Positions 1-64,000 of a DNA stretch of 64,000 bases are shown here, in pieces. Each line of letters opens with the position of its first letter. Within the stretch, counting starts at the first letter, position 1. The stretch is from Candidatus Binatia bacterium (GTDB lineage: Bacteria > Desulfobacterota > Binatia > UBA12015): positions 186,001-250,000 of the forward strand of contig JAQWRY010000028.1 in NCBI GenBank assembly GCA_029243485.1, given 5' to 3'. The position numbers and the translations under genes are program-made. The notes beneath the pieces were generated by a model. It saw nothing but the letters and a program-made list of their open reading frames with translations, was not told where the DNA came from and did no database searches.

Positions 1-2
1 GG

Positions 3-272
3 ATCGTGGAGCGCCTGCCGAGTCGGAGCGACGCTCACATCATCATCTTGCACGAGGAGCTTCCCAACTTCATCGGGATCGACGGCGACGCCGCCACGAT
101 GCAGTCGATGGCGATGCCGTTCGCGTTCAGCCCGGGCGTTTCGGCTGCCGGGGCGAAGGACGGCACCAAGGTGGCGTTCACGTTCGAAGTGCGTTGGACC
201 GGTGCGGAGCCGCTGTTGATCACGAAGCTTGAAGTTCTCCCGGAGGACACGACGCTCGAACTCGAGGATTGA
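3..272 (+). CDS. CusF-like copper-binding protein, 5' end outside window
   Basis: The reading frame is open from the left edge of the window to TGA at 270-272, so only the last ~89 residues are visible. The visible part resembles the small beta-barrel copper-binding domain of CusF and of related domains attached to Sco- or efflux-type proteins. It has a HEELPNF segment followed by MAMPF, which aligns with the HEEIPGF...MTMPF metal-site pattern of that family, and a closing KVAFTFEVRW strand. In CusF the His and the two Met residues bind Cu(I) in the periplasm. No signal peptide can be judged because the N-terminus is missing. A GTG at 6 is present but is probably internal. The fold is fairly clear; whether this is a stand-alone chaperone or a C-terminal domain is unknown. 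Confidence 0.6.
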   Translation: MVERLPSRSDAHIIILHEELPNFIGIDGDAATMQSMAMPFAFSPGVSAAGAKDGTKVAFTFEVRWTGAEPLLITKLEVLPEDTTLELED

Positions 273-293
273 ATTCCGTGCGCTGATCCCGGG

Positions 294-1463
294 TCAGGCG
301 AGGGCAAGTCGGAGTCGTACCCGGGTTCCGCTCTCGCCGAGTGCCAGCGTCGAGACGAGCTGTCCGCCGATTCCATCGTGGACGTCTTGCATGATGCGTT
401 CGCGCTCGGCCGCGATGGCCGACTCGCGCTCGAGGACCCGTAGGCGCTGGTAGTTTGACTCCAGGAGGTCGTGCTTGTGCTGGACGCGTCTCTGGAGTTC
501 ACGGTTCAGGGTCTCGGCCTCGGTGAGGCTACTGGTCAACGTCGCGAGGATCGTCCACCCCGTGAACAGCATGGCGACCGACGCGGCATAGGGGGCGAGT
601 CAGAAGCCCGAGATCGGGCCGCCCCAGAACACGGAAGCGAGATTGTGGCCGGCGAATAGGGCGCCCACGATGGTCGCCGTGGTCAGGGTCTTCGGGTACG
701 TGATGAGCCCCCGCGTCGTCGCGTGGTAGACGAGGAGCAGGATGTACCCGGCCACTGTGCCCGTGATGACCCGCCAGCTTATCCACGACGCGAAGGCATA
801 GCGGGTGGGTCGCGCAGGAAACCCTGGGTGAGGACGACCGCCCAGAGGATGAAGGCTGCGGCGAACCACGGGTTCGCGCCTTCGTCGTCGTCGCGTACGA
901 AGACGCCGAGGATGAGAAGCGCGACCGCTAAACACAGGGTCGCCACGATCTGCGGGACGAGAACCGTGAACGTCGATTGGGTTTCGAAGCTCGGTTGGAG
1001 GACCGCGTGGGGCCCGATGAGTACGGGGTCGAGGATGCCGGAGAACGCCGGCTCGACCACCAGGCGGATTCGTACCACGTTGCGGCCGGCCTGGAGCATG
1101 CCGGTCGGCACGTTGGAGAGCAGTGGGCGGTTTGCGTTTCGGCTGAGCGGCCGCTCCATGCTGCCACCGTCACCGATGAAGTAACCGTTGACGTGGGCCG
1201 GCGTTCATGGCGAGCCGCGCAAGGAACACCGCCCACAACTCGTCAGTTGCTTCGTCGAGATCCGGGGAGAGCTCGTAGGTCGCCTCTTGATGCTTCAGCC
1301 GCCGGTCCGGCCGCCAATAGTCCGGCAGTTCGGCCTTCTGCGGAACCTCATCCGCATACCGGATCGTACCCTCGTCGAGAGACACGACGGGGTCCGAACC
1401 GGACGGGGTGCATCCCGGGAGAGGGACCGCGACGGTCATCGCTAGGAGCAGCAGTAGTCGCAT
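294..1463 (-). pseudogene. 7TMR-DISM sensor histidine kinase, multiply broken
   Basis: Minus-strand pieces in different frames read in order as one receptor kinase. The N-terminus from ATG at 1463 has a lipoprotein-like signal (MRLLLLLAMTV...GC) and the start of a 7TMR-DISM extracellular domain (WRPDRRL...DLDEATDELW). A frameshift near 1190-1205 leads to VNGYFIGDGG... and the rest of that domain. A second shift near 801-811, in a C-rich run, leads into membrane helices (RYAFASWISWRVITG...). An in-frame TGA at 600-602 interrupts the helices. The frame then resumes through another helix, a coiled coil and the HisKA_3 phosphoacceptor motif ERERIMQDVHDG. The frame stops at 294 without any HATPase domain, so no functional kinase can be made. 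The combination of lesions, including loss of the catalytic domain, argues against a single sequencing error. Confidence 0.75.
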
Positions 1464-1539
1464 GGCGAATTGAAGGCTCTCATCTTGAACGAGCGGGCCC
1501 CCTTGGTCAGAGCGGCGCTCGGCGCTACTCTCGGACTCC

Positions 1540-1770
1540 TTGAGCGAAGAGAAGCCAGAACCGGTGGACATCCCCTACGCGCAGCTTTCGAAGGATGCGT
1601 TGCAGGGGCTGATCGAGGAATTCGTCACGCGGGACGGGACCGACTACGGGGTGAGCGAGCGCACTCTCGGATCCAAGATCGCCTCCGTCCACGGGCTGCT
1701 CGAGCGGGGGGAGGCGCGGGTGGTGTTCGACCCCGAGACCGGGACCGCGAACATCGTCGTCGCCGTTTGA
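1540..1770 (+). CDS. yheU: YheU family (UPF0270) small protein
   Basis: A 76-residue protein with the UPF0270/YheU pattern: IPYAQLSKDALQGLIEEFV, then the invariant-looking RDGTDYG, then a helix ending in the hydrophobic strand of the C-terminus. The family's function is not established. The TTG at 1540 gives MSEEKPEP before the conserved VDIPY. Family members usually begin close to the IPW/IPY segment, so GTG at 1564 is an equally good start, and neither has a strong Shine-Dalgarno sequence. The gene lies alone between the decayed kinase on the other strand and the SDR gene. The stop is TGA at 1768. Confidence 0.75.
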   Translation: MSEEKPEPVDIPYAQLSKDALQGLIEEFVTRDGTDYGVSERTLGSKIASVHGLLERGEARVVFDPETGTANIVVAV

Positions 1771-1857
1771 ACGGTCGTCTCAATTCCGGAAACGCCCGAC
1801 TTTCGGCGGACGCGTCCCTTCCTTATGGTTGCTGGATACCCCAAGCGCCAAATTATT

Positions 1858-1864
1858 AAGGAGG
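1858..1864 (+). promoter_or_regulatory. Strong Shine-Dalgarno of the SDR gene
   Basis: AAGGAGG lies 7 bases before the ATG at 1872. It is one of the best ribosome-binding sites in the window and fixes the start of the short-chain dehydrogenase. The short AT-rich stretch just before it stands out from the GC-rich background. Confidence 0.8.
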
Positions 1865-1871
1865 TTCCAGA

Positions 1872-2777
1872 ATGGGTGGTTTTCTCGAAGGAAAGGCGGT
1901 CGCCATCACCGGCTCGGGCCGGGGCATCGGACGTGCGATCGCGCTGGCCTGTGCGGCCGAGGGCGCGAAGGTCGTGGTCAATGACTACGGCGTCTCGATG
2001 GACGGCCAGGAGCCGACCAGCGAAATCGCCAACGAGGTTGTCGACGAGATCAAGTCGGCTGGCGGTGAGGCCGTTGCCAATGCGAACTCGGTTGCCGAGA
2101 TGGAAGGCGGGGCGAGCATCGTGCAGTCGGCCGTCGACAACTTCGGTCGAATCGACGGTGTCGTCTGCGTCGCCGGCATCCTGCGCGAGCGGATGTTGTT
2201 CAACATGACCGAAGACGACTGGGATCCCGTCGTCGCCACCCACCTGAAGGGTCACTTCACGGTCTTCAAGGCGGCCTCGGCCATCATGCGCAAGCAGAAG
2301 AGCGGTACGCTCATCGGATTCACCTCCGGAGCGTTCGCCGGTTCGGTCGCGCAGGCGAACTATGCCTCGGCCAAGGGCGGCATCGTCTCGCTGGTGCGCA
2401 GCGCCGCGGTTGGCCTCCACAAGTATGGCGTCACGGCGAACTGCATCGCGCCGGTCGCGCGTACTCGCATGAGCGCCAACGTGCCGATGGAGATCGCCGG
2501 CATGGGCGACGCGGAAGATGTCGCGCCGATGGCGGTGTACCTCATGAGCGACAAGGCTCGTCACATCACGGGGCAGGTCTACACCGTCTCGGGTGGCAAG
2601 ATTGCCGTCTGGAACCAGCCGGCCGAGCAGCGTTCAATGTTCAAGGACGGTCGCTGGTCTCCGGGCGAGATCGCCGAGCGGCTCGACGGACAAATCGGCG
2701 TCGAGAAGATGCCGATGATCGACCGGCTCGAGGCGATGGCCAAGGCGGCAGCCTCGGGCGACAAGCCGAACGGCTGA
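1872..2777 (+). CDS. Short-chain dehydrogenase/reductase (hydroxyacyl-CoA type)
   Basis: A classical SDR of 301 residues with the cofactor motif TGSGRGIG (residues 13-20), the NDYG turn at 37-40, catalytic Ser152, and YASAK with Tyr164 and Lys168. The NDYG turn and the length resemble the N-terminal dehydrogenase domain of the multifunctional MFE-2/17beta-HSD4 group, which oxidises (3R)-hydroxyacyl-CoA. An extra C-terminal ~50 residues after the usual VSGGK end is also typical of that branch. Substrate is inferred, not shown. It stands alone, is preceded by a strong ribosome-binding site and is followed by a hairpin terminator, so it is probably monocistronic. Confidence 0.85.
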   Translation: MGGFLEGKAVAITGSGRGIGRAIALACAAEGAKVVVNDYGVSMDGQEPTSEIANEVVDEIKSAGGEAVANANSVAEMEGGASIVQSAVDNFGRIDGVVCVAGILRERMLFNMTEDDWDPVVATHLKGHFTVFKAASAIMRKQKSGTLIGFTSGAFAGSVAQANYASAKGGIVSLVRSAAVGLHKYGVTANCIAPVARTRMSANVPMEIAGMGDAEDVAPMAVYLMSDKARHITGQVYTVSGGKIAVWNQPAEQRSMFKDGRWSPGEIAERLDGQIGVEKMPMIDRLEAMAKAAASGDKPNG

Positions 2778-2802
2778 GAGCGCACCTCGCGAGCTCGCGA
2801 AG

Positions 2803-2834
2803 AAGGCCGCTCTCCTCGGAGGGCGGCCTTTTCT
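2803..2834 (+). terminator. Rho-independent terminator after the SDR gene
   Basis: AAGGCCGC (2803-2810) pairs perfectly with GCGGCCTT (2823-2830), the loop contains a smaller CTC/GAG helix, and the stem is followed by a short T-rich tail. It lies 26 bases after the SDR stop codon. Confidence 0.75.
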
Positions 2835-2839
2835 CGTTT

Positions 2840-3213
2840 CAGGATTCCCTGGGGTGCGGGGTCGGGGATGGACACGAACAACGTCGAACCCGACCCGGGT
2901 TCGCTCTGCACCCGCACCGTTGCCCCGAGCCTTCCCTCGACGAGAACCTGGACGGCGATCGCCGAGACTGTGCCGAAGTGCTCTATGACGGATCGTTCCG
3001 GCGCGGGGAAGTCGCGGGCCACGCCCTGGACCGGCTCGCCGCGCGATGAGCAACGACGCGATGAACGTACGTCCGGTCCGCTACCGCGGCCTCGCCGACG
3101 AGCGAGAGGACCTCGGGCAGGGCCTCTGTGGATTGGGCAGACTTCAGCATCGCGGCTGCACTGCGTGTGACGGCCAGAAGGGGACGATCTCCTGCTTCGT
3201 GCGGGCCTGGCAT
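2840..3213 (-). pseudogene. GAF-domain histidine kinase, collapsed remnant
   Basis: Read on the minus strand, the frame from ATG at 3213 carries the start of a GAF domain (AVTRSAAAMLKSAQSTEAL and following). A second frame continues it with RGEPVQGVARDFPAPER, which matches the middle of GAF domains in sensor proteins. That is joined directly to GATVRVQSEPGSGSTLFVSI, the last strands of a histidine-kinase HATPase domain. The dimerisation region and most of the ATPase are missing, so the gene has both a frameshift and a large internal deletion. It is the second broken kinase within 3 kb. The domain identity is good. Exact borders are approximate because the frames shift. Confidence 0.65.
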
Positions 3214-3338
3214 AGCTCGGTCGCCTATCCTGACGGCCCTGCCACGTCACGAGTCCGCCGTTGGTTGAGAGCGGGCGCCGCGGGAGCTACGAAAACTTAT
3301 CGCGGTCGCGCTCCCTTGCACTCGGGCCCGTTCGCATC

Positions 3339-4445
3339 ATGACCATGGGAACGAGGCAGGAACAGGAAGACGCGAGTACCGAGGTCACCGAAGTGGCGAA
3401 GGACGTCCTTCGGATGCAGTTGCCGATCTCGATGCCGGGACTGGGGCATGTCAACTGCTACGCCCTCATCGATGGGGACGGGGCGGCTGTCGTCGACCCG
3501 GGGCTGCCGACCCCGGGCTCGTTCGCGGCGCTGCAGGATCGCCTTCGTCAGGCCGGGCTCAAGGTCAAGAACATCCACACTGTCATCGTCACGCACTCGC
3601 ACGCGGATCACTTCGGTGGGACGGGGCGGATCGTGAAGGAGTCGGGGGCGCGCGTCATCGCGCACCGCGCGTTCAGCTTCGGTGGCGCGCCCGCGGAACC
3701 CGAAGTCTCGGTCGACGACCTGCACGCGCATGGCCACAGCCACGGCGTGCAAGCCCCCGGTGTCGAGGAGTTCGGCAAGCGTTCGCCTATCGTGGTGAAG
3801 TCGTCCTCCAAGGGCTGGAAGGGCAAGACCCCGTGGGGTGGTGAGAAGCCGAAGCCGCCGCTCAAGATGCGGTTGCGTTGGCAGGCGATGCGTCTCGTCG
3901 GTCGCGCGATGTCGTTCCCGCCAATCACCGATCCGGTCGACCAAGGCGACGTCGTGAGGCTTGCCGGACGCGAGTGGTTCGTGCTGCACACGCCGGGTCA
4001 CACCAACGACCACTTCTGCCTCCACAACGCGGAAGACGGGATGTTTCTCGCGGGCGATCACGTGTTGCCCACGATCACGCCTCACATCTCCGGACTGTCG
4101 ATGGAGAAGGATCCGCTGGCCGCCTTCTTCGACTCGCTCGATCGTGCTGCCGCCTTGCCGCATGTCGACTTGGCCCTGCCGGCGCACGGGCATCCCTTCG
4201 ACGATCTCGCCGCCCGTTGCGAAGCCATCAAGACGCACCACGACGAGCGTCTCGACAAAGTGAAGGCCATTGCGCGGGAACTCGGACCGGCCACCGTCCA
4301 GGCGTTCAGCCGAAAGCTGTTCCGCGAACGGAGCTGGGGTTCGATGGCGGAGAGCGAGACGTATGCTCACCTCGAGCACATTCGTCTCCTCGGCGACGCC
4401 GAGCGTCGGTCGAACGGCAGAGGCCAACTCCTCTACGAGATCTAG
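3339..4445 (+). CDS. Metallo-beta-lactamase-fold hydrolase
   Basis: A 368-residue MBL-fold protein. Zinc ligands are visible in THSHADHFGG (HxHxDH), HTPGHTNDH, AGDHVLP and near the end PAHGHPF. It has a C-terminal winged-helix-like extension (RERSWGSMAESETYAHLEHI) as in the MBL group that acts on acyl-thioesters or lactones. The insertion after the first metal motif, rich in His and Gly (DDLHAHGHSHG), is unusual. ATG at 3339 is chosen, with a second ATG at 3345; the open frame extends further upstream but those residues look non-coding. It ends 32 bases before the LLM oxidoreductase, so the two may be cotranscribed. The precise substrate is unknown. Confidence 0.8.
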   Translation: MTMGTRQEQEDASTEVTEVAKDVLRMQLPISMPGLGHVNCYALIDGDGAAVVDPGLPTPGSFAALQDRLRQAGLKVKNIHTVIVTHSHADHFGGTGRIVKESGARVIAHRAFSFGGAPAEPEVSVDDLHAHGHSHGVQAPGVEEFGKRSPIVVKSSSKGWKGKTPWGGEKPKPPLKMRLRWQAMRLVGRAMSFPPITDPVDQGDVVRLAGREWFVLHTPGHTNDHFCLHNAEDGMFLAGDHVLPTITPHISGLSMEKDPLAAFFDSLDRAAALPHVDLALPAHGHPFDDLAARCEAIKTHHDERLDKVKAIARELGPATVQAFSRKLFRERSWGSMAESETYAHLEHIRLLGDAERRSNGRGQLLYEI

Positions 4446-4477
4446 GAATCGATCGGGGCCGGTGATAGGTCGGGGCC

Positions 4478-5320
4478 ATGGAACTTGGCCTCACGATCTT
4501 CTTCACCGATTCGTCGATTGGTCCGGTCGAGTTGGCACTCGCCGCCGAAGAGCGCGCGTTCGAATCGCTCTGGGTTGCCGAGCACTCGCACATCCCGACG
4601 AGCCGGGCGACGCCGTTTCCCGGCGGCGGCGATCTGCCGAAGATGTACTACGACGTGATGGATCCCTTCGTCACGTTGTCCGCTGCGGCCGCCGTGACGA
4701 AGAACCTGAAGATCGGGACGGGGATCTGCCTCGTGCCGCAGCGTGACCCGATTCAGACGGCCAAGAGCGTCGCGAGTCTCGATCAGATCTCGAAGGGGCG
4801 TTTCCTTTTCGGTGTGGGCGGTGGTTGGAACGTGGAGGAGGCGGCCAATCACGGGGCCAAGGATTTCAAGGGCCGCTGGAAGCTCATGCGCGAACGCATC
4901 GAGGCGATGAAGGCGATCTGGAAAACGAGCAAGGCGGAGTACCACGGCGACCTTGTCGACTTCGATCCCATCTACGCCTGGCCGAAGCCGGTTCAGAAGG
5001 GCGGTCCGCCCGTTCATGTTGCGGGCATGCATCCGCACGGACCGAAGCGTGCCGTTCGGTACGGTGACGGCTGGGTACCCATCAACCCCGGCCGCAAGGT
5101 CCTCGGTTCGCAGATCGCCGACTTCAAACAGATGTGCCGAGACGCCGGCCGCGAAGAGCTGCCCGTAACCCTCTTCGGTGCACCCGGGAAGGCGGAATCG
5201 CTGGCGGGTTCCCGGGACGTGGGCGTGTCGCGCGCGGTCTTTGCTCTGCCGCCCGCACCGCGGGACGAGATTTTGCCGCTGCTCGATCGCTTCGTACAGT
5301 TGCGCGACGAGATCGGCTGA
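4478..5320 (+). CDS. LLM-class F420-dependent oxidoreductase
   Basis: A 280-residue luciferase-like TIM-barrel protein. Family signatures include LWVAEHSHIP near residue 30, the strand KIGTGICLVPQRDP, and the FLFGVGGGWNVEE motif that contacts the deazaflavin in F420-dependent members. The sequence resembles the small-subunit-independent LLM group often found beside catabolic genes. Cofactor F420 rather than FMN is inferred from family resemblance only. It follows the MBL hydrolase by 32 bases on the same strand and precedes a decayed cyclase gene. Confidence 0.8.
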   Translation: MELGLTIFFTDSSIGPVELALAAEERAFESLWVAEHSHIPTSRATPFPGGGDLPKMYYDVMDPFVTLSAAAAVTKNLKIGTGICLVPQRDPIQTAKSVASLDQISKGRFLFGVGGGWNVEEAANHGAKDFKGRWKLMRERIEAMKAIWKTSKAEYHGDLVDFDPIYAWPKPVQKGGPPVHVAGMHPHGPKRAVRYGDGWVPINPGRKVLGSQIADFKQMCRDAGREELPVTLFGAPGKAESLAGSRDVGVSRAVFALPPAPRDEILPLLDRFVQLRDEIG

Positions 5321-5331
5321 ACCGCGCGCAG

Positions 5332-5835
5332 ATGTCCGCGACGGCCCCGCGGGAAGACCCGGTCCTGCAGGCACTCGCAGCCGAAGAGATGCGTGGTCTC
5401 GCTCTCGCCATGCGCGTCCGGTTGATTGGGCTCGCGATCATCGCGGGCTGGGTGACGATCTAGAACGCGTTTCCGGTCGGCCTCTGGTGCCTGTTCCTCA
5501 TCGGATTGATCGCGCTGAGTGGCAGCGTGCCGCTATTCGTACAGCGCGGTCGCCTGGGCCTCGGCTGGCGTTACGTGCAGGCCGTCGTGGATGCCGCGAC
5601 CGTGGTGATCGCCGTGTTGGTCGCCAATCCCTTCGACGCGCCCGTACTCCCTCCGCAGATACAGCTGCGCTTCTCGAATGAACTCTACCTCTGCGGACGA
5701 GTCGGCCTGTCGGCGCTGAGCTACGCACCGAGACTCGTTCTGTGGACCGGCTTGGTCGGCGCGGCCACATGGTCCCTTGCCGTGGCGTGGGTGATCTGGC
5801 TTCCGGAGACGACCCTGAGTCTCCCGGCAGAATAG
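5332..5835 (+). pseudogene. Adenylate/guanylate cyclase, only the membrane sensor half, with internal stop
   Basis: From ATG at 5332 the frame reads MSATAPREDPV... into a first membrane helix (MRVRLIGLAIIAGWVT), meets TAG at 5461-5463, and continues in the same frame through further helices (LWCLFLIGLIALSG...), the FSNELYLCGRVGLSALSYAP segment and LVLWTGLVGAATW, ending at TAG 5833. This is the N-terminal membrane region seen in class III adenylate cyclases of environmental proteobacteria. The HAMP-like linker and the catalytic cyclase domain are absent: the next gene follows on the other strand. It therefore carries both a nonsense codon and loss of the catalytic half. Confidence 0.65.
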
Positions 5836-5905
5836 TTCATGGGTCTGTCGTTGGCGGATCGGGTCGCGCGGGTGGCCGATCCGAACGTGGTCCTCATCCG
5901 CGCAA

Positions 5906-6427
5906 CTACGCGAACGGCTTGTCGAGAGCCTTGCGCATCAGGTCTTGCACGTCGGAGGCGCCGAGGATCTGAGAGTAGCGTCGGTGCACCCACCAGCGCC
6001 CCTCTTGCTTCACGAGTTCCCAGTGGTTGACCGCCATGCGGATCATACGGATGTCGTCCCCGTCCTTGTGATAGATTCGGGTGTAGCCCGTCGCGGTCGC
6101 GTTGTTGCCGTCGACATTGACGACGGCCGGCCCGATGGTGTGGGCCGCGTTGGGGAGAAGCTTCTGGTGGGCCTCGGAGCGCACCATCTCACCGACGGCG
6201 CCGCGGCCGCGCATGACGAGGGTCTGACCTGGGTCGCCGTCTTTCGCGCCGATCGCGTGCACTTCGTACTGGGAGTCCTTGGTGAACAACTCCATGGCGG
6301 CTTCGGGCTCGCCGGCGTCCACGGCCAGGCCGTAGCGCACGATGAGGCGATGGATGGCCAACTCGTCCTGAACCCGGTCGACCCGCTCGGTCAGGGCTCG
6401 TACTTGATCTTCGATGGAATCGCTCAT
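5906..6427 (-). CDS. SnoaL-like / NTF2-fold protein
   Basis: A 173-residue protein of the SnoaL_4/NTF2-like cone fold: helix IHRLIVRYGLAVDAGEPEAAMELF, a central sheet with VMRGRGAVGEMV, a HTIGPAVVNVDGNNATA strand and the final WWVHRRYSQIL. Such proteins act as ketosteroid-isomerase- or hydratase-like enzymes or accessory proteins in catabolic clusters. No specific reaction can be assigned. It begins with a short coiled helix (SIEDQVRALTERVDRVQDELA). It lies 46 bases downstream of the Gre-like gene on the same strand and may be the third gene of that unit. Confidence 0.75.
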   Translation of the reverse strand: MSDSIEDQVRALTERVDRVQDELAIHRLIVRYGLAVDAGEPEAAMELFTKDSQYEVHAIGAKDGDPGQTLVMRGRGAVGEMVRSEAHQKLLPNAAHTIGPAVVNVDGNNATATGYTRIYHKDGDDIRMIRMAVNHWELVKQEGRWWVHRRYSQILGASDVQDLMRKALDKPFA

Positions 6428-6473
6428 GCGGACGGAGCGCTACCATCCCTGGCGGAAGAAGACCACGAGCGGA

Positions 6474-6968
6474 CTACCGCACCCAGGAGATCGTGCACGG
6501 GACGCGGCCGCGCGGGAGGTCGACCTCGAATTCGTCTTCGGCCCGGCGGCCGAGCAGCGCTTGCCCGAGCGGCGAAGCGGGCGACAGCGCCTGGATGACG
6601 CCAGTGCTGAACGGAAGCTTCTCGCCACCGCCTTGAGGCACGAGGAAGTGAACCGTCGTCGCACCGTCTTCGTCTTCCACTCCGACGAGGGCGCCGAGCG
6701 CGACCGGCGCAGCGGGCGGGAGTGCCGGCGGCGCGAACTCTGCGAGACCGATGATCGCGCTCTGCAGCTGGCCGACGCGATCGGCGAGGCCGCGCGCTAG
6801 ATACGAGGCCTCGGTCGAGCGGGTGTCTTTCGGATGCTCCGAGCGCGCCTCCGCGTGGGCAGCCCCCGCCTGGGACGCCTGCTGTGACTCGGTCAGCGCC
6901 TCGAGTTGCGTTCGCACGCGGTCGCGCAGTGCGGCGACGATCTCCGCCTTCTCCGGTTGGGTGGTCAC
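6474..6968 (-). CDS. GreA/GreB-family transcription factor-like protein
   Basis: A 164-residue protein starting at GTG 6968, one base past the TGA of the upstream methyltransferase gene (TGACGTG), so it is probably translationally coupled. The N-terminus is a helical coiled coil with the ARSEHPKDTRSTEASYLARG segment. The C-terminus is the FKBP-like Gre/Rnk fold (VALGALVGVEDEDG, FLVPQGGGEKL, SPASPLGQALLGRRAEDEF). This matches the stand-alone GreAB-like group that binds the RNA polymerase secondary channel in better-known relatives. Acidic catalytic tip residues are not obvious, so RNA-cleavage stimulation is uncertain. Confidence 0.7.
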   Translation of the reverse strand: MTTQPEKAEIVAALRDRVRTQLEALTESQQASQAGAAHAEARSEHPKDTRSTEASYLARGLADRVGQLQSAIIGLAEFAPPALPPAAPVALGALVGVEDEDGATTVHFLVPQGGGEKLPFSTGVIQALSPASPLGQALLGRRAEDEFEVDLPRGRVPCTISWVR

Positions 6969-6969
6969 G

Positions 6970-7734
6970 TCAGTCGACGGGCTTGCGAAACTTGTAGACG
7001 AATCGGTCAGTGCTTCCACGGATCGTGGGATCGAAGACGTTCTTCGTGCGGTCGTCCTGTGGGTGGCTGAGCACGTCGCTTTCGGCCTCGAGGGTGAAGC
7101 CGGCGCCAAGGATCTCTTCCTTCACGATCGATGCATCGACCCGGTGGGTTGTGTTCACGTCGCGGTCCTTTGAGCCGCCCTCTGCGTGGTGGTCGATGAC
7201 GGCGTAGATCCCGCCCGGCTTGAGGGCGTTCAGGATCTGTTCGTTCATCTTCTTGCGGTCCGTCTTTTGCCAATAGGTATCGTGGTAGAAGAGGACCATT
7301 ACGACCGCGTCGAGCTCGCCGTCGGGCAGGTTCAGTGCGTCGAGTTCGCTGTTGAGGCGTTGGCAGTGTTTCAGGGCGGGCTGCCCGAGTCGCTTCTCCA
7401 GCGCGGGCTCCATGACGGTGCCGAACCGTCCCAGCACGTAAGCATTATTCTGGACGTAGACTTTGCCCGCGGGGCCCACGGCGCGACACAGAATGTCGGA
7501 GTAGTAACCGGATCCGGCGATGAGGTCGGCGACGTTCATCCCGGGCTCGATCCCCAGGAAGGTCAGCACCTCTGCGGGGCGTCGTCCGGGATCACGCGCG
7601 CGATCGGGCGCGGGGCGATCCTCGTGCGCGACGGCCGCGGCAATCGCGTCCGGGGTGGGGGCGCCGTCCTTGGCGAGGGTGGGGGACGAGCCGAAAGCAA
7701 ACAGGGCGCATACGAGGAAGGCGATTTGCTTCAT
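6970..7734 (-). CDS. Exported class I SAM-dependent methyltransferase-like protein
   Basis: The ATG at 7734 gives a clear Sec signal peptide (MKQIAFLVCALFAFGSS..LAKD), so the 254-residue protein is predicted to be periplasmic. The mature part is a Rossmann methyltransferase: PGMNVADLIAGSGYYSDIL carries the SAM-binding loop, DAVVMVLFYHDTYW the acidic post-II region, and LKPGGIYAVIDHHAEGG a later strand. Periplasmic proteins of this kind are common in proteobacteria, but their substrates are unknown and availability of SAM outside the cytoplasm is unexplained. The frame is open for another 66 bases upstream without coding character. It is followed one base later by the Gre-like gene. Confidence 0.8.
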   Translation of the reverse strand: MKQIAFLVCALFAFGSSPTLAKDGAPTPDAIAAAVAHEDRPAPDRARDPGRRPAEVLTFLGIEPGMNVADLIAGSGYYSDILCRAVGPAGKVYVQNNAYVLGRFGTVMEPALEKRLGQPALKHCQRLNSELDALNLPDGELDAVVMVLFYHDTYWQKTDRKKMNEQILNALKPGGIYAVIDHHAEGGSKDRDVNTTHRVDASIVKEEILGAGFTLEAESDVLSHPQDDRTKNVFDPTIRGSTDRFVYKFRKPVD

Positions 7735-7808
7735 CCCCGCACCGTACCAACGATACGAACCGGCGTGAAGGCGTTCGGTGGTTTGGCAACGGGGGTCCAC
7801 CGTTCAGG

Positions 7809-8576
7809 ATGCGCCGCGAGATGACGCCCCGGGAATCAGTCGAGGCGCTCCGCGAGAGGATGGGACGGTCGATCGTCGGTTAGGCCGAAGTGGTCGAGCG
7901 GTTGCTCATCGCGTTGCTCGCCGACGGACACGTGCTGGTCGAGGGCCTGCCCGGTCTGGCGAAGACGCGCGCTGTGAAGAGCCTCGCTTCGAATTTGGCC
8001 GCTGGCCTGTCCCGGATCCAGTTCACACCGGACCTGCTGCCTTCCGACGTGACCGGCACGGAGGTCTATCACTCTGCCGGTGGAGAAGGGGAGTTCCGAT
8101 TCGAGCCTGGGCCGATCTTCAGCAACATGATCCTCGCTGACGAGATCAATCGAGCGCCGGCCAAAGTGCAGTCCGCCCTCCTCGAGGCGATGGAGGAGCG
8201 ACAGGTCACGGTCGGAGGAAAGACCCGCCCGCTCCCGGATCTGTTCCTGGTGATGGCGACCCAAAACCCGATCGAGCAGGAGGGCACGTACCCGCTTCCC
8301 GAGGCGAAGTTCGAGCCGTGCACGTCTCTGATGCGATGGATCGCTACTTCGTCGATCTCGTGAACGCGACGCGGTATGGAAGCGAACTCGCGACGTGGAT
8401 CCACGTTGGCGGCAGCCCGCGTGGCTGATGGGGCGCGATCACGTGACCCCCGATGACGTACGCGCCGTGGCGCACAACGTTCTGCGTCATGGTCTGCAGC
8501 TCACCACGAGGCGAATGCCGCCGGCGTCACGTCGGATCGGGTCGTGGCCGAAGTCGTCCGCGCGCACTGCGTCGCG
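7809..8576 (+). pseudogene. MoxR-family AAA ATPase, decayed
   Basis: ATG at 7809 opens a MoxR protein (SVEALRERMGRSIVG) that hits TAG at 7881, where family members have Gln. The frame resumes with a good Walker A ([14 protein letters not shown]), the sensor regions, Walker B ([13 protein letters not shown]) and [18 protein letters not shown]. Here a deletion of roughly 90 codons with a frameshift removes the arginine-finger region. A later piece, [19 protein letters not shown], is in another frame, and the lid part (AWLMGRDHVTPDDVRAVAHN, then HEANAAGVTSDRVVAEVVRA) in yet others. The last helix runs without a stop into the next remnant. MoxR ATPases normally act as chaperones for the adjacent vWA (Bat) proteins. 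This copy cannot be functional. Confidence 0.8.
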
Positions 8577-9044
8577 GCGCTCTCGACCGACTTGATGCCG
8601 ACAGCGGGGAAGGATGCCTCCGCGGCGCTCGCCGAGGCTCGCGCGCTCCTGGCAGAGGAGACGAACCCGGGAGCCGTCGTTTTCCTCACGGACGGGTTCG
8701 AGTCTGGAGATCGCCCGGCCGTGGAGGCTGCACGAAAGCAGGGGATCGAGGTGCTGGCACTTGCGGTGGGGCCGTCCCCGGGGCTCGCGCCGGTTTCCGA
8801 CCTTGTGGATGTCGTGGGACTCACGGTGGACGACCGAGACGTCGACCGGATCGCGCGGCAAATCGGTGCCTCTTCCGGCGCGACGACCGAAACTGAGCGC
8901 GCCGAGCGGCGAAAGGACTTCGGCTTGTATTTGTTGTACCCGATCGTCGCGCTCGCACTGTTCGGGTTCCGACGAGGCTTTGCGGTGCGCCGGAGGATGC
9001 CGTGCGGCGCCCGGTGCGCATCCGGGCGGAGAACACCCGTGTAA
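8577..9044 (+). pseudogene. vWA-domain (BatA/BatB-like) membrane protein, C-terminal fragment
   Basis: The frame continues in phase from the end of the MoxR remnant into LMPTAGKDASAALAEARALL, VVFLTDGFESGD, and a long vWA tail that ends in a membrane helix (DFGLYLLYPIVALALFGFRR). The N-terminal half of the vWA domain with the MIDAS DxSxS motif is missing, as are the DUF58 and DUF4381 genes that usually sit between moxR and this gene. A deletion has therefore fused the end of moxR to the middle of the Bat gene. Stop codon TAA at 9042. Confidence 0.7.
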
Positions 9045-9782
9045 TGTTGCTGCCGGAGTTCGCAACGGGGCCGATCTCGGGCTTCTCGGCGTATCTCTAT
9101 ACGCCGAAACTGGCGGACCTGCCCGGCCAACGGGGCGGCGCGCCGACCGCCGAGCGGGCGAGTCGACGAGTTGGATCCTTGAACGGCCCGGTATCTACGA
9201 GCTGCCGCCGATCTACGTTCAGTGGTGGAACGTGGCCGACGAGCGTCTGGAGACGGCGCGGGTGCCCGGGGTGTCGTTCTCCGTCGCACGGAATCCGGGG
9301 TTCGAAGAAGGGGCCGGGGAGGAATCGTGCGGCCGCTTGCGGATGTTGCTTATCGGCGCCGCGTTGGGGACACGCGCGCGATTTTGACGGCTCTGTTCTC
9401 GTGGCTCGACCGGAGTTCCCCTCCGGACGTGACGGCGACGACCGCGGAGCTCTCCGAGACTTCGGGGGATACTGGCCTCGGTGAGGAGTTAGCGGGGTTG
9501 GAAGCCCCGTTGTTCGCGGATGACGAGGGGCGCCGGGCAGCGGCAGGCGTCTGGTCGCCGGCGGGTGTCCGCCGCAAGATGGTCATCGCTCGCGCGCGGC
9601 TGCAAGAGGCGGCGGACGCCGAGGACACGGGGCTCGACCCCCTCAACCCTCCGGTGGGCTTAACCCCAGAACCTCTCGTCTCCGCGCAAGCATCACCTAA
9701 GATTTCGGCCATTCTGCGGCAGGTGGTGAGCCGCTCCTCAGCGCGGTTGGGGCGGGCGAAGGGGTCTTGTCGCCACGAGTGA
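9002..9782 (+). pseudogene. BatD-like protein, frameshifted remnant
   Basis: Three frames carry pieces of a BatD-type protein in order: PVRIRAENTRV...GFSAYLYTPK, then ERPGIYELPPIYVQWWNVAD with ARVPGVSFSVARNP, and finally the cytoplasmic tail with RAILTALFSWLDRSSPPDV and ELAGLEAPLFADDEGR. BatD proteins are inner-membrane partners of the MoxR/BatA/BatB system. The membrane-proximal parts are compressed and the frames do not connect, so no full product is possible. This is the third decayed member of a single former operon. Borders are approximate. Confidence 0.55.
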
Positions 9783-9813
9783 TGAACTGCGCCACGCTTC
9801 CACGGTTATGAGG

Positions 9814-10851
9814 TTACGCGCCGAGAACCACCTTCATGATGCCGTCTTGCCGCGCATGAAAGCGCGCGTAGGCGTCCGCCCCTTCGGTGAGAGGAACGCG
9901 CGTGGTGATGACGCGCTCGGGGTGGAGGCGTCCCTCGAGGACGAGGGGGATGAGCGCGTTCCACGTGGATTGGACGGGGCACAGGCTCAAGCGAAGTGTC
10001 TGGTTTCTGCCCTGCACGGCGAGCGCCGGGAAGCTCACCTCGGGGGAATCGGGAACGCCGACGACCGAAATCGTGGCTCCACGTCCGGCGATGTCCATCG
10101 CGAGCTTGATGGAGTCGTCGCGGCCGACGGCTTCGATCGAGGCGTCGACGCCTCGGCCACCGGTCAGCTCCTGAACGCGTGCGACGGTGTCGGCGTCGAC
10201 CGGAACCGGCTCGGCACCTACGGCGGCGGCCGCGGCGAGACGCTCCGGGACGAGATCCAACGCGAGGACGCGTGAGGCGCCGAGTACGAGCGCCGACTCG
10301 ACGGCGTGCTGGCCCACGGGACCGAGTCCGACGACGGCCACCGTCGAGCCGGGGGCGATGTCGGCGCGCGTGGCTCCGAACCAGCCCGTCGGTAGGTTGT
10401 CGGTCAGCATGAGTGCCTGCTCTTCCGTCATTCCTTCGGGGATGATGGCAAGGGTGTTGTCGGCTCCGGGTACGGCCACGGCTTCGGCCTGTGAACCCGC
10501 GAGACCGATTCCGATTCCGAACACGCTCGCGTTACCGGAGTCACAGAGATCCATTCGGCCCTGCGCGCAGGGGAGGCAGGTCGCGCACGCCGCCGCGCCT
10601 GAGATGAAGACCCGGTCCCCGGTCCGAAAGCGTCGGACGTTCGATCCGACCTCGACGACCTCGCCGACGGCTTCGTGGCCGGTGCTGTGCCCCGGGGCGC
10701 CCCAGCCATGCCCTTCGTAGATGTGGAGGTCACTCCCGCAGATCCCCGAATGGGTGATTCGCACGATCGCTCCGTCGACGGCTCCGGGGTCCGGATTCGG
10801 AACGTCGTCACAGCGGATGTCGTGGGGGGCGTGGTAGACTAGGGCTTTCAT
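9814..10851 (-). CDS. Zinc-dependent alcohol dehydrogenase (MDR superfamily)
   Basis: A 345-residue medium-chain dehydrogenase starting at the ATG at 10851 (MKALVYHAPHD); the frame is open 18 bases further but the family begins here. The catalytic zinc site shows as GICGSDLHIYEGHG and TGHEAVGEVVEVG. The four structural-zinc cysteines are in CATCLPCAQGRMDLC. The NAD(P)-binding motif is VVGLGPVGQHAV. It resembles threonine/sorbitol-type and other secondary alcohol dehydrogenases. Substrate unknown. It stands alone on the minus strand, divergent from the secreted hydrolase with a ~120-bp shared upstream region. Confidence 0.85.
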   Translation of the reverse strand: MKALVYHAPHDIRCDDVPNPDPGAVDGAIVRITHSGICGSDLHIYEGHGWGAPGHSTGHEAVGEVVEVGSNVRRFRTGDRVFISGAAACATCLPCAQGRMDLCDSGNASVFGIGIGLAGSQAEAVAVPGADNTLAIIPEGMTEEQALMLTDNLPTGWFGATRADIAPGSTVAVVGLGPVGQHAVESALVLGASRVLALDLVPERLAAAAAVGAEPVPVDADTVARVQELTGGRGVDASIEAVGRDDSIKLAMDIAGRGATISVVGVPDSPEVSFPALAVQGRNQTLRLSLCPVQSTWNALIPLVLEGRLHPERVITTRVPLTEGADAYARFHARQDGIMKVVLGA

Positions 10852-10975
10852 GGCTCTGTTGAAGAGCACCGGCCCACCGGTTGCAACTTTATTGGGGTGG
10901 ACCAGAGCGGGGTGCGCCGGTTAGCCTACGATCTACGGGCGACTCCGCCGGACCGCACTAGAGGAACTCCGACTC

Positions 10976-13183
10976 ATGCCGAACCGAATTTTGCTCTCGT
11001 TATCCGTCCTACTGCTCCTGGCCGCGCCGATTCCGGCCGCCGCCTACGACGTTCAGACCGGGATCGGCTTCGTCGCCCTCCGGGGCCTGGTGGAAGGGGC
11101 CGAGGTCGAGATCTCCGAGCCGTCGGGTGGAGTGATCGAAACGGGGGTTGTGGATCGGTTCGGGAGCGTGCTGTTCCGCGAACTCGGCGAGGGCAAGACG
11201 TACGCGCTCGCCGAAGTCGGTTCGGCCGCACCGCCGACGCTCGCGACGACGCGCGTGTTCGTTGAGCACCCCGACTTGTCGTTCTACGAGGCGCAGACGC
11301 TCGTCGACGGCTTTCAGTACATTCAGATGCGCGACGGCACGCTGCTCTCTGCGATGGTTCGGCCGCCGCTCGGTATGACGATGGCGCAGGGGCCGTTCCC
11401 GACGCTCGTCGAGTACTCGGGGTACGATCCTTCGAATTCGGAGTCGCAAGAGCCGTCGTCTCTTCTTGCGTGGGCGCTTGGTTACGCGACCGTCGGTGTG
11501 AACATGCGAGGCTCGGGTTGTTCGGGGGGCGTCTTCGACCTTTTCGATCTCCCCACGACCGCGGACGGGTACGACGTGGTCGAGGTCGTCGCGGCGCAGA
11601 GTTGGGTCGCGGGTGGCAAGGTCGGGATGATCGGCATCTCCTTCTCTGGCATCAGTCAGGTCTACGTCGGGGGCGCCGAGCCGCCACACCTCGCCGCGGT
11701 AGCGCCGCTCTCGGTTATCTCGGACATCTTCCGCTTCCCGGGTTTTCCCGGCGGCATCCGGAACTCGGGCTTTGCTGAGAGTTGGCTTCAGGACCGAAAA
11801 AACGATGCCGAGCCGGCGCCCGAAGGCGGGCAGGGATGGGCGCGCAGGCGCGTCAACAACGGCGACGCCGTGTGCCTCGACAATCAGAAGCTGCGGCTGC
11901 AGACTCTCGATCCGATCGAGTTCACGGCGGTCGAGCCCTACTACGTTCCAGAGTTGATGGATCCGCGCTCGCCGGCCACTTGGATTTCGCAGATCGAAGT
12001 ACCGATCTTCCTGGGCGGTACCTGGCAGGATGAACAGACGGGGGCCGGTTTCACGACGATGCTACCGAAGCTCCCTCGCGGTCGCGATGTGAAGGTCTCC
12101 CTGCTCAACGGCGTCCATTCGAGCACGCTCGAACCCGAGATCCTCTACGAGTGGATCGCGTTCCTGGACATCTACGTCGCGGAAACCTTGCCCGACCCGG
12201 GTCGTTCGGCGCCGTTCGCGTCGGTGATTGCGGCCGAGATCTTGGGCCCCGGAGCGCCGACGCCGCCGTTGCCCGTCGATCGCTACGACGGGTTCACGAA
12301 TCTGACCGCGGCGCGAAAGGCCTTCGAAGCACAGCCTCGGTTTCGTGTTTTGCTCGAGAACGGAGCCGGCTCACCGACCGCCGGCTTGCCCGCGCCGACG
12401 TTCGAACTCGGCTTCGAGACGTGGCCGCCGCGCGAGAAGAAACACACGCGGTGGTATTTTGGCCCGAACGGGACCCTGACGCCGCGGCGTCCGAGCCGCG
12501 CGGCGTCGGGGGTCGATTCCTATCGGCCCGATCCCGCCGCGCGCCCGCAGCAGACGCTGCCGGGCTCAGGTGCCGCGGACTCGTGGAAGGTCATGCCGCC
12601 GTATAATTGGCAGCCGCTTCTCGGCGACACGGCAGTCGCGTACGCCACTCCGCCGCTCACCGAAGACATCACGATCGTGGGCCCGTCGAGCGTCGATCTC
12701 TGGTTGCGCTCGGACGCCGCCGACACGGACATCCAGGTGACGCTGAGCGAGATCCGTCCGGACGGTCTCGAGACCTACGTACAAAGTGGCTGGTTGCGCG
12801 CGTCGCACCGCCGTGAGGATCGCCGTCGGCGCACCCGTCTCCAGCCCTGGCACACACACCTCGAGGAGCATTCGATGCCGATGCCGGAGGGCGAGTTCGA
12901 GCGCGTTCGCATCGCGCTCCTCGCGGTCGGTCACGTGTTTCGCAGAGACTCCCGAATTCGGATCAGCCTCGAAGCACCCGGGGGCGATCGTACGCGCTGG
13001 CGCTTCGACACTCCGGCCACGGGTGGCGCGGTGGTCAACGAGGTTTCTCGGACGCGCGCGCGGCCCTCGAGATTGATGCTCCCCGTGATCCGAAACGTGG
13101 ATCCGCCGGAGCCCCGCCCGCCGGGCCGGAGCCTGCGCGGTCAGCCGTCGCGCACCTACGTCCCCGCGAGCAACGGCGGCTAA
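10976..13183 (+). CDS. Secreted CocE/NonD-family (X-Pro dipeptidyl-peptidase-type) hydrolase
   Basis: A 735-residue protein with a Sec signal (MPNRILLSLSVLLLLAAP...AAA). A short beta domain with VEISEPSGGV precedes the alpha/beta hydrolase core. The core starts at QMRDGTLLSAMVRPPLG and has PTLVEYSGYDP, NMRGSGCSGG, and the nucleophile elbow GISFSG. The cap and the C-terminal jelly-roll domain typical of CocE follow (PPLTEDITIVGPSSVDLWLR, DTDIQVTLSEI). The nucleophile elbow and Asp-rich strands are present, so it is probably an active serine esterase or peptidase outside the cytoplasm. A purine-rich AGAGGAA precedes the ATG. The next gene, bluB, is convergent 26 bases away. Confidence 0.85.
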   Translation: MPNRILLSLSVLLLLAAPIPAAAYDVQTGIGFVALRGLVEGAEVEISEPSGGVIETGVVDRFGSVLFRELGEGKTYALAEVGSAAPPTLATTRVFVEHPDLSFYEAQTLVDGFQYIQMRDGTLLSAMVRPPLGMTMAQGPFPTLVEYSGYDPSNSESQEPSSLLAWALGYATVGVNMRGSGCSGGVFDLFDLPTTADGYDVVEVVAAQSWVAGGKVGMIGISFSGISQVYVGGAEPPHLAAVAPLSVISDIFRFPGFPGGIRNSGFAESWLQDRKNDAEPAPEGGQGWARRRVNNGDAVCLDNQKLRLQTLDPIEFTAVEPYYVPELMDPRSPATWISQIEVPIFLGGTWQDEQTGAGFTTMLPKLPRGRDVKVSLLNGVHSSTLEPEILYEWIAFLDIYVAETLPDPGRSAPFASVIAAEILGPGAPTPPLPVDRYDGFTNLTAARKAFEAQPRFRVLLENGAGSPTAGLPAPTFELGFETWPPREKKHTRWYFGPNGTLTPRRPSRAASGVDSYRPDPAARPQQTLPGSGAADSWKVMPPYNWQPLLGDTAVAYATPPLTEDITIVGPSSVDLWLRSDAADTDIQVTLSEIRPDGLETYVQSGWLRASHRREDRRRRTRLQPWHTHLEEHSMPMPEGEFERVRIALLAVGHVFRRDSRIRISLEAPGGDRTRWRFDTPATGGAVVNEVSRTRARPSRLMLPVIRNVDPPEPRPPGRSLRGQPSRTYVPASNGG

Positions 13184-13209
13184 AGCGGACTCGCATCGGC
13201 GCCGGAGGT

Positions 13210-13896
13210 CTAGCGGTTGATTAGAAAGCGCGCCGGGTTGCTGCGTTGTTCCCACCCGGCGCGGCTCAGCTCCGGTGACGGCGACTCCTCTGCCGGATAC
13301 CCGATGCAGAGGTAGGCGATGAATCGCCACGACTTGGGGACGTCGAGAGCTCGTACGACGTCTTTCGGTGCGAGGATCGAGACCCAGCCGACGCCGATCC
13401 GGTGCGTGCGCGCGGCAAGCCACAGTGTGTAGATCGCCATCGCGGCCGAATACGAGACCGTCTCCGGCATCGTGCCCCGGCCGAGGCCGTGCCCCTGCTC
13501 CGGGTCCGGGTCGACGAAGACGGCGACGTGAACCGGAGCGGTGTCGAGTCCTTCGAGCTTCAGATGTGCGTACACATCGGCCCGGTCACCCGAGAACGAG
13601 GCGAGCGCTTCGGCGTTGCATGCGAGGAAATTCTCGCGGATTGTCGTTCGGCGTTCGGGCGTGTCCACGGATACGAAGCGCCACGGTTCGGACAACCCGA
13701 CCGACGGCGCAAAGCGTGCCATCGAGATGAGTTCCCGTACGAGCTCGGGTGAAATGGGGTCGGGTCGAAAGCGGCGGACGTCCCGCCGCCAGACCAGGAG
13801 CTCCAGGAAGTGGCGCCGAAACGCGGCGTCGAACTCCGGCGGGGGCGAGGACGGTGCCTCGGGGAAGCGAAACAGCTCACCGGTGGCGTCGGACAT
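13210..13896 (-). CDS. bluB: BluB, 5,6-dimethylbenzimidazole synthase
   Basis: A 228-residue flavin-fold protein that matches BluB rather than ordinary nitroreductases. It has RRDVRRFRPDPISPELV at the N-terminus, MARFAPSVGLSEPWRF, the LKLEGL segment, GLGRGTMPET, and the closing WLAARTHRIGVGWVSIL. BluB uses O2 to cleave reduced FMN into 5,6-dimethylbenzimidazole, the lower ligand of cobalamin, so the host is aerobic or at least oxygen-exposed and probably makes or remodels B12. No cobalamin riboswitch is evident in the 82 bases before its start, where the divergent lipoprotein gene begins. Confidence 0.85.
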   Translation of the reverse strand: MSDATGELFRFPEAPSSPPPEFDAAFRRHFLELLVWRRDVRRFRPDPISPELVRELISMARFAPSVGLSEPWRFVSVDTPERRTTIRENFLACNAEALASFSGDRADVYAHLKLEGLDTAPVHVAVFVDPDPEQGHGLGRGTMPETVSYSAAMAIYTLWLAARTHRIGVGWVSILAPKDVVRALDVPKSWRFIAYLCIGYPAEESPSPELSRAGWEQRSNPARFLINR

Positions 13897-13978
13897 GTCT
13901 CCAGCCTACCTCGGAATCGGGGGTGAGCCCACCAATTGGCGCGCGCTCCTTTCGTCGTTAGGTGTTAGCGTGCGGCTC

Positions 13979-15202
13979 ATGGTTTCGTGGAGCAGACGCC
14001 TTGGGATGTTCGCGCTCGTCCTCGCGCTCGCGAGCGGCTGCGGGGACGACACCGAACACAGTGGTCCCGGCGGCCGGACTCCGGACCTTTCAGATGCCTA
14101 TGCGTACTTGCCCGAATCGCCCTACGCGGCCGATCTGGTCGGTTGCGTCGATGCGCGTGCGGCTCCGTCCTCGTGCACGATCGCGACCCTTCCGCCCATC
14201 TCCCGCCGAGACTCGGAGCCCGATGTCGCCGCGATCATGGAGCACGTGGTCGTCTCGCACGACTGGATGGGGGAGCGCTTCGAGGCGATTCTGGAGGAGG
14301 TCCCCGAGGATCTTCGTCGCGTACTGGGTGGAGTGACGGCGGTCGTCATCGACGACGACGTACGGCCGTCGTTCTACTGGTCGCTCACCGGTGCGATCTA
14401 CATCGACCCACGTCACCTCTGGCTGACGCCGGAAGAGGAGGCGACGATCGGCGACGAGCAAGACTATCGGTCGGGTTTCGGTTCTGACCTCAGCTTCATC
14501 CTATTCTCGAGCTATCTGGACGAGGGTGCTCCCGCCTTCGCAGGCTCGGCCGGACCGAACCGAGCACTCGAGGATCGAATCCCCGCGGTCGCCGCGCTCT
14601 TGTTCCACGAGGGGGCGCACGCGAACGATTTCCTGCCGCCGGTGGCCGTTGCGACGCTGCGCTCGGGCGAGACCTTTCTCGAGACGATCGAGCGTCTCGA
14701 GTCCAGTCGGCTCTCGAGGAGCCTGGCGGCTTCGAGCCCGCTGCGTTCGGAGTTGTGGGAGGGCCTCGCCGAAGTGCTCTACCGCGGAGAGGAGGCGACC
14801 GCCTCGCAGAGAGGTCTCACGGCGGAAGACGTCGGGCGCGCGTTCGAGCCGGATGGCGGCAGCGATCCGTACGCGTACAGCTCGCAGCAAGAAGACTTCG
14901 CGATGCTGTTCGAAGAGACGATGATGAAGTACCACTTCGATTTCGACCGTCGAGTAGGCTTCGCGACGGCGTCTGGGGATGAAGTGACGAGTTGCGCGGA
15001 CTACGAGATCGGCTGGGGGTCGTTGAACCGCATTGCCGCCGCCCCCGTGGCACCGCGCGCGCGTCGCGTCGCGGAACTCGTTCTCGGCGACCCACTCGAC
15101 GACTTCTTCTCCGCGCTTCCGGGGACCTCGCTTCTGACCCCGGGCCAGAATCTCTGCATCGAGGCCTCGTCGCCACCTGCCTCGGCTTTGCGCTGGATGT
15201 AG
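13979..15202 (+). CDS. Putative HEXXH (gluzincin-like) metallopeptidase lipoprotein
   Basis: The ATG at 13979 gives a lipoprotein signal ending in the lipobox LASGC, so the 407-residue protein should be membrane-anchored. The core contains LLFHEGAHANDF (H210EGAH214) and, 46 residues later, WEGLAEVLY (E261 and E265). That spacing and the W-x-E-G-x-A-E pattern resemble the zinc ligands and active-site segment of gluzincin/peptidase-MA-like proteins. Nothing else in the sequence was recognised. No family name can be given and proteolytic activity is inferred only from the motif. The frame is open further upstream, overlapping bluB on the other strand, but the signal peptide fixes the start. Confidence 0.65.
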   Translation: MVSWSRRLGMFALVLALASGCGDDTEHSGPGGRTPDLSDAYAYLPESPYAADLVGCVDARAAPSSCTIATLPPISRRDSEPDVAAIMEHVVVSHDWMGERFEAILEEVPEDLRRVLGGVTAVVIDDDVRPSFYWSLTGAIYIDPRHLWLTPEEEATIGDEQDYRSGFGSDLSFILFSSYLDEGAPAFAGSAGPNRALEDRIPAVAALLFHEGAHANDFLPPVAVATLRSGETFLETIERLESSRLSRSLAASSPLRSELWEGLAEVLYRGEEATASQRGLTAEDVGRAFEPDGGSDPYAYSSQQEDFAMLFEETMMKYHFDFDRRVGFATASGDEVTSCADYEIGWGSLNRIAAAPVAPRARRVAELVLGDPLDDFFSALPGTSLLTPGQNLCIEASSPPASALRWM

Positions 15203-15214
15203 GGCCGAGCCCTA

Positions 15215-15722
15215 CTAGAGCGCTACGTGGTTTCGGCCGCCTGCCTTGGCGCGGTACAGGGCTGCGTCTGCGGCTTCGACGAGCGCGCCGACGCTAGGCT
15301 CGGGGAGAGTCGAAAGGTCGGCGACGCGGATCGAAGCGGTCACATTCAGGGAGATGTCGCCGGACCGGAACGGCTCGGAGGAGACGACCGAGAGCACCGA
15401 TCCCGATCTTGTCCCCCCGTGCGAGCGTCTTCGAAGTGAACCGCTCGCCGTCCACGAAGAGGCCGTTCGTCGAACCTTCGCCGGTGATGACGTATCGAGT
15501 GTCCTGCAGTTCCAGAATCGCGTGCGCTCGCGAGATCCCCTCATCTTCTAGGTGAATGTCGGCTTCGCGCCCGCCGCCGATCGTCAGCTTGGGTTTGCTC
15601 AGGACGAAGCGCTTCCGGGTCTGTGCCCCACTCAGGACCACCGGAACGAAGCGCTGCATTCCCTCGCCGGAGCGAGCGTCGGATCGCTCGCCATCCCCAA
15701 GGACGACAGCCTCCCGGAACAT
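15215..15722 (-). pseudogene. FHA-GGDEF diguanylate cyclase, GGDEF domain mostly deleted
   Basis: From ATG at 15722 an intact FHA domain is read: KPKLTIGGGREADIHLED, GISRAHAILELQ, GEGSTNGLFVDGERF, TLARGDKIGIG. At this point, where a diguanylate cyclase should begin, the frame shifts and only the last third of a GGDEF domain remains in the other frame (SLNVTASIRVADL, AADAALYRAKAGGRNHVAL). The GGDEF signature loop and metal-binding residues are gone. FHA-GGDEF proteins couple phosphothreonine binding to cyclic-di-GMP synthesis. This one could at most make a stand-alone FHA domain. Confidence 0.75.
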
Positions 15723-15768
15723 CCTCTCATCGTGCCCTCGCCGCCCGTATGAGACAAGGAAGCGAGGT

Positions 15769-17238
15769 TCAGGGGACCCAGCGGACCCGCTCGAGGAACT
15801 TCTGGATGTAGGGGATGTGCTGGTTGATCTGGGCGTGCCCCCAGCCGACCGCCTTGTCGAGTTCGGCGCTGCTCGGGAGCAGGTTGATCGGCGAAAGGGT
15901 GGGGTACATCTCGAGACGCCGTTGCGCGTACCGCGCATTCAGCGCGACCTGGTAAGAGATGAGCCTCGTCACCGGCTGAAGCCAGATGTGTCCGAGGCCG
16001 TACTGCGGGTAGAAGCAGTCCATCGCGAGGTAGTAGCAGTTCCGGGTGCCGATCTTGCCGCGTTGCACTTGATGCCATGCGGTTCGCGCCGGAACGTTGT
16101 TGGCGACACCCCCGTCGACGAGGGCGCCCACGTCCTCGCGCTTCATCAGCTCGGTCAGAATCCCGTCCATGTGGGGATCTTCGCGGGCGACGTCGTAGTG
16201 AAGGATGCCCGGAATCGCGGCGGAGAACCCGGCGGCGTCGACGACGTTGAATTCGCGCGTGAGCTCGTCCGAGCCGATGACGATCTCCTTTACGACGCGA
16301 GGGCTGATGAATCCGGCAAGGCCGACGAGCTGTGCACCGATCTGCGCGCGCAACTGCAGCGGTCCCGGTCGCTTGTCGACGGACAGGTGATGCGAGCGCG
16401 TATCCTCGTCGGGTGACTCCGTGATCGCACCGCGTCGAATACCGGCGACGACGGCCTCGTATGGAATCTCGAGGTCGGGCAAGAGCATGTCGTCGCCGTT
16501 GTCTCTCTGGAACGCGGAGCCGACGGCCGCATGGAGATAGAGGCGTACGATACCCGGGAAGCCGTAGCGCGTGCTCAAGCTGACGTACCGGAAGATGTCC
16601 TCCGACCGGGAGCGCATGCTCTTTGCGAACTTCACATACGCGCCGAAGTCGCCACGCTTGCGCATTGCGCGGAACAGCCCGAGCAGCGCCCCCATGGAGG
16701 AGCCGATCACGTAGCCGGGAACGAATCCCGCGTCTTGCAGTGCGGCCCATGCGCCGATGTACACGTACGCCGCCCCACCCCCGCCCCCGGCGATCGTGAC
16801 GAGTGTCTTCTTGCCGACTTCTTGGTCGAGAGCCGCGGCGGAGAAGTCTCCCGCGTACCTTTCGAGGATCTCGGCGCGAGCCTTCTCGAGCTCGGGGAGC
16901 AGGGGCGCGAGGGCCTTTGCCGCGTTCCCGAGGCGTTCGTCGCCGGAGCGTGGCAGGAGGATCTCGTCGCGAAGTTCGCGCAGGAGTCGTTCTCGGAATC
17001 GGTCGAGCAGTGCGGAGCGCACGCGAACTTCCGCGCGGTTCGTCCGGCCACCCTTGCGAGCGGCGCCGGGCTGGAACGTGTCGACCCCGGCCAGGGTGAT
17101 GGCGTAGCGGAGCTGTTGCTCGGCCCGTTTGCTGATCGCGCCGGGGTAGTTCACGGCGGCCGCGACGATCTTCGACTCCATGCGCTGGAGCTGCAGAAGC
17201 TGCTCTTCGCGTTCGGTTTCTTGCTCCGCGTCCGCCAC
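15769..17238 (-). CDS. Patatin-like phospholipase
   Basis: A 489-residue protein. The first ~160 residues are helical and charged. The patatin core begins at VTIAGGGGGAAYVYIG (oxyanion loop) with the nucleophile elbow GSSMG, and the catalytic Asp lies in DGGVANNVPAR. The C-terminal third (YYLAMDCFYPQYGLG..., INLLPSSAELDKAVGWGHAQI) is typical of the larger bacterial members. Likely reaction: acyl-ester hydrolysis of phospholipids in or at the inner membrane. No signal peptide is visible. GTG at 17238 is chosen because a GGGGAG sequence precedes it; ATG at MESKIV a little later is the alternative. The upstream alpha/beta hydrolase ends 47 bases away on the same strand. Confidence 0.8.
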   Translation of the reverse strand: MADAEQETEREEQLLQLQRMESKIVAAAVNYPGAISKRAEQQLRYAITLAGVDTFQPGAARKGGRTNRAEVRVRSALLDRFRERLLRELRDEILLPRSGDERLGNAAKALAPLLPELEKARAEILERYAGDFSAAALDQEVGKKTLVTIAGGGGGAAYVYIGAWAALQDAGFVPGYVIGSSMGALLGLFRAMRKRGDFGAYVKFAKSMRSRSEDIFRYVSLSTRYGFPGIVRLYLHAAVGSAFQRDNGDDMLLPDLEIPYEAVVAGIRRGAITESPDEDTRSHHLSVDKRPGPLQLRAQIGAQLVGLAGFISPRVVKEIVIGSDELTREFNVVDAAGFSAAIPGILHYDVAREDPHMDGILTELMKREDVGALVDGGVANNVPARTAWHQVQRGKIGTRNCYYLAMDCFYPQYGLGHIWLQPVTRLISYQVALNARYAQRRLEMYPTLSPINLLPSSAELDKAVGWGHAQINQHIPYIQKFLERVRWVP

Positions 17239-17285
17239 CGACCCATTCTCCCCGCCCGGGGAAGCGTACTGGATGAAAGCCGGGA

Positions 17286-18176
17286 CTACGAACCCTCGCC
17301 GGGATCGTCCCTCAGGATGAGATCGGCCACGTACTCCGGCGTCTCGAGCGGGATGAAGTGCGTGCGGTCGGCCAGGAAGATCTCGCGACCCTGGCGGAAC
17401 TCGCCTGCGAGCCCGGGCCAGGTGGGCGACGAGGAGAAGTCCATGATCTGTCGGTCCGCGAGAGGTAGCTTCGCTCGGACGATCAAGGTTGGGATCTCGA
17501 GCGATCGCGCACTGTCGTAGATGCCGGGGTTGGAGCGACTCGTCATGTAGACCGAAGCCTCGGTCGCTGGCGAGCAGGCGAGCACGCAGCCGTCGCCGTC
17601 GGGAGCGGGGAGGAGACCGTACGTGCAGTAGTCGCGTAAGCACTCCGGAAGGAAGTTGGCGTAAGGGGGGCGGTCGCGGAACCGGTCGATCATGGCCTGC
17701 GGCGACGCGAATCTGCTCTTGCGCTTTGCGGTCGGATGCAGGGAGCCCGGCGGCGGCGACAGGGTCCAGCCTCCCGGGCCGTAGTCGTCCGGCGAGGCGA
17801 TCACGGGATCGATGAGGAGGATCCGGGTGAATCGTTCGGGGCACCAGGCGGCCGCTTGGGTCATGGCGTGCCCGCCCATCGAGTGACCGACGCCGACGAT
17901 GTTGGTCAAGTCGCGCGCCCGGACGATCTCGGCGAGGTCCTGACCGAATACCTCCCAGTGGGTGATGCCCGGCGCCTCGCTCCGGCCGTGCCCCCGTTGA
18001 TCGACGGCGAGGATGTGCTGCGGTCCGAGATGCCGGACGACCTGATCCCAACAGCGCGCGTGAAAGCCGGTCGCGTGAGCGAGAAGGAAGGTTGGTTGTC
18101 CGGGTTGCGGATGGCCCCACTCGAAGAGGCAGAGTTCGACGCCGTTCACGCGGATGCGTTGTGAGGAAGGCTCCAT
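17286..18176 (-). CDS. Alpha/beta-fold hydrolase
   Basis: A 296-residue hydrolase that starts at ATG 18176 (MEPSSQRIRVNG). It has the oxyanion segment FLLAHATGFHARCW, VDQRGHGRSEAP, the nucleophile elbow GHSMGG, and the catalytic His near the end in LADRTHFIPLETPEYV. The DQRGHG strand and overall length place it with the epoxide-hydrolase/lactonase/esterase group. The specific substrate is not visible. It is followed by the patatin gene on the same strand and could form a lipid-degrading pair with it. Confidence 0.8.
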   Translation of the reverse strand: MEPSSQRIRVNGVELCLFEWGHPQPGQPTFLLAHATGFHARCWDQVVRHLGPQHILAVDQRGHGRSEAPGITHWEVFGQDLAEIVRARDLTNIVGVGHSMGGHAMTQAAAWCPERFTRILLIDPVIASPDDYGPGGWTLSPPPGSLHPTAKRKSRFASPQAMIDRFRDRPPYANFLPECLRDYCTYGLLPAPDGDGCVLACSPATEASVYMTSRSNPGIYDSARSLEIPTLIVRAKLPLADRQIMDFSSSPTWPGLAGEFRQGREIFLADRTHFIPLETPEYVADLILRDDPGEGS

Positions 18177-18192
18177 TCGGTCGCAGGCCGGG

Positions 18193-18582
18193 TCAGGTCG
18201 GAAGCGCCGAGCGAACATCGAGAGGAATGCCGGTCTCTCGTTTTGAGACTGCCCAGAGCGTTCGGATCGCGCTTGAGAGTCCGAGGCGCCGGAAGATTGG
18301 ACGGCGAACGGGGACACCGGTGTTCGTGAAGCGTGGGATGTAGAACGCGCCGCCTCGGGCGCCCGGGTCAGTCGCGGCGCGGAGCTGGAGGAGGGCATCG
18401 TTCGCAGCCGTCATGCCGGTCGATCCCGCCAGAGAGTGGAAGAACTTCTGGGTGAAGCCACCTCTCGACTCCGCGGCCCGGGCCAGGGTGCGAGCGGCCC
18501 TCAGCCCGAGACCGCCGTTGGCGCCGGCCACGACGGTGGTCCGGCTACTAAGGTTGGGAATGTCTTTGGTGGGCCATGCCAT
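18193..18582 (-). pseudogene. SDR oxidoreductase with in-frame internal deletion
   Basis: A 129-residue open frame fuses the two ends of a retinol-dehydrogenase-like SDR. The first 35 residues contain the cofactor motif AGANGGLG. The rest is the C-terminal region beginning at GGFTQKFFHSLAG with AATDPGARGGAFYIPRF and the tail KRETGIPLDV. About 170 central residues, including the catalytic Ser-Tyr-Lys set, are missing, yet the frame is kept. A full-length relative would be about 300 residues. The product cannot be an active dehydrogenase. Clean in-frame deletion rather than frameshift makes sequencing error unlikely. Confidence 0.7.
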
Positions 18583-18660
18583 GCGGCGCTCTCAGGATCT
18601 TCTGGACTTAATCAGAATCAGTCGCTGAAACGAACCTCGGTTTTCCGGTAGGACTCTGTC

Positions 18661-19518
18661 ATGCTCGATCTGGGTCGATTTCGTGTTCACCTCGTGAGCG
18701 ATGGCCGATTCGCCATGGACGGCGGAGCGATGTTCGGCATCGTGCCCAAGCCGCTGTGGCAACGGCATGTGCCGTTCGATGATCAGAATCGGATCGACAT
18801 GAGCCTTCACTGTCCGCTTGCCGAAAACGGCAAGGAGGCCATCCTCATCGATACCGGCCTCGGCGACCGTCTGTCGGAGAAGGAGCACATGCTGTACCGG
18901 GTCGATCGTCAGGGCGGACTTCGCGCTCGCCTGGCGGAGTTGAAGATCGACCCCGAGGAGGTGACGCACGTCGTGTTGACCCATCTCCACTTCGACCACC
19001 TGGGCGGGGCTGTCGTGCGGAACGGGGCCGGGCATCTCGTGCCGGCGTTCCCTCGGGCGAAGCACTTCGTGCAACGCGCGGAGCTCGACACGGCTCTCCA
19101 CCCTACCGACGCGCGAACCGCGGGTGCCTATGGCCATGCGACCGAATGTCTCGCGCCGCTGCAGAGCGCCGGCCTCATCGAGCCGCTCGAAGGTGAGACG
19201 GACATCACGCCGCAGCTGCGGGTTCTCGTGACGGGCGGCCACACCCCGAGCCACCAGTGTCCCGTGCTGTCCGACGGCGGGAGTAGCTTCGTGCACCTTG
19301 GGGACGTCGCGCCCACGCGAGCGCATCTCCGCCCGGCGTGGAATGCCGCCTACGATCTGGATCCCCTCGAGACGATGGACGCGAAGAACCGACTTCTCAC
19401 GCGAGCGGCCGAAGGAGAGTGGTGGGTGTCGTTCGACCACGATCACGAGATTGCGTGCGGTCGCTTGTCCGAGAACTGGGCGAAGACCGGGGAACTCGAC
19501 GACTCCCGCCCGCTTTAG
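18661..19518 (+). CDS. Metallo-beta-lactamase-fold hydrolase (lactonase-like)
   Basis: A 285-residue MBL protein with the complete zinc set: LTHLHFDHLGG (HxHxDH), GGHTPSHQ, LGDVAPT and the late SFDHDHEIACG. This layout resembles the acyl-homoserine-lactone lactonase/QuiP-like branch more than the protein at 3339-4445, with which it shares little beyond the metal motif. Cytoplasmic: no signal peptide. The gene is divergent from the SDR remnant and is followed after 94 bases by the MaoC gene. Quorum-quenching activity is possible but not shown. Confidence 0.8.
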   Translation: MLDLGRFRVHLVSDGRFAMDGGAMFGIVPKPLWQRHVPFDDQNRIDMSLHCPLAENGKEAILIDTGLGDRLSEKEHMLYRVDRQGGLRARLAELKIDPEEVTHVVLTHLHFDHLGGAVVRNGAGHLVPAFPRAKHFVQRAELDTALHPTDARTAGAYGHATECLAPLQSAGLIEPLEGETDITPQLRVLVTGGHTPSHQCPVLSDGGSSFVHLGDVAPTRAHLRPAWNAAYDLDPLETMDAKNRLLTRAAEGEWWVSFDHDHEIACGRLSENWAKTGELDDSRPL

Positions 19519-19612
19519 GCCCCGCCGGGTCTGCACGGCCGTCCTCTGGATTGGCAGCGGAATGTCCCTTAGGTTTCCGATCGAACATCCACTCAAACAG
19601 GGGGAGCACAGC

Positions 19613-20092
19613 ATGTCGGAAAATGCGCAGAAGGCGTTCGAGATCTGGAAGGCTGCAGAGGGTGCCGAGAAGGGCACCGGCGAGTGGATGGTGATGACGC
19701 AGGAGCGCATCAACCAGTTCGCCGACGTCACCGAGGACCATCAGTTCATCCACGTCGACCCGGAAGCGGCCAAGGCCACTCCGTTCGGCACCACCATCGC
19801 CCACGGCTTTCTGACGCTCTCTATGCTGACGCATCTCGACGCGACCACGCCGCCTCCCGCGGACATGTCGCGCTACCAGGGCATCGCGATGGGCATCAAC
19901 TATGGATTCGACAAGGTGCGATTTCCCAGCCCGGTTAAGGTGGACAGCAAGATTCGCGTGCACAGCCTGCTCGCCAAGGTCGAGCTCAAGGGCAACGCGG
20001 TCCAGACCACGCGCACCATGACCGTCGAGATCGAGGGCAGCGAGAAGCCGGCCCTAGTGGCCGACTGGCTCACCCGTCTGATGTACGGCTGA
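19613..20092 (+). CDS. MaoC-family dehydratase (enoyl-CoA hydratase-like)
   Basis: A 159-residue hotdog-fold protein. The (R)-hydratase motif is seen in FADVTEDHQFIHVDPEAA followed by PFGTTIAHGFLTLSM: Asp and His are the catalytic pair of the R-specific enoyl-CoA hydratases. A clear AGGGGGA ribosome-binding site lies before the ATG at 19613. NodN-like proteins share this architecture. It probably hydrates trans-2-enoyl-CoA to (3R)-hydroxyacyl-CoA, a step that would suit the MFE-2-like SDR at 1872. That link is inference. Confidence 0.85.
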   Translation: MSENAQKAFEIWKAAEGAEKGTGEWMVMTQERINQFADVTEDHQFIHVDPEAAKATPFGTTIAHGFLTLSMLTHLDATTPPPADMSRYQGIAMGINYGFDKVRFPSPVKVDSKIRVHSLLAKVELKGNAVQTTRTMTVEIEGSEKPALVADWLTRLMYG

Positions 20093-20209
20093 CCCGCTCA
20101 GTTCTCTCGAACACCGAACCACTGCCCGACCCGTCGGGTGCCTCTCCGGCCCGTTCGCGTCGCTGGTGTGGTCTCTCGGGGGGGCGGGAGATATAGCCGA
20201 ACCCGAAGC

Positions 20210-21991
20210 ATGTCCGAACCCGCGATCACAAATCAGCCCGAGGAGTCGATGTCCGGGAAGCTCTCTTGGGGGGTGAAGCTTGCTTACGGGGGGCCTAGCT
20301 TCGCCGGCGCGGCCATGGCGATTCCGATCGGCATCTTCATGCCGGTCTTCTACAGCGACGTCGTCCTCGCCCCGCTCGGGATGATCGCGCTCGCAACGGC
20401 AATGGCGCGGGCGTTGGACGCGCTGACGGATCCGGTCGTCGGCTGGCTGTCGGACAAGACCCGGACGCGATACGGCCGTCGTAAGCCCTGGATCCTCGCC
20501 GGCACGCCGCTCGCGGCGCTCTTCTTCTGGCTCCTGTTCTCACCGCCCGAGGGCCTCGATCCGAGCTCGGCGGTACTGTGGTTCGGTACGATGTTCGCCC
20601 TGTTCTTCTTGTTCCAGACGATCGAGGGCGTGCCGCTTGCGGCGCTTGGCGCCGAGCTGACGCCAGACTACAAGGAGCGAAACAGCGTCTTCGGTGTCCG
20701 CGCTCTGTTCATCGCGCTCGGTACGATGGTCGCGGCTCTCGTGCCGGCGATCCTGACCGGCCAACTGGGGCCCGGTCGAGAGCGCGAGATCTTCTCCGGG
20801 ATGTCGGCGACGTACGGCGTAGTGTGGCTTGCCTTGATGTGCATCATGCTCGCGGTCGTTTCTGAGCACCGCGAGTACGCCGAACGTCCGACGAATCCTC
20901 TGGTGCCTGGCGTCCGACGCGCGTTGCGGAACCGCCCGTTCGCGATCCTGCTCCTCTCGGGCGTCGTCGGCGCGATCCCGGGTGCGGTGCCGGCGGTTCT
21001 GATGCCGTACTTCGTGCGCTACGTTTTGCAGCCGGAGGACCCAGTGGTGTGGACTGGCACCTTCCTCTTTCTCTATCTCGGCACCGGGCTGCTCTTCGTT
21101 CCCCTCTGGCTCTGGGTTGCGCAGAAATTCGGAAAGCTCCGGGCGTTCATCTCGGCGACTTGCGTCGGTGTGTCGGCGAGCTTGCTGTACTTCTTCGCGG
21201 GTCCCGGTGATCTGGTCTGGGTCGGCGCGGTCTATTTCGTGAGTGGGACACAGGCCATGGCGGGAACGTTCCTGATTCCGGCGATGGCGGCCGACGTGAT
21301 CGACTACGACGAGCTTCGCACGGGCTTGCGACGGGAAGCGCAGTACACTTCGTTCTGGTCGGTCATTCCGAAGTTGGTGTCGATTCCCGGGTATTCGATT
21401 CCGCTCGCTCTGCTCGCCGGCGTCGGGTACGTGCCGAACGAAGTACAGACCGCCGAGGTCCAGTTCACCATCAGCTTCCTCTATTCGCTTTTCCCGGCAG
21501 CCTTCTTCGTGGCCGCGCTCGTCATCGTCTCTCGGTACCCGATCTCCGAAGAGATCCACGCGCAGATCCGCGACGGAATTGGTGCACACGCGCGTGGGGA
21601 GGTCGCGACGGACCCGCTCACGCAGGAAGAGTTGCCGCCTCATCGCTTGAGCTCGGAAGAGGTCGCAGAGGCATGGTTCCTCGACAATTTCTCCGCCGGT
21701 GAACTGCGTGGGGCACTCCTCGGCGGGGCGTCGGTCGTCGTGCGCAAGGTCTACCTAGCGGCCTCTCTCGCGTTCCTGGTTTGCGTGGTCTCTGCCGGGC
21801 TCGCGGCCGCGGGTGTGCCCTCGCTCGCGAGTGACCCGCATCCGCTCTCTGTCGTAGGCGTCGTGGTTGCCGGTTTGGCGTTCACGGCGTTCGTCTTTCA
21901 TGCAATGCGGATTGGTGCAGCGCGTCGCTTGGTGGAAGCGAGGCCTTCACGCGAGGTCATCGAAGCGCACCTCGTCGCGACCGCGAACTAA
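20210..21991 (+). CDS. GPH/MFS-type cation symporter (MelB-like)
   Basis: A 593-residue inner-membrane transporter. The first ~440 residues have 12 hydrophobic segments and the GPH signature: ALDALTDPVVGWLSDKTRTR after helix 2 and GRRKPWILAGTP before helix 3. A C-terminal extension of ~130 residues (EELPPHRLSSEEV, then two more helices LAASLAFLVCVVSAG and VVVAGLAFTAFVFHA) is not part of the standard MelB fold. The substrate is unknown; relatives carry sugars or conjugated organic acids. ATG at 20210 is chosen, with another at 20249 just after GAGGAG. Its stop codon overlaps the convergent ABC gene by 4 bases (CTAA). Confidence 0.8.
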   Translation: MSEPAITNQPEESMSGKLSWGVKLAYGGPSFAGAAMAIPIGIFMPVFYSDVVLAPLGMIALATAMARALDALTDPVVGWLSDKTRTRYGRRKPWILAGTPLAALFFWLLFSPPEGLDPSSAVLWFGTMFALFFLFQTIEGVPLAALGAELTPDYKERNSVFGVRALFIALGTMVAALVPAILTGQLGPGREREIFSGMSATYGVVWLALMCIMLAVVSEHREYAERPTNPLVPGVRRALRNRPFAILLLSGVVGAIPGAVPAVLMPYFVRYVLQPEDPVVWTGTFLFLYLGTGLLFVPLWLWVAQKFGKLRAFISATCVGVSASLLYFFAGPGDLVWVGAVYFVSGTQAMAGTFLIPAMAADVIDYDELRTGLRREAQYTSFWSVIPKLVSIPGYSIPLALLAGVGYVPNEVQTAEVQFTISFLYSLFPAAFFVAALVIVSRYPISEEIHAQIRDGIGAHARGEVATDPLTQEELPPHRLSSEEVAEAWFLDNFSAGELRGALLGGASVVVRKVYLAASLAFLVCVVSAGLAAAGVPSLASDPHPLSVVGVVVAGLAFTAFVFHAMRIGAARRLVEARPSREVIEAHLVATAN

Positions 21992-23952
21992 CTCTGGAGT
22001 TCGACGAGCCGGCGGTACGCGCCGGTCGCCGACGACATCAGTTCCTCGTGCGTCCCGCGCTCGAGGATCCGGCCCTCATCGACGAAGAGGATCTCGTCGG
22101 CGTTGCGGACCAGGGCGAGTCGGTGTGCGATGAGCAGGACGGCGTGGCCGTCACGGAGGTCGTACAGCGCTCGCTCGATGTGGCGCTCGGTTGCTGAATC
22201 GAGCGCGGAAGTCGGCTCGTCGAGGATCACGATCGGCGTGTCGCGGATCAGTCCCCGGGCGAGAGCGAGTCGTTGGCGCTCGCCGATCGAGAGCTTGCCG
22301 CCCCCGACCCCGACGTTCGATTCGAGCCCGCCGGGGCGGTTCTCGATGACGTCGGTGGCGGCGGCTCGGGCGAGCGCTTCGCGCATCTGTTTCTCGGTCG
22401 CTTCAGGCCGCGCGCGGCGTAGGTTCTCGGCGACGGTCCCGTCGATGAGCGCGGTTTCCTGAAAGACGTACGCGACCTGCTCCCGTAGGGACCGGAGATC
22501 CAACTCAGCGGCGTCGATGCCGTCGAAGACGACGCGGCCTCTGGAGGGATGTAGGAACGCCGGGAGGAGCTGCGCGATCGTGCTCTTTCCGGCACCGGCG
22601 GGGCCCACGAGGGCGACCACGCGGCCGGATTCGAGCGTGAGGTCGACGTTGTCGACCACGGTTGGCCCGTTGGGGTAGGCGAAGGAGACGCCTTCGAGGC
22701 GAACGCTCCGGACGGGGGACGCGCAGGCGGCGCCCGGGACGCTCGGATCTCCTTCGGGCAGGTCCATCATCTCGAAAACGCGGTGGAGGCCGACGGCGGC
22801 ACTCTGGACGCCGATCCAGATCGAGCCGATGTCGTAACAGGCGCTGCCCAGGTAGAAGAAGTAGGTTATCAGCACTGTGAAATCGCCAGGGCTCAGGCTC
22901 TCCGCAATGACGAGGTCGACGATGTACGCAAGGCCGGCGCCGAGGATGAGGAGGACCGGGACGGTCACCACCGCGATCAAGATCAGGATCACGACGATGA
23001 AACGGAACCAACGACGGAAGGTCGCCCAGCTTTCCTCCGCGAAACGCGCGCGGTCATGCTCTTCGGTGCCGAGGCCCTGAACCGCAGCGACGTTGTGTAG
23101 CCCCTCCTCGAGAGTCGCGGTTGCGTCGGCACCCTGCTCACGGCTTCGGCCGCTCCATCTCCGGATGGTGCTTGCGAACGGGGCGGTGCCGATGAAGCCC
23201 ACCACGAGCAGGCCGAGCCCGAGGCCGGGGATGACCGGGTGATCACCGAAGAGGCTCCAGAGGAGGCCGACGACCACGAGTGCGAAGGGAATCGACGCGA
23301 GCGGTGAAAGGACGATCTGGTACACGCCCTCCGTGATCGACGCGGTGTCGTACATGACGCGGTAGATCGCGTCGCCGACGGTGCCGTCGTAGTGCCGAGC
23401 CAGCGGTTGGTGGAGAAGGCTACGCAAGAGACGGGTGCGCAGAAAGTGGTTCAGGCTTTGCGTGAGCCGCATCGTGTAGCGGACGTCGGCGAGCCCGATG
23501 AGGCCACCGATCAACGAGAATCCGGAGTTCGCCTGATTCTCGGTCGTCGAGGCCTGCTCGACGCCGCCACCGATCTCCGCCGAAGCGATACTGCGTTGTG
23601 CGAGGTCGGCTCCGGCTGCGCCGACGAGAAGCACGAGAAGCAACTGCGCGCCGGCGACGTGAAGGAGTGTCTCTTCGGGGGACGCCCCGACCAGGAGGGT
23701 GAGGAGTGGTCGCAAGAAGTCCGGGATCCGAGCCGCTTGGTCCAAGGGGAGACCGAGGATGTACTGGTCGATCAGGATCTTCACGGGCCACGGGAGAAGG
23801 AGCAGTGCGGCGAGCCCCAGGTACAGGAGACCCACCTTCACGAGCAGCCGACTCCAGAACGGGCGCACGAGTCGAAGTGCGCGAGAGAGGTCGGCGACAG
23901 CGGTGCGGAGGCTGATTTCGCGCGAGCCCGCGTCCTCCGGTGGGTTGCTCAC
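21988..23952 (-). CDS. ABC exporter half-transporter B (fused permease-ATPase)
   Basis: A 654-residue type IV ABC exporter subunit with six membrane helices up to ~residue 400, then the nucleotide-binding domain: Walker A GPAGAGKST, Q-loop VFQETALIDG, signature LSIGERQR, Walker B IVILDEPTSALD, H-loop IAHR. Catalytic Glu is present. The start is GTG 23952, which overlaps the TGA of the preceding gene by 4 bases (GTGA), indicating translational coupling. With the preceding gene it should form a heterodimeric exporter for a lipid, peptide or drug. Substrate unknown. Confidence 0.9.
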   Translation of the reverse strand: MSNPPEDAGSREISLRTAVADLSRALRLVRPFWSRLLVKVGLLYLGLAALLLLPWPVKILIDQYILGLPLDQAARIPDFLRPLLTLLVGASPEETLLHVAGAQLLLVLLVGAAGADLAQRSIASAEIGGGVEQASTTENQANSGFSLIGGLIGLADVRYTMRLTQSLNHFLRTRLLRSLLHQPLARHYDGTVGDAIYRVMYDTASITEGVYQIVLSPLASIPFALVVVGLLWSLFGDHPVIPGLGLGLLVVGFIGTAPFASTIRRWSGRSREQGADATATLEEGLHNVAAVQGLGTEEHDRARFAEESWATFRRWFRFIVVILILIAVVTVPVLLILGAGLAYIVDLVIAESLSPGDFTVLITYFFYLGSACYDIGSIWIGVQSAAVGLHRVFEMMDLPEGDPSVPGAACASPVRSVRLEGVSFAYPNGPTVVDNVDLTLESGRVVALVGPAGAGKSTIAQLLPAFLHPSRGRVVFDGIDAAELDLRSLREQVAYVFQETALIDGTVAENLRRARPEATEKQMREALARAAATDVIENRPGGLESNVGVGGGKLSIGERQRLALARGLIRDTPIVILDEPTSALDSATERHIERALYDLRDGHAVLLIAHRLALVRNADEILFVDEGRILERGTHEELMSSATGAYRRLVELQS

Positions 23953-25802
23953 GACGGCGTCTCTCCGGCCGGCCGGTCCTGGACGCGCCCGTGCGCCAGT
24001 GCGAGGATCTGGTCCGCCATCGCCGCGGTGGCCGGCCGATGCGTCACGATGAAGAGGGTCCGGTCGCGGCCCCACGCGGTGAGGCTCGCCACGAGCTTCC
24101 TTTCGGTGTCCACGTCGAGGGCCGCGGTAGGCTCGTCGAGAAGCAGGATCGACGGGTTCTTTAGAATGGCGCGGGCGATCGAGAGTCGCTGACGTTGCCC
24201 GGTGGAGAGCTTCACCCCGCGCTCCCCGAGCGGTGTCTCGTACCCTTGGGGTAGGGCTTGGATGAAGTCGTGCGCGCAGGCGACGCGCGCCGCCGCTTCC
24301 ACTCGAGCATCGCTCGCGGCAGGTGCCGCCCACCGAATGTTGTCGGCGATCGTTCCGCCGAAGAGGAGTGGTTCCTGCAGGGCGATCGCGAGTTGCTCGC
24401 GTAGGGAGGCGCGACGCACCCGGGAGAGCGCTAGGCCATCGATTTCGATCGAACCGGAGTCGGGGTCCGCGAGGCGCAACAGGAGAGACAGCAGGGTGGA
24501 TTTCCCCGCGCCGCTCGGCCCGACGATCGCGGTGATGCTTCCGATGGGAGTGAAGAAGTCGACCCCGTCGAGCGCCGCTCGCCCGGCATCGTAACGGAAG
24601 CTTACCGACCGGAGGCGAACTCCTTCTCGCGGGGTCGGGAGGTCGACTGCATCGGGAGCGTCCGTTAGGTCCGGCGCGCGGTCGAGTAGGTCGAATACGC
24701 GCCCGAGTCCAGCGAACACGTCTTGTGCGCGACCCCAGTTAACGAACAGGGACCGCGCGTTCGTGCCGGCCTGTGCGAACCGGGCGCAGAAGTAGGTCCA
24801 GAGCCCCAATGTCCAGGTGTGGATTCCGAGAATGGTTGCAGAGGTTGAGTGGCCGGAGCGCGTGTGTACTGCTCCCGCGGCGAACGCGATAACCATCGCG
24901 GCTCCGAGCACCCAGTAGATCTGAATCTCGTACGTCACGACGTGAATGCGTGCGGAGTGCGCGACCTGGAACGACCGCCGGCTCTCTTCCTCGAAGCGCT
25001 CTGCGTCCCAGTCTTCCGAGCCGCATGCCTTGACCACGGGTAGGGCGGCCGCGAGTTCCTGAACCCGGGTGGTGACCCGCGCATTCGCCGCACGTGCCGC
25101 CAGAAGCCCGTGTCGCAGGTTCCCGGTTCGGAACCAGGCGAGCAGCGTGAGGGGGAGCCAGATGGCGAGAAGCAGGCCGGTGAGTCGCGGATCAAATAGG
25201 GAGACGATGCCGAGCTGAAGCAGAAACTGTGCGACGGCTCCGATCGGCGTGATCACGAGGCTCTCGAGAAATCGTGACACCGTCGCGGCGTCTTGCACCA
25301 TGCGGTAGATCGCGTCGCCCGCGGTATGCTCCTTGTGGAAGCGGAGCGACAACGACTGAAGGCGGTCGAGGATGTCGAGGCGGAGCGTTTGGTTGATCTT
25401 CTGCAGGATCCAGAGTCGGTAGGCGTAGAGCGACAGGAGGCCCGGCACGCCGAGGCCGAAGGCGAAGGCCGCGAGCTCGAGCCACCGGTTGAGTACCTCG
25501 TGGCGCTGCGGACCGGTCAGGGCTTCGCTTGTGAAGGGCTCTACGGCGAGCCGAAGGATTTCGGCCTGCTGAACCGTGAGCGGGCTGCCGAGCAGGATCC
25601 GGGTCCACAGGAGGTCAACTAGCAGCAATCCGACCGGCACGAGAATCACCGCGAGGGCGGCGAAGCCCAGGAACATGCCGGTCAGGTGCGGCCACATCGG
25701 CCGGAGGTAGTGCAGGCCCTTGCCGCCGACCCGGGCCATGCGCCGCCAAGACCTGTCTCCCTGTTCCGTGGGAGGCTCGTTTGCGGGCTGGGGTGGGGGC
25801 AT
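23949..25802 (-). CDS. ABC exporter half-transporter A (fused permease-ATPase)
   Basis: A 617-residue partner of the gene at 21988-23952. It has a membrane domain with long periplasmic loop, then Walker A GPSGAGKST, Q-loop ALQEPLLFGG, signature LSTGQRQR, Walker B ILLLDEPTAALD and THR in the H-loop. Both signature motifs in the pair deviate from LSGGQ at the third position (I and T). Catalytic Glu is present in both, so no degenerate site is obvious. ATG at 25802 (MPPPQPANEP) is chosen over an earlier one at 25904 because the intervening residues look non-coding. First gene of the two-gene operon. Confidence 0.88.
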   Translation of the reverse strand: MPPPQPANEPPTEQGDRSWRRMARVGGKGLHYLRPMWPHLTGMFLGFAALAVILVPVGLLLVDLLWTRILLGSPLTVQQAEILRLAVEPFTSEALTGPQRHEVLNRWLELAAFAFGLGVPGLLSLYAYRLWILQKINQTLRLDILDRLQSLSLRFHKEHTAGDAIYRMVQDAATVSRFLESLVITPIGAVAQFLLQLGIVSLFDPRLTGLLLAIWLPLTLLAWFRTGNLRHGLLAARAANARVTTRVQELAAALPVVKACGSEDWDAERFEEESRRSFQVAHSARIHVVTYEIQIYWVLGAAMVIAFAAGAVHTRSGHSTSATILGIHTWTLGLWTYFCARFAQAGTNARSLFVNWGRAQDVFAGLGRVFDLLDRAPDLTDAPDAVDLPTPREGVRLRSVSFRYDAGRAALDGVDFFTPIGSITAIVGPSGAGKSTLLSLLLRLADPDSGSIEIDGLALSRVRRASLREQLAIALQEPLLFGGTIADNIRWAAPAASDARVEAAARVACAHDFIQALPQGYETPLGERGVKLSTGQRQRLSIARAILKNPSILLLDEPTAALDVDTERKLVASLTAWGRDRTLFIVTHRPATAAMADQILALAHGRVQDRPAGETPS

Positions 25803-25988
25803 CGTGATTTGGTGTGGGCCCGGTCGCGTGTGTGCGTCCGTCGGCGGCATTCGCCTAGCACGGGACACCGGTCTGTGGCGAGAAATGCGGCCTTTGTCGT
25901 TCACGGCGCAGGCTCATCGGTGCGGACGGCGTTCTGAACGGATCTCCGCTCGACACCCCGATACCTCTTCGGTAGATTCGGCCCGGTC

Positions 25989-27611
25989 GTGAGGGTTCTA
26001 GAGTCGCGGGTCGACGCTGGCTCGGCGCGTTACGCCGAGAACTTTGCCGCGTACGAGAAGATACTCGCAACGCTGCGTGAACGCCAGACGTGGGCCATAG
26101 AAGGCGGTGCGGGGCGGGCGCGCTCGATCGAGAGGCACCTCGCGCGCGGGAAGGTGCTGGTCCGGGACCGGATCGACCTCGTCATCGACGACGGCACCCC
26201 GTTCCTCGAACTCTCGACGCTCTCGGGTTACGGCCAGTACGAGGACGCGGCGCCAGGGGCGGGCATCATCACCGGCATAGGGCTCGTGCACGGTGTGCCC
26301 TACGTCTTCGTCGCGAACGACGCGACGGTGAAGGGCGGCTCGCTTCTGCCCGTGTCGATCAAGAAGCACGTAAGGGCGCAGGACATCGCCCTCGAGAACG
26401 GCTTGGGAGTGATCTATCTCGTCGATTCGGGCGGGGCATTTCTCCCGCTCCAGGACGACATCTTTCCCGACAAAGATCACTTCGGCGGTAGCTTCTATCG
26501 CCAGGCCCGTCTCTCTGCGCAGGGCCTCCCGCAGCTCTCGGTCGTCCTCGGCGGATGTACGGCCGGCGGGGCCTACGTTCCGGCGCTCAGCGACGAAGTG
26601 ATCATGGTGGACGGCATCGGTCGAATTTTCCTCGGGGGGCCTCCGATCGTTAAGGCGGCACTCGGCGAGATCATCGAACCCGACGATCTCGGCGGCGCGG
26701 TGTTGCACACGCGGACGTCCGGGGTGAGCGACTATCTCGCCGATGCCGAGCGCGAGGCGTACGGCAAGCTTCGCGAGATCTGTGCAACGACGAATCAGCG
26801 GCCGATCACCGAGCGCCAGGGATGGGCGAACTTTGCCGACCCGGAGCCGCCTGCGTTCAATCCGGCCGAGATCTACGGGATCGTGAGCGCCGACGATCGC
26901 ATCTCGTTCGAGGCGACCGAGATCATCGCTCGTCTGGTCGACGGTTCGCGGTTCTCTCCGTTCAAGCCCGAGTGGGGGGAGTCGATCGTCTGTGGGTTTG
27001 CGCGCGTCTGGGGGCACCTCGTCGGTGTGATCGCGAACGACGGGATCATCTTCAACGAGTCGGCGTTGAAGGCGACGCACTTCATCGAGCTCTGCGAGCA
27101 GCGGCGGGTGCCCCTCCTGTTCCTGCAGAACACGTCGGGCTACATGGTCGGTCGCGACTCCGAGGCCGCTGGAATCGCAAAGAACGGCGCGAAGATGGTG
27201 AGCGCCGTCGCGAACGCGACGGTGCCGAAGTACACCGTTTTGATCGGCGGGTCCTACGGGGCCGGCAACTACGGGATGTGCGGGCGCGGCTTCAACCCGC
27301 GCTTCTTGTTCGCGTGGCCCAACTCGCGCATCGCCACGATGGCGTCCGAGACCGCGCAGACGGTTCTGGTGGACATTCGCCTCGCCGGGATGAAGGGGCA
27401 GGAGACGACGGACGAGCAAGTCGCGGCGCTTCGCGCCGAAGTGGCCGCGCAATACGACACGCAGTCCGATCCGTATTACGCCACGTCCCGGCTCTGGGAC
27501 GACGGTCTGATCGATCCCGTCCACACGCGGGATGCTCTGGGCCTCTGCCTTGGAATGGCGGCTCGACAGGACGAGCCGGCTCCGGGGCCGGGCATCGTCT
27601 ACCGGATGTGA
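25989..27611 (+). CDS. Acyl-CoA carboxylase carboxyltransferase (beta) subunit, MccB-like
   Basis: A 540-residue carboxyltransferase with two crotonase-like domains. Features include RDRIDLVIDDGTPFLEL, GGSLLPVSIKKHVRAQDIA, the IYLVDSGGAFLPLQ segment and GGCTAGGAYVPALSDE in the N-domain. The C-domain has LLFLQNTSGYMVG and GGSYGAGNYGMCGRGF. The QNTSGYMVG/NYGMCGR pattern resembles methylcrotonyl- and geranyl-CoA carboxylase beta chains more than propionyl-CoA carboxylases. It would transfer CO2 from biotin to a branched enoyl-CoA. Start is GTG 25989. The alpha subunit begins 7 bases after its stop. No isovaleryl-CoA dehydrogenase or HMG-CoA lyase is next to it, so a leucine-specific role is open. 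Confidence 0.88.
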   Translation: MRVLESRVDAGSARYAENFAAYEKILATLRERQTWAIEGGAGRARSIERHLARGKVLVRDRIDLVIDDGTPFLELSTLSGYGQYEDAAPGAGIITGIGLVHGVPYVFVANDATVKGGSLLPVSIKKHVRAQDIALENGLGVIYLVDSGGAFLPLQDDIFPDKDHFGGSFYRQARLSAQGLPQLSVVLGGCTAGGAYVPALSDEVIMVDGIGRIFLGGPPIVKAALGEIIEPDDLGGAVLHTRTSGVSDYLADAEREAYGKLREICATTNQRPITERQGWANFADPEPPAFNPAEIYGIVSADDRISFEATEIIARLVDGSRFSPFKPEWGESIVCGFARVWGHLVGVIANDGIIFNESALKATHFIELCEQRRVPLLFLQNTSGYMVGRDSEAAGIAKNGAKMVSAVANATVPKYTVLIGGSYGAGNYGMCGRGFNPRFLFAWPNSRIATMASETAQTVLVDIRLAGMKGQETTDEQVAALRAEVAAQYDTQSDPYYATSRLWDDGLIDPVHTRDALGLCLGMAARQDEPAPGPGIVYRM

Positions 27612-27618
27612 GGCTGTC

Positions 27619-29544
27619 GTGAGGATTCTCATCGCTAACCGGGGAGAGATTGCCCGGCGGATTCAGCGCACCGCGCACCGACTCGGCCACGAGACCGTGG
27701 CAGCCTACGCGGACCCGGACGCGAATGCTCCGTTCGTCGCGGAAGCAACGTTCGCGACGCGGCTCGGCCCCGTGGGGCTCGGGGAGTCCTACCTCGGGGT
27801 GGAAGCACTACTCGCGGCCGCCGAGCGGACCGGCGCCACCGCCGTGCATCCGGGCTACGGGTTCCTCTCGGAGAACGCGGCGTTCGCGCGCGCAGTCGAG
27901 GGCACCGGACGGATCTGGATCGGCCCCCACGCCGAAGCGATCGAGAAGATGGGCTCGAAGATCGAGGCCCGCCGAATCGCAGCCGCGGCGGGTGTCCCGA
28001 CGATCCCCGGTTTCGATGAATCGCAGGACCCGGCGACGTTGGCCGAGGCCGCCGGTCGCATCGGGTATCCGGTCCTGGTGAAGGCGGCTGCGGGTGGGGG
28101 CGGGAAGGGCATCCGTATCGTTCACGAGGCGGGAGCGTTTGCGGACGCCCTCGACCAAGCGAAGTCCGAGTCGCGCCGCTCGTTCGGGGACGATGCGATG
28201 ATCGTCGAGCGCTACATCCAGCGCCCACGTCACGTGGAAGTCCAGATTGTCGGGGATCGCCACGGTGCGCTCGTAGAGCTCGGGACGCGTGAGTGCTCGG
28301 TGCAGCGCCGCTATCAGAAGATGCTGGAGGAGGCGCCGGCCCCGAACCTTCCGGATGCGACACGCGAGGGCCTGCGTAAGTCCGCCGCCGATTTGGCGCG
28401 TGCAATGCGGTACGATTCCGCAGGCACCGTCGAGTACGTGGTCGACGCGGAGACCGGCGATTACTTCTTCCTGGAAGTGAACACGCGGCTGCAGGTCGAG
28501 CACCCCGTGACGGAGGCCGTGACCGGCCTCGACCTCGTCGAGCTGCAGATCCGTTCTGCTGCGGGCGAGCCGCTCCCGATTTCGCAGGAGGAGGTGTCGC
28601 TCTCCGGTCACGCGTTCGAGGTGCGCATCAACGCCGAGGACCCGGCCGCCGGCTTCGCGCCGCAGATCGGATCGATCACCGCACTGCGCGTACCCGACGG
28701 CGTGCGATGGGACAGCGGTGTGGAGCGCGGCTCGGAAATCACGCCCTACTATGATTCGATGATCGCGAAGCTGATCGTCTTCGGCCCCGACCGCGAGGTC
28801 GCCCGGCGACGTCTCGCTGCAGCGCTCGACGAGATCCTCGTCGGAGGGATCACGACGACGGCCGGATTCCATCGATGGCTCGTCGAGCAACCGGCGTTCG
28901 TCGCGGCCGAGATCACGACGCGCTTTCTCGACGAGACGGAGATCGGCGGTGCGGGAGAGCCGACGGAGGCGGCGGAGGCCGCGGCGCTGGCGTGGGTGCT
29001 GGCCCGTCGTGAGCACCGCGATCCGGGCCCGTGGGGTTCCCTCGGGCCCTTCCGGGTCACCGGCCATCGCCCGTCGCGCAAGGTGTTCCTAGTGGACTCG
29101 GACGAGAGCGTGCACGAAATCTGCCTGCCCGACGTTCGTGCGACACTCGGCACCCACCTGGTGGTCGAGGGATCGGACCAGCGCTCGTGGCCGGTGGAAG
29201 TCGACGTCGAGGAGCGAACGGTGGCGATCGGCTCCCGGGGGCACACGCACAGCTTTCGGGTGCGCTCGCGAAGCGACCACTGGGCGCCGTCGGCCGACGC
29301 GGGGCATGGGTCGGCGTCGGCCATCGTTGCGCCGTTTCCGGGCGTGGTGACCGAGGTCCGAGTCGTGCCCGGGGGCGAGGTCCGGGCGGGCGACGTGCTC
29401 GTAGTGATCGAAGCGATGAAGATGCTCCACTCCCTGGCGGCGACAGGTCCGGGCTGCGTTGCCGAGGTCCGCGTGGCCGTCGCGGACCAGGTCGTGTCCC
29501 ATCAGGTGCTGGTCACCTTCGAGGAGCGCGCAGGCGACGCTTGA
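27619..29544 (+). CDS. Acyl-CoA carboxylase biotin-carboxylase/BCCP (alpha) subunit
   Basis: A 641-residue protein beginning at GTG 27619 with ILIANRGEIARRI. The ATP-grasp glycine loop is KAAAGGGGKGIRIV, and the active site lies around FLEVNTRLQVEHPVTE. A BT linker domain follows. The biotinyl domain at the C-terminus contains EAMKMLH, where Lys is biotinylated. It carboxylates biotin using ATP and bicarbonate and passes it to the beta subunit encoded just upstream. Ends 32 bases before the acyl-CoA ligase gene, so beta-alpha-ligase form one likely operon. Confidence 0.9.
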   Translation: MRILIANRGEIARRIQRTAHRLGHETVAAYADPDANAPFVAEATFATRLGPVGLGESYLGVEALLAAAERTGATAVHPGYGFLSENAAFARAVEGTGRIWIGPHAEAIEKMGSKIEARRIAAAAGVPTIPGFDESQDPATLAEAAGRIGYPVLVKAAAGGGGKGIRIVHEAGAFADALDQAKSESRRSFGDDAMIVERYIQRPRHVEVQIVGDRHGALVELGTRECSVQRRYQKMLEEAPAPNLPDATREGLRKSAADLARAMRYDSAGTVEYVVDAETGDYFFLEVNTRLQVEHPVTEAVTGLDLVELQIRSAAGEPLPISQEEVSLSGHAFEVRINAEDPAAGFAPQIGSITALRVPDGVRWDSGVERGSEITPYYDSMIAKLIVFGPDREVARRRLAAALDEILVGGITTTAGFHRWLVEQPAFVAAEITTRFLDETEIGGAGEPTEAAEAAALAWVLARREHRDPGPWGSLGPFRVTGHRPSRKVFLVDSDESVHEICLPDVRATLGTHLVVEGSDQRSWPVEVDVEERTVAIGSRGHTHSFRVRSRSDHWAPSADAGHGSASAIVAPFPGVVTEVRVVPGGEVRAGDVLVVIEAMKMLHSLAATGPGCVAEVRVAVADQVVSHQVLVTFEERAGDA

Positions 29545-29576
29545 TCACGAGCGATGGATCCCCGAGGATCACTCTC

Positions 29577-31196
29577 ATGATCACCAGCACGATGCAGGAC
29601 CGCCCTCTGGGCATTCGTGAGATTTTCGAGTATGGCCGTCGCGTCCATGCGGGTTCGAAAATCATCACCTCCGAGGGCGATGCGACCCGCGAGTCGACGT
29701 TCGCCGAGGTCGCCGCCCGAGCGGACAAGCTCGCGGCCGCGCTCACGAAGCTCGGTGTCGGGGAGGGCGATCGGGTCGGCACGTTCTGCTGGAACAATCA
29801 GCACCATCTCGAGGCGTACTTCGCGGTGCCGTGCATGGGAGCGGTCCTCCATACGCTGAACCTCCGGCTCTTCCCCGAGCAGCTCGCGTACGTGATCAAC
29901 CACGCCGAGGACAAAGTCATCCTCGTCGACGCGTCGATCGCGCCGCTCCTGGCGCGGGTGCGCGATCAGCTGACGACTGTAGAGCACATCATCACCGTTG
30001 GTGAGGGCGACACGTCGGGTCTGGGCGACACGCTCGATCTCGAGACGCTGCTCGCCGCCGAGGAGCCGGGGTACACGTATCCCGACCTCGACGAACGGGC
30101 CGGAGCCGCGATGTGCTACACCAGCGGAACGACCGGCAATCCCAAGGGTGTGATGTACAGCCATCGGTCGTCGTATCTGCACTCCTTCGCGGTCGTGGGT
30201 GCGCACGCGCTGGCTCTGAACCAGCACGATCGAATCCTGCTCATCGTGCCGATGTTCCATGCGAATGCATGGGGGCTTCCATACGCCGGATGGATGGTCG
30301 GCGCGGACTTCGTGTTGCCACAGCAGTTCCTTCAGGCCGAACCGCTCGGAGGCCTGATCGAAAAGACGAAGCCGACCTTCTCCGGCGCGGTGCCGACGGT
30401 CTTGAACGACATGCTGCACAATCGACCAAACACCGACATGTCCTCGTTGCGTCTCGTCATCTGCGGCGGAAGCGCCGTCCCGGCGAGTCTCATTCAGGCC
30501 TACGACGACGCGTTCGGAGTCCCGATCCTGCAGGGCTGGGGGATGACGGAGACGAGCCCGCTCGCGGCGCTCGCCTGGGTTCCGAAGGGCACGCCGCCTC
30601 AGGAGGCGATGGATTGGCGCGTTCGTACGGGGCGCGTGTTGCCTGGTGTGTCGATGCGGATCTGCGATGACTCCGGAGCCGAACTTCCTTGGGACGGCGA
30701 GACCGTCGGCGAGATCGAGGTCGCGGGCCCGTGGATCGCCGGTGCTTATTACAAGGATCCCGCGCCCGACAAGTTCCACGACGGTTGGTTGCGCACAGGT
30801 GATGTCGGAACGATCGAGCCGAACGGCTTCGTGCATCTGAGTGACCGCGCGAAGGATGTCATCAAGTCGGGCGGCGAGTGGATCAGCTCGGTCGACCTCG
30901 AGAACACCCTGATGGGCCACGACGACGTGTTGGAGGCCGCGGTCATCGGGGTCCCCGACGAGAAGTGGGACGAGCGTCCGCTCGCCTGCGTCGTTCGCAA
31001 AGAGGGCAGCCGGGTCGCCCCGTCGGAGCTTGGGGCTTACCTCGAAGGGAAGGTCGCGAAATGGTGGACGCCCGAGAGATGGAGCTTCATCGACGAGGTT
31101 CCGAAGACGAGCGTCGGGAAGTTCGACAAGAAGGTGCTTCGCGCCGCGTTTGCCAAGGGGGAACTCTCGGTGGAGGCGCTCGACGGAGGCAGTTGA
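29577..31196 (+). CDS. AlkK-like medium/long-chain fatty acid-CoA ligase
   Basis: A 539-residue member of the adenylate-forming family. It has [20 protein letters not shown] (P-loop-like A3), [12 protein letters not shown] (A5), [10 protein letters not shown] (A7) and the final lysine motif [10 protein letters not shown] (A10). The stretch [15 protein letters not shown] is characteristic of the AlkK/DitJ-type fatty acyl-CoA synthetases. It would activate fatty acids made by alkane oxidation or taken up from outside. ATG at 29577 is used, with ATG 29592 an alternative. Third gene after the carboxylase subunits. Confidence 0.88.
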
Positions 31197-31556
31197 TGCT
31201 GCATGTAATTCCTTGACGGTCGACAAGGGATCCGCGTAATCGCCGGGTCGCGCGACGGGGAATCTACGTAGGGTCCCGGTCGCTCGACCAGGAAAATGCC
31301 CCGGGCAGGAAAAGCCGATCGCGGCCGCCAAGCCCTCACGGGCAAGAGACGGCCCGAAGCGCGCAAGCGCTCGCCGGGTCCAGCCTCGCTCCTAGGAAAC
31401 CCGCTCCCGGATCGAGAGCGCGGCTCTCGAGGCCGATGTTCGACGTCGTTCGTGAGTGGTTGGAGTTCGCGCAGGGCGCCGGTGTCGCCCGAACTCATCG
31501 AGGAACAAGCGCACCTAATCGTCCGGCTTCTGTTGCCCGGCCCCCTTTGGGCTGCC
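31197..31556. other. Intergenic region between convergent genes
   Basis: About 360 bases with no convincing gene on either strand. A short dyad at 31211-31228 (CCTTG...CAAGG with an inner CG/CG pair) lies 15 bases after the ligase stop and could be a weak terminator, but there is no T tract. Short open frames here have no recognisable composition or domain. Confidence 0.5.
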
Positions 31557-33146
31557 CTATTGCAGCAGCCCCTTGCAGTGCCCGCGTGCGCCGGTGTCCT
31601 GACAAGCCCACCAGGTCTCGGCGCGGCAGATGATGCGCTCTTCCTCGAAGCGGATCTGAAACTCGACGAGGCGACTGCGCACCTGTCCGGCCTCCACCTT
31701 GTCGAGTAGGGCGTCCATCCGGTCGTCTCCCGGAAGCTCGAGGTTGAAGCGGCTGTAGTTGTTGTTGATGCGCAACGTCATGAAATCGTTGGAAGCGTCG
31801 TCGTGCTCCCAGCCGTGGTTTCCGCTGCGTTCGAAGTACGAGAGGCTCCCGATCGGGAACTCCCGCTCGAAGACCACACCTTCCTGCGGTGTACTCGCCT
31901 GTACGACGACAGTCTCCTGGCCCAGGTCGACGACGAGGTCGTCGGAGGGTCCGGCCACGGTGACGTCGATCGCCTCCATTCGGCCGTTGGCCTTCAGGCG
32001 GGCGTTGCCTTGCTGGTCGCGGGAGAAGGACGGATCGCGGAACATCTCGCAGAAGCGGTACGCTGGGGGGTCGTCGGGGGGAACGACGCACTCGTTCGAA
32101 CAGCCATCGCCTTGGGCGTCGTTGCCGTCGTCGCACTCCTCTGTCCCGTCCAGCAGACCGTCCCCGCAGTAGCTGCAATCGTCCCGACAGGTCCGGGCCG
32201 GTACGCCGCCGTCCACGGGTGCGAGGACCATGCCGACTTCGCAGGTTTCGCCGACGGCGGGCTGGACCGCGCCGTCACCGCAGGTGGGGGCTGGCGGAGA
32301 GATGGGCGGGAAGCAGTTGTTCGAACAGCCGTCGTCTTCGATCAGGTTGCCGTCGTCGCAGGCCTCGCCGGCGTCGACGTTGCCGTCACCACAGAAGGGT
32401 CCGAGCGGGGAGGGCTCACACTGGTTCGTGCAGCCGTCGTCCTCGACCGAGTTGCCGTCGTCGCAGACCTCGCCAGCATCTATCGCTCCGTTCCCGCACG
32501 TCGCCGACGGCACGCGCGGCTCCGGGAGGCAGGTCACGCGGACGGTCGCGAGATCACGGTAGTACGCACCGTCGATATCGCGGTGTCTGTGGAAGGAGAA
32601 GGGATTGGACGTGAGCGCGCCGTCCTCGAGGAGCATTGTCCCCGGCGGCTGCAGCGGAGCCCGGGTCAGGTTCGTCGCGTCCGTGGTGACAATCGGCGTC
32701 GCGCTGATCTTCACACGGTACGGACACCTCGAGGGAAGGTCGATCTGGAACGTGTTTGTCTTCGCGTGCGCCTGCTTGCGGCAGCGCAACTTGTCGCCGA
32801 CTTCGAAGCAAACCTCCGGTACGACGAAGTACCGGCGTTGACGGACGCCGTTCTTCCGCGGGCCCCAGACCATGCCTTCGAGGGGAATTGGGTCTTCCGT
32901 CAGGAGATCGTTTTGAAGGACGATCTCGTAGTTCTCGATCCGGCACGAGAGAGCCGGGCCGCGGCCCGTTGCGTCGGCCAACACGTAGAGATCCTCTTTG
33001 CGGGCCCCCTCGGTGTCGCTCGCGTCTCGACAGACGACACGGGAGTACGCGTCGCCCTCTTCGAATTTCCAATCCACTTTCGCATCCGAGCCCTGCGCGG
33101 AAAGCAGGACGACGAAGGTGAGAACGGCACCGAGGCACTTCTTCAT
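31557..33146 (-). CDS. Secreted Cys-rich DUF4215-repeat protein
   Basis: A 529-residue protein with a Sec signal peptide (MKKCLGAVLTFVVLLSAQGSDA). The N-terminal ~200 residues contain scattered Cys but no known domain. The middle has several DUF4215-type repeats of the form CGNGAIDAGEVCDDGN...DDGCTNQCE, with four recognisable units and one degenerate one (ETCEVGM...). The C-terminal ~170 residues form a separate domain ending CQDTGARGHCKGLLQ. DUF4215 repeats are typical of myxobacterial and related surface proteins and are rich in disulfides and Asp, which suggests calcium binding. No enzymatic role is visible. A purine-rich ribosome-binding region precedes the ATG. Confidence 0.8.
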   Translation of the reverse strand: MKKCLGAVLTFVVLLSAQGSDAKVDWKFEEGDAYSRVVCRDASDTEGARKEDLYVLADATGRGPALSCRIENYEIVLQNDLLTEDPIPLEGMVWGPRKNGVRQRRYFVVPEVCFEVGDKLRCRKQAHAKTNTFQIDLPSRCPYRVKISATPIVTTDATNLTRAPLQPPGTMLLEDGALTSNPFSFHRHRDIDGAYYRDLATVRVTCLPEPRVPSATCGNGAIDAGEVCDDGNSVEDDGCTNQCEPSPLGPFCGDGNVDAGEACDDGNLIEDDGCSNNCFPPISPPAPTCGDGAVQPAVGETCEVGMVLAPVDGGVPARTCRDDCSYCGDGLLDGTEECDDGNDAQGDGCSNECVVPPDDPPAYRFCEMFRDPSFSRDQQGNARLKANGRMEAIDVTVAGPSDDLVVDLGQETVVVQASTPQEGVVFEREFPIGSLSYFERSGNHGWEHDDASNDFMTLRINNNYSRFNLELPGDDRMDALLDKVEAGQVRSRLVEFQIRFEEERIICRAETWWACQDTGARGHCKGLLQ

Positions 33147-33401
33147 GGCGGAGGTCCTTCCGAAATTTGTGGGAAACGTGCGGGAGTCGGGCTGGGGCGC
33201 GGTCCGCGGGGGAGATCAGCATGCGGGATCGGTCTCGGAGACGGCAAGGCAAAAAAAGGAATGCAAACCGCCTTGGCCTCGGCTGTCCTCGTGCCGATGG
33301 CGCATGCGCTACAGATCGATCGCCCGGGCACCTCAGTCGCGCGGATGCCCTAGGTTGCACGTCGTAAGGAGCTGGTCGGGACACCGGGCCGCGATGTCAG
33401 G

Positions 33402-33767
33402 TTAGGAGGTGCGCAGACGGAACGCTCCCGAAGCAGCCCGATGGTCCGAGCTGGATTCGTATTGATCTTCATGATGATGGCGGCGGCTTGCAGCGCAAGC
33501 GGATCGTCCGGCGAGGGCTCCGAGCAAGGTTACGCCCAATAGTGTCGGGTCGATGATGGGCTTGGGCAAGTTGCCGTCGAAATCGCCTGCGATGTTGGGC
33601 GGGGCTTCGGCCATGCTCGACCACAGAACCGGGAGTCGGTCGAAGGGGGGGCCGAGCTCGCGTAGCCGGAGGATCACCTGGTCGGTGCGGAGGTCTTTCT
33701 TCTCGAGGTTCGTGATCAGGACGCCCGGTCGGGTTCGCGCATTCCGGGGAAGGGGGAATCCGCGCAA
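33402..33767 (-). pseudogene. Unrecognised gene fragment, probably truncated at ~33540
   Basis: A 121-residue open frame. Residues 10-80 (for example GVLITNLEKKDLRTDQVIL and LPVLWSSMAEAPPNIAGDF) have the look of a real protein. The tail from ~33540 onward (His/Arg/Ser-rich) does not, and it overlaps antisense to a lipoprotein signal sequence on the plus strand. I do not recognise the family. The most economical reading is the N-terminal or middle part of a gene cut at a rearrangement joint. It lies 37 bases upstream of, and divergent from, the aldehyde dehydrogenase gene. Confidence 0.35.
33441..33542 (+). pseudogene. Lipoprotein N-terminus, truncated
   Basis: ATG at 33441 opens a 33-residue frame that is a textbook lipoprotein signal: MVRAGFVLIFMMMAAAC followed by a Ser/Gly linker (SASGSSGEGSEQG), ending at TAG 33540. 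The linker is typical of the start of a longer lipoprotein, and the sequence just past the stop belongs to the unidentified minus-strand fragment. It may instead be a genuine tiny entericidin-like lipoprotein. The truncated reading is preferred because the neighbouring gene seems cut at the same point. Confidence 0.4.
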
Positions 33768-33804
33768 TCGTGCAGCCGGGGGTGGCGGGGGCTAGGAACC
33801 GGTC

Positions 33805-35343
33805 ATGGCCATCTATGAACCCATCGAGACCCAGAACGGCCGGCGATCGTATCGCCTGCGATCGCCCGTCGACCTCGAGCCCATCGGGGAGCTGACCTGC
33901 GCGACCCGCGAGGAGGTCCAGGCGGCGGTCGACCGTGCGCGCGCGGCGCAGCCCGCGTGGGCGGCGAAGAGCTTCGAGGAGCGGGCGGCGGTGATGTACC
34001 GGATGACCGAGCTCCTGATCGAACAACAGGATCGCGTCATCGATACCGTCATCCGTGAGACCGGCAAGCCGCGCGCCGAGGCCATGGCTATGGAGGTCTA
34101 CGCGGCCTGCGATTCACTGGTATTTTACGCGAAGCGCGCAAAGAAGTTTCTTCGCCGCGAGAAGCGGCGGCTGCACGGGGTTCTGGCTATCCTCAAGAAG
34201 GCCTACGTCGTGTACAAACCGCGCGGTGTCGTGGGGGTGATCACCCCGTGGAACGGCCCGTTCGTTCTGTCGCTGAACCCGGCAGTTCAGGCGCTGATGG
34301 CCGGCAACGCGGTGGTCATCAAGCCGTCGGAGGTCACACCTTATTCCGGCGCACTGGTCGCCGATATGTTTCGCGAGGCGGGACTGCCCGAAAATCTGGT
34401 CCAGGTCGTCATGGGTGACGGCGTCACCGGTGCAGATCTGATCGCGGCGGGGCCGGACAAGGTCTCTTTCACCGGCAGCGTCGCGACCGGCAAGAAGATC
34501 GCAGTGGCTTGTGGAGAGCGTCTGATCCCGCACACGCTCGAGCTCGGCGGAAAGGATGCGATGGTTGTCTGCGGGGACGCGGACATCGACGCCGCGGCGA
34601 AGGGCGCCCTGGTGGGTTCGTGCATGAACACCGGGCAGTATTGTTGCGGTACCGAGCGAATCTATGTCGTGAAGGACGTCTACGACGACTTCGTCGCCAA
34701 GGTTGTCGAGGGGGCAAAGGCCCTGCGCCAGAGCGACGATGTGGACCAGGCCGACGTCGGTGCCACGTTCTGGGATCGGCAGCTGACGATCATCGAGGAT
34801 CACGTGGAAGACGCCCTTCGCAATGGTGCGCGAGCCGAGGTCGGGGGCGGGCGAAACCCGGACCTGAAGGGGCTCTATTTCCAGCCGACGGTCCTCACCG
34901 AGGTCACGCAGGACATGAAGATCATGCGCGACGAGACCTTCGGGCCGGTGGTTTCGATCATGAAGGTCGCCGACGAGGATGAAGCGGTTCGGCTCGCGAA
35001 CGACTCGCCCTACGGCTTGAACGGCAACGTCTGGACGAAGGACGCGGCCCGAGGCATCGAGATCGCGGTGCGCATGGAGACTGGCGCCGCGAGCGTCAAC
35101 GACATGGCGCTCAGCTACGGAGTGAACGAGGTACCTTTCGGGGGGGTGAAGGAGTCCGGGGTTGGGATGGTGAACGGCCCCGAGGGTTTGCGCGGCTACT
35201 GTCACGCGATGCCAATCATCGTTCACCGCTTCGGGTCCGGGCCCGCCAACTCCTACCCGTACACGGCAAAGAGTGTTCAAGACATGGCAAAGGGGATGAA
35301 GTTCTTCTGGGGGTCGAGTTTGATGCGGCGCTTGTTCGGCTAG
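33805..35343 (+). CDS. NAD(P)-dependent aldehyde dehydrogenase
   Basis: A 512-residue ALDH. TPWNGPFVLSLNPA includes the oxyanion Asn150, Lys173 is in VIKPSEVTP, FTGSVATGKK forms the cofactor turn, Glu246 is in LELGGKD, and the catalytic Cys280 is in NTGQYCCGTE at the expected spacing of 34 residues from Glu246. The C-terminal ~40 residues extend beyond the usual end (SVQDMAKGMKFFWGSSLMRR) and may be a membrane-associating helix, as in some fatty-aldehyde dehydrogenases. Likely oxidises medium or long-chain aldehydes to acids. The alkane link with AlkB and Fe-ADH elsewhere in the window is inferred. Confidence 0.88.
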   Translation: MAIYEPIETQNGRRSYRLRSPVDLEPIGELTCATREEVQAAVDRARAAQPAWAAKSFEERAAVMYRMTELLIEQQDRVIDTVIRETGKPRAEAMAMEVYAACDSLVFYAKRAKKFLRREKRRLHGVLAILKKAYVVYKPRGVVGVITPWNGPFVLSLNPAVQALMAGNAVVIKPSEVTPYSGALVADMFREAGLPENLVQVVMGDGVTGADLIAAGPDKVSFTGSVATGKKIAVACGERLIPHTLELGGKDAMVVCGDADIDAAAKGALVGSCMNTGQYCCGTERIYVVKDVYDDFVAKVVEGAKALRQSDDVDQADVGATFWDRQLTIIEDHVEDALRNGARAEVGGGRNPDLKGLYFQPTVLTEVTQDMKIMRDETFGPVVSIMKVADEDEAVRLANDSPYGLNGNVWTKDAARGIEIAVRMETGAASVNDMALSYGVNEVPFGGVKESGVGMVNGPEGLRGYCHAMPIIVHRFGSGPANSYPYTAKSVQDMAKGMKFFWGSSLMRRLFG

Positions 35344-35373
35344 GTTCGCAGCCGGCCGAGTGCGGGCTGGGAC

Positions 35374-35773
35374 TCAATCGGACCAGTTGACCGGGCCGGG
35401 AAACTCTTCCTCGAGCGCGCGCTCGACCCACGGTTTGATGTCGTAGTTTTCCTCGAAGAGGCCCCCGCAGCGGCCGCCCTCACCCTCGACATGCGCCTTC
35501 CAGGGCTCATCGAACATCGAGAAGTACAAGCCGATCACCTCTTCCATGCGCGTCCACGTGACGAAGTTGTGGAAGTAGAACGCTGCATTTTCCTCGCTCG
35601 GAATCGCCGCGCCGACGTCTTGGTGCGCGAGTACAACGCTGTGCACGTCCGCCGTGGTGACGGATACAGCGGGCGAGGCACGCGAGTAAGACGTCGATTT
35701 CGAGCTGCGCGTCGGGGAGATTCGTGCCAAGGGCGGGATCCTGGCCCTCGTGGTGGTAGGGCCCGACGTTCAC
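35374..35773 (-). pseudogene. Glycoside hydrolase (GH17-like) C-terminal remnant
   Basis: The minus-strand frame ending at 35374 carries EENAAFYFHNFVTWTR and YFSMFDEPWKAHVEGEGG, then GLFEENYDIKPWV. The FDEPWK...GLF pattern is that of the last strands of exo-beta-1,3-glucanase (GH17) proteins. Upstream, a second frame from 35773 holds MNVGPYHHEGQDPALGTNL, and the two do not connect without a frameshift near 35680. Nothing corresponding to the N-terminal half of the barrel is present. Family assignment is from motif memory only and moderately secure. Confidence 0.45.
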
Positions 35774-35806
35774 CCCCGGCTGTCGGGTCGGCCGAGTGCG
35801 GAGGCT

Positions 35807-36412
35807 TCAGCCGAGGCCAAGTCGCTTTGCGACGATCACCTTCATGATTTCGTTCGTGCCGGCGCAGATGGTCTGGACGGCCGCGTCACAGTAGTCAGTC
35901 GAGATCGGGTACTCCTCCATGAAGCCGTACCCGCCGTGGAGCTGCAGGCACTCGGACGCCACGCGCTTCTGGAGATCGGACGCCCAGTACTTGCCCATCG
36001 AGACCTCGGTCACGATGTCGTCGCCACGCACGTGCGCGGCGAGCAGCTTGTCGGTGAAAGCCTGCCCGATCCCGTAGTGCGTCTCGAGTTCCGCGAGCTT
36101 GAACTGGGTGTTCTGGAAGTGGCCGATCGACTGCCCGAACGCGCTGCGCTGCTTCACGTAGGCGAGGGTGTCGTCGAGCGAGCGGCGGACGAAAGCCATC
36201 GAGCCGACGCAGATGCAGAGCCGCTCCTGTTGGAGCTTTTCCATCAACATCGTGAAGCCCTGGCCCTCCTCGCCCAGCAGGTTGGTCCCGGGGACGCGGC
36301 AGTCGTTGAAGAAGAGCTCGCTGGTGTCCTGACCCTTGAGGCCGATCTTGTCGAGATTGCGACCGCGCTCGAAGCCGGGGCGATCGCCTTCGAGGAGGAT
36401 CAGGCTCATGCC
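35807..36412 (-). pseudogene. Acyl-CoA dehydrogenase, 5'-truncated
   Basis: The frame encodes only the last ~200 residues of an acyl-CoA dehydrogenase, from GMSLILLEGDRPGFERGR through LDKIGLKGQDTSELFFND, the helix EKLQQERLCICVGSM, RSAFGQSIGHFQNTQFKLAE and CLQLHGGYGFMEEYPI to the usual C-terminal helix (AGTNEIMKVIVAKRLG). The whole N-terminal alpha domain and half of the beta domain are missing. Upstream of ~36412 the sequence abruptly becomes the antisense of a different gene. The FAD-binding and catalytic regions cannot be complete, so the fragment is non-functional. Confidence 0.8.
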
Positions 36413-36420
36413 CGCGAGCC
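36405..36420. other. Rearrangement joint between two 5'-truncated genes
   Basis: Left of this point the minus strand reads an acyl-CoA dehydrogenase in frame. Right of it the plus strand reads a PHM-like protein starting mid-domain at EPLTTDEMEPVRRW. Both lose their 5' parts at the same place, so a deletion or inversion endpoint is inferred. The joint can be narrowed to about 36411-36416 because AGM on one strand and EPL on the other both still fit their families. Confidence 0.6.
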
Positions 36421-37389
36421 GCTGACGACAGACGAGATGGAACCCGTTCGCCGCTGGATTCAGGCGGGAGCGCCCGAGGGGGGTACGGTCCTCGAGAGGG
36501 AAGAGCTGGTCGATGGGTGCCTCCCGAAGCCGCAGCCGATCTCGATCGAGCCCCTCGAGCCGCCCGCGCCGGACGCCGGCTTTCAGATGGCGATGCCGCC
36601 CTGGTCTCTCGCCGCGGGTTCGGAGAACGAAGTATGCTTCGCAACCTGGGCCGACTCCTCGGATCAGGTGCCCGACGAGTTCAAGTCCGAGGACGGGAAC
36701 CACTTCTACTACAAGGCGTTCGAGGTTCGGCAGGATCCCGCGAGTCATCACCTCGTCCTGCACGCACCGGTGCAGACGTTGTCGGCCGGAGAGTACGTCG
36801 ATCCGTCGCGGGTGAACGGTTGGGCCCGCATGGGCGGCGCGAACGAAGGGCAGACGTCTGACTCTCTCGACGACCCGTGCCGCGAGGGCATCTGTGCCAG
36901 CCGGATCGAGGAGGTGAGTGGGTGCACGCAGTACAACAACGCTCGTGACCTGCTCCTCTTCTGAAATTCGCATGCGTTCAACCTCACGACGACCGACCTG
37001 AAGCTGAACAGTCGGGCCAACTTCGAGTTCGCGACCGAACGCGAGTACGCTCTTCGAAACTTAGGTGGTTTCATCAATAGCGTCGGCATTCAGCGCCTCA
37101 TCGCGGAGGGCACGGCGCCGTATGCGGAAACGCCGATGTGCGACGAGTTCATCCTGCCCAAAGGGGCGCGCGTGACGTCGCTCAACTCTCATACGCACCC
37201 GCGCGGCGTTCACTTCTGGTACGAGCTGCCAAGCGGCGAGCACGTGTACGACGTCGGCTGCGACGACGCAGCCTGCGACTCGTCTCGCTAGCTGCGGGCG
37301 ACGGCGTCTGGGATGCCTGTCAGATCATGGGCGGCGTCACGACTGAGAACGAGATGTTTGGCGCCGATATCAGCTACTACGTTCAGTAG
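36413..37389 (+). pseudogene. PHM-like copper monooxygenase-fold protein, truncated and interrupted
   Basis: The frame starts inside a planctomycete-cytochrome-type tail (EPLTTDEMEPVRRWIQAGAP) and runs into a peptidylglycine-monooxygenase-like region (FYYKAFEVRQDPASHHLVLH). TGA at 36962-36964 interrupts it. The same frame continues with NSHAFNLTTTDLKLNS and SLNSHTHPRGVHFWYELPSG, whose HTH is the second copper-site motif of this fold, and meets TAG at 37288. The final piece, GGVTTENEMFGADISYYVQ, is in another frame and ends at 37389. It therefore lacks its 5' end, has an in-frame stop, and has a frameshift or deletion near 37290. Fold assignment is by motif. Confidence 0.6.
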
Positions 37390-37446
37390 ATCCTAGCCTG
37401 TATGCGTGACGCGCGGTGGTGCCGCCGCCGTCACGCCTGCGGAAAT

Positions 37447-37722
37447 TCATCCGGCTTCGCCGATGAGCATCCACGCTCCGATCGCGATGAAGCTGACCGC
37501 CGCAATCCGTTGCAGGACTTCGGGGGACACCCACCGCGTGACGACGCTCCCCCCGAGGACCCCGAGCAGCGTCACTGCCACCAGGGCCAGGCTCGCGCCG
37601 AGGAACACGGCCCCCGGCGCGCCGGTCCGCGCGACCATGGTGACCGTCGCGAGTTGGGTCTTGTCGCCGATCTCTGCGAGGAATATCAGTCCGAAGGTCG
37701 AGAGGGTCGTGTTCCAGTCCAT
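37447..37722 (-). CDS. TMEM165/GDT1 family (UPF0016) half-size membrane protein
   Basis: A 91-residue protein with three hydrophobic segments and the family signature EIGDKTQLATV near residue 17. Full-length members have two copies of this motif in ~190 residues. Single-repeat proteins exist and are thought to work as dimers. Family members move Mn2+ or Ca2+ out of the cytoplasm. ATG at 37722 is chosen. It starts 12 bases after the stop of the alpha/beta hydrolase on the same strand, so the two are probably cotranscribed. A second half-gene is not visible next to it. Confidence 0.75.
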   Translation of the reverse strand: MDWNTTLSTFGLIFLAEIGDKTQLATVTMVARTGAPGAVFLGASLALVAVTLLGVLGGSVVTRWVSPEVLQRIAAVSFIAIGAWMLIGEAG

Positions 37723-37733
37723 GGGACCGGGTT

Positions 37734-38804
37734 CTATGGGGCCGGAGCCGCAATCGGAAGCACGCGGTCGATCAACGCCCGCTGGAACTCGTAGGGAGCC
37801 TCGATCGGCACGAAGTGTCCTGCATTCTCGAACCAGACCAGCTCGATCTCGGGTGCGGAGAGCTGGGCCGCCCAGTCCTCCACGAGGGGAGTGGGCGTGT
37901 TCCAGTCGTGGCGACCGTTGAAGAAAAATACCGGCACCTCGAGCCGAGGGATCTGCGTGCGTAGGTTGGTCTTCTCGACCTCGGGCCAGAGGGTCGCGAG
38001 GCTCCGTTCCATGCAGCTCAGGTACGAGAGGCGGTTGGCCAGCGTGTACTCCCGGCCGAAGAACAGCGAGGGCAGAACCGTCTTCGCTTGATCGACGGCG
38101 TAGATGCTGCCCCGGTAGCGGTGGAGGATTTCGCGCTGGGTCCGCAGCTGGTCGTTGTCGGCGTACGGGGGCGCGATTTGTGCGAGCGCGGCGAGGGCCT
38201 CGGTGTCCTCCCGGCGTTTCGCTTCCTTCTCGACCCACGCATACGATAGCTCTTCGTTCTGCCGGCCGTCCACGAGCTGACCGACGCCGATGTAGGCGTG
38301 GTAGAGATCCGGGCGGCGTTGCGCGGCGAGAGCGCCGACGAGGCTTCCCCAGGAGTGACCCAGGAGGAAGATCTTGCCGTCGTCCCCGAAGCGCGCCGCG
38401 AGGATCTCGCTCAGCTCGATGGTCTCGGTGACGATACCGTCGAGGCTGATCGTGTCCCACTCGGCGCCTTCGCATGACGCGCCTGCGCCGCTCTGATCCC
38501 AGTGGACGACGACGAACTCGTCCTCGAGCAGCTCCGAGTAGGTGCGGGCGATCGGAAGGTGTCCGGTGCCGGGCCCGCCGTGGACGTAGAGGAGGACCGG
38601 CGCCGCGGTATCCCGGCCGCGCACGAGGATCGCTTGCTCGACGCCGCCGAGGTGCACCCGTTCGATTGTCGCGATAGAGCTCGGTCCGTCGATGGCCGGG
38701 GTCGACGGTGGGAGGAGTGCCCAGATCACGAGCGCGACCGCGAGGCCGGCCACGAGAAGGCCGACCCCCTGAGCGATTCGTTTGAGAAGCTTCATCGGGC
38801 TCAC
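37734..38804 (-). CDS. Membrane-anchored alpha/beta hydrolase (proline iminopeptidase-like)
   Basis: A 356-residue hydrolase with an N-terminal membrane anchor (GLLVAGLAVALVIWALL). The catalytic domain has LLYVHGGPG (oxyanion), VVVHWDQSGAGAS, the nucleophile elbow GHSWGS, the Asp in FFFNGRHDWNTP and the His in ENAGHFVPIEAP. HGGPG plus DQSG is the pattern of the prolyl-aminopeptidase-like subfamily. It probably faces the periplasm. Peptidase activity is not certain because the family also includes esterases and C-C hydrolases. ATG at 38804, with a second at 38795. Confidence 0.8.
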   Translation of the reverse strand: MSPMKLLKRIAQGVGLLVAGLAVALVIWALLPPSTPAIDGPSSIATIERVHLGGVEQAILVRGRDTAAPVLLYVHGGPGTGHLPIARTYSELLEDEFVVVHWDQSGAGASCEGAEWDTISLDGIVTETIELSEILAARFGDDGKIFLLGHSWGSLVGALAAQRRPDLYHAYIGVGQLVDGRQNEELSYAWVEKEAKRREDTEALAALAQIAPPYADNDQLRTQREILHRYRGSIYAVDQAKTVLPSLFFGREYTLANRLSYLSCMERSLATLWPEVEKTNLRTQIPRLEVPVFFFNGRHDWNTPTPLVEDWAAQLSAPEIELVWFENAGHFVPIEAPYEFQRALIDRVLPIAAPAP

Positions 38805-38859
38805 TCGTTCGAGGGGCGCTTCCTCGCACGTCTACTGGGCGCGGTCGCCCGCCCGGGGC

Positions 38860-39936
38860 TCAGCGTTCGACCGAGTGTGTCCCCATGCAGCCCGTGATCA
38901 TCGGAAGATCGAGATAGGTCTTGATCCCCGGATCGTGGGCTTCGCAGACGAGGGGCACCGCGTTCACCAGGTGGTATCCGGTGGTGGAGAGTCCTTCCTT
39001 TACGCGCTGTTCCTGTGGCATGCCGGGCGGGAAGTCTACGTCGATGACCAGGTTCGGATCGCCCTCGATGTTGATGCGCCAGCCCGACGAGCGGGGCAGG
39101 TCGTACTTCGATTCGAGCCGGTTCTGCTCGAAATCGTCCATGTACCAGATCTGTTCCTGGACGATCTCCGTTCCCTCTTTGGTCGTGCCGACGTGCTTGT
39201 AGTGGTTCAGCGCGATCGTTCCCTTCTCGATGATGCCGACCGCCGTCTCGATGTCTTCCTTCGCGAGGATCCAGTCGTTGAAGCCTTCGTAAGACACGAC
39301 CTCGGAGCCGAGGCCCTCTGCGATCATGTCGATGGGCTCGTGCCAGCTGTTCGCGAGGTGCTCGAAGATCGGATTGTTCTCCGCTTCCTTCGGAGTCTTG
39401 CCGAGGTTCATCACTTCGCGAATGACCCCGGGGGATTGGTAGGCGCGGCAGTCCCCGCACTCGGTCATCGTGATGCGGTCGATCCGATTGCACCAACCGG
39501 AGAACGTCAGCGGGAAGCGCTCGGCGATGCCGCCGGGGTTGCAGCCGGACGCGTGGAAGTTGGCACCGCCTTTCTTGCAGGCTTCGGTAATCTGCGCTGC
39601 CGAGCTCGGGTTCTGAATGAAGGGGAACCAGTAGGGGCAGGGCGTCACCACGTGCTTGCCGGCTTCGAGGAGTCGACACATTTCGTCGAGGTCCCAGGGC
39701 ATCGGGCAGTAGAGGATACAGTCCGACTCGAGTGCGAGGATAGCGTCCACGTCGCGGGTGGCGAGGATGCCGGTCTTGTCGATGCCGACGATGTCGCCGG
39801 CGTCCTTGCCTTCCTTCTCCTCGCTGTAGACCTTCACTCCGACGAGCTCGAGGCGGGGATGACGGACGGTGGCGCGGAGCGCGGCGCTGCCCACGACACC
39901 GGTCGCCCACTGGATAACCTTATACGTCTGACTCAT
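38860..39936 (-). CDS. DapB_N-like NAD(P)-dependent dehydrogenase family protein
   Basis: A 358-residue protein with an N-terminal Rossmann domain that begins VIQWATGVVGSAALRATV. This is the dihydrodipicolinate-reductase-like fold found in 2,4-diaminopentanoate dehydrogenase and in many uncharacterised proteins of actinobacteria and Binatota-like genomes. CMPWDLDEMCRLLEAGKHVVTPCPYW and the NPGGIAERFPLTFSGWC region are conserved in that set. Substrate unknown. An AGGAGAT sequence lies before the ATG at 39936. It ends a minus-strand run of catabolic genes that begins at the methionine operon. Confidence 0.7.
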   Translation of the reverse strand: MSQTYKVIQWATGVVGSAALRATVRHPRLELVGVKVYSEEKEGKDAGDIVGIDKTGILATRDVDAILALESDCILYCPMPWDLDEMCRLLEAGKHVVTPCPYWFPFIQNPSSAAQITEACKKGGANFHASGCNPGGIAERFPLTFSGWCNRIDRITMTECGDCRAYQSPGVIREVMNLGKTPKEAENNPIFEHLANSWHEPIDMIAEGLGSEVVSYEGFNDWILAKEDIETAVGIIEKGTIALNHYKHVGTTKEGTEIVQEQIWYMDDFEQNRLESKYDLPRSSGWRINIEGDPNLVIDVDFPPGMPQEQRVKEGLSTTGYHLVNAVPLVCEAHDPGIKTYLDLPMITGCMGTHSVER

Positions 39937-39969
39937 CGGGATCTCCTACTTGCTGGTTGAAATGCTGGT

Positions 39970-40437
39970 TCAGGATTCGAGGCGTCGTAGTCGGTAGACG
40001 CGAATGTTTCGTTCGGTTCTGGTTTCGTAGATCACCATTTGGGGGATGGCCTGCTTTACGTCATCCCAGATACGGTCCTTCTCCTGATCGGTCAGAGCCT
40101 CGGCCCGAGCGGTGAACCTCTCGCCGACCGCCTGAACCCGAACCTCGGGATTCGCTTCGATGTTGTACCTCCAGGCGGGGTGTTTCTTCTGTCCCATCGC
40201 GCTGGCGACCACGTGGAGGTCGCCAGCGTGTTCCACGGACGCGAGGTGGACGGAGTGGGGCCGCCCCGACCGGCGGCCCAGGGTCGTGAGGGTCACCATC
40301 GGCATCGTCGGCGGGCCGAACGTCGTAAGGCGCCCGTTTGTCGCCTTGAATAGCACGGGGTCCAAGCGTGCCGCGACGTTCCTGATCCACCACGTGAAAG
40401 CGGGGGAGGTCGAAACCTTGACGATTCGGTCATCCAT
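39970..40437 (-). CDS. Deazaflavin (F420)-dependent nitroreductase-family protein
   Basis: A 155-residue split-barrel protein of the DDN/nitroreductase-deazaflavin family. Typical elements are MVTLTTLGRRSGRPHSVHL, the HLASVEHAGDLHVVAS strand and KKHPAWRYNIEANPEVRV. In family members these bind F420H2, and some reduce quinones or nitroimidazoles. F420 use is inferred from family; it agrees with the LLM protein at 4478. The next gene upstream ends 10 bases from its start, so it is cotranscribed with the alcohol dehydrogenase at 40448-41536. Confidence 0.8.
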   Translation of the reverse strand: MDDRIVKVSTSPAFTWWIRNVAARLDPVLFKATNGRLTTFGPPTMPMVTLTTLGRRSGRPHSVHLASVEHAGDLHVVASAMGQKKHPAWRYNIEANPEVRVQAVGERFTARAEALTDQEKDRIWDDVKQAIPQMVIYETRTERNIRVYRLRRLES

Positions 40438-40447
40438 AGCAGTGCTC

Positions 40448-41536
40448 TCAGTCGTAGACGATGACCTGCCGGGCGACCTGCCCGCTGCGCATCTTGTCGA
40501 ACGCGTCGTTCACCTGTTCGAGCGGGATGCGCGACGAGATCATCTCGTCGAGGTGCAAGCGGCCGTCGAGATAGAACTCGATATACTTCGGCATGTCGAA
40601 GCGGAACCGGTTCGAGCCCATAAACGAGCCGGTAATCTTCTTCTCCTGAAGCGTGAGGTCCGCGGCGGAGAAGGCCACCATCTCGGTCATCGGCACGACG
40701 CCGACGAGAACTGTCGTGCCTCCGCGTCCGGTCATCGCGATGGCCTGCTGCACGGTGGGCACGAGGCCGATGCACTCGAACACGAAATCGGCGCCGCCGC
40801 CGGTGAGTTCATGCACGGCCGCGACGGCGTCCTCCTCTTTCGCATTCACGGTGTGGGATGCGCCGAACGCCTTTGCGATCTCGAACTTCCATGGCTGAGC
40901 GTCGATCGCGATGATCTTGCCGGCTCCAACGATGCGGGCACCCTGGAGCGCGGCGAGTCCGACACCGCCGAGGCCGATGATGACGACGCTCGCGCCGGCG
41001 GGGATGTTGACCGTGTTGAGTGCGGCACCGAGGCCGGTGGTGACCCCACAGCCGATCAAGGAGGCGCGGTCCAGCGGCATGTCGTCGCGGATCTTCACGA
41101 GCGACCGCTCTGGACACAGCATCTTCTCGGCGAAGGAGGAGAGGTTGGCGAACTGGCCGAGCGGCGAGCCGTCGCCGGCGGTGAGCCGCGGCGCGGAACC
41201 CTCCTGTCGGCCCAGGAACTGCGTCAGACAGAGATAGGGTCGACCTTCCGTGCAGAACTTGCAGACGCCGCACCAGCTGTTCAGGCAGCCGATCACGTGG
41301 TCCCCCGGAGCGAAGTCGGTCACGCCGGCGCCGACCTCCTCGACGATTCCGGCCGGCTCGTGCCCGAGGATGCAGGGCGGCGGGAAGGGGAGGCCGCCTT
41401 CGATCACCGTCAGGTCACTGTGGCAGATCCCCGATGCGGCGGTCTTGAGGAGGACTTCGCCCGGGCCGGGGCTGTCGATTTGAACGTCTTCGATCTCGAG
41501 AGGGGCGTTGTTCGCCCGCATGACGGCTGCCTTCAT
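40448..41536 (-). CDS. Zinc-dependent class III-type alcohol dehydrogenase
   Basis: A 362-residue MDR alcohol dehydrogenase. GICHSDLTVIEGG and LGHEPAGIVEEVG hold the catalytic zinc, CGVCKFCTEGRPYLC the structural zinc, and GLGGVGLAALQGARI the NAD-binding site. It resembles the NDMA-dependent/S-(hydroxymethyl)mycothiol-type or other long-chain alcohol dehydrogenases. A clear GAAAGGA site precedes the ATG at 41536. Cotranscribed with the deazaflavin protein downstream and possibly with the amidohydrolase 73 bases upstream. Confidence 0.85.
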   Translation of the reverse strand: MKAAVMRANNAPLEIEDVQIDSPGPGEVLLKTAASGICHSDLTVIEGGLPFPPPCILGHEPAGIVEEVGAGVTDFAPGDHVIGCLNSWCGVCKFCTEGRPYLCLTQFLGRQEGSAPRLTAGDGSPLGQFANLSSFAEKMLCPERSLVKIRDDMPLDRASLIGCGVTTGLGAALNTVNIPAGASVVIIGLGGVGLAALQGARIVGAGKIIAIDAQPWKFEIAKAFGASHTVNAKEEDAVAAVHELTGGGADFVFECIGLVPTVQQAIAMTGRGGTTVLVGVVPMTEMVAFSAADLTLQEKKITGSFMGSNRFRFDMPKYIEFYLDGRLHLDEMISSRIPLEQVNDAFDKMRSGQVARQVIVYD

Positions 41537-41609
41537 GGTGTGATCCTTTCGCTACTGGTTCGGTATCTAGTGCACCGCCGTCGACAACGCGTCAACGGTG
41601 ATGGACTCG

Positions 41610-42713
41610 CTAGCGGTTTGGCGAGGTTTTCAAATCGAACCCATCCGGGGTGGCAAGGCCGTATAGATTCACTGTGTTACGCCAGGTCATGTCATCGGTA
41701 GAGTCCTGGGGTACGCCGGCGAACTGCGTCTCCAGGACCTCCCGTGACTTCGGGTACGTGCCCTCGGGGTGCGGATAGTCAGAGCCCCAGAAGAGGCACG
41801 CATCGCCGGTCGTCGCTCGGTTCGTGATTCCGACGGCGTCGCGTTGGAACGTGACGCCGCCCTGCCGACGGAAGTACGCACTGGGTAGCTCGGCGAGCTT
41901 CGGCTTCACGAACATCTCGTGCTCGAGATAGGCCTCATCCATCGCATCGAGGGCCCACGCGAGCCAGCCGGCACCGCATTCCACCATCATCACGCGGAGC
42001 TTGGGGTGTCGTTCGAGCACGCCGGACGCGCAGAGGAGCGTCGCCGTTTCGATGGGACCGGAGAGCGTGACGACATAATTCGTGACGGCGCCGCCGGGCC
42101 CTCGGACCGGTGCCTGGTGACGACCGGAGCCGGCGTGAAAGGAGAGACTTATGCCGAGCCCCGCCGCGGTCTCCCAGAGCGGTTCCCACTCGGGAAGGTT
42201 GTACGGCAGCGCGTCGGAATGGGCTGGAAGGAGCCCCGCCACGACCCCGCGCGGTGCGAGGCGTTCGAGTTCTCGGGCGCAGACGTCGGGCTGCGCGGAC
42301 GGGAGCATCGCGACGGGTACGAAGTGCGGGTCCTGAAATGCGTCCACGAGCCAGTCGTTGTAGACCTCGCATACGGCGGTCTGGAGGAGCCGGTCTTCGA
42401 TGGAATAGGCCGTGAAGAAGGCGATCGTGGGGTAGAGCACTTCTCCGGACACGCCGTCGCTCGCCAAGGCCTCGAGGCGGGACGCCGGTTCGTTCTGGCC
42501 CCACGCGGCGAGGTCGGCGAGGCTCCCCTCGGCCATGCCGTCGGGTGCTTTCGCGAGCTTCCGGAGCAACCGGTTCTCGACGACCATCGAGATCATGCCC
42601 TCGCGGACTTCGACGCGGGGGCCCTGTTCGCGCAGGGAGGGGGTCAGGTTGGCGCTCCACAGGTCCGCGGGTTCGCTGATGTGGCCGTCGGCGGAGATGG
42701 CTAGTCGGATCAT
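41610..42713 (-). CDS. Amidohydrolase-2 family protein (ACMSD-like)
   Basis: A 367-residue TIM-barrel metal-dependent hydrolase or decarboxylase. It starts ISADGHISEP with the first metal motif in unusual DGH form. Later it has LSFHAGSGRH and the C-terminal LFWGSDYPHPEGTYPKS, where Asp is the catalytic residue. Relatives with this ending include the ACMSD/gamma-resorcylate-decarboxylase group common in aromatic catabolism. Specific reaction unknown. It begins 9 bases after the metXW stop, with GAGGAACT before ATG, so it appears to be cotranscribed with the methionine genes. Confidence 0.82.
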   Translation of the reverse strand: MIRLAISADGHISEPADLWSANLTPSLREQGPRVEVREGMISMVVENRLLRKLAKAPDGMAEGSLADLAAWGQNEPASRLEALASDGVSGEVLYPTIAFFTAYSIEDRLLQTAVCEVYNDWLVDAFQDPHFVPVAMLPSAQPDVCARELERLAPRGVVAGLLPAHSDALPYNLPEWEPLWETAAGLGISLSFHAGSGRHQAPVRGPGGAVTNYVVTLSGPIETATLLCASGVLERHPKLRVMMVECGAGWLAWALDAMDEAYLEHEMFVKPKLAELPSAYFRRQGGVTFQRDAVGITNRATTGDACLFWGSDYPHPEGTYPKSREVLETQFAGVPQDSTDDMTWRNTVNLYGLATPDGFDLKTSPNR

Positions 42714-42722
42714 TTCAGTTCC

Positions 42723-44519
42723 TCATCGGGTGAGTGCGACGACCGCGATGTCGGCGTTGAGGTTGGGGTCGGTTTCGATCTCGCGGCCGGATTTCGAATC
42801 GACGTAAATGGCTTCCACGATGCGAATGTTCCTTCCCTCGCAGAGTTCCTGGAAGTCGAGGATCGAAGGGAAGCGTCGGTTCGGGGTGTCGTGCCAGTCG
42901 TACGCGTACAGGCCTTCTTCCTTGGGGAGCCGGCCTTGCTTCATGAACATGTCGCGCAGCGGCGCATGCGCGAAGTTTGGAAAGCTCACGATCGCGCGCC
43001 CGCCGATCCGAACGAGTTCGTCGAGGACACCGGCGACATCGACGATCGATTGTAGGGTCTGCGAGAGCAGGGCGACATCGAACCTCTGGTTCGGCACCGC
43101 CGCGATCCCCTGATCGACGTCGGCGTGGATGACGTCCAGGCCGCGGGCGATGCACTTGGCTACCTCGCGCTGATCACGTTCGACGCCGAGGAGCGAGGTG
43201 TGGCCCCGCTCGCGCAGGATGGATAGGAGTTCGCCGTCGCCGCAGCCGAGGTCCACGACGCTCGCCCCGCGGGGTAGGAGGCGCAGGATCATCTCGTAGT
43301 CGAGTCGGTCCGCGTAGAAGATGCTGGTCGGCTCCTCGACCCGCCGCTCATCCGGGCTGGACGTGGGCGTTACAGCTGCTGGCTCGCTTGCGAGGAACGA
43401 GGCCACCATGCGACCGCCCAACTCCATGGGCTGCGGGAGGAGGAACGAGTCGTGACCGGCGGGGCTGGTGATCTCGCAGCTGCTCACGGACTTGGATTGG
43501 CCGACCAGGGTGTCGCTTAGCTGCCGGGATGCAGAGGGAGGGTACAGCCAATCGCTGGAGAAGCTGAGGAACAGCCAGCGGCACGTCGACGGGGCCAGGC
43601 GTGCCTGCCTCGTCTCTTGTGTGTCGCCGAGGTCGAACAGGTCCATTGCGGTGGAGAGCGTGATGTAGCTGTTGGCGTCGAATCGTTCGACGAATCGATC
43701 GCCCTGGTGGGCGAGGTACGAGCCGACCGAGAAGGTGCTCTCGAATGCGCTGTCGACGGCGCGCGGCTGCAGGCGGGTGGGGTCGAACTTGGCCCGCATG
43801 GACTCGTCGGAGAGATACGTGATGTGTGCGAGCATCCGAGCGAGAGCGAGACCGGCTTCGGGTGCTTCGGAACCGTAGTACTGGCCCTCGGCGAAGTTTG
43901 CGTCCTGGCGGATTGCGTTTCGCCCTACGATGTCGAAGGCGATTCCCTGGCTGCTGAGGCGGGGGGCCGCGGCGATCACGATCGCGGACGCGACCCGGTC
44001 GGGGTGGCCGGCCGCCCAGGTGAGTGCCTGCAAGCCCCCGAGGGATCCGCCGACGACGCAGCGGAGCCGCTCGACTCCGAGGGAGTCGACGAGCTGGCGT
44101 TGGAGCTCGACCATGTCGGCTACGGTGATGACAGGGAAGTCGGCGCCGTACGGGCGGCCCGAGGCCGGGTCCACGAAGTTCGGGCCCGTGGTCCCTCGGC
44201 AACCGCCGAGGACATTCGCGCAGATCACGAAGTACCGCGACGTGTCGATCGGCTTCCCGGGCCCGACGAGGAGGTCCCACCAGCCGGGATCGTCGTCCGC
44301 ATGGTGACGCGCGACGTGGGAGTCGCCGCTCACGGCGTGGCAGATCAGGACCGCGTTGTCGGCCGTAGGATTGAGAGTGCCCCAGGTCTCGAAACACACG
44401 CTCGGCTCCGGTAGCCGAGCGCCGTTCTCGAGTTCGAGCGTATCGTTCGATGTCCACGTCTGCGCGTGGCGAAGCGGCTTCGCGTTGCGGAGATCGTCAG
44501 AGCTGGTGGACGGGTTCAA
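42723..44519 (-). CDS. metX: MetX-MetW fusion: homoserine O-acyltransferase plus methyltransferase-like domain
   Basis: A 598-residue fusion. Residues ~20-380 are MetX: CRGTTGPNF, the nucleophile Ser159 in VVGGSLGG, Asp323 in SSDWLYPPS and His356 in SPAGHDSF complete the triad. Residues ~398-598 are MetW: FYADRLDYEMI, SAM-like loop VVDLGCGDGELL, and the MetW-specific YDWHDTPNRRFPS. In most bacteria metX and metW are separate adjacent genes. MetX acylates homoserine and MetW stimulates it in species studied. Whether acetyl- or succinyl-CoA is used cannot be told from sequence by eye. TTG at 44519 is the only sensible start, 13 bases after the metY stop. Confidence 0.9.
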   Translation of the reverse strand: MNPSTSSDDLRNAKPLRHAQTWTSNDTLELENGARLPEPSVCFETWGTLNPTADNAVLICHAVSGDSHVARHHADDDPGWWDLLVGPGKPIDTSRYFVICANVLGGCRGTTGPNFVDPASGRPYGADFPVITVADMVELQRQLVDSLGVERLRCVVGGSLGGLQALTWAAGHPDRVASAIVIAAAPRLSSQGIAFDIVGRNAIRQDANFAEGQYYGSEAPEAGLALARMLAHITYLSDESMRAKFDPTRLQPRAVDSAFESTFSVGSYLAHQGDRFVERFDANSYITLSTAMDLFDLGDTQETRQARLAPSTCRWLFLSFSSDWLYPPSASRQLSDTLVGQSKSVSSCEITSPAGHDSFLLPQPMELGGRMVASFLASEPAAVTPTSSPDERRVEEPTSIFYADRLDYEMILRLLPRGASVVDLGCGDGELLSILRERGHTSLLGVERDQREVAKCIARGLDVIHADVDQGIAAVPNQRFDVALLSQTLQSIVDVAGVLDELVRIGGRAIVSFPNFAHAPLRDMFMKQGRLPKEEGLYAYDWHDTPNRRFPSILDFQELCEGRNIRIVEAIYVDSKSGREIETDPNLNADIAVVALTR

Positions 44520-44532
44520 GGTTGGTCGACCT

Positions 44533-45837
44533 TCAGCGGCTCGCGCGCAGTGCCTGATCCAGATCGGCGATGATGTCGGCGGCGTCCTCGATGCCGACGG
44601 ATACGCGTATGTACTCTGGTGTCACGCCGGTCGACGCTTGCTCGTCGGCGGCCAGCTGCGAGTGCGTGGTCGAGGCGGGATGGATGACCAGGGTCTTCGC
44701 GTCACCGATGTTCGCGAGATGACTCGCGAGCTTCACGTTCTCGATGAACTTTTTCCCGGCGTCCTGGCCGCCACGGATTCCGAAGCCGAGAAGCGCACCG
44801 GCACCGTCGGGCAGGTACCGCTTGGCCGCCGCTGCGTGGGGGTGGTCGGGGAGGCCGAGGTAGTTCACCCACTCGACGTCCTCGTGTTTCTCGAGGAACT
44901 GCGCAACGGCGAGCGCGTTCTCGCAGTGTCGCGGCATCCGTAGGTGTAGGGTCTCGAGGCCCTGGAGTGTGAGGAACGCGCCGAACGGGCTCATGCAGGC
45001 GCCGGTGTCGCGGAGCCAGTGCGTTCGCATGTGCATGATGTACGAGATGTTGCCCATCGGGCGAAGGGCCTCCTCGAAGACCGCTCCGTGGTACGACGGC
45101 GAGGGGCCGCAGACTTCCGGCCACTTCTCAGGGTGGTCGGCCCACGGGAAGTTCGCGCTGTCGATGACCATGCCGCCGATGTGGACGCCGTGGCCGCCGA
45201 TGAACTTCGTCGTCGAGTAGATGACGACGTCGACGCCGTGCTCGATCGGGCGGAGTAGGAGCGGCGTCATGACCGTGTTGTCACACAGAGTCGGGAGATT
45301 GTGCTGGTGCGCGATGTCCGTGATGGCCTTGAAGTCCGGGACGTCGTTCTTGGGATTGCCGACGCTCTCGAAATAGACGCAGCGCGTGTTCTCATCGACG
45401 AGGTCGGCGATCTGTTCGGGCTTGTCGGGGTCGAAGAAGCGGGCCTCGATGCCCAGGTTCTTGAACGTCTGGCAGAAGAGGGTCCAGGTGCCTCCGTAGA
45501 GGCTCGTGGAAGATATGAAGTTCTGTCCGGCATGGCAGATGGTGAGAATCGCAGCGGTGATCGCCGCTTGTCCCGACGAGAAGCTGAGTCCCGCCGCGCC
45601 TCCGTCCATGGCCGCGAGACGCTTTTCGAGCACGTCGTTCGTCGGGTTCATGAGGCGGCTGTAGATGTTCCCGAACTCGGTGAGGCCGAAGAGGTTCGCG
45701 GCGTGCTCCGTGTCGTTGAAGACGTAGGAGGTCGTCGCGTAGATGGGGACGGCGCGCGCGTTCGTCGTGGGGTCGGGCTCCTGCCCGGCGTGCACGGCCA
45801 TCGTTCCCATGCTGTGGGGCTTGATCTCTTCGCTCAT
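44533..45837 (-). CDS. metY: MetY, O-acetylhomoserine sulfhydrylase
   Basis: A 434-residue PLP enzyme of the Cys/Met metabolism family. It has IYATTSYVF, YSRLMNPTNDVLEKRLA, the substrate-site SFSSGQAAI, and the PLP lysine Lys211 in IYSTTKFIGGHG. The length and GGHG following the lysine favour the O-acetylhomoserine sulfhydrylase branch over cystathionine synthases. It converts O-acylhomoserine and sulfide to homocysteine. First gene of the metY-metXW unit, with GGGAGACGG before the ATG and a bulged leader hairpin upstream. Confidence 0.92.
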   Translation of the reverse strand: MSEEIKPHSMGTMAVHAGQEPDPTTNARAVPIYATTSYVFNDTEHAANLFGLTEFGNIYSRLMNPTNDVLEKRLAAMDGGAAGLSFSSGQAAITAAILTICHAGQNFISSTSLYGGTWTLFCQTFKNLGIEARFFDPDKPEQIADLVDENTRCVYFESVGNPKNDVPDFKAITDIAHQHNLPTLCDNTVMTPLLLRPIEHGVDVVIYSTTKFIGGHGVHIGGMVIDSANFPWADHPEKWPEVCGPSPSYHGAVFEEALRPMGNISYIMHMRTHWLRDTGACMSPFGAFLTLQGLETLHLRMPRHCENALAVAQFLEKHEDVEWVNYLGLPDHPHAAAAKRYLPDGAGALLGFGIRGGQDAGKKFIENVKLASHLANIGDAKTLVIHPASTTHSQLAADEQASTGVTPEYIRVSVGIEDAADIIADLDQALRASR

Positions 45838-45854
45838 GGTTCCGTCTCCCTGAA

Positions 45855-45887
45855 GTTCGAGCCTGCGCGTATCGCGAGGCTACGAAC
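45855..45887 (-). promoter_or_regulatory. Bulged leader hairpin upstream of metY
   Basis: GTTCG / AGCCT / CGCG pair with CGCG / AGGCT / CGAAC around a TAT loop, with one single-base bulge on each side: 14 base pairs in 33 bases. On the minus strand it lies about 18 bases before the metY start, between tetR and metY. It could be an attenuator or regulatory hairpin of the methionine genes, or the terminator of the alkB-tetR unit. There is no T tract after it on the minus strand. It does not match the SAM or SAH riboswitch folds I know. Confidence 0.6.
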
Positions 45888-45941
45888 GGCGACTTTATGG
45901 GAACGGGGAGAGACGCCGCAATCGACCCGGGGCGTTCGGTT

Positions 45942-46577
45942 CTACTCCGGTGCGAATGCGCCGCGCAGGAAGGCGCGCAGCTCGATCTTGCGGGCGCGCA
46001 TGGCGGCTGCCGCGGTCGGCTCGCCCCCGACGAGCTCGTGCCCGAACTCGTCCGGCGCGACCGCCGGGTAGAGGAGGAAGACGCCGAGCAGGTTCACCAG
46101 AGCCTGGCGGACGTGGACGCGCCGGATGATCCCGGCCCGGCGGGCCTTCTCGAGCCACCCGCCGATGATGCCGAAGATCTCGCGTTCGAGACTGGCGAGT
46201 CCCTCCGGCATGGTGCTCTCTTCCAGATCCGGGCTGACCAGGGAGCGCAACAATACGGGCCCGGTGTCCGGCGTGCGTGCGAAGTGGTCGGACAGGGCAT
46301 CCGCGACGTCGAGGAGGTGGTCGAGTTCGGGTGGTTCGTCGAGAGCGAGCGGCGCGACGACTTCGAGGATGCGCCCGAGCTCGCGGTGCAACATCATGTG
46401 CAGGAGCTCTTCCTTGCTCGCGAAGTGATGGAAGAGGGTGCTCTTGTGCAGGCCGACCTGGTCGGCGAGCATCTGCAGGCTCATGCCCGCGGGGCCGTGC
46501 CGGGCGAACAGCTGCGCGGCGGTTGCGAGGATCCGCTCGCGTGAGGCGTCGTCGCGGCGACGGGCGGGGAGGGCCAT
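45942..46577 (-). CDS. TetR-family transcriptional regulator of alkB
   Basis: A 211-residue TetR protein. The helix-turn-helix is ERILATAAQLFARHGPAGMS followed by MLADQVGLHKSTLFHHFASKEEL. The C-terminal ligand domain is helical. It starts 2 bases after the alkB stop (TGAGGATG), so it is cotranscribed with alkB. The two dyads in the alkB promoter are good candidate sites for it, which would make the operon autoregulated. Ligand unknown; alkanes or their oxidation products are plausible because of context. Confidence 0.85.
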   Translation of the reverse strand: MALPARRRDDASRERILATAAQLFARHGPAGMSLQMLADQVGLHKSTLFHHFASKEELLHMMLHRELGRILEVVAPLALDEPPELDHLLDVADALSDHFARTPDTGPVLLRSLVSPDLEESTMPEGLASLEREIFGIIGGWLEKARRAGIIRRVHVRQALVNLLGVFLLYPAVAPDEFGHELVGGEPTAAAAMRARKIELRAFLRGAFAPE

Positions 46578-46579
46578 CC

Positions 46580-47668
46580 TCAGCTCTCCGCGAAGGGGCC
46601 GAGACCCCGTTCGCGCAGTCGCGCCGTCATGATCTTCTGGAAGCGGTCGTTCCGGAACATGACGAGGTAGTCCATCGCGAAGTAGCCTGTCGGCAGCTTC
46701 GGGCTCTCGTCCCAATGGCGGAGTTGTTGGAACGGCCTCGACGCGTACGCATGGTGATCTGCGTGCCGTGAAAGTCCGACCAGCGCGAAGAGGGTGAAGC
46801 TGGACTCGGTGTCCCACGAGTCGCAGGGGCTCACCTTCCGGCCGCTCCGAACGAGGCCCCAGTGCTCGAAGTAGTTGACCTGCTCGAGGGCGCGGATGGC
46901 CTGAGCCGCCTGCGCGAGAAACAAGACGAAGGCTGCAGGCCCGAAGACCGCCCACATGCCGAAGGCCAGGGTCAACTCCGCGAGGAGTCCGTGAACGACG
47001 CGGCTCTGGAGCATTCTTAGGTCCCACCATTTCATGTCGGCGTCGCCGAGGCGGGTGGCTTCGAGTCGCCAGGCGCTGCGGAACTGGCCTGGGAGTGTGC
47101 GGCGCAGGAAGGGCCAGAATTTCTCGCCGAAGCGCGCGGTCGCCGGATCTTCGTTTGTCCCGACGCGAACGTGATGGCCGCGCAGGTGCTCGGTGTAGAA
47201 GTGGTCGTACATCACCGTACATAGGAGGAGTCGGCCGAGGAGGCGCATGCGCGCCTCGCGCCGGTGCGTGAGTTCGTGTGCGACGACGATGCCCGAGATG
47301 CCCGAGTTCCCGCCGACGAGCACAATGGCGACGATGGCATCGACCGACCACAGGGATTGGATCGTGAAGAGCCATCCGAGGAGCACGATGTTCAGCACCT
47401 GGACCGCGACGAGGGCGTAGAGGATCCCGTTGAACGGGCCAGTTGGGGCTTCTTCGGCTGGTTCGTGTCGGGCGGAACCGCTGTTGTGGTCGAGCCAGTC
47501 GACCAGCGGCAGCGGCAGCAGCCACAGGAGGGCAACCGGCCAGGAGTGCGGCCCGGTCGCGAGAAAGCTCAGCGTGAGCAGTGGGAACGCAAAGCACAAC
47601 AGGTGCTTCGTCCAGACCCGGACGGCGGCGCGTGGCCTGCGGGTGGCGGATAGCGTGGCTGTCGACAT
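46580..47668 (-). CDS. alkB: AlkB-type alkane 1-monooxygenase
   Basis: A 362-residue membrane di-iron hydroxylase. All histidine motifs are present: HELTH at 131-135, HLRGHH at 161-166, NYFEHW at 265-270 and RHADHH at 301-306. Six hydrophobic segments surround them. It adds one oxygen atom to the terminal carbon of alkanes, taking electrons from a rubredoxin. No rubredoxin gene or fused rubredoxin domain is found in this window, so the electron donor must be elsewhere. Start ATG at 47668 with GGGGGAG before it. First gene of the alkB-tetR operon, divergent from Fe-ADH. Confidence 0.92.
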   Translation of the reverse strand: MSTATLSATRRPRAAVRVWTKHLLCFAFPLLTLSFLATGPHSWPVALLWLLPLPLVDWLDHNSGSARHEPAEEAPTGPFNGILYALVAVQVLNIVLLGWLFTIQSLWSVDAIVAIVLVGGNSGISGIVVAHELTHRREARMRLLGRLLLCTVMYDHFYTEHLRGHHVRVGTNEDPATARFGEKFWPFLRRTLPGQFRSAWRLEATRLGDADMKWWDLRMLQSRVVHGLLAELTLAFGMWAVFGPAAFVLFLAQAAQAIRALEQVNYFEHWGLVRSGRKVSPCDSWDTESSFTLFALVGLSRHADHHAYASRPFQQLRHWDESPKLPTGYFAMDYLVMFRNDRFQKIMTARLRERGLGPFAES

Positions 47669-47676
47669 GATTCTCC

Positions 47677-47694
47677 CCCAACCGTTCGGTTGGG
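47677..47694. promoter_or_regulatory. Operator-like dyad O1 over the alkB start site
   Basis: CCCAACCGTTCGGTTGGG, an 18-bp inverted repeat with 8-bp arms and a 2-base centre. It starts 9 bases before the alkB ATG and would cover the predicted transcription start. Its centre (47685.5) is 22 bp from that of O2, two helical turns, so two dimers could sit on the same face of the DNA. Confidence 0.75.
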
Positions 47695-47722
47695 TATTAC
47701 CAACCAATCGGTTGGGAGGCAA
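47694..47722 (-). promoter_or_regulatory. Sigma70-like alkB promoter
   Basis: On the minus strand TTGCCT (47722-47717) and TAATAC (47699-47694) are separated by exactly 17 bases. The match to TTGACA is good and to TATAAT is moderate. Transcription would start near 47686, giving an ~18-base leader with the ribosome-binding site. Assignment rests on spacing and on the position of the two dyads. Confidence 0.5.
47700..47715. promoter_or_regulatory. Operator-like dyad O2 in the promoter spacer
   Basis: CCAACCAATCGGTTGG, a 16-bp inverted repeat with 6-bp arms that shares the CCAACC/GGTTGG half-sites with O1. It lies wholly inside the 17-base spacer between the putative -10 and -35 elements of alkB, the classic position for TetR-type repression. 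Confidence 0.75.
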
Positions 47723-47813
47723 TCCGGGGCGGTCTGGGCGTGCGTCGGGCCGCGGCGGAGCGCTATAGGATGCATCGAGGTCGCGGAAACCCGCGAGACG
47801 GAGGGATCGATAG

Positions 47814-49013
47814 ATGTTTGCTTTGAAGAAGGCCCTGCACGCGATCGTGATTGCGATCACGAAGGTCGGAGCGAAGCTGCTTCCCGACCGGGTTCCGATG
47901 ACCTTCATCGGAACGGACTCGACCAGCGAACTGTGCACGTCGCTGGCCCAGACGGCAAAGACCAAGGTCCTGATCGTCACCGACGCCGGCCTCGTGAAGG
48001 CGGGCATCGCGAAGCGCGTGACGGATGCGCTCGATTCGGCGGGAGTGGGCTGGTCGGTCTTCGACGGGGTCGAGCCGGATCCGACGTTCACGCAGGTTGA
48101 TGCAGGTCTCAGCCAGTTGGCCCGCGACAAATGTGACGCCGTGCTCGCGGTGGGCGGAGGCTCCTCGATGGACGCGGCAAAAATCATCGCGGCGAGCGCG
48201 ACAAACGGCAACGACGCGCACAAGCTCGAGGGCATGATGAAGGTGCGACGGCCGCCCCTGTCGCTCTCGGCGATTCCCACCACGGCGGGGACCGGTTCGG
48301 AGGTCACAGTGGCGGCCGTCGTCTCGGATAGCCAGACCCACGAGAAGAAGTTCTTCGTCGATCCGAAGCTGTTGCCGGAGATGACGGCGCTCGACCCCTC
48401 GCTCATGGCGGGCCTGCCCCCCGCGATCACCGCCGCGACCGGCATGGATGCGCTGACGCATGCGATCGAGTCCTTCATTTCCAAGACGAGCAACGCGCAG
48501 ACGGAGCGTTGGGCGACTGCGGCTGTTCGCCTGATCTTTACGAATTTGCCGACGGCGTACGCCAATGGAAGCGATCTCGACGCGCGGAAGGCGATGGCGA
48601 TCTCGTCGTACTACGCCGGGTTGGCCTTTACGCGCACGAGTGTCGGCTACGTGCACGCGATCGCGCACACGTTCGGCGCCTACTATCGGACGCCCCATGG
48701 AATGGCGAACGCGATCGCGCTGCCGCACGTTCTGGAGTTCTCGAAGAACGAGGCCCGGGAGCAGTTGGCGGCGCTGGGCGACCTGATCGGCGTCCCCGGC
48801 GGAAGCGAGGCGGAGAAGGCTGAAGGGTTCATTCGCGCGGTCCGTGAGCTGATGGCGCGAATCGGCATTCCGTACACGCTCGAGGCGCTGCGAACCGACG
48901 ACATTCCCGCAATCGCCAAGCAGGCGCTCGCGGAGGCGCACATGAACTATCCGGTGCCTCGCTACATGGGCCAGCCTGATTGCGAGAGGCTCCTGCGCGA
49001 CATCGTCGCCTGA
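47814..49013 (+). CDS. Iron-containing (group III) alcohol dehydrogenase
   Basis: A 399-residue Fe-ADH. NAD-binding region AVGGGSSMDAAKIIA, then AIPTTAGTGSEVT, the metal ligands in GMDALTHAIESF, HAIAHTFGAYY and TPHGMANAIALP. It oxidises primary alcohols to aldehydes and is the natural next step after AlkB, from which it is divergently transcribed across a ~145-bp shared region. GGAGGGA precedes the ATG at 47814. The two dyads near alkB may also affect it, but they are ~100 bp from its start. Confidence 0.88.
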   Translation: MFALKKALHAIVIAITKVGAKLLPDRVPMTFIGTDSTSELCTSLAQTAKTKVLIVTDAGLVKAGIAKRVTDALDSAGVGWSVFDGVEPDPTFTQVDAGLSQLARDKCDAVLAVGGGSSMDAAKIIAASATNGNDAHKLEGMMKVRRPPLSLSAIPTTAGTGSEVTVAAVVSDSQTHEKKFFVDPKLLPEMTALDPSLMAGLPPAITAATGMDALTHAIESFISKTSNAQTERWATAAVRLIFTNLPTAYANGSDLDARKAMAISSYYAGLAFTRTSVGYVHAIAHTFGAYYRTPHGMANAIALPHVLEFSKNEAREQLAALGDLIGVPGGSEAEKAEGFIRAVRELMARIGIPYTLEALRTDDIPAIAKQALAEAHMNYPVPRYMGQPDCERLLRDIVA

Positions 49014-49043
49014 GCATCTTCGTGCGAAGGCCGTTGCTTCTGA

Positions 49044-49689
49044 CGCTACTCGGAATCGACCAAGCAAGATCTCAATCTCCCCGCCGAGCATCTGAGCGAG
49101 TTTCCCGTCGGGAAGTTCCTGCTGCAATACGGCATCGAGCAGCGAGAGTACCTTGACCGGCTTGAGGACCTTTACGCGGCGGACGATCCGGAGAAAAAGG
49201 GCCCCACTCTCGCCGCGATCTGGGATGGCGCCGGACACAACACGGAGGCGGTCCTGCAGACGCTGGCTGCAACGAAGGGGTCGTGGTTCGCACATCTTCG
49301 GGAGGTGACCCGGCTGCGGATCCCGTAGGGGAAGGGTGCGATCGTGTATCCCGTCATGCACAATCGCAGCTCGTGCCAGCGTGGCCTATATGTTCGACGA
49401 GTCGGCGCGGCTGGTTCCGGAGGGCGACACGTTGACTCTCGTCCAGGGCTACCTCGGCAGCTATCCGAACTTCGGGTTTGATATGCAGGCGGGCGATCTG
49501 GGGGAGTTCGGGAGGCGCCTCAAGACGGTAACCGAGGCAGCGGGGATCGAGGCTTTGGCCATCCGCCTCGGCGTGCGGCGGACGAGTCCGGAGTCCTGGA
49601 CCACGATGGATTGGATGGCCGAGGATTTCGTCCGCAGGCAGCCGGCCCAGGCGGGGCTGCTCGATCTGGGTCGGTACGAGAACTTCTGA
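49044..49689 (+). pseudogene. cti: Fatty-acid cis/trans isomerase (Cti), C-terminal remnant
   Basis: The frame from 49044 has no start codon and reads LPAEHLSEFPVGKFLLQYGI, DPEKKGPTLAAIWDG and HLREVTRLRIP. It stops at TAG 49326, continues GKGAIVYPVMHNRSS, and then shifts frame near 49365 into SVAYMFDESARLVPEGDTLT, LVQGYLGSYPNF, LGVRRTSPESW and the final LLDLGRYENF. The last part matches the C-terminus of Cti (GVRRTDPRFW-type motif), the periplasmic haem enzyme that makes trans fatty acids under solvent stress. The N-terminal two thirds with the haem motif are gone. Confidence 0.65.
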
Positions 49690-49735
49690 GGTGATTCCGC
49701 GCAAGAGGATCCCTCGCGCCGATTAGCGTGCTAGG

Positions 49736-50128
49736 GTGGTGAACGCGATGGGACGCCCTGACTCAAGATTTGATGGCAACTGCGGGATGTTTGCTATAGC
49801 GGTTGCCGATGCCTCCCGTTTGGCCGGCAAGACGCCGGTCATCGTGATCGCACATGATGCCGAGTCGATGGAGCACTTCCGGCGCGGGCAGTTCCATCTG
49901 TATCACGTCGCTATCGAGGTCGACGGGATACTCTGCGACGCGCGCGGCCGGATCCAAACGGACGATGAGATCCTGTCGTTCATGACGCCGCCGGTTCCTC
50001 AGGCGAAGGTCGACCGTTTCGCCGTCGACGCCGACTTGAAGTCGATCATCCGGCGAAAGACCCGTTGGACGATTTCGTTCGAGAAGTACGCGGACGAGGC
50101 GACGCGGCTTATCGTCGATCTGAGCTAG
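49736..50128 (+). CDS. Small uncharacterised protein with a Cys...His...Asp pattern
   Basis: A 130-residue protein not recognised by family. It has FDGNCGMFAIAVADASR near the N-terminus and YHVAIEVDGILCDARGRI in the middle. A GNCG followed by HVAIEVDG and an Asp a few residues on is the order of catalytic residues in papain-like/NlpC-type folds, so a cysteine hydrolase or a fold relative is possible. The start can be GTG 49736, GTG 49739 or ATG 49748. No partner gene is obvious. It sits between the cti remnant and the DUF1214 gene. Confidence 0.55.
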   Translation: MVNAMGRPDSRFDGNCGMFAIAVADASRLAGKTPVIVIAHDAESMEHFRRGQFHLYHVAIEVDGILCDARGRIQTDDEILSFMTPPVPQAKVDRFAVDADLKSIIRRKTRWTISFEKYADEATRLIVDLS

Positions 50129-50236
50129 CCCCCGCCCCCGTGTCGGCACAATTGGGGCGCGGCTCGCTGGCGCACTGAGCCTGCTTCGTCCCCTGCGGCT
50201 TGCAGTCTGGGAACTCTCCGTGTTGGAGTGGTCCGC

Positions 50237-51325
50237 ATGGCGACGCCGCAGACCGACGAAGCGTGGAAACTGTTCCGCAAGATGCTCGACGACATGGCCC
50301 AGATGGTCGACGAGGATGCGGAGTGCGATCTCGAGCGGCTGGAGGGGATGCGTGTCCTCGGTCGCGTGACGACGATGGCGCTCGAGCTCAACCTCGACGT
50401 CGAGGCCGACGCCCCGCGCTTGTACTCGATGGACACGCCGACCCGTTTCGTCGGCGGCCCGAATCCGGACGGCGAGTATTTCCTGTCCATGATCGACGCA
50501 ACGCAGGCGTACCGGGTGCGTGGGCAGCGTGGGTCGTCGGTTTATCTGGGCTTTCAGATCCTCGCCGGAATCGGCCTCAACCCCCGCCGCATGGGGACCA
50601 ACGTGCCGGACAAAGAGCTGGAAATTCGCCCGGACGGGACGTTCGCTCTCGTGTTCGCCGCGACGAAGCCGAGCGATGCGGAGCTGGGGGGCGATCCGTG
50701 GGTGGAGATCCCCGACGATTCGTCGGCCCTCGTCGTCCGCGAGTACTTCGCAGACCGCAGCGCCGAGACCCCCGCCGGTCTCTCGATAGACCGGCTTGAG
50801 CCGGCGAGCGTACCCGCGCTACCGCAAGATGGCTCCATCGCCGAGAGGTTCGCGAGTGCGGCCTTCACAATCGCGAAGATGATCACTCTCCACCGCACCG
50901 TGAAGCCGGAGATGCTTGACCATCCGAACGAGTTCTTGACGGCAGACGGCGAGGAACTCGGTTCCGAGAACACGACGCCCGACAATCTCTACATGATCGG
51001 TTCGTGGCGTCTCGCGCCCGACGAGGCGCTGGTCTTGGAACTCTCGCCGCCGGCGACCCGCTTCTGGAACGTTGCGATCGCGAACGTCTGGCACGAATGT
51101 ATCGAGCCGCTGCGGCGCAGGAGCTCCGTCACGAACGCGGGTGCGGTCGCGCGGGCGGACGGCAGCGTGCGGGTCGTGATGTCGGCGACGAATCCGGGTG
51201 CGGCGAACTGGCTCGACACGGGCGGCCGGGGCCGCGGGTTCATGGTCGTTCGGTGGCTCGACAACCCGTCTGCACCTCCGGTGACGACCCGCGTCGTGCC
51301 GCTGGAGGACGCGGCCGACCGGTAG
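50237..51325 (+). CDS. DUF1214-domain protein
   Basis: A 362-residue protein whose C-terminal third is the DUF1214 domain: DNLYMIGSWRLAPDEALVLEL, FWNVAIANVWHECIEPL and GWDF-like ending TGGRGRGFMVVRWL. The N-terminal part (EAWKLFRKMLDDMAQMV and following) resembles the helical extension seen in the steroid/terpenoid-associated members. Such proteins are frequent in catabolic gene sets, but their function is unknown. ATG at 50237 follows a GGAGTGG; a GTG at 50228 is the longer option. Confidence 0.75.
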   Translation: MATPQTDEAWKLFRKMLDDMAQMVDEDAECDLERLEGMRVLGRVTTMALELNLDVEADAPRLYSMDTPTRFVGGPNPDGEYFLSMIDATQAYRVRGQRGSSVYLGFQILAGIGLNPRRMGTNVPDKELEIRPDGTFALVFAATKPSDAELGGDPWVEIPDDSSALVVREYFADRSAETPAGLSIDRLEPASVPALPQDGSIAERFASAAFTIAKMITLHRTVKPEMLDHPNEFLTADGEELGSENTTPDNLYMIGSWRLAPDEALVLELSPPATRFWNVAIANVWHECIEPLRRRSSVTNAGAVARADGSVRVVMSATNPGAANWLDTGGRGRGFMVVRWLDNPSAPPVTTRVVPLEDAADR

Positions 51326-51339
51326 CCGCCCTGCGACGG

Positions 51340-51845
51340 GGACTGGTCAGTGATGTGGCGTCTCGCGCGCCTACCGAAGAATGTCGCTTCGCCGATGCAG
51401 GTGCCGCTCGAGTAGCCGGTCGCGCCTGCGCGATGTTCGAAGCACACGCTCCTGCGGCGCACAGACCGGGAATCGGGGTCCCGTCCGGCCGCAGGAACTC
51501 AGCATCGATTGAAGCCCGAAGGCCGCCCAGGGTGAGCCGACGTAGATGGCTTTCCCGACGGAGTACTCCAGCGCCGCGAACGGAGCCTGGTCGAGGGGCT
51601 GGAGCCAATCTGGGTGCTTGTGGAACGTGGGATCCTCGCCGCACGCGAATCGCGCCCGAGCCGTCGAAGTGTTTGTAGCGGACTCCGACGACCTGTCCGT
51701 CATCGACGATGAGATTTGTCGCGCCCGTGTCGTACTAGAAGCGCACTCCCGTGCGTTGGGCTTCGCTTTCGAGCCGTCCGGTCACGATCGACCCGCCTCC
51801 GCTGCCGGTCTTCTCGACCTTGTGCCCGCGCGGGGCGGGCAAGTT
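51340..51845 (-). pseudogene. FAD-binding dehydrogenase (fumarate reductase/KstD-like), C-terminal remnant
   Basis: Minus-strand pieces in sequence: EKTGSGGGSIVTGRLESEA, TAG at 51736-51734, then YDTGATNLIVDDGQVVGVRY, and GEDPTFHKHPDWLQPLDQAP with GKAIYVGSPWAAFG. A shift near 51520 gives TLGGLRASIDAEFLRPDG and PIPGLCAAGACAS, and a further shift gives GYSSGTCIGEATFFGRRA. GLxxD...PIPGLYAAG...G is the closing signature of the flavoprotein family that includes 3-ketosteroid dehydrogenases. The N-terminal FAD domain is missing, and at least one stop and two shifts break the rest. Confidence 0.7.
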
Positions 51846-51924
51846 CATGCGCGGCTCCCTATCAGGTGGGTCGGGGCCCGCGCCACGGGACAGCGGCTGC
51901 TATTGCCGTTACGTTCCTGGCTCC

Positions 51925-54300
51925 ATGGCGCGAATCCTCAAGATCGACGAGACCGGCGACCACGCGGTCGGCGGGAAGGCGGAAGGCCTCGCTCGCCTGC
52001 GGGCAATGGGTCTGGAGATTCCGCCGACCCTGGTCCTGGAGGGGGCCGTTCGCGGAGGGCTTCCCGAGGACCTTGAACGGGAGGTCGCCGTCCTCGGCGA
52101 AGGCCGGCTCGCCGTGCGCTCGTCTGCCATCGGGGAGGACGGCGCTGGCGCGTCGTTCGCTGGACAGTACGAGACCATCCTCGACGTTCGGCCCACTGAG
52201 CTGCGGTCGGCGATCGACCAGTGTCTGGCTTCGGCGCAGAGCGCTAGGGCCGTCGCGTACCGGGATTCGCGGGACGAGGCCGCGGGCGCCGCGGTCATGT
52301 CGGTCGTCATCCAGCGGATGGTGTCCGCCCGTGCGTCGGGGGTCTGCTTCACGGCGGATCCGGTGACCAGTCGTCGAAACCGGCTCGTGCTCGATTCGGT
52401 TGCGGGTCTCGGCGAAGCGCTCGTTTCGGGCCACGCGAGTCCGGACCACGACGAGCTCCGACGATCGGATGGCGTCTGGGAGCCGACGCAGCTCGCGGGC
52501 GCGACCCCTGTGCTCTCTCAGGAGGAGCGCGCTCAATTGGCCCGTGAGGCGCTCGAAGCCGAGACCGCCGCGGGCGAGCCGCTCGATCTCGAGTGGGCGA
52601 TCGACGTGGACGGCACGCTCTTCTGGTTGCAGGCGAGGCCGATCACGACGCTGATGCTGGACCCGCAGTCGATCGACACGCCGCCGATGGAGGAGGGCGA
52701 CGTGTACACGCGCTGTAACGTGGGCGAGATGATGCCGGGCGCGGTGTCCCCCCTCACGTTCTCGACATGCGCCCGCGGGATCGACGTCGGCTGGCAGGAC
52801 AACATGATCGCGATCGGTGTACGCGCGCAGCGTTCGAGCGACAACGTCTACATCGGGATGAGCCACGGGCACCTATTCATCAACTTGAGTGAGGGTGCGC
52901 GCTTCTCCAGCGCCGTGACCGGCTCTCACCCGGATCAGCAGAGCCTCGCGATCTGTGGTCGTCTCGTGCCCGAGATCGTCGCGCCCGATGTGCCGGCTCT
53001 CCGCATCCGGTTACCGCGGGCCGTCCGGCAAGTCGCTTCCGTCGTCCGCGCCCAACCACACCTCCGGCGGATGGAGGCCCTCGTCGAGCGTGGGACGATC
53101 TCCGTCGGCGGCGACTCGAAGTCGACGTGGCAGAACATCGAGGCGGAGCGCGAGGTGCTCTACGAGTCCTATGCACGACATCTCACGGTGTCGTCGGGTG
53201 CGGGGGCGCTCGCACCGATCCTGTTGCGGGTTCTCGCGGGGGACGCCGAACCGTCGCCGGAACATCACGCGGCGGTCGGGCACCTTCTGTCCGGAGCGGA
53301 AGGCGTCGAGAGCGCCGACATTGCCGCGGGGGCGCGACGGCTCCTCGAGGCGCTCGAGCGGTCTGCGACACCTGCCGAGTTCCCCGAGTGGGACGTAGCC
53401 ACGGCCGTCGCGTGGTTTCGCGGCGAGGCGTCCGGCGAGGCGGGGTGCGTCTACACCGCGTACCTCGCTCGTCATGGGCATCGTAGTCTCCGCGAACTCG
53501 ACGTCCGTCAGCCCGAGTGGGCGCACGATCCGACCCCACTGATCCGCGCGCTTCAGGCACAGCTCCGCGCTCGTCGTGTAGCGGGTAGCGCCTCGGTCGG
53601 AGCCGAGCCGGTTCGTGTGGCGATGGATCTCGGCCGGCTGCGGTGGCTGGCCCCCATGGCGCACGCCGCAGTGCGCAACCGCGAGCGGTCGAAGTCGCTC
53701 CTGGTCGCGACGACGGTGCACTTCAAGCGGGCGTACCGCGCGCTAGCGGCGCAGTTCGTGGCCGAAGGTCGCTTGCCGGACGAAGACGCGGTCTTCTTTC
53801 TGCTTCACGAGGAGCTGGGCCTTCTCGCCGAATCGTCGCCGGGCGACCGGTGGGCCGACCTCGCTGTGCAACGTCGTGAGGCGCTCTCCTTCCAAGAGAA
53901 GCTCCGGTTCCCGGAGGTCAGCGTCGGGTTGCCGGAGCCCGAGGCGCCGCCGCCGGTCGAGGGCGACGAGCGGCTCGTCGTGGGTAAGCCGGTGAGCCGC
54001 GGTCGCGTCGAGGGCCGCGTGCGCGTCGTCCGCGAGCTGGTAGAAGCCGAGGCACTCGAACCCGGCGAAATCCTCGTTGCCGCGATCACGGACGTCGGTT
54101 GGACTCCCTACTTTGCGATCATCGCCGGTCTGGTGACCGACGTGGGTAGCGCGGTGTCGCACGGGGCGGTGGTTGCGCGGGAGTACGGTCTGCCGGCAGT
54201 GCTGAACACCGGCAACGCGACGCGCGTGTTGCGCACCGGGGACCGGGTCCGCCTCGACGGCGACGCCGGGACGGTGGAAGTCATGGAGCCGGCGGTCTGA
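51925..54300 (+). CDS. Rifampicin-phosphotransferase-like dikinase (ATP-grasp plus swivelling His domain)
   Basis: A 791-residue protein in three parts. The N-terminal ATP-grasp has VGGKAEGLARLRAMG, AVRSSAIGEDGAGASFAGQY and LDLEWAIDVDGTLFWLQARP. The middle (~250-680) is a helical substrate region. The C-terminal swivelling domain has His746 in SAVSHGAVVAREYGLPAVL, the phospho-histidine site. PEP synthase has its His domain in the middle and ends with a PEP-binding barrel; here that barrel is missing and the His domain ends the protein, as in rifampicin phosphotransferase (RPH). Substrate is unknown. ATG at 51925 is chosen because the frame upstream is the decayed flavoprotein. Confidence 0.75.
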   Translation: MARILKIDETGDHAVGGKAEGLARLRAMGLEIPPTLVLEGAVRGGLPEDLEREVAVLGEGRLAVRSSAIGEDGAGASFAGQYETILDVRPTELRSAIDQCLASAQSARAVAYRDSRDEAAGAAVMSVVIQRMVSARASGVCFTADPVTSRRNRLVLDSVAGLGEALVSGHASPDHDELRRSDGVWEPTQLAGATPVLSQEERAQLAREALEAETAAGEPLDLEWAIDVDGTLFWLQARPITTLMLDPQSIDTPPMEEGDVYTRCNVGEMMPGAVSPLTFSTCARGIDVGWQDNMIAIGVRAQRSSDNVYIGMSHGHLFINLSEGARFSSAVTGSHPDQQSLAICGRLVPEIVAPDVPALRIRLPRAVRQVASVVRAQPHLRRMEALVERGTISVGGDSKSTWQNIEAEREVLYESYARHLTVSSGAGALAPILLRVLAGDAEPSPEHHAAVGHLLSGAEGVESADIAAGARRLLEALERSATPAEFPEWDVATAVAWFRGEASGEAGCVYTAYLARHGHRSLRELDVRQPEWAHDPTPLIRALQAQLRARRVAGSASVGAEPVRVAMDLGRLRWLAPMAHAAVRNRERSKSLLVATTVHFKRAYRALAAQFVAEGRLPDEDAVFFLLHEELGLLAESSPGDRWADLAVQRREALSFQEKLRFPEVSVGLPEPEAPPPVEGDERLVVGKPVSRGRVEGRVRVVRELVEAEALEPGEILVAAITDVGWTPYFAIIAGLVTDVGSAVSHGAVVAREYGLPAVLNTGNATRVLRTGDRVRLDGDAGTVEVMEPAV

Positions 54301-54308
54301 CGCGGCGT

Positions 54309-54959
54309 CTACTTGGCGGCGAGGAGCGGTTCGAGCTTCGGCCAGACGACGGCCGCGACTTTCTTCTGTCCCTCCGCGTTGGGGTGGATGTCGTCGGCTT
54401 GATTTAGGGACCGCTCGCCGGCCACGCCCTCGAGGAGGAAGGGGATCAGGGCGGCATCATTCTTCTCCGCCAACGCCGGGAAGCTCGTCTCGAACTCCTC
54501 GACGTAGCCGTCGCCTAGGTTCTGCAGAGCACGCATCCCGGCGATCACGAAGCGCGCGTCGGGATGAGCGGCGCGGGCCCGGTCGAGGATCTGCTGTAGG
54601 TTGTCGCGCATCATGGCGGGGCTGAGTCCGCGGAGCATGTCGTTCGCGCCCAGCTCGAGGACGAGGATGGCGATCGGCAGCTTGAGGAGCCAGTCGATAC
54701 GTCGGAGTCCGCCGGCCGACGTGTCGCCGCTAACGCCGGCGTTCACGACGCGGTATTCCAAGCCGGCCGCGTCGATCCGCTGCTGGAGCAGCGCGGGGAA
54801 GGCCTCGTCCGATGGGAGCCCGTAGCCGGCGGTGAGGCTGGTGCCGACGAAGAGGACGACGGGCCGCTCGTCGGCGGCGAGAGCCGCGCTGGTGACCAGA
54901 CATGCGAGGAGGGCCCCGAGCCAGTAGAGTCTCGGGAACCGTCGTGTCCGCTTCTTCAT
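54309..54959 (-). CDS. tesA: TesA-type periplasmic arylesterase/lysophospholipase (SGNH)
   Basis: A 216-residue GDSL/SGNH hydrolase with signal peptide (LYWLGALLACLVTSAALA). Block I reads VLFVGTSLTAGYGLP, where GTSLT replaces GDSLT: the nucleophile Ser is kept but the Asp is Thr. Block III is ELGANDMLRG, and block V is DDIHPNAEGQKKVA with the catalytic Asp and His. E. coli TesA hydrolyses acyl thioesters and lysophospholipids. As in E. coli, it is divergent from ybbA/ybbP. Its ATG is only 5 bases from the ATG of ybbA. Confidence 0.88.
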   Translation of the reverse strand: MKKRTRRFPRLYWLGALLACLVTSAALAADERPVVLFVGTSLTAGYGLPSDEAFPALLQQRIDAAGLEYRVVNAGVSGDTSAGGLRRIDWLLKLPIAILVLELGANDMLRGLSPAMMRDNLQQILDRARAAHPDARFVIAGMRALQNLGDGYVEEFETSFPALAEKNDAALIPFLLEGVAGERSLNQADDIHPNAEGQKKVAAVVWPKLEPLLAAK

Positions 54960-54964
54960 CGCCC

Positions 54965-55657
54965 ATGATCGTCGCTCGGAATCTCCGCCAGCGCTACCCG
55001 CGGCCCGCCGGTGCCGAGTCGCTGACGGTACTCGACGGCATCGAACTCGAGGTGCCCGGCGGCGAGATCCTCGCGATCCTCGGGCCGTCGGGGAGCGGGA
55101 AGACCACGCTGTTTGGGCTCTTGGCCGGTCTGGATCGGCCCACCGAGGGGGAAGTTGAGCTCGCTGGACAGTCGCTCGGGCGACTGGACGAAGATGCGCG
55201 GGCCGCGCTCCGCGCCTCGTCGATCGGCTTTGTGTTTCAGAGCTTTCAGCTCGTGCCGACCCTCACCGCGCTCGAGAACGTGCTCGTGCCCCTTGAATTG
55301 CTTCCGGCGCCGGCGGTGGTTGCCGCGCGAGAAGCCCGGGCGCGGGAGCTTCTGGGGCGGGTTGGACTCGAGGATCGCCTCGGTCACTACCCGGCTCAAC
55401 TCTCGGGGGGCGAGCAGCAACGGGTCGGGATCGCGCGTGCCTTTGCGAACGAGCCGCGTGTACTCTTTGCAGACGAGCCCACGGGTAACCTCGACGACGA
55501 GACAGGACAGGGGATCATCGAACTGTTGTTCTCCCTGAATCACGGGCAGGGGACGACGCTCGTGATCGTCACGCACGACCAGGGGCTCGCACGCCGCGCG
55601 AATCGCATCATGCACCTCGCACGCGGGCGCATTGAGAAGATCGAGTGCGTGGACTGA
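54965..55657 (+). CDS. ybbA: YbbA-like ABC transporter ATPase
   Basis: A 230-residue LolD/MacB-type ATPase. Walker [11 protein letters not shown]-loop [12 protein letters not shown], signature LSGGEQQR, Walker [15 protein letters not shown], and H-loop VTHD. MIVARNL at 54965 is the chosen start. Earlier in-frame GTG codons at 54941 and 54902 would make it overlap tesA. YbbA pairs with YbbP to form a complex related to LolCDE and is conserved next to tesA. It overlaps the next gene by 13 bases. Confidence 0.88.
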
Positions 55658-58197
55658 ACCGCGTCTTCGTCAGCGCGATGTTGCGCCGTGAGCTGCGAGC
55701 ATCGCGGCGTCGGCTTTTCCTCTACGGGTCGTGCATGGCTCTCGGGATCGCGGCGCTCGTCGGTCTGCACGGGCTGCGCGCCACGACGCGGACGGCGATC
55801 GACGTGCAGGCGGCCATGTTGCTTGGCGCCGATCTTCGCCTCTCGCGCCGGGCGCCTCTCCCCGACGATGTTCGGGACCGTGTTGGCGCTCTTCTCGCGG
55901 AGACGAAGGGTGCCTCGGCAGAACTGACGCGATTCGGCTCGATGGTCCTCGCACCGAATTCGGGACGGAGCCGCCTCGTGGACGTGCAGGCGGCCGACGC
56001 GGCGTATCCGCTCCGGGGCGAAGTCGTCACGACGCCTCCCGAAAGTTGGTCGCTCGTGCACGCGGGCGACGTGCCCCGCGCGGTCGTCGATCCGAGCCTC
56101 CTCCTGCAACTGGGGATCGATGTCGGCGCCGACCTGAAGATCGGGGAGGTGCGCTTTCGAATCGTCGGCACGGTGGGAAAGGCACCCGGCAGCTTCGGGG
56201 TGCAGACGCAGATCGCGCCGCGGGTTCTGATCGCCCGGGAGCACGTCGAAGCCACGGGCCTGCTGCGGCCGGGGAGCCTGGTCGAGTACCTCTTTTTCGT
56301 CCGGACTCCGAAAGGCGAGATCGGAAGCTGGGTCGCGGACAACCGCTCGGCACTGGAAGACGCGCATATGAAGGTGCAGACGGTCGCCGGCCAGCAGGCG
56401 GATCTGGATCGCGGGTTCGGGATGATGACGCGCTTCCTCGGTCTCGTCGGCCTGGCGGCGCTCGCCCTCGGCGGAGTCGGCGTTGCGGCCGGGGTACGGG
56501 TGCTTGTGCGAGACAAACTCGACACGACGGCGATGCTTCGCTCGCTGGGCGCTTCTTCGCGCGACATCTTCGCGGTGTACGGGATGCTGGCGCTCGTGCT
56601 CGGCGCCGTGGCGGGGAGCGTCGGGTCGGCAATCGGCGTTGGTTTACAGTGGGGTCTTCCGGTGCTCTTGCAGGGGCTGATCCCAGTCGACGTCGAGCCG
56701 ACGTTCGAGGTGGGCGCGGTCGCGACGGGAATTGCATTGGGGTTGTGGGTGACGGTGTTGTTCGCGGCGGCTCCGCTGATCGACCTCGTACGCGTTCCGC
56801 CGCTGCGGTCTCTTCGCGCCGACTTCGTAGCCGAACCCTTGCCGCTTCGCGGCCGCGCGGCGGTGCTTGTCGCCCTGGCAGTCAGCCTCTTGGCGGTCTC
56901 GTGCTGGCAGGCGCCGACGATTCTGGTGGGTCTCGGATTCGCGGGTGGCCTCGCGGTCGTGCTCGGGATCTTGGCGGGTACGGCACAGTTGCTCGCGGGT
57001 GCTCTTCGTCGGCTCGTTCCGCGGCGTTCGCCGTACTGGCTTCGTCAGGGCCTCGCGAATCTCTTTCGACCGCGCAATCACACCGTCTCGACCGTGCTCA
57101 CCGTCGGGTTTGGCCTGTTCCTCGTGACGACGCTTTACGGCGTGAAGAGCAACGTGCTTCACCAACTCGCAATGGATTCGGGGCCCGACCGGCCGAACCT
57201 GATCCTGTTCGACATCCAGCCGGATCAGGTCGCGCCCCTCGAGGCGTTCCTGGCCGAGCGAGGCGCGGCGATCGTCGATCGGGCGACGATTGTGTCGGCG
57301 CGCCTTTCTGCGATCGATGGGAAGACGGCCTCGGAACGGATCGCGGTCGATCCCGACGATCGAGAGGCGCGTTGGGCTCTTCTGCGGGAGTACCGGCTGT
57401 CGTACGCGGCCGAGCTGCGGGAGAGCGAGGAGATTGCGGCGGGCGCGTGGTGGACCGATCCGGAGGCGGGCCGGATCGAGCCGGTGCCGGTCTCGATCGA
57501 AACGGGTGTGGCTCGCTCGCTTGGCCTTTCGGTCGGGGATCGAATGACCTGGGACATCCAGGGTGTGCCGGTCGAGAGCTACATCGCGAATCTGCGCGAG
57601 GTCGATTGGAGCCGCCTCGCGACGAACTTCATTGCGCTGTTCCCGCCGGGCCTGATCGAGGAGGCCCCGAGCACGACGGTGTTCCTCTCGCGTCACGTCG
57701 ACGCAAACGCTCGGGCCGAGATCCAGCGTGACCTCGTTCTCCAGTTCCCGAATGTCTCGGTTCTCGACGCGAGCCTGATCCTGCGTGCCGTCGACACGAT
57801 GATGGCGCGCGTGGCTCTCGCTGTCCGCGTCCTCGCGCTGTTCGCCCTGGCGACGGGCTTCTTGGTTCTCGTTGCCGCCGCTGCAATGGCGCGCGACGAA
57901 CGAATGCGGGAGATTCTCTTGCTGAGGACGCTCGGCGCTTCCACGCGCATCCTGCGTCGAATCATCACGACCGAGGCCGTCGCGCTCGGAGCCCTCGCGG
58001 CCCTGCTTGGCGTCGGGTTGGCGATGCTTGCGACCTGGGCGCTCACGCGTTTCGTCTTCGAGATTCCGTTCACGCCCGTGCTGACGGAGTACGCGGCCTT
58101 CGCGGTCGTGAGTTTCCTGATCAGCGCGGTGTTGGGCGGCGCGATCGGCCGCCCGACGCGCGCGGGCAGTCCGCTCGCGGTGTTGCGGTCGCAGTAG
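55645..58197 (+). CDS. ybbP: YbbP-like FtsX-family ABC permease
   Basis: An 850-residue permease with a first helix (LFLYGSCMALGIAALVGL), a long periplasmic MacB-PCD-like domain, three FtsX helices around 265-410, a second pair of helices (VLVALAVSLLAVSCW...), a second periplasmic domain and three C-terminal helices ending with AVLGGAIGRPTRAGSPLAVLR. The RSLGASSRDIF and RTLGASTRILRR loops are the coupling helices that contact YbbA. The complex probably moves or extracts lipid or lipoprotein at the inner membrane. Start GTG 55645 overlaps ybbA; ATG 55678 is the alternative. Confidence 0.85.
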   Translation: MRGLNRVFVSAMLRRELRASRRRLFLYGSCMALGIAALVGLHGLRATTRTAIDVQAAMLLGADLRLSRRAPLPDDVRDRVGALLAETKGASAELTRFGSMVLAPNSGRSRLVDVQAADAAYPLRGEVVTTPPESWSLVHAGDVPRAVVDPSLLLQLGIDVGADLKIGEVRFRIVGTVGKAPGSFGVQTQIAPRVLIAREHVEATGLLRPGSLVEYLFFVRTPKGEIGSWVADNRSALEDAHMKVQTVAGQQADLDRGFGMMTRFLGLVGLAALALGGVGVAAGVRVLVRDKLDTTAMLRSLGASSRDIFAVYGMLALVLGAVAGSVGSAIGVGLQWGLPVLLQGLIPVDVEPTFEVGAVATGIALGLWVTVLFAAAPLIDLVRVPPLRSLRADFVAEPLPLRGRAAVLVALAVSLLAVSCWQAPTILVGLGFAGGLAVVLGILAGTAQLLAGALRRLVPRRSPYWLRQGLANLFRPRNHTVSTVLTVGFGLFLVTTLYGVKSNVLHQLAMDSGPDRPNLILFDIQPDQVAPLEAFLAERGAAIVDRATIVSARLSAIDGKTASERIAVDPDDREARWALLREYRLSYAAELRESEEIAAGAWWTDPEAGRIEPVPVSIETGVARSLGLSVGDRMTWDIQGVPVESYIANLREVDWSRLATNFIALFPPGLIEEAPSTTVFLSRHVDANARAEIQRDLVLQFPNVSVLDASLILRAVDTMMARVALAVRVLALFALATGFLVLVAAAAMARDERMREILLLRTLGASTRILRRIITTEAVALGALAALLGVGLAMLATWALTRFVFEIPFTPVLTEYAAFAVVSFLISAVLGGAIGRPTRAGSPLAVLRSQ

Positions 58198-58205
58198 TCG
58201 ACGGC

Positions 58206-58597
58206 GGAGAGATTTACTTTCACTGCCCGAAGGCGTTTGTCGCGCCAAGCTCTGGGCGGCCCGCGAGTCCTCCGAGCCGCTGAGTGGTGCGACCGCGGGC
58301 ACGCGCGATCGGCTGGACTCCGTGGACGTCCGGTTCCTCGAAGAGGCGTCGTTCGCGCTTCTCGGCACGCACGATGGAGCGGGAGGGTTCGATCTTTCCC
58401 GGCGCGGGGACCCCGGCGGCCTGCTGCGGGTGCTGGGTGACCGCACGCTCTTCCTCCCCGATCGTCCAGGGAATCGAATCGCTGATAGCCTTCGCAACGT
58501 TCTGGCGACCGGCCAAGCGGGGCTGCTCGCGCTCGTGCCGGACCCGGTCCTGCTGGACCGCATGATGAAGAGGGATGCGGCGAAGAACCTCTATTGA
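58206..58597 (+). pseudogene. Pyridoxamine-phosphate-oxidase-fold protein, scrambled remnant
   Basis: EIYFHCPKAFV at 58209 is the C-terminal motif of MSMEG_1061-type PPOX-fold proteins. A frameshift follows, and AKLWAARESSEPLSG leads directly into the N-terminal part of the same type of protein (FALLGTHDGAGGFDLSRRG, TLFLPDRPGNRIADSLRNV), ending ALVPDPVLLDRMMKR...NLY*. The end of one copy thus precedes the beginning of another, so either a tandem pair lost its middle or the gene was rearranged. A short product of 91 residues from 58322 is possible, but lacks the second half of the flavin barrel. Confidence 0.5.
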
Positions 58598-58605
58598 ACG
58601 CCGGC

Positions 58606-59676
58606 TCAGCCCGAGGCGAAGGATTTGTCGTACTCGATCACGTTGAACTTGGTTCCGGGGTCGCCGAAGACGTAGAGCCAGCAGTCGCCCCATTTCTCCG
58701 GGACGCGAGAGGCTTTTCCGGGCGTCGGCTTCCACGTCGCGCGGTGGTACTGACACCGGAGGTCGACGTGATCGATCGAGCCCTCGACATCTTCGATCCC
58801 GATGATGTTTCGCATCACGCCATGGCGCCTGCGGGTGTAGCCGGTTTCGCCCTCGCGTCTTGCGGGTAGGACCCGCGGAAACTGAAGGGGTGCATCGCGA
58901 GCGAGGAACTTGTCGATGCGGCCATTGGACTCTCGCATCGACTCGGGGACCCCTCCTTCCGGGTCCAGTTTCTGGAGCCGTGCGTACGCCCGCTGGGCCT
59001 CGTGGATGTCATGGCTCTTCACGTGGAGCACGAAGAGCGCGCGCAGGACTCCCGCGTGGGTGTTGTCGTCGAGGTGCGCGCCGTCTCCGATTCGGGTTCG
59101 CCACAGGTGGATCTTCTGACCCTCGGCGTCGCCCTGAATGCGCGCCACCTCCGCACGCAGTAGGGATGCCCGGACCGACTCGTACAGGTTGTTTTCCTCG
59201 AGCCGGTCGATGTCCTCTTGGGCCTCGTCGATCTCGCCGGCGTCGAGGTGCTCGCTCGCCTTCTCGTACCGCTTGATGAAACGCTTGGACGCTCCCACTT
59301 TGCCGTCGTCCTCAATGTTGTACGTGAGGAGGACCTCCTGGTGGCATTGGTGCACGTTCTCGCCATCGAGCCGTGCGGGCTCGTAGCGCCACTTCTTCAT
59401 TGCAGCGCGGGCCGCCTCCTCGAACTCCTCGCCGCCGAAGGAAGCGTCGATCAGAATATCGCCAACGGTGCCGTCGGGGCGGATCACGAAACTGGCGAGG
59501 GTCCATGCCTCGGAGGGCTGCCGTCTTGCCTCGAGCGGATACCTCGGGTTCGAGCGTTCGAGGGGCTTGGCCGGTGTGCTGTTGCGGACCGTGCCACCGG
59601 GCTTGGCCTCTGCCGGCGCCGTTGGCGCGAGCAGAGTGAGGGCCGTGATCGTCGAAACCAGGAGTCGAATCGTCAT
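58606..59676 (-). CDS. Periplasmic protein with TonB C-terminal domain followed by helical repeats
   Basis: A 356-residue protein with Sec signal peptide (MTIRLLVSTITALTLLAP..AEA). Directly after it comes a TonB-C-like domain: SNPRYPLEARRQ, FVIRPDGTVGDILI, EEFEEAARAAMKKWRYEPA. In real TonB proteins this domain is at the C-terminus behind a membrane anchor; here it is at the N-terminus of the mature part and has no anchor. A TPR-like helical region (KRYEKASEHLDAGEIDEAQE, AQRAYARLQKL) and an unknown C-terminal domain follow. It overlaps the stop of the upstream SDR gene by 4 bases (ATGA). Role unknown. Confidence 0.7.
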   Translation of the reverse strand: MTIRLLVSTITALTLLAPTAPAEAKPGGTVRNSTPAKPLERSNPRYPLEARRQPSEAWTLASFVIRPDGTVGDILIDASFGGEEFEEAARAAMKKWRYEPARLDGENVHQCHQEVLLTYNIEDDGKVGASKRFIKRYEKASEHLDAGEIDEAQEDIDRLEENNLYESVRASLLRAEVARIQGDAEGQKIHLWRTRIGDGAHLDDNTHAGVLRALFVLHVKSHDIHEAQRAYARLQKLDPEGGVPESMRESNGRIDKFLARDAPLQFPRVLPARREGETGYTRRRHGVMRNIIGIEDVEGSIDHVDLRCQYHRATWKPTPGKASRVPEKWGDCWLYVFGDPGTKFNVIEYDKSFASG

Positions 59677-60524
59677 GAGGTGGCCTCGGCATCGGCTAGG
59701 AGGAAAGCGTCGCCGAGGACCGCGCACCCATCGAGGCTCTTCACCGGTCGGCCAACCGAGTGGAGGAGGTCGCGGCTCAGCACGACGCGGCCGACGTGCC
59801 GTTCGCTGCAGAGCTCGAGAGCGGCTTCCGCCATCATCTCCACCGGTTCGACCCAATCCGGGTTCTTTCGCGCGATGTCGCGCACCCAATGGGCTCCGGC
59901 CGTCATCACGATCGCCACCGGGGCGAGTGCGTTCACGAAGACGTCGTACTCGGCGACCTCGTGCGCGAGCGCTTCGGTGTACCGGTCGAGCGCGGCTTTC
60001 GTCGCGCCGTACGGACCGATGATCCAGGCGGATTCTTTCGAGTCCCGGTATGGCACGGCGGGCTGCTTGCTGGTGGCGCTGCTGATGTTGAGGATCCAGC
60101 CGCCGCCGCGCTCCCTCATCGACGGAAGAGCCTGTTGGGCGAGGTCGATCGGGGCGTTTACATTCAGGTCGAACATCTTGGATCGTTCGGTCACCGTGAT
60201 GACGCTGGGCATCTTCATCGTGCCGGCGGCGGCGTTGTTCACCACGATGTCGATCGGTCCGAACGGCCGACTCGCGCGCTCGATGAGGTCGGCGCGTGCC
60301 TCCGGTTCGGAGAGATCGCAGGCGATCGCAGCCGCGCGGCCGCCGGCTTCCTGAACCTCGGCCTCGGCCTCTTCGAGTGTGCCGGTGAGCCGACCGTGGG
60401 CGCCCATGCGTGACGCGTTCAGTACGACGGCCGCGCCCTCTGACGAGAGCCGGTTCGCGATCGCCCGTCCGATGCCCCGGCTGGCTCCGGTGACCAGCGC
60501 GACCCTTCCTTCACAGCTTCCCAT
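59673..60524 (-). CDS. Short-chain dehydrogenase/reductase
   Basis: A 283-residue SDR with TGASRGIG near the N-terminus, NNAAAGTMKM, the Ser in ILNISSATSKQP, and YGATKAALDRYTEALAHE carrying the Tyr and Lys. The insertion between the Ser strand and the Tyr (VPYRDSKESAWIIGP) is longer than usual. Substrate unknown. AGGAGAAG before ATG 60524 is a good ribosome-binding site. The 4-base overlap with the TonB-domain gene suggests translational coupling of a cytoplasmic enzyme with a periplasmic protein, an unexpected pair. Confidence 0.85.
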   Translation of the reverse strand: MGSCEGRVALVTGASRGIGRAIANRLSSEGAAVVLNASRMGAHGRLTGTLEEAEAEVQEAGGRAAAIACDLSEPEARADLIERASRPFGPIDIVVNNAAAGTMKMPSVITVTERSKMFDLNVNAPIDLAQQALPSMRERGGGWILNISSATSKQPAVPYRDSKESAWIIGPYGATKAALDRYTEALAHEVAEYDVFVNALAPVAIVMTAGAHWVRDIARKNPDWVEPVEMMAEAALELCSERHVGRVVLSRDLLHSVGRPVKSLDGCAVLGDAFLLADAEATS

Positions 60525-60681
60525 TTCTTCTCCTCGGTCCCGACGTCGGTTCTCGTAGCGACGAATATACTACCACCGTGCCGAAGCCAGCCGCGCCGGC
60601 CGGACGTGGTGCGGGGGTGCGATCTGTGGTCTACCCGGTGCGTGCGGGACGGGCCCACTTGAATCGAAAGGGAGAGCATCG

Positions 60682-60930
60682 ATGGGTATTCTCAGCTGGA
60701 TCATCCTTGGCCTCATCGCGGGCGCGCTCGGCAAGTTCCTGATGCCCGGTGACGACCCTGGCGGTTTGGTCGTGACCATGTTGATCGGGATCGGCGGTGC
60801 GTTCGTCGGTGGCTGGATCGGTTCCGTGGTCGGCATCGGAAGTGTGACGGGAGTCAACCTCGGGAGCATCTTCACGGCGTCTCTCGGGGCCGTTGTTCTC
60901 CTCTTCGCTTACCGCAAGATGAGGTTCTGA
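60682..60930 (+). CDS. GlsB/YeaQ/YmgE family stress-response membrane protein
   Basis: An 82-residue protein with three hydrophobic helices, starting MGILSWIILGLIAGALGKFL and containing GGAFVGGWIGS with glycine-rich packing. This is the transglycosylase-associated protein family (YeaQ/YmgE), which is induced by stress in many bacteria. Its molecular role is not known. GAAAGGGAGA lies before the ATG. Divergent from the SDR gene with ~157 bases between, which includes an AT-rich TATACT sequence that could be a -10 element. Confidence 0.85.
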   Translation: MGILSWIILGLIAGALGKFLMPGDDPGGLVVTMLIGIGGAFVGGWIGSVVGIGSVTGVNLGSIFTASLGAVVLLFAYRKMRF

Positions 60931-61264
60931 CGCGCCGGCCGGTCGGTTACTTACGTTGGGACCCGACCGGCCCACACTGGGCGCACCTCTCGCCGCCGTC
61001 GTGGCACTGCTCGGCCAGGCACCACGGCGCTATCCGCTGCCGGTTCGGTGGGTGCCCCTCGCGGCGATCGGCGTCGCGGCGAATCAGCCTTCGCTCTTCG
61101 AAGCCGCCTCGCGGACCGGCGATCGCGACGGTCATCCCGGCGTGGGGCTAGTCTCGGGGTCCTCGCGCTGACTTGGGCGATCCGCAAGTAGTTCCCACCT
61201 TCGTCCCAAGAACGTCCTGCGGCTTGCTGAGAGCGGTCGGGCCATTCGATTCGGAGGCGTCACG
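60931..61264. other. Intergenic region with one doubtful small ORF
   Basis: 334 bases without a secure gene. The minus strand has a 62-residue frame (61135-60947) that ends CLAEQCHDGGERCAQCG, a four-cysteine arrangement that could bind zinc. The N-terminal part is Arg-rich and looks like background. No terminator or promoter was seen. Confidence 0.35.
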
Positions 61265-61456
61265 ATGGATCACGTACGCATTCCTTTCGTAGTTGGTCTG
61301 GCAGTTTTGCTCGCCGCGGTGCCGGTCGGCGCCCAGATGGGGACTTCCCTGAGTTTCACCGGGATCCCGGCGACCAATGGCGTCGTCATCTCGGACCTCC
61401 TCAGTGTGGCGATGCCGAGCCCGGCGCTCGGCATCTTCCGCGGGCGCAGATTCTGA
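61265..61456 (+). pseudogene. Signal-peptide fragment of an exported protein
   Basis: ATG at 61265 gives a clear Sec signal (MDHVRIPFVVGLAVLLAAVP..GAQ) and then ~39 residues ending at TGA 61454. The mature part resembles no known family. The following sequence changes frame into a receiver-domain remnant, so this looks like the start of a secreted protein joined to other material. A genuine small secreted peptide of 63 residues cannot be excluded. Confidence 0.4.
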
Positions 61457-61479
61457 ACGGCGGTGCGGTCACGTCCGCC

Positions 61480-61818
61480 GTGATCTCTATGACAACCGCT
61501 CCGCCCGCGGTGGCGAGAGAGACTCTCGGATTCCGAGTTTGCGAAGTGCAGAACGGTGAAACCGCCGGAGAGGTAGACTCGGCTGACGTTTCCGTGTCGG
61601 CCGTGGCCCTCGACATGTCGGTGCCGGGATTGTTCGGCGTCGACACGCTTGGGCTCATCCGGGGCGTGCGCCCGGATGTTCCGGAGCTCCTCGTTAGTGG
61701 CTACGCGGCTGAGGAGCTCGCCGGCCCCCAGTTCTATCCCGGGCCCGAGGGGTTTTTGCACAAGCCCTTCCGAGTGGATGAGCTGTTGCGCCGGTTGCGT
61801 GGCCTGATGCAGAAGTGA
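61480..61818 (+). pseudogene. Response-regulator receiver domain, N-terminally truncated
   Basis: From ~61510 the frame reads RETLGFRVCEVQNGETAGEV, then VALDMSVPGLFGVDTL with the phospho-acceptor Asp, LIRGVRPDVPELLVSGYAAE, and GPEGFLHKPFRVDELLRRLR with the conserved Lys. This is helix 1 to helix 5 of a receiver domain as found at the end of hybrid histidine kinases. The first beta strand with the acidic Asp pair that binds magnesium is missing. A preceding kinase is not present. The remnant could be translated from GTG 61480 but would not be phosphorylated normally. Confidence 0.6.
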
Positions 61819-61822
61819 AGGA

Positions 61823-61859
61823 GCCGATCTCGAGTCGGTTGAGTCCGCTCGAGACCGGC
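61823..61859. terminator. Long hairpin between convergent genes
   Basis: GCCGATCTCGAG (61823-61834) pairs with CTCGAGACCGGC (61848-61859) with one mismatch, giving a 12-bp stem around a 13-base loop. It sits between the receiver remnant (plus) and the helicase (minus), where a bidirectional terminator is expected. There is no T tract on either side. Confidence 0.45.
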
Positions 61860-61871
61860 CGGTGGTGCGAT

Positions 61872-63164
61872 TCAGGAGGGCTGCGCCTCGGGCGAGCTGG
61901 AACCACGTCGGGGGCGGCGACGGGAGCCGCGCTTTTTAGCCTTCGGCGCGCCCTCGGGTGCGCCCGCCGCCGCAGCTGCTCCGTTGCCCGAGCCCGAGGG
62001 CTTGGAGGTCGAGGCGCCGCTCTTCGAGTCGCGTCGCGTCGATTCGCCGCGGCTCGAGCCTCGGGCGTTCGCTTCGCTTCGCGGAATTGCGAACCCGAGC
62101 TCCTTCTCGATCTCGGCGAGCTTGTCGCGCTCTGGCGCGGACACGAACGTGAAGACCTCACCGGCGGCGCCGGCGCGCGCGGTCCGCCCAGCGCGGTGGA
62201 TGTAGTCCTCCGGCGAGTGCGGCACGTCGAAGTTGACGACGTGCGAGATGCCGTCGACATCGAGGCCGCGTGCGGCCACATCGGTCGCGACGAGTACGGA
62301 ACAGTCGCCGCGACGGAAGTCTTCTAGCGCTTCCATGCGTTGCGCCTGCGTCCGGTTTGCGTGAATGCTCGTCGCTTCACGGCCGGCGCGGTTGACCTGA
62401 CGGGCAAGTCGGTCGGCGTCTGCCTTGCGCTTCACGAAGACGAGGGCGGAGGTGATGGACTCACGACGCAGGAGTCTCGTGAGGAGCGCGGCCTTGTCGT
62501 CCTGGCCGACGGAGAACACCTTCTGCTCGATCCCGCTCGCGAGGCGCTGTCTATCGACGGTCACCGTGACCGGGTCTGTCAAGATCTCATCGGCGAGCTT
62601 GCGAATCGTGGGGGACATCGTCGCGGAGAAGAGCAGGTTCTGGCGAGTCTTCGGAAGTTGCTCGAGGATGCGCTTGATGTCGGGCAGGAAGCCCATGTCG
62701 AGCATACGATCGGCTTCGTCGAGAACGAGAACCTCGATGCCGCTCAGGTCGACCGAACCAAAGCGCATGTGGTCGAGCAGGCGTCCGGGAGTCGCGACGA
62801 TCATGTCACTGCCGGCCTTGAGGGCGCGTTCCTGCGGTCGCATGTCGACCCCGCCGACCACGGCGACGGCGCTGAGGCCGACGTAGTAGCCGAGTGCCAA
62901 CGCTTGCTCGTCGATCTGCAGCGCGAGCTCGCGCGTGGGCGAGAGAATCAGAGCGCGACAGCCATCCGGCTTGGCTCCGTTCAGTCGCTGTAGGATGGGC
63001 AGCAGGAAGGCGGCGGTCTTGCCGGTTCCCGTGGAGGCGCAACCGATCAGGTCGCGGCCCTCGAGGGCGACGGGAATGGCTTTCGCCTGAATGGGGGTCG
63101 GCTCGCTGAAGCCGAGGTCGGCCACTGCGTCAGTGAGGGCCGGGATGAGGTTAAGAGTTTCCAT
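61872..63164 (-). CDS. rhlE: RhlE-type DEAD-box RNA helicase
   Basis: A 430-residue helicase. Q motif PTPIQAKAIP, motif I ASTGTGKT, motif Ia PTRELALQ, motif Ib TPGRLLDH, DEAD box VLDEADRMLD, SAT motif LFSATMSP, then VFVKRKADADRLA, VATDVAARGLDVDG and HRAGRTARAG. The C-terminal ~70 residues are a disordered, Arg/Ser/Gly- and Ala-rich tail (KAKKRGSRRRPRRG) typical of RhlE, for RNA binding. It unwinds RNA in ribosome assembly or cold adaptation. ATG 63164 is chosen as METLNL matches the family start. The ~360 bases upstream may be a long leader. Confidence 0.9.
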   Translation of the reverse strand: METLNLIPALTDAVADLGFSEPTPIQAKAIPVALEGRDLIGCASTGTGKTAAFLLPILQRLNGAKPDGCRALILSPTRELALQIDEQALALGYYVGLSAVAVVGGVDMRPQERALKAGSDMIVATPGRLLDHMRFGSVDLSGIEVLVLDEADRMLDMGFLPDIKRILEQLPKTRQNLLFSATMSPTIRKLADEILTDPVTVTVDRQRLASGIEQKVFSVGQDDKAALLTRLLRRESITSALVFVKRKADADRLARQVNRAGREATSIHANRTQAQRMEALEDFRRGDCSVLVATDVAARGLDVDGISHVVNFDVPHSPEDYIHRAGRTARAGAAGEVFTFVSAPERDKLAEIEKELGFAIPRSEANARGSSRGESTRRDSKSGASTSKPSGSGNGAAAAAGAPEGAPKAKKRGSRRRPRRGSSSPEAQPS

Positions 63165-63527
63165 CGGGTGTACGTGTTCCTTTGCTTGAAGTTGGCGTCC
63201 GGCCGGCCCGGGCATTGCCTCGGGAGGGGCTCGGTTCAGTTCTCCGCCGGAAGGGTGGACGAGGCTGCGTCGGCGGTGCTTTTGAGGCCCGCAGCGTCGG
63301 AAGCGAATCGGAAGCCGTTTTCCGAGGGTCCGCCCAGTCGACAGCCCGAAGGTGCGAAGCCCGCGGCGGGTTTGTCGCCTGGCGGGCCGCTCAACATCGG
63401 TCCTATCCGACTCTAGATAGGATAAGGGGTGCCGAGGCTTCTGGCAATGGTGTTTCGCCCGAGCTTCGGTGGGGGTTTGGTCGGGTGTCCGGTGAGGCCC
63501 GAGCCCCGAGGGAGTCCGTTTTTCCAA
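63165..63527. other. Divergent upstream region of rhlE and the propeller gene
   Basis: 363 bases without a gene, the only sizeable gap between divergent intact-looking genes. It contains the dyad at 63401-63422 next to the only AT-rich patch (around CTAGATAGGATAAGG). The rest is GC-rich with no clear structure. A long 5' leader for the helicase would not be unusual in this family. Confidence 0.5.
63401..63422. promoter_or_regulatory. Inverted repeat TCCTATC-N8-GATAGGA
   Basis: Two perfect 7-base arms separated by 8 bases, in a locally AT-richer patch between rhlE and the beta-propeller gene. It could be a protein-binding site or a hairpin in the rhlE leader. On the minus strand a TATCCT lies at its edge. 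Confidence 0.4.
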
Positions 63528-64000
63528 ATGTTTCTCCCCCTTTTGCTCCTCGGGGCCGCAGGGTGGGGGCGTTTTCGACCTGGTGGCCGCACCGGACGAG
63601 CCGACTGGGCTCTACGCAGCGACGACGGCGGGCGTGTTTCGGTCGTTCGACGGAGGCGAGAGCTGGGAGGCTGCCAGTCGGGGGCTGGCGGATGCGCGTG
63701 GTTTTCTGCCGCCGGGCGGGGTCCTCTCGCTCGCGATCGATCCGGGCGACTCCCCGATGGCCGCGGCGACCTTCGTGGGCTTCGTGTTCGATCCGAGCGA
63801 CGACAACCGCATCGTCGGTGCTGCGTCGCGGGCCGAGTTTCAGGGCAAGGATGCGGGCGCGTCGTGGGAGCGTTTTACCCGGGGACTGTCCCCGGGCGAT
63901 CAGGGCGTTCCCTCGGTCACGTCGATCGCGGTCGACCTGGCGCGACCTGAGCAGCTGTATGCGGGTACTCCGTCCGGTTTGTTCACTCTCACGTTGGGTG
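63528..64000 (+). pseudogene. BNR/VPS10-type beta-propeller protein with a frameshift, 3' end outside window
   Basis: ATG at 63528 gives a hydrophobic leader (MFLPLLLLGAAGWG). A shift in the G run at 63561-63570 then moves coding to the frame GGVFDLVAAPDEPTGLYAAT. The repeats are clear: GVFRSFDGGESWEAASRGL, GKDAGASWERFTRGLSPGD and LYAGTPSGLFTL. These Asp-box/BNR blades are found in secreted photosystem-stability-factor- or sortilin-like propellers. The frame is open to the right edge. A one-base change in the G run would restore the gene, so sequencing error is possible and the gene may be intact. Confidence 0.6.

Follow-up and report, generated by a model that had tools for sequence, protein, structure and literature searches.

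What are two inverted repeats with like half-sites doing in the promoter of an alkB-like gene, and which protein would bind them? In the window, the whole stretch of 64,000 nucleotides that was analysed, both dyads read CCAACC-N4-GGTTGG and their centres lie 22 bp apart. The putative start-site operator, O1 (CCCAACCGTTCGGTTGGG, 47677..47694, no strand assigned), covers the predicted alkB start and was called from its sequence, the conservation of its arms and its uniqueness in the genome. The putative spacer operator, O2 (CCAACCAATCGGTTGG, 47700..47715, no strand assigned), fills the space between the predicted -35 and -10 hexamers; it was called from its sequence and is conserved like O1, and a dyad at the same position is seen elsewhere, in the promoters of alkB or AurF-like genes from other genomes. 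Read on the minus strand, the predicted -35 hexamer TTGCCT (47722-47717) is followed by a 17-base spacer (47716-47700) and the predicted -10 hexamer TAATAC (47699-47694). Base 47694, the outermost of O1, is common to O1 and the -10 box. The initial annotation had placed two like dyads 22 bp apart in this promoter, one within the TTGCCT/TAATAC spacer and the other over the predicted start, with a TetR gene two bases after alkB. The sequence bears out each of these positions: the TGA of alkB is followed by two bases and then by the tetR ATG at 46577.

The hexamers are weak by consensus. TTGCCT/TAATAC matches TTGACA/TATAAT at 7 of 12 places, and a consensus scan found no sigma-70-like site. It is the register kept in relatives, not the consensus, that points to a promoter here. 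The 22-bp spacing and the TTG-17-TANNAC register are kept in the same-genus promoters, where the -10 hexamer aligns with TACAAC and TAAAAC. TTG stands in register in loci L004 and L005, and TTGAC(A/G/T) in L076, L083, L095 and L068.

The alkB-like gene (46580..47668, minus strand) encodes 362 aa in which FA_desaturase (Pfam) was the sole domain seen, with no fused second domain; no NCBIfam model matched at 0.001. Its nearest solved structures are the AlkB entries 8f6t and 8sbb, with which it aligns over approximately 300 residues (E 2.6e-51 and 7.7e-42). The irons of AlkB are held by nine histidine ligands in four motifs, as described in the accessible part of PMC10110569. All nine are present in the window protein (HELTH, EHLRGHH, NYFEHWG and RHADHH, aligned to 8f6t). 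The downstream gene (45942..46577, minus strand) encodes a TetR-family regulator of 211 aa from its ATG, with an N-terminal TetR_N helix-turn-helix (PF00440, E 3.6e-14) and the recognition helix VGLHKSTLFHHF. A single-sequence model of this protein (pLDDT 59.5) was set aside and a five-sequence model (mean pLDDT 83) was used, which consists of helices only and retrieved TetR folds at the top of the list. PfmR (3vpr) was first in the fold search at 1.2e-6, with RutR narrowly behind at 2.9e-6, while by sequence AmtR (5e57) was first and 3vpr second. With its TetR_N domain and the all-helical C-terminal domain of the model, the protein is a member of the TetR family, and a palindromic candidate operator lies in the predicted promoter of its own transcription unit.

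On the other side of the promoter, a divergent gene on the plus strand (47814..49013) encodes an iron-containing alcohol dehydrogenase, identified by domain and family matches, which might also come under the control of the operators. It lies next to the promoter in 3/3 same-genus genomes having the locus; the homologues that adjoin the dyads in the two relatives are those of L082 (E 1.6e-212) and L072 (E 3.8e-211). Other neighbours were also recorded. At 49336-49689 on the plus strand, a 117-aa frame matches the fatty acid cis/trans isomerase family at positions 590-692 of 692 only; since just the last part of the family is matched, the frame may be a truncated remnant. A 598-aa frame at 42723-44519 on the minus strand appears to be a fusion of an alpha/beta-hydrolase part, which we take to be MetX-like, with a MetW part, and an O-acetylhomoserine sulfhydrylase gene (44533-45837) adjoins it.

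How unusual is the dyad pair in its own genome? Exact CCAACC-N4-GGTTGG occurs at only two places in 6,548,273 bases, both of them here, and the reversed control does not occur at all. From base composition, 0.77 sites would be expected singly and 2.8e-6 as pairs separated by 0-30 bases. When up to two mismatches were permitted, the window contained 5 sites against 2.21 expected, a number reached in 10 of 100 shuffles, and the genome contained 216 sites against 232 for the reversed pattern; nothing beyond the O1/O2 pair stands out. A genome-wide regulon was thus not found, there being no further exact site and mismatch counts no higher than the reversed control. The suggestion that the consensus could be used to find other lipid genes was not sustained, as the genome search gave no other exact site. 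Nor did the six one-mismatch genome sites, among the matches listed, offer a convincing promoter target. All six lie in some open frame, which has little meaning in high-GC DNA, and two look clearly coding by eye, in frames presumed to be isoleucyl-tRNA-synthetase-like and zinc-ribbon-like. The site in L104 is a possible exception: it borders a 137-aa frame on the upstream side and could conceivably be a promoter site.

Within the genus, the TetR orthologue, alkB and the tandem dyads are all present in three of four genomes (G000, G010 and G011) and all absent from the fourth. In G010 and G011 the TetR orthologues are 81-82% and the alkB orthologues 79-80% identical to the window's; G010 has one further single dyad besides the tandem. 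G009 has no dyads and neither orthologue, and its single TetR match is a 36% cousin. Alignment of the three promoters revealed conservation of 24/24 arm columns, compared to 4/8 for the inner N4, 4/6 for the linker and 46/120 for the other columns.

Related regulators were then compared across the class, where a TetR match at 1e-20 was found in at least 24 of 148 genomes (the best 20 candidates per genome were scored). The 29 TetR loci compared comprise three orthologues including the window's own, two rows with GLHNS (L014 and L015) and 24 cousins, defined as the rows with G, S, A or R where the window TetR has His. The best upstream site of every cousin (24/24) is a CCGACC-N4-GGTCGG-like dyad that agrees with CCRACC-N4-GGTYGG in 11 or all 12 of its 12 places and, again in 24/24, is found 28-77 bp upstream of the TetR match. 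The same regions reversed gave 0/24, and 50 rounds of dinucleotide shuffling gave a mean of 0.22/24 and a maximum of 2. An AurF-like frame is present in all 24 cousin loci. L014 and L015, which were excluded from the 24-row counts and from the dyad and layout counts, show no dyad in the 300 bp preceding the TetR and no AurF-like frame at the locus. The exact sequence CCGACCGATCGGTCGG is present in 14 of 145 class genomes, a single copy in each, against 0 for the control, and the window's genome lacks it; 12 of these 14 sites adjoin a cousin TetR gene.

The promoter layout itself also recurs. TTGAC(A/C), a dyad as spacer, a -10 hexamer and a second dyad follow each other in L019, L023 and L024. 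At the thresholds used, a TTG-16/18-nAnnnn pair was detected in 24 of 32 promoters, and a spacer dyad together with a start-site dyad, each scoring at least 8 of 12, in 17 of the 32; the shuffle control above concerns the best single dyad per locus and not this layout count. Many cousin spacer dyads are imperfect (8-10 of 12), and the spacer dyad is absent (score 5-7) from L006, L007, L010, L012, L026, L028 and L030. L004 and L005 fell below the hexamer threshold despite their TTG in register.

More widely, a tandem scan of genome contigs (genome_contigs) returned 61 stretches with two exact dyads 0-30 bases apart, all of which were sorted by script; nine span at most 42 bases. One of the nine is from Kribbella and lies beside an unrelated TetR, and the other eight are located at an alkB-like gene (L072, L082 and L083) or an AurF-like gene (L053, L076, L095, L068 and L060, the last repeating the L068 sequence at a contig end). 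The records behind these eight include Deltaproteobacteria, Proteobacteria and Polyangiaceae. A phmmer check of the gene calls covered L053, L068, L083 and L095. The enzyme gene is followed by a TetR in L072, L083, L076 and L095; for L082 the TetR was seen in L004, taken as the same contig, and the other three stretches end before the point where a TetR could show. The TetRs of L083, L076 and L095 share 42-45% identity with the window TetR, and VGLHKS is common to all. The dyads of L083 are followed in turn by alkB, tetR and an AurF-like gene. "AurF-like" is used here as a loose name: the Pfam match is above the cut-off for L016 (E 2.8e-10) and below it for L076 (E 2e-4), and these two proteins are 27% identical over 191 columns. 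Across the phylum, the fixed-gap tandem was found in 1 of 395 genomes, the window's own, and the TetR profile at 1e-30 matched in at least 2 of 395 (best 7 candidates per genome scored).

The longer-gap stretches are of other kinds. Those from Sphingomonas, Saprospiraceae and others mostly have no TetR match nearby in the retrieved stretch, and those from Streptomyces and allies have another TetR type. Several tandem CCAACC-N4-GGTTGG pairs per genome were seen in the Sphingomonas and Saprospiraceae records (L042, L044, L047-L049, L041, L043, L045 and similar); with no TetR match in the retrieved stretch, these are perhaps a repeat family. The actinobacterial TetR frames, with the helix NKERIYQYF or similar, are at or near two such dyads in L046, L050, L058, L059, L064, L069, L070, L075, L077, L080, L085, L093 and L098-L100. 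Their centres are mostly 41-43 bp apart (38 in L064 and 23 in L100).

The first fold match, PfmR (TTHB023) of Thermus thermophilus HB8, is also the closest parallel for the operator among the systems compared. According to the portion of PMC7022988 available, CTGACCGATCGGTCAG is bound by PfmR at 2 nM, and two sites lie in the promoter of PfmR itself. Like the window system, it combines a TetR-family protein and a doubled site in its own promoter with a 16-bp palindrome in the same register with an ACC-N4-GGT core. The window and cousin dyads both fall in this operator class as far as that portion describes it. Unlike the window half-site, which has A at its third base, that of PfmR has G. Of the single changes at positions 2-8 reported in that portion, the one with the least effect was at the third base, where G to C gave 6.6 nM, so drift of the third base of the half-site is plausible; the changes given there did not include G to A at this base. 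The two proteins share 23% identity in the fold alignment, and PfmR is proposed for fatty-acid genes at several promoters (PMC7022988, same portion), in contrast to the single target seen for the window TetR. PfmR was rejected as an orthologue on this identity, its second place by sequence and the lack of further exact sites in the genome.

Collectively, the uniqueness of the dyads, their co-occurrence with the TetR gene, the cousin dyads and the PfmR fold match suggest, at a probability of roughly 85%, that alkB and tetR form a single-target, autoregulated operon with the window TetR acting on both predicted operators. We infer co-transcription, TetR binding, repression and same-face cooperation as follows. 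The alkB-like gene and tetR would be transcribed as one operon, and a TetR dimer would sit on each of O1 and O2, members of a PfmR-like operator class (nnRACC-N4-GGTYnn) whose half-sites here carry A, not G, as their third base. With about two helical turns between them, the two dimers would lie on much the same side of the helix. TetR bound in the spacer and over the start site would exclude RNA polymerase, and both genes would be repressed because of this block, until the repressor was released by a ligand, which is probably lipid-like and either a substrate or a product. As far as seen, the switch would have one target promoter. The initial annotation had read the dyads as operators of the TetR encoded downstream and the whole as a compact autoregulated unit. 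Comparison lends support to this proposal: dyads, alkB-like gene and TetR orthologue are present or absent together in 4/4 genus genomes, and cousin TetRs have matching dyads in 24/24 loci against 0/24 for the reversed control.

The description of the switch as alkane-sensing is a different matter. The narrower form of the autoregulated operon, compatible with it, would have the TetR sense n-alkanes or their alcohols and the operon form, with the alcohol dehydrogenase, an alkane-use module like the Rhodococcus alkB-rubA-alkU system. The AlkB-like enzyme with its nine aligned histidines and E of 2.6e-51 to 8f6t favours this, as do the alcohol dehydrogenase kept at the promoter in 3/3 genomes and the precedent of AlkU, a TetR repressor encoded by the last gene of an alkB operon (PMC6921075, in the part accessible). 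However, rubredoxin (PF00301) had no match at 0.001 in the window's genome, nor did any of the 14 genomes from the order (completeness 63-100%) yield one, while the same search found PF00301 in 7 of 14 named genomes as a control. The alkane as signal is weakened by this missing rubredoxin. In addition, the sites proposed for AlkU, GATTTacAAATC and ACAAATcTtcAtATTTGT in the accessible part of PMC6921075, are unlike O1 and O2, and the same TetR type guards an AurF-like diiron enzyme elsewhere. On balance we consider alkane sensing rather unlikely. AlkB-like genes at 1e-20 were found in 6 of the 14 order genomes, with rubredoxin in 0 of 14. AlkB fused to ferredoxin and reductase exists elsewhere (PMC8918992, from the part available). 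The simplest guess for the electron donor of the window enzyme is an unlinked ferredoxin.

Much less probable is that the dyads serve another TetR or other regulator encoded elsewhere, with the adjacent tetR acting on a different site. Dyads of the same letters are indeed tied to unrelated TetRs (NKERIYQYF or similar) in Streptomyces, Nonomuraea and Kribbella, but the agreement of TetR orthologue and tandem dyads in 4/4 genus genomes and the dyad of matching class just upstream of the cousin TetRs at 24/24 loci argue against it. That the dyads are RNA hairpins or a REP-like repeat is barely credible: CCAACC-N4-GGTTGG could fold and the Sphingomonas and Saprospiraceae tandem copies lack a TetR match in the retrieved stretch, but this genome has only two copies, the arms stay constant while the inner bases vary, and O2, which precedes the predicted start, would not be transcribed into the alkB RNA.

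If the window TetR reads CCAACC and its cousins CCGACC, what distinguishes them? The residue after GL in the recognition helix, H44 of the window TetR when numbered from its ATG, may read the third base of the half-site. As a tentative proposal, somewhat short of even odds, a VGLHKS subgroup (CCAACC) split from a VGL(G/S)KS subgroup (CCGACC) with this residue as the specificity switch; in G010 and G011, which hold both, the alkB-like and AurF-like switches would not cross-talk, and the operator-as-spacer promoter would be a module that is inherited and has moved between diiron enzymes with no relation to each other, with L083 as the link. In the tree, six His rows are separated from the 24 Gly/Ser/Ala/Arg rows by one change, with weak support (86/65) and long branches flagged. 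Because there is a single change, the association of His with CCAACC counts as one event and not as 30. L014 and L015 fall beside the His rows yet are dyad-less, and in most actinobacterial TetRs close to CCAACC dyads GL is followed by Asn. A strict link between His after GL and CCAACC is on these three grounds reduced to a lead.

Two-operator autoregulated TetR promoters are well known. One such, PA3973 of Pseudomonas aeruginosa, has two close palindromes around its -10 box, and it is unlike the window in its operator sequence, its acyl-CoA dehydrogenase and thioesterase genes and its 308 ChIP peaks (PMC9736018, as far as the available text goes). AlkU of Rhodococcus jostii RHA1 (alkB-rubA1-rubA2-rubB-alkU) is similar in that the TetR gene is last in an alkB operon; it binds the alkB promoter, where two inverted repeats have been proposed (PMC6921075, accessible part). 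Its operon differs in holding rubredoxins and a reductase and in its proposed operators, and the comparison made here is one of operon layout and operators. An AlkU-type operon with rubredoxin and reductase was rejected for the window, where alkB stands directly before tetR and PF00301 has no match in the genome. Smlt2053 (PMC10304680) was also dismissed as a relative, its site being PsrA-type and not close, and the part of the AlkX paper available (PMC9430723) yielded no operator passage. AlkB homologues of the same family (L036-L039, 51-56% identity) were rejected as carriers of this system, having another TetR or none: in L036-L038 a different TetR frame lies close to alkB, scoring E 2e-11 to 5e-8 against the window-TetR model, L037 and L038 have CATACG-N4-CGTATG dyads, and L039 has no TetR match. 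The alkB-like genes of L036-L038 (genus g3) stand at 55-56% identity, and alkB seems to have switched repressor within the family.

Also close are the TetR/AurF-like loci of the same class and those of L076, L095, L068 and L053, with a related TetR where visible, a start-site dyad and, in some, a spacer dyad. They differ in that the gene apparently under control is ferritin-like and AurF-related, and in that the 24 class cousins have CCGACC-like arms, not CCAACC. We know of no name in print for these loci. In a literature search covering subscription journals thinly, we found no account of CCAACC/GGTTGG or ACCGACCG dyads with a TetR, nor of AurF or a diiron oxygenase paired with a TetR. The components of the switch are of known kinds, combined in a well-conserved TetR switch that apparently has one target and would govern an AlkB-like gene. 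The novelty is modest and lies in a TetR subgroup in which a recognition-helix His, not Gly/Ser, goes with a half-site A, not G, and which may guard two kinds of diiron enzyme through a similar promoter design.

Together, these results provide, for an AlkB-like enzyme from a lineage without a rubredoxin match, a precise and testable pairing of operator and regulator. The compact two-operator promoter would be usable as a biosensor part, provided its inducer is found first. The Gly/Ser-CCGACC and His-CCAACC subgroups could serve as a natural experiment on how operator specificity shifts in a TetR while the promoter layout is kept.
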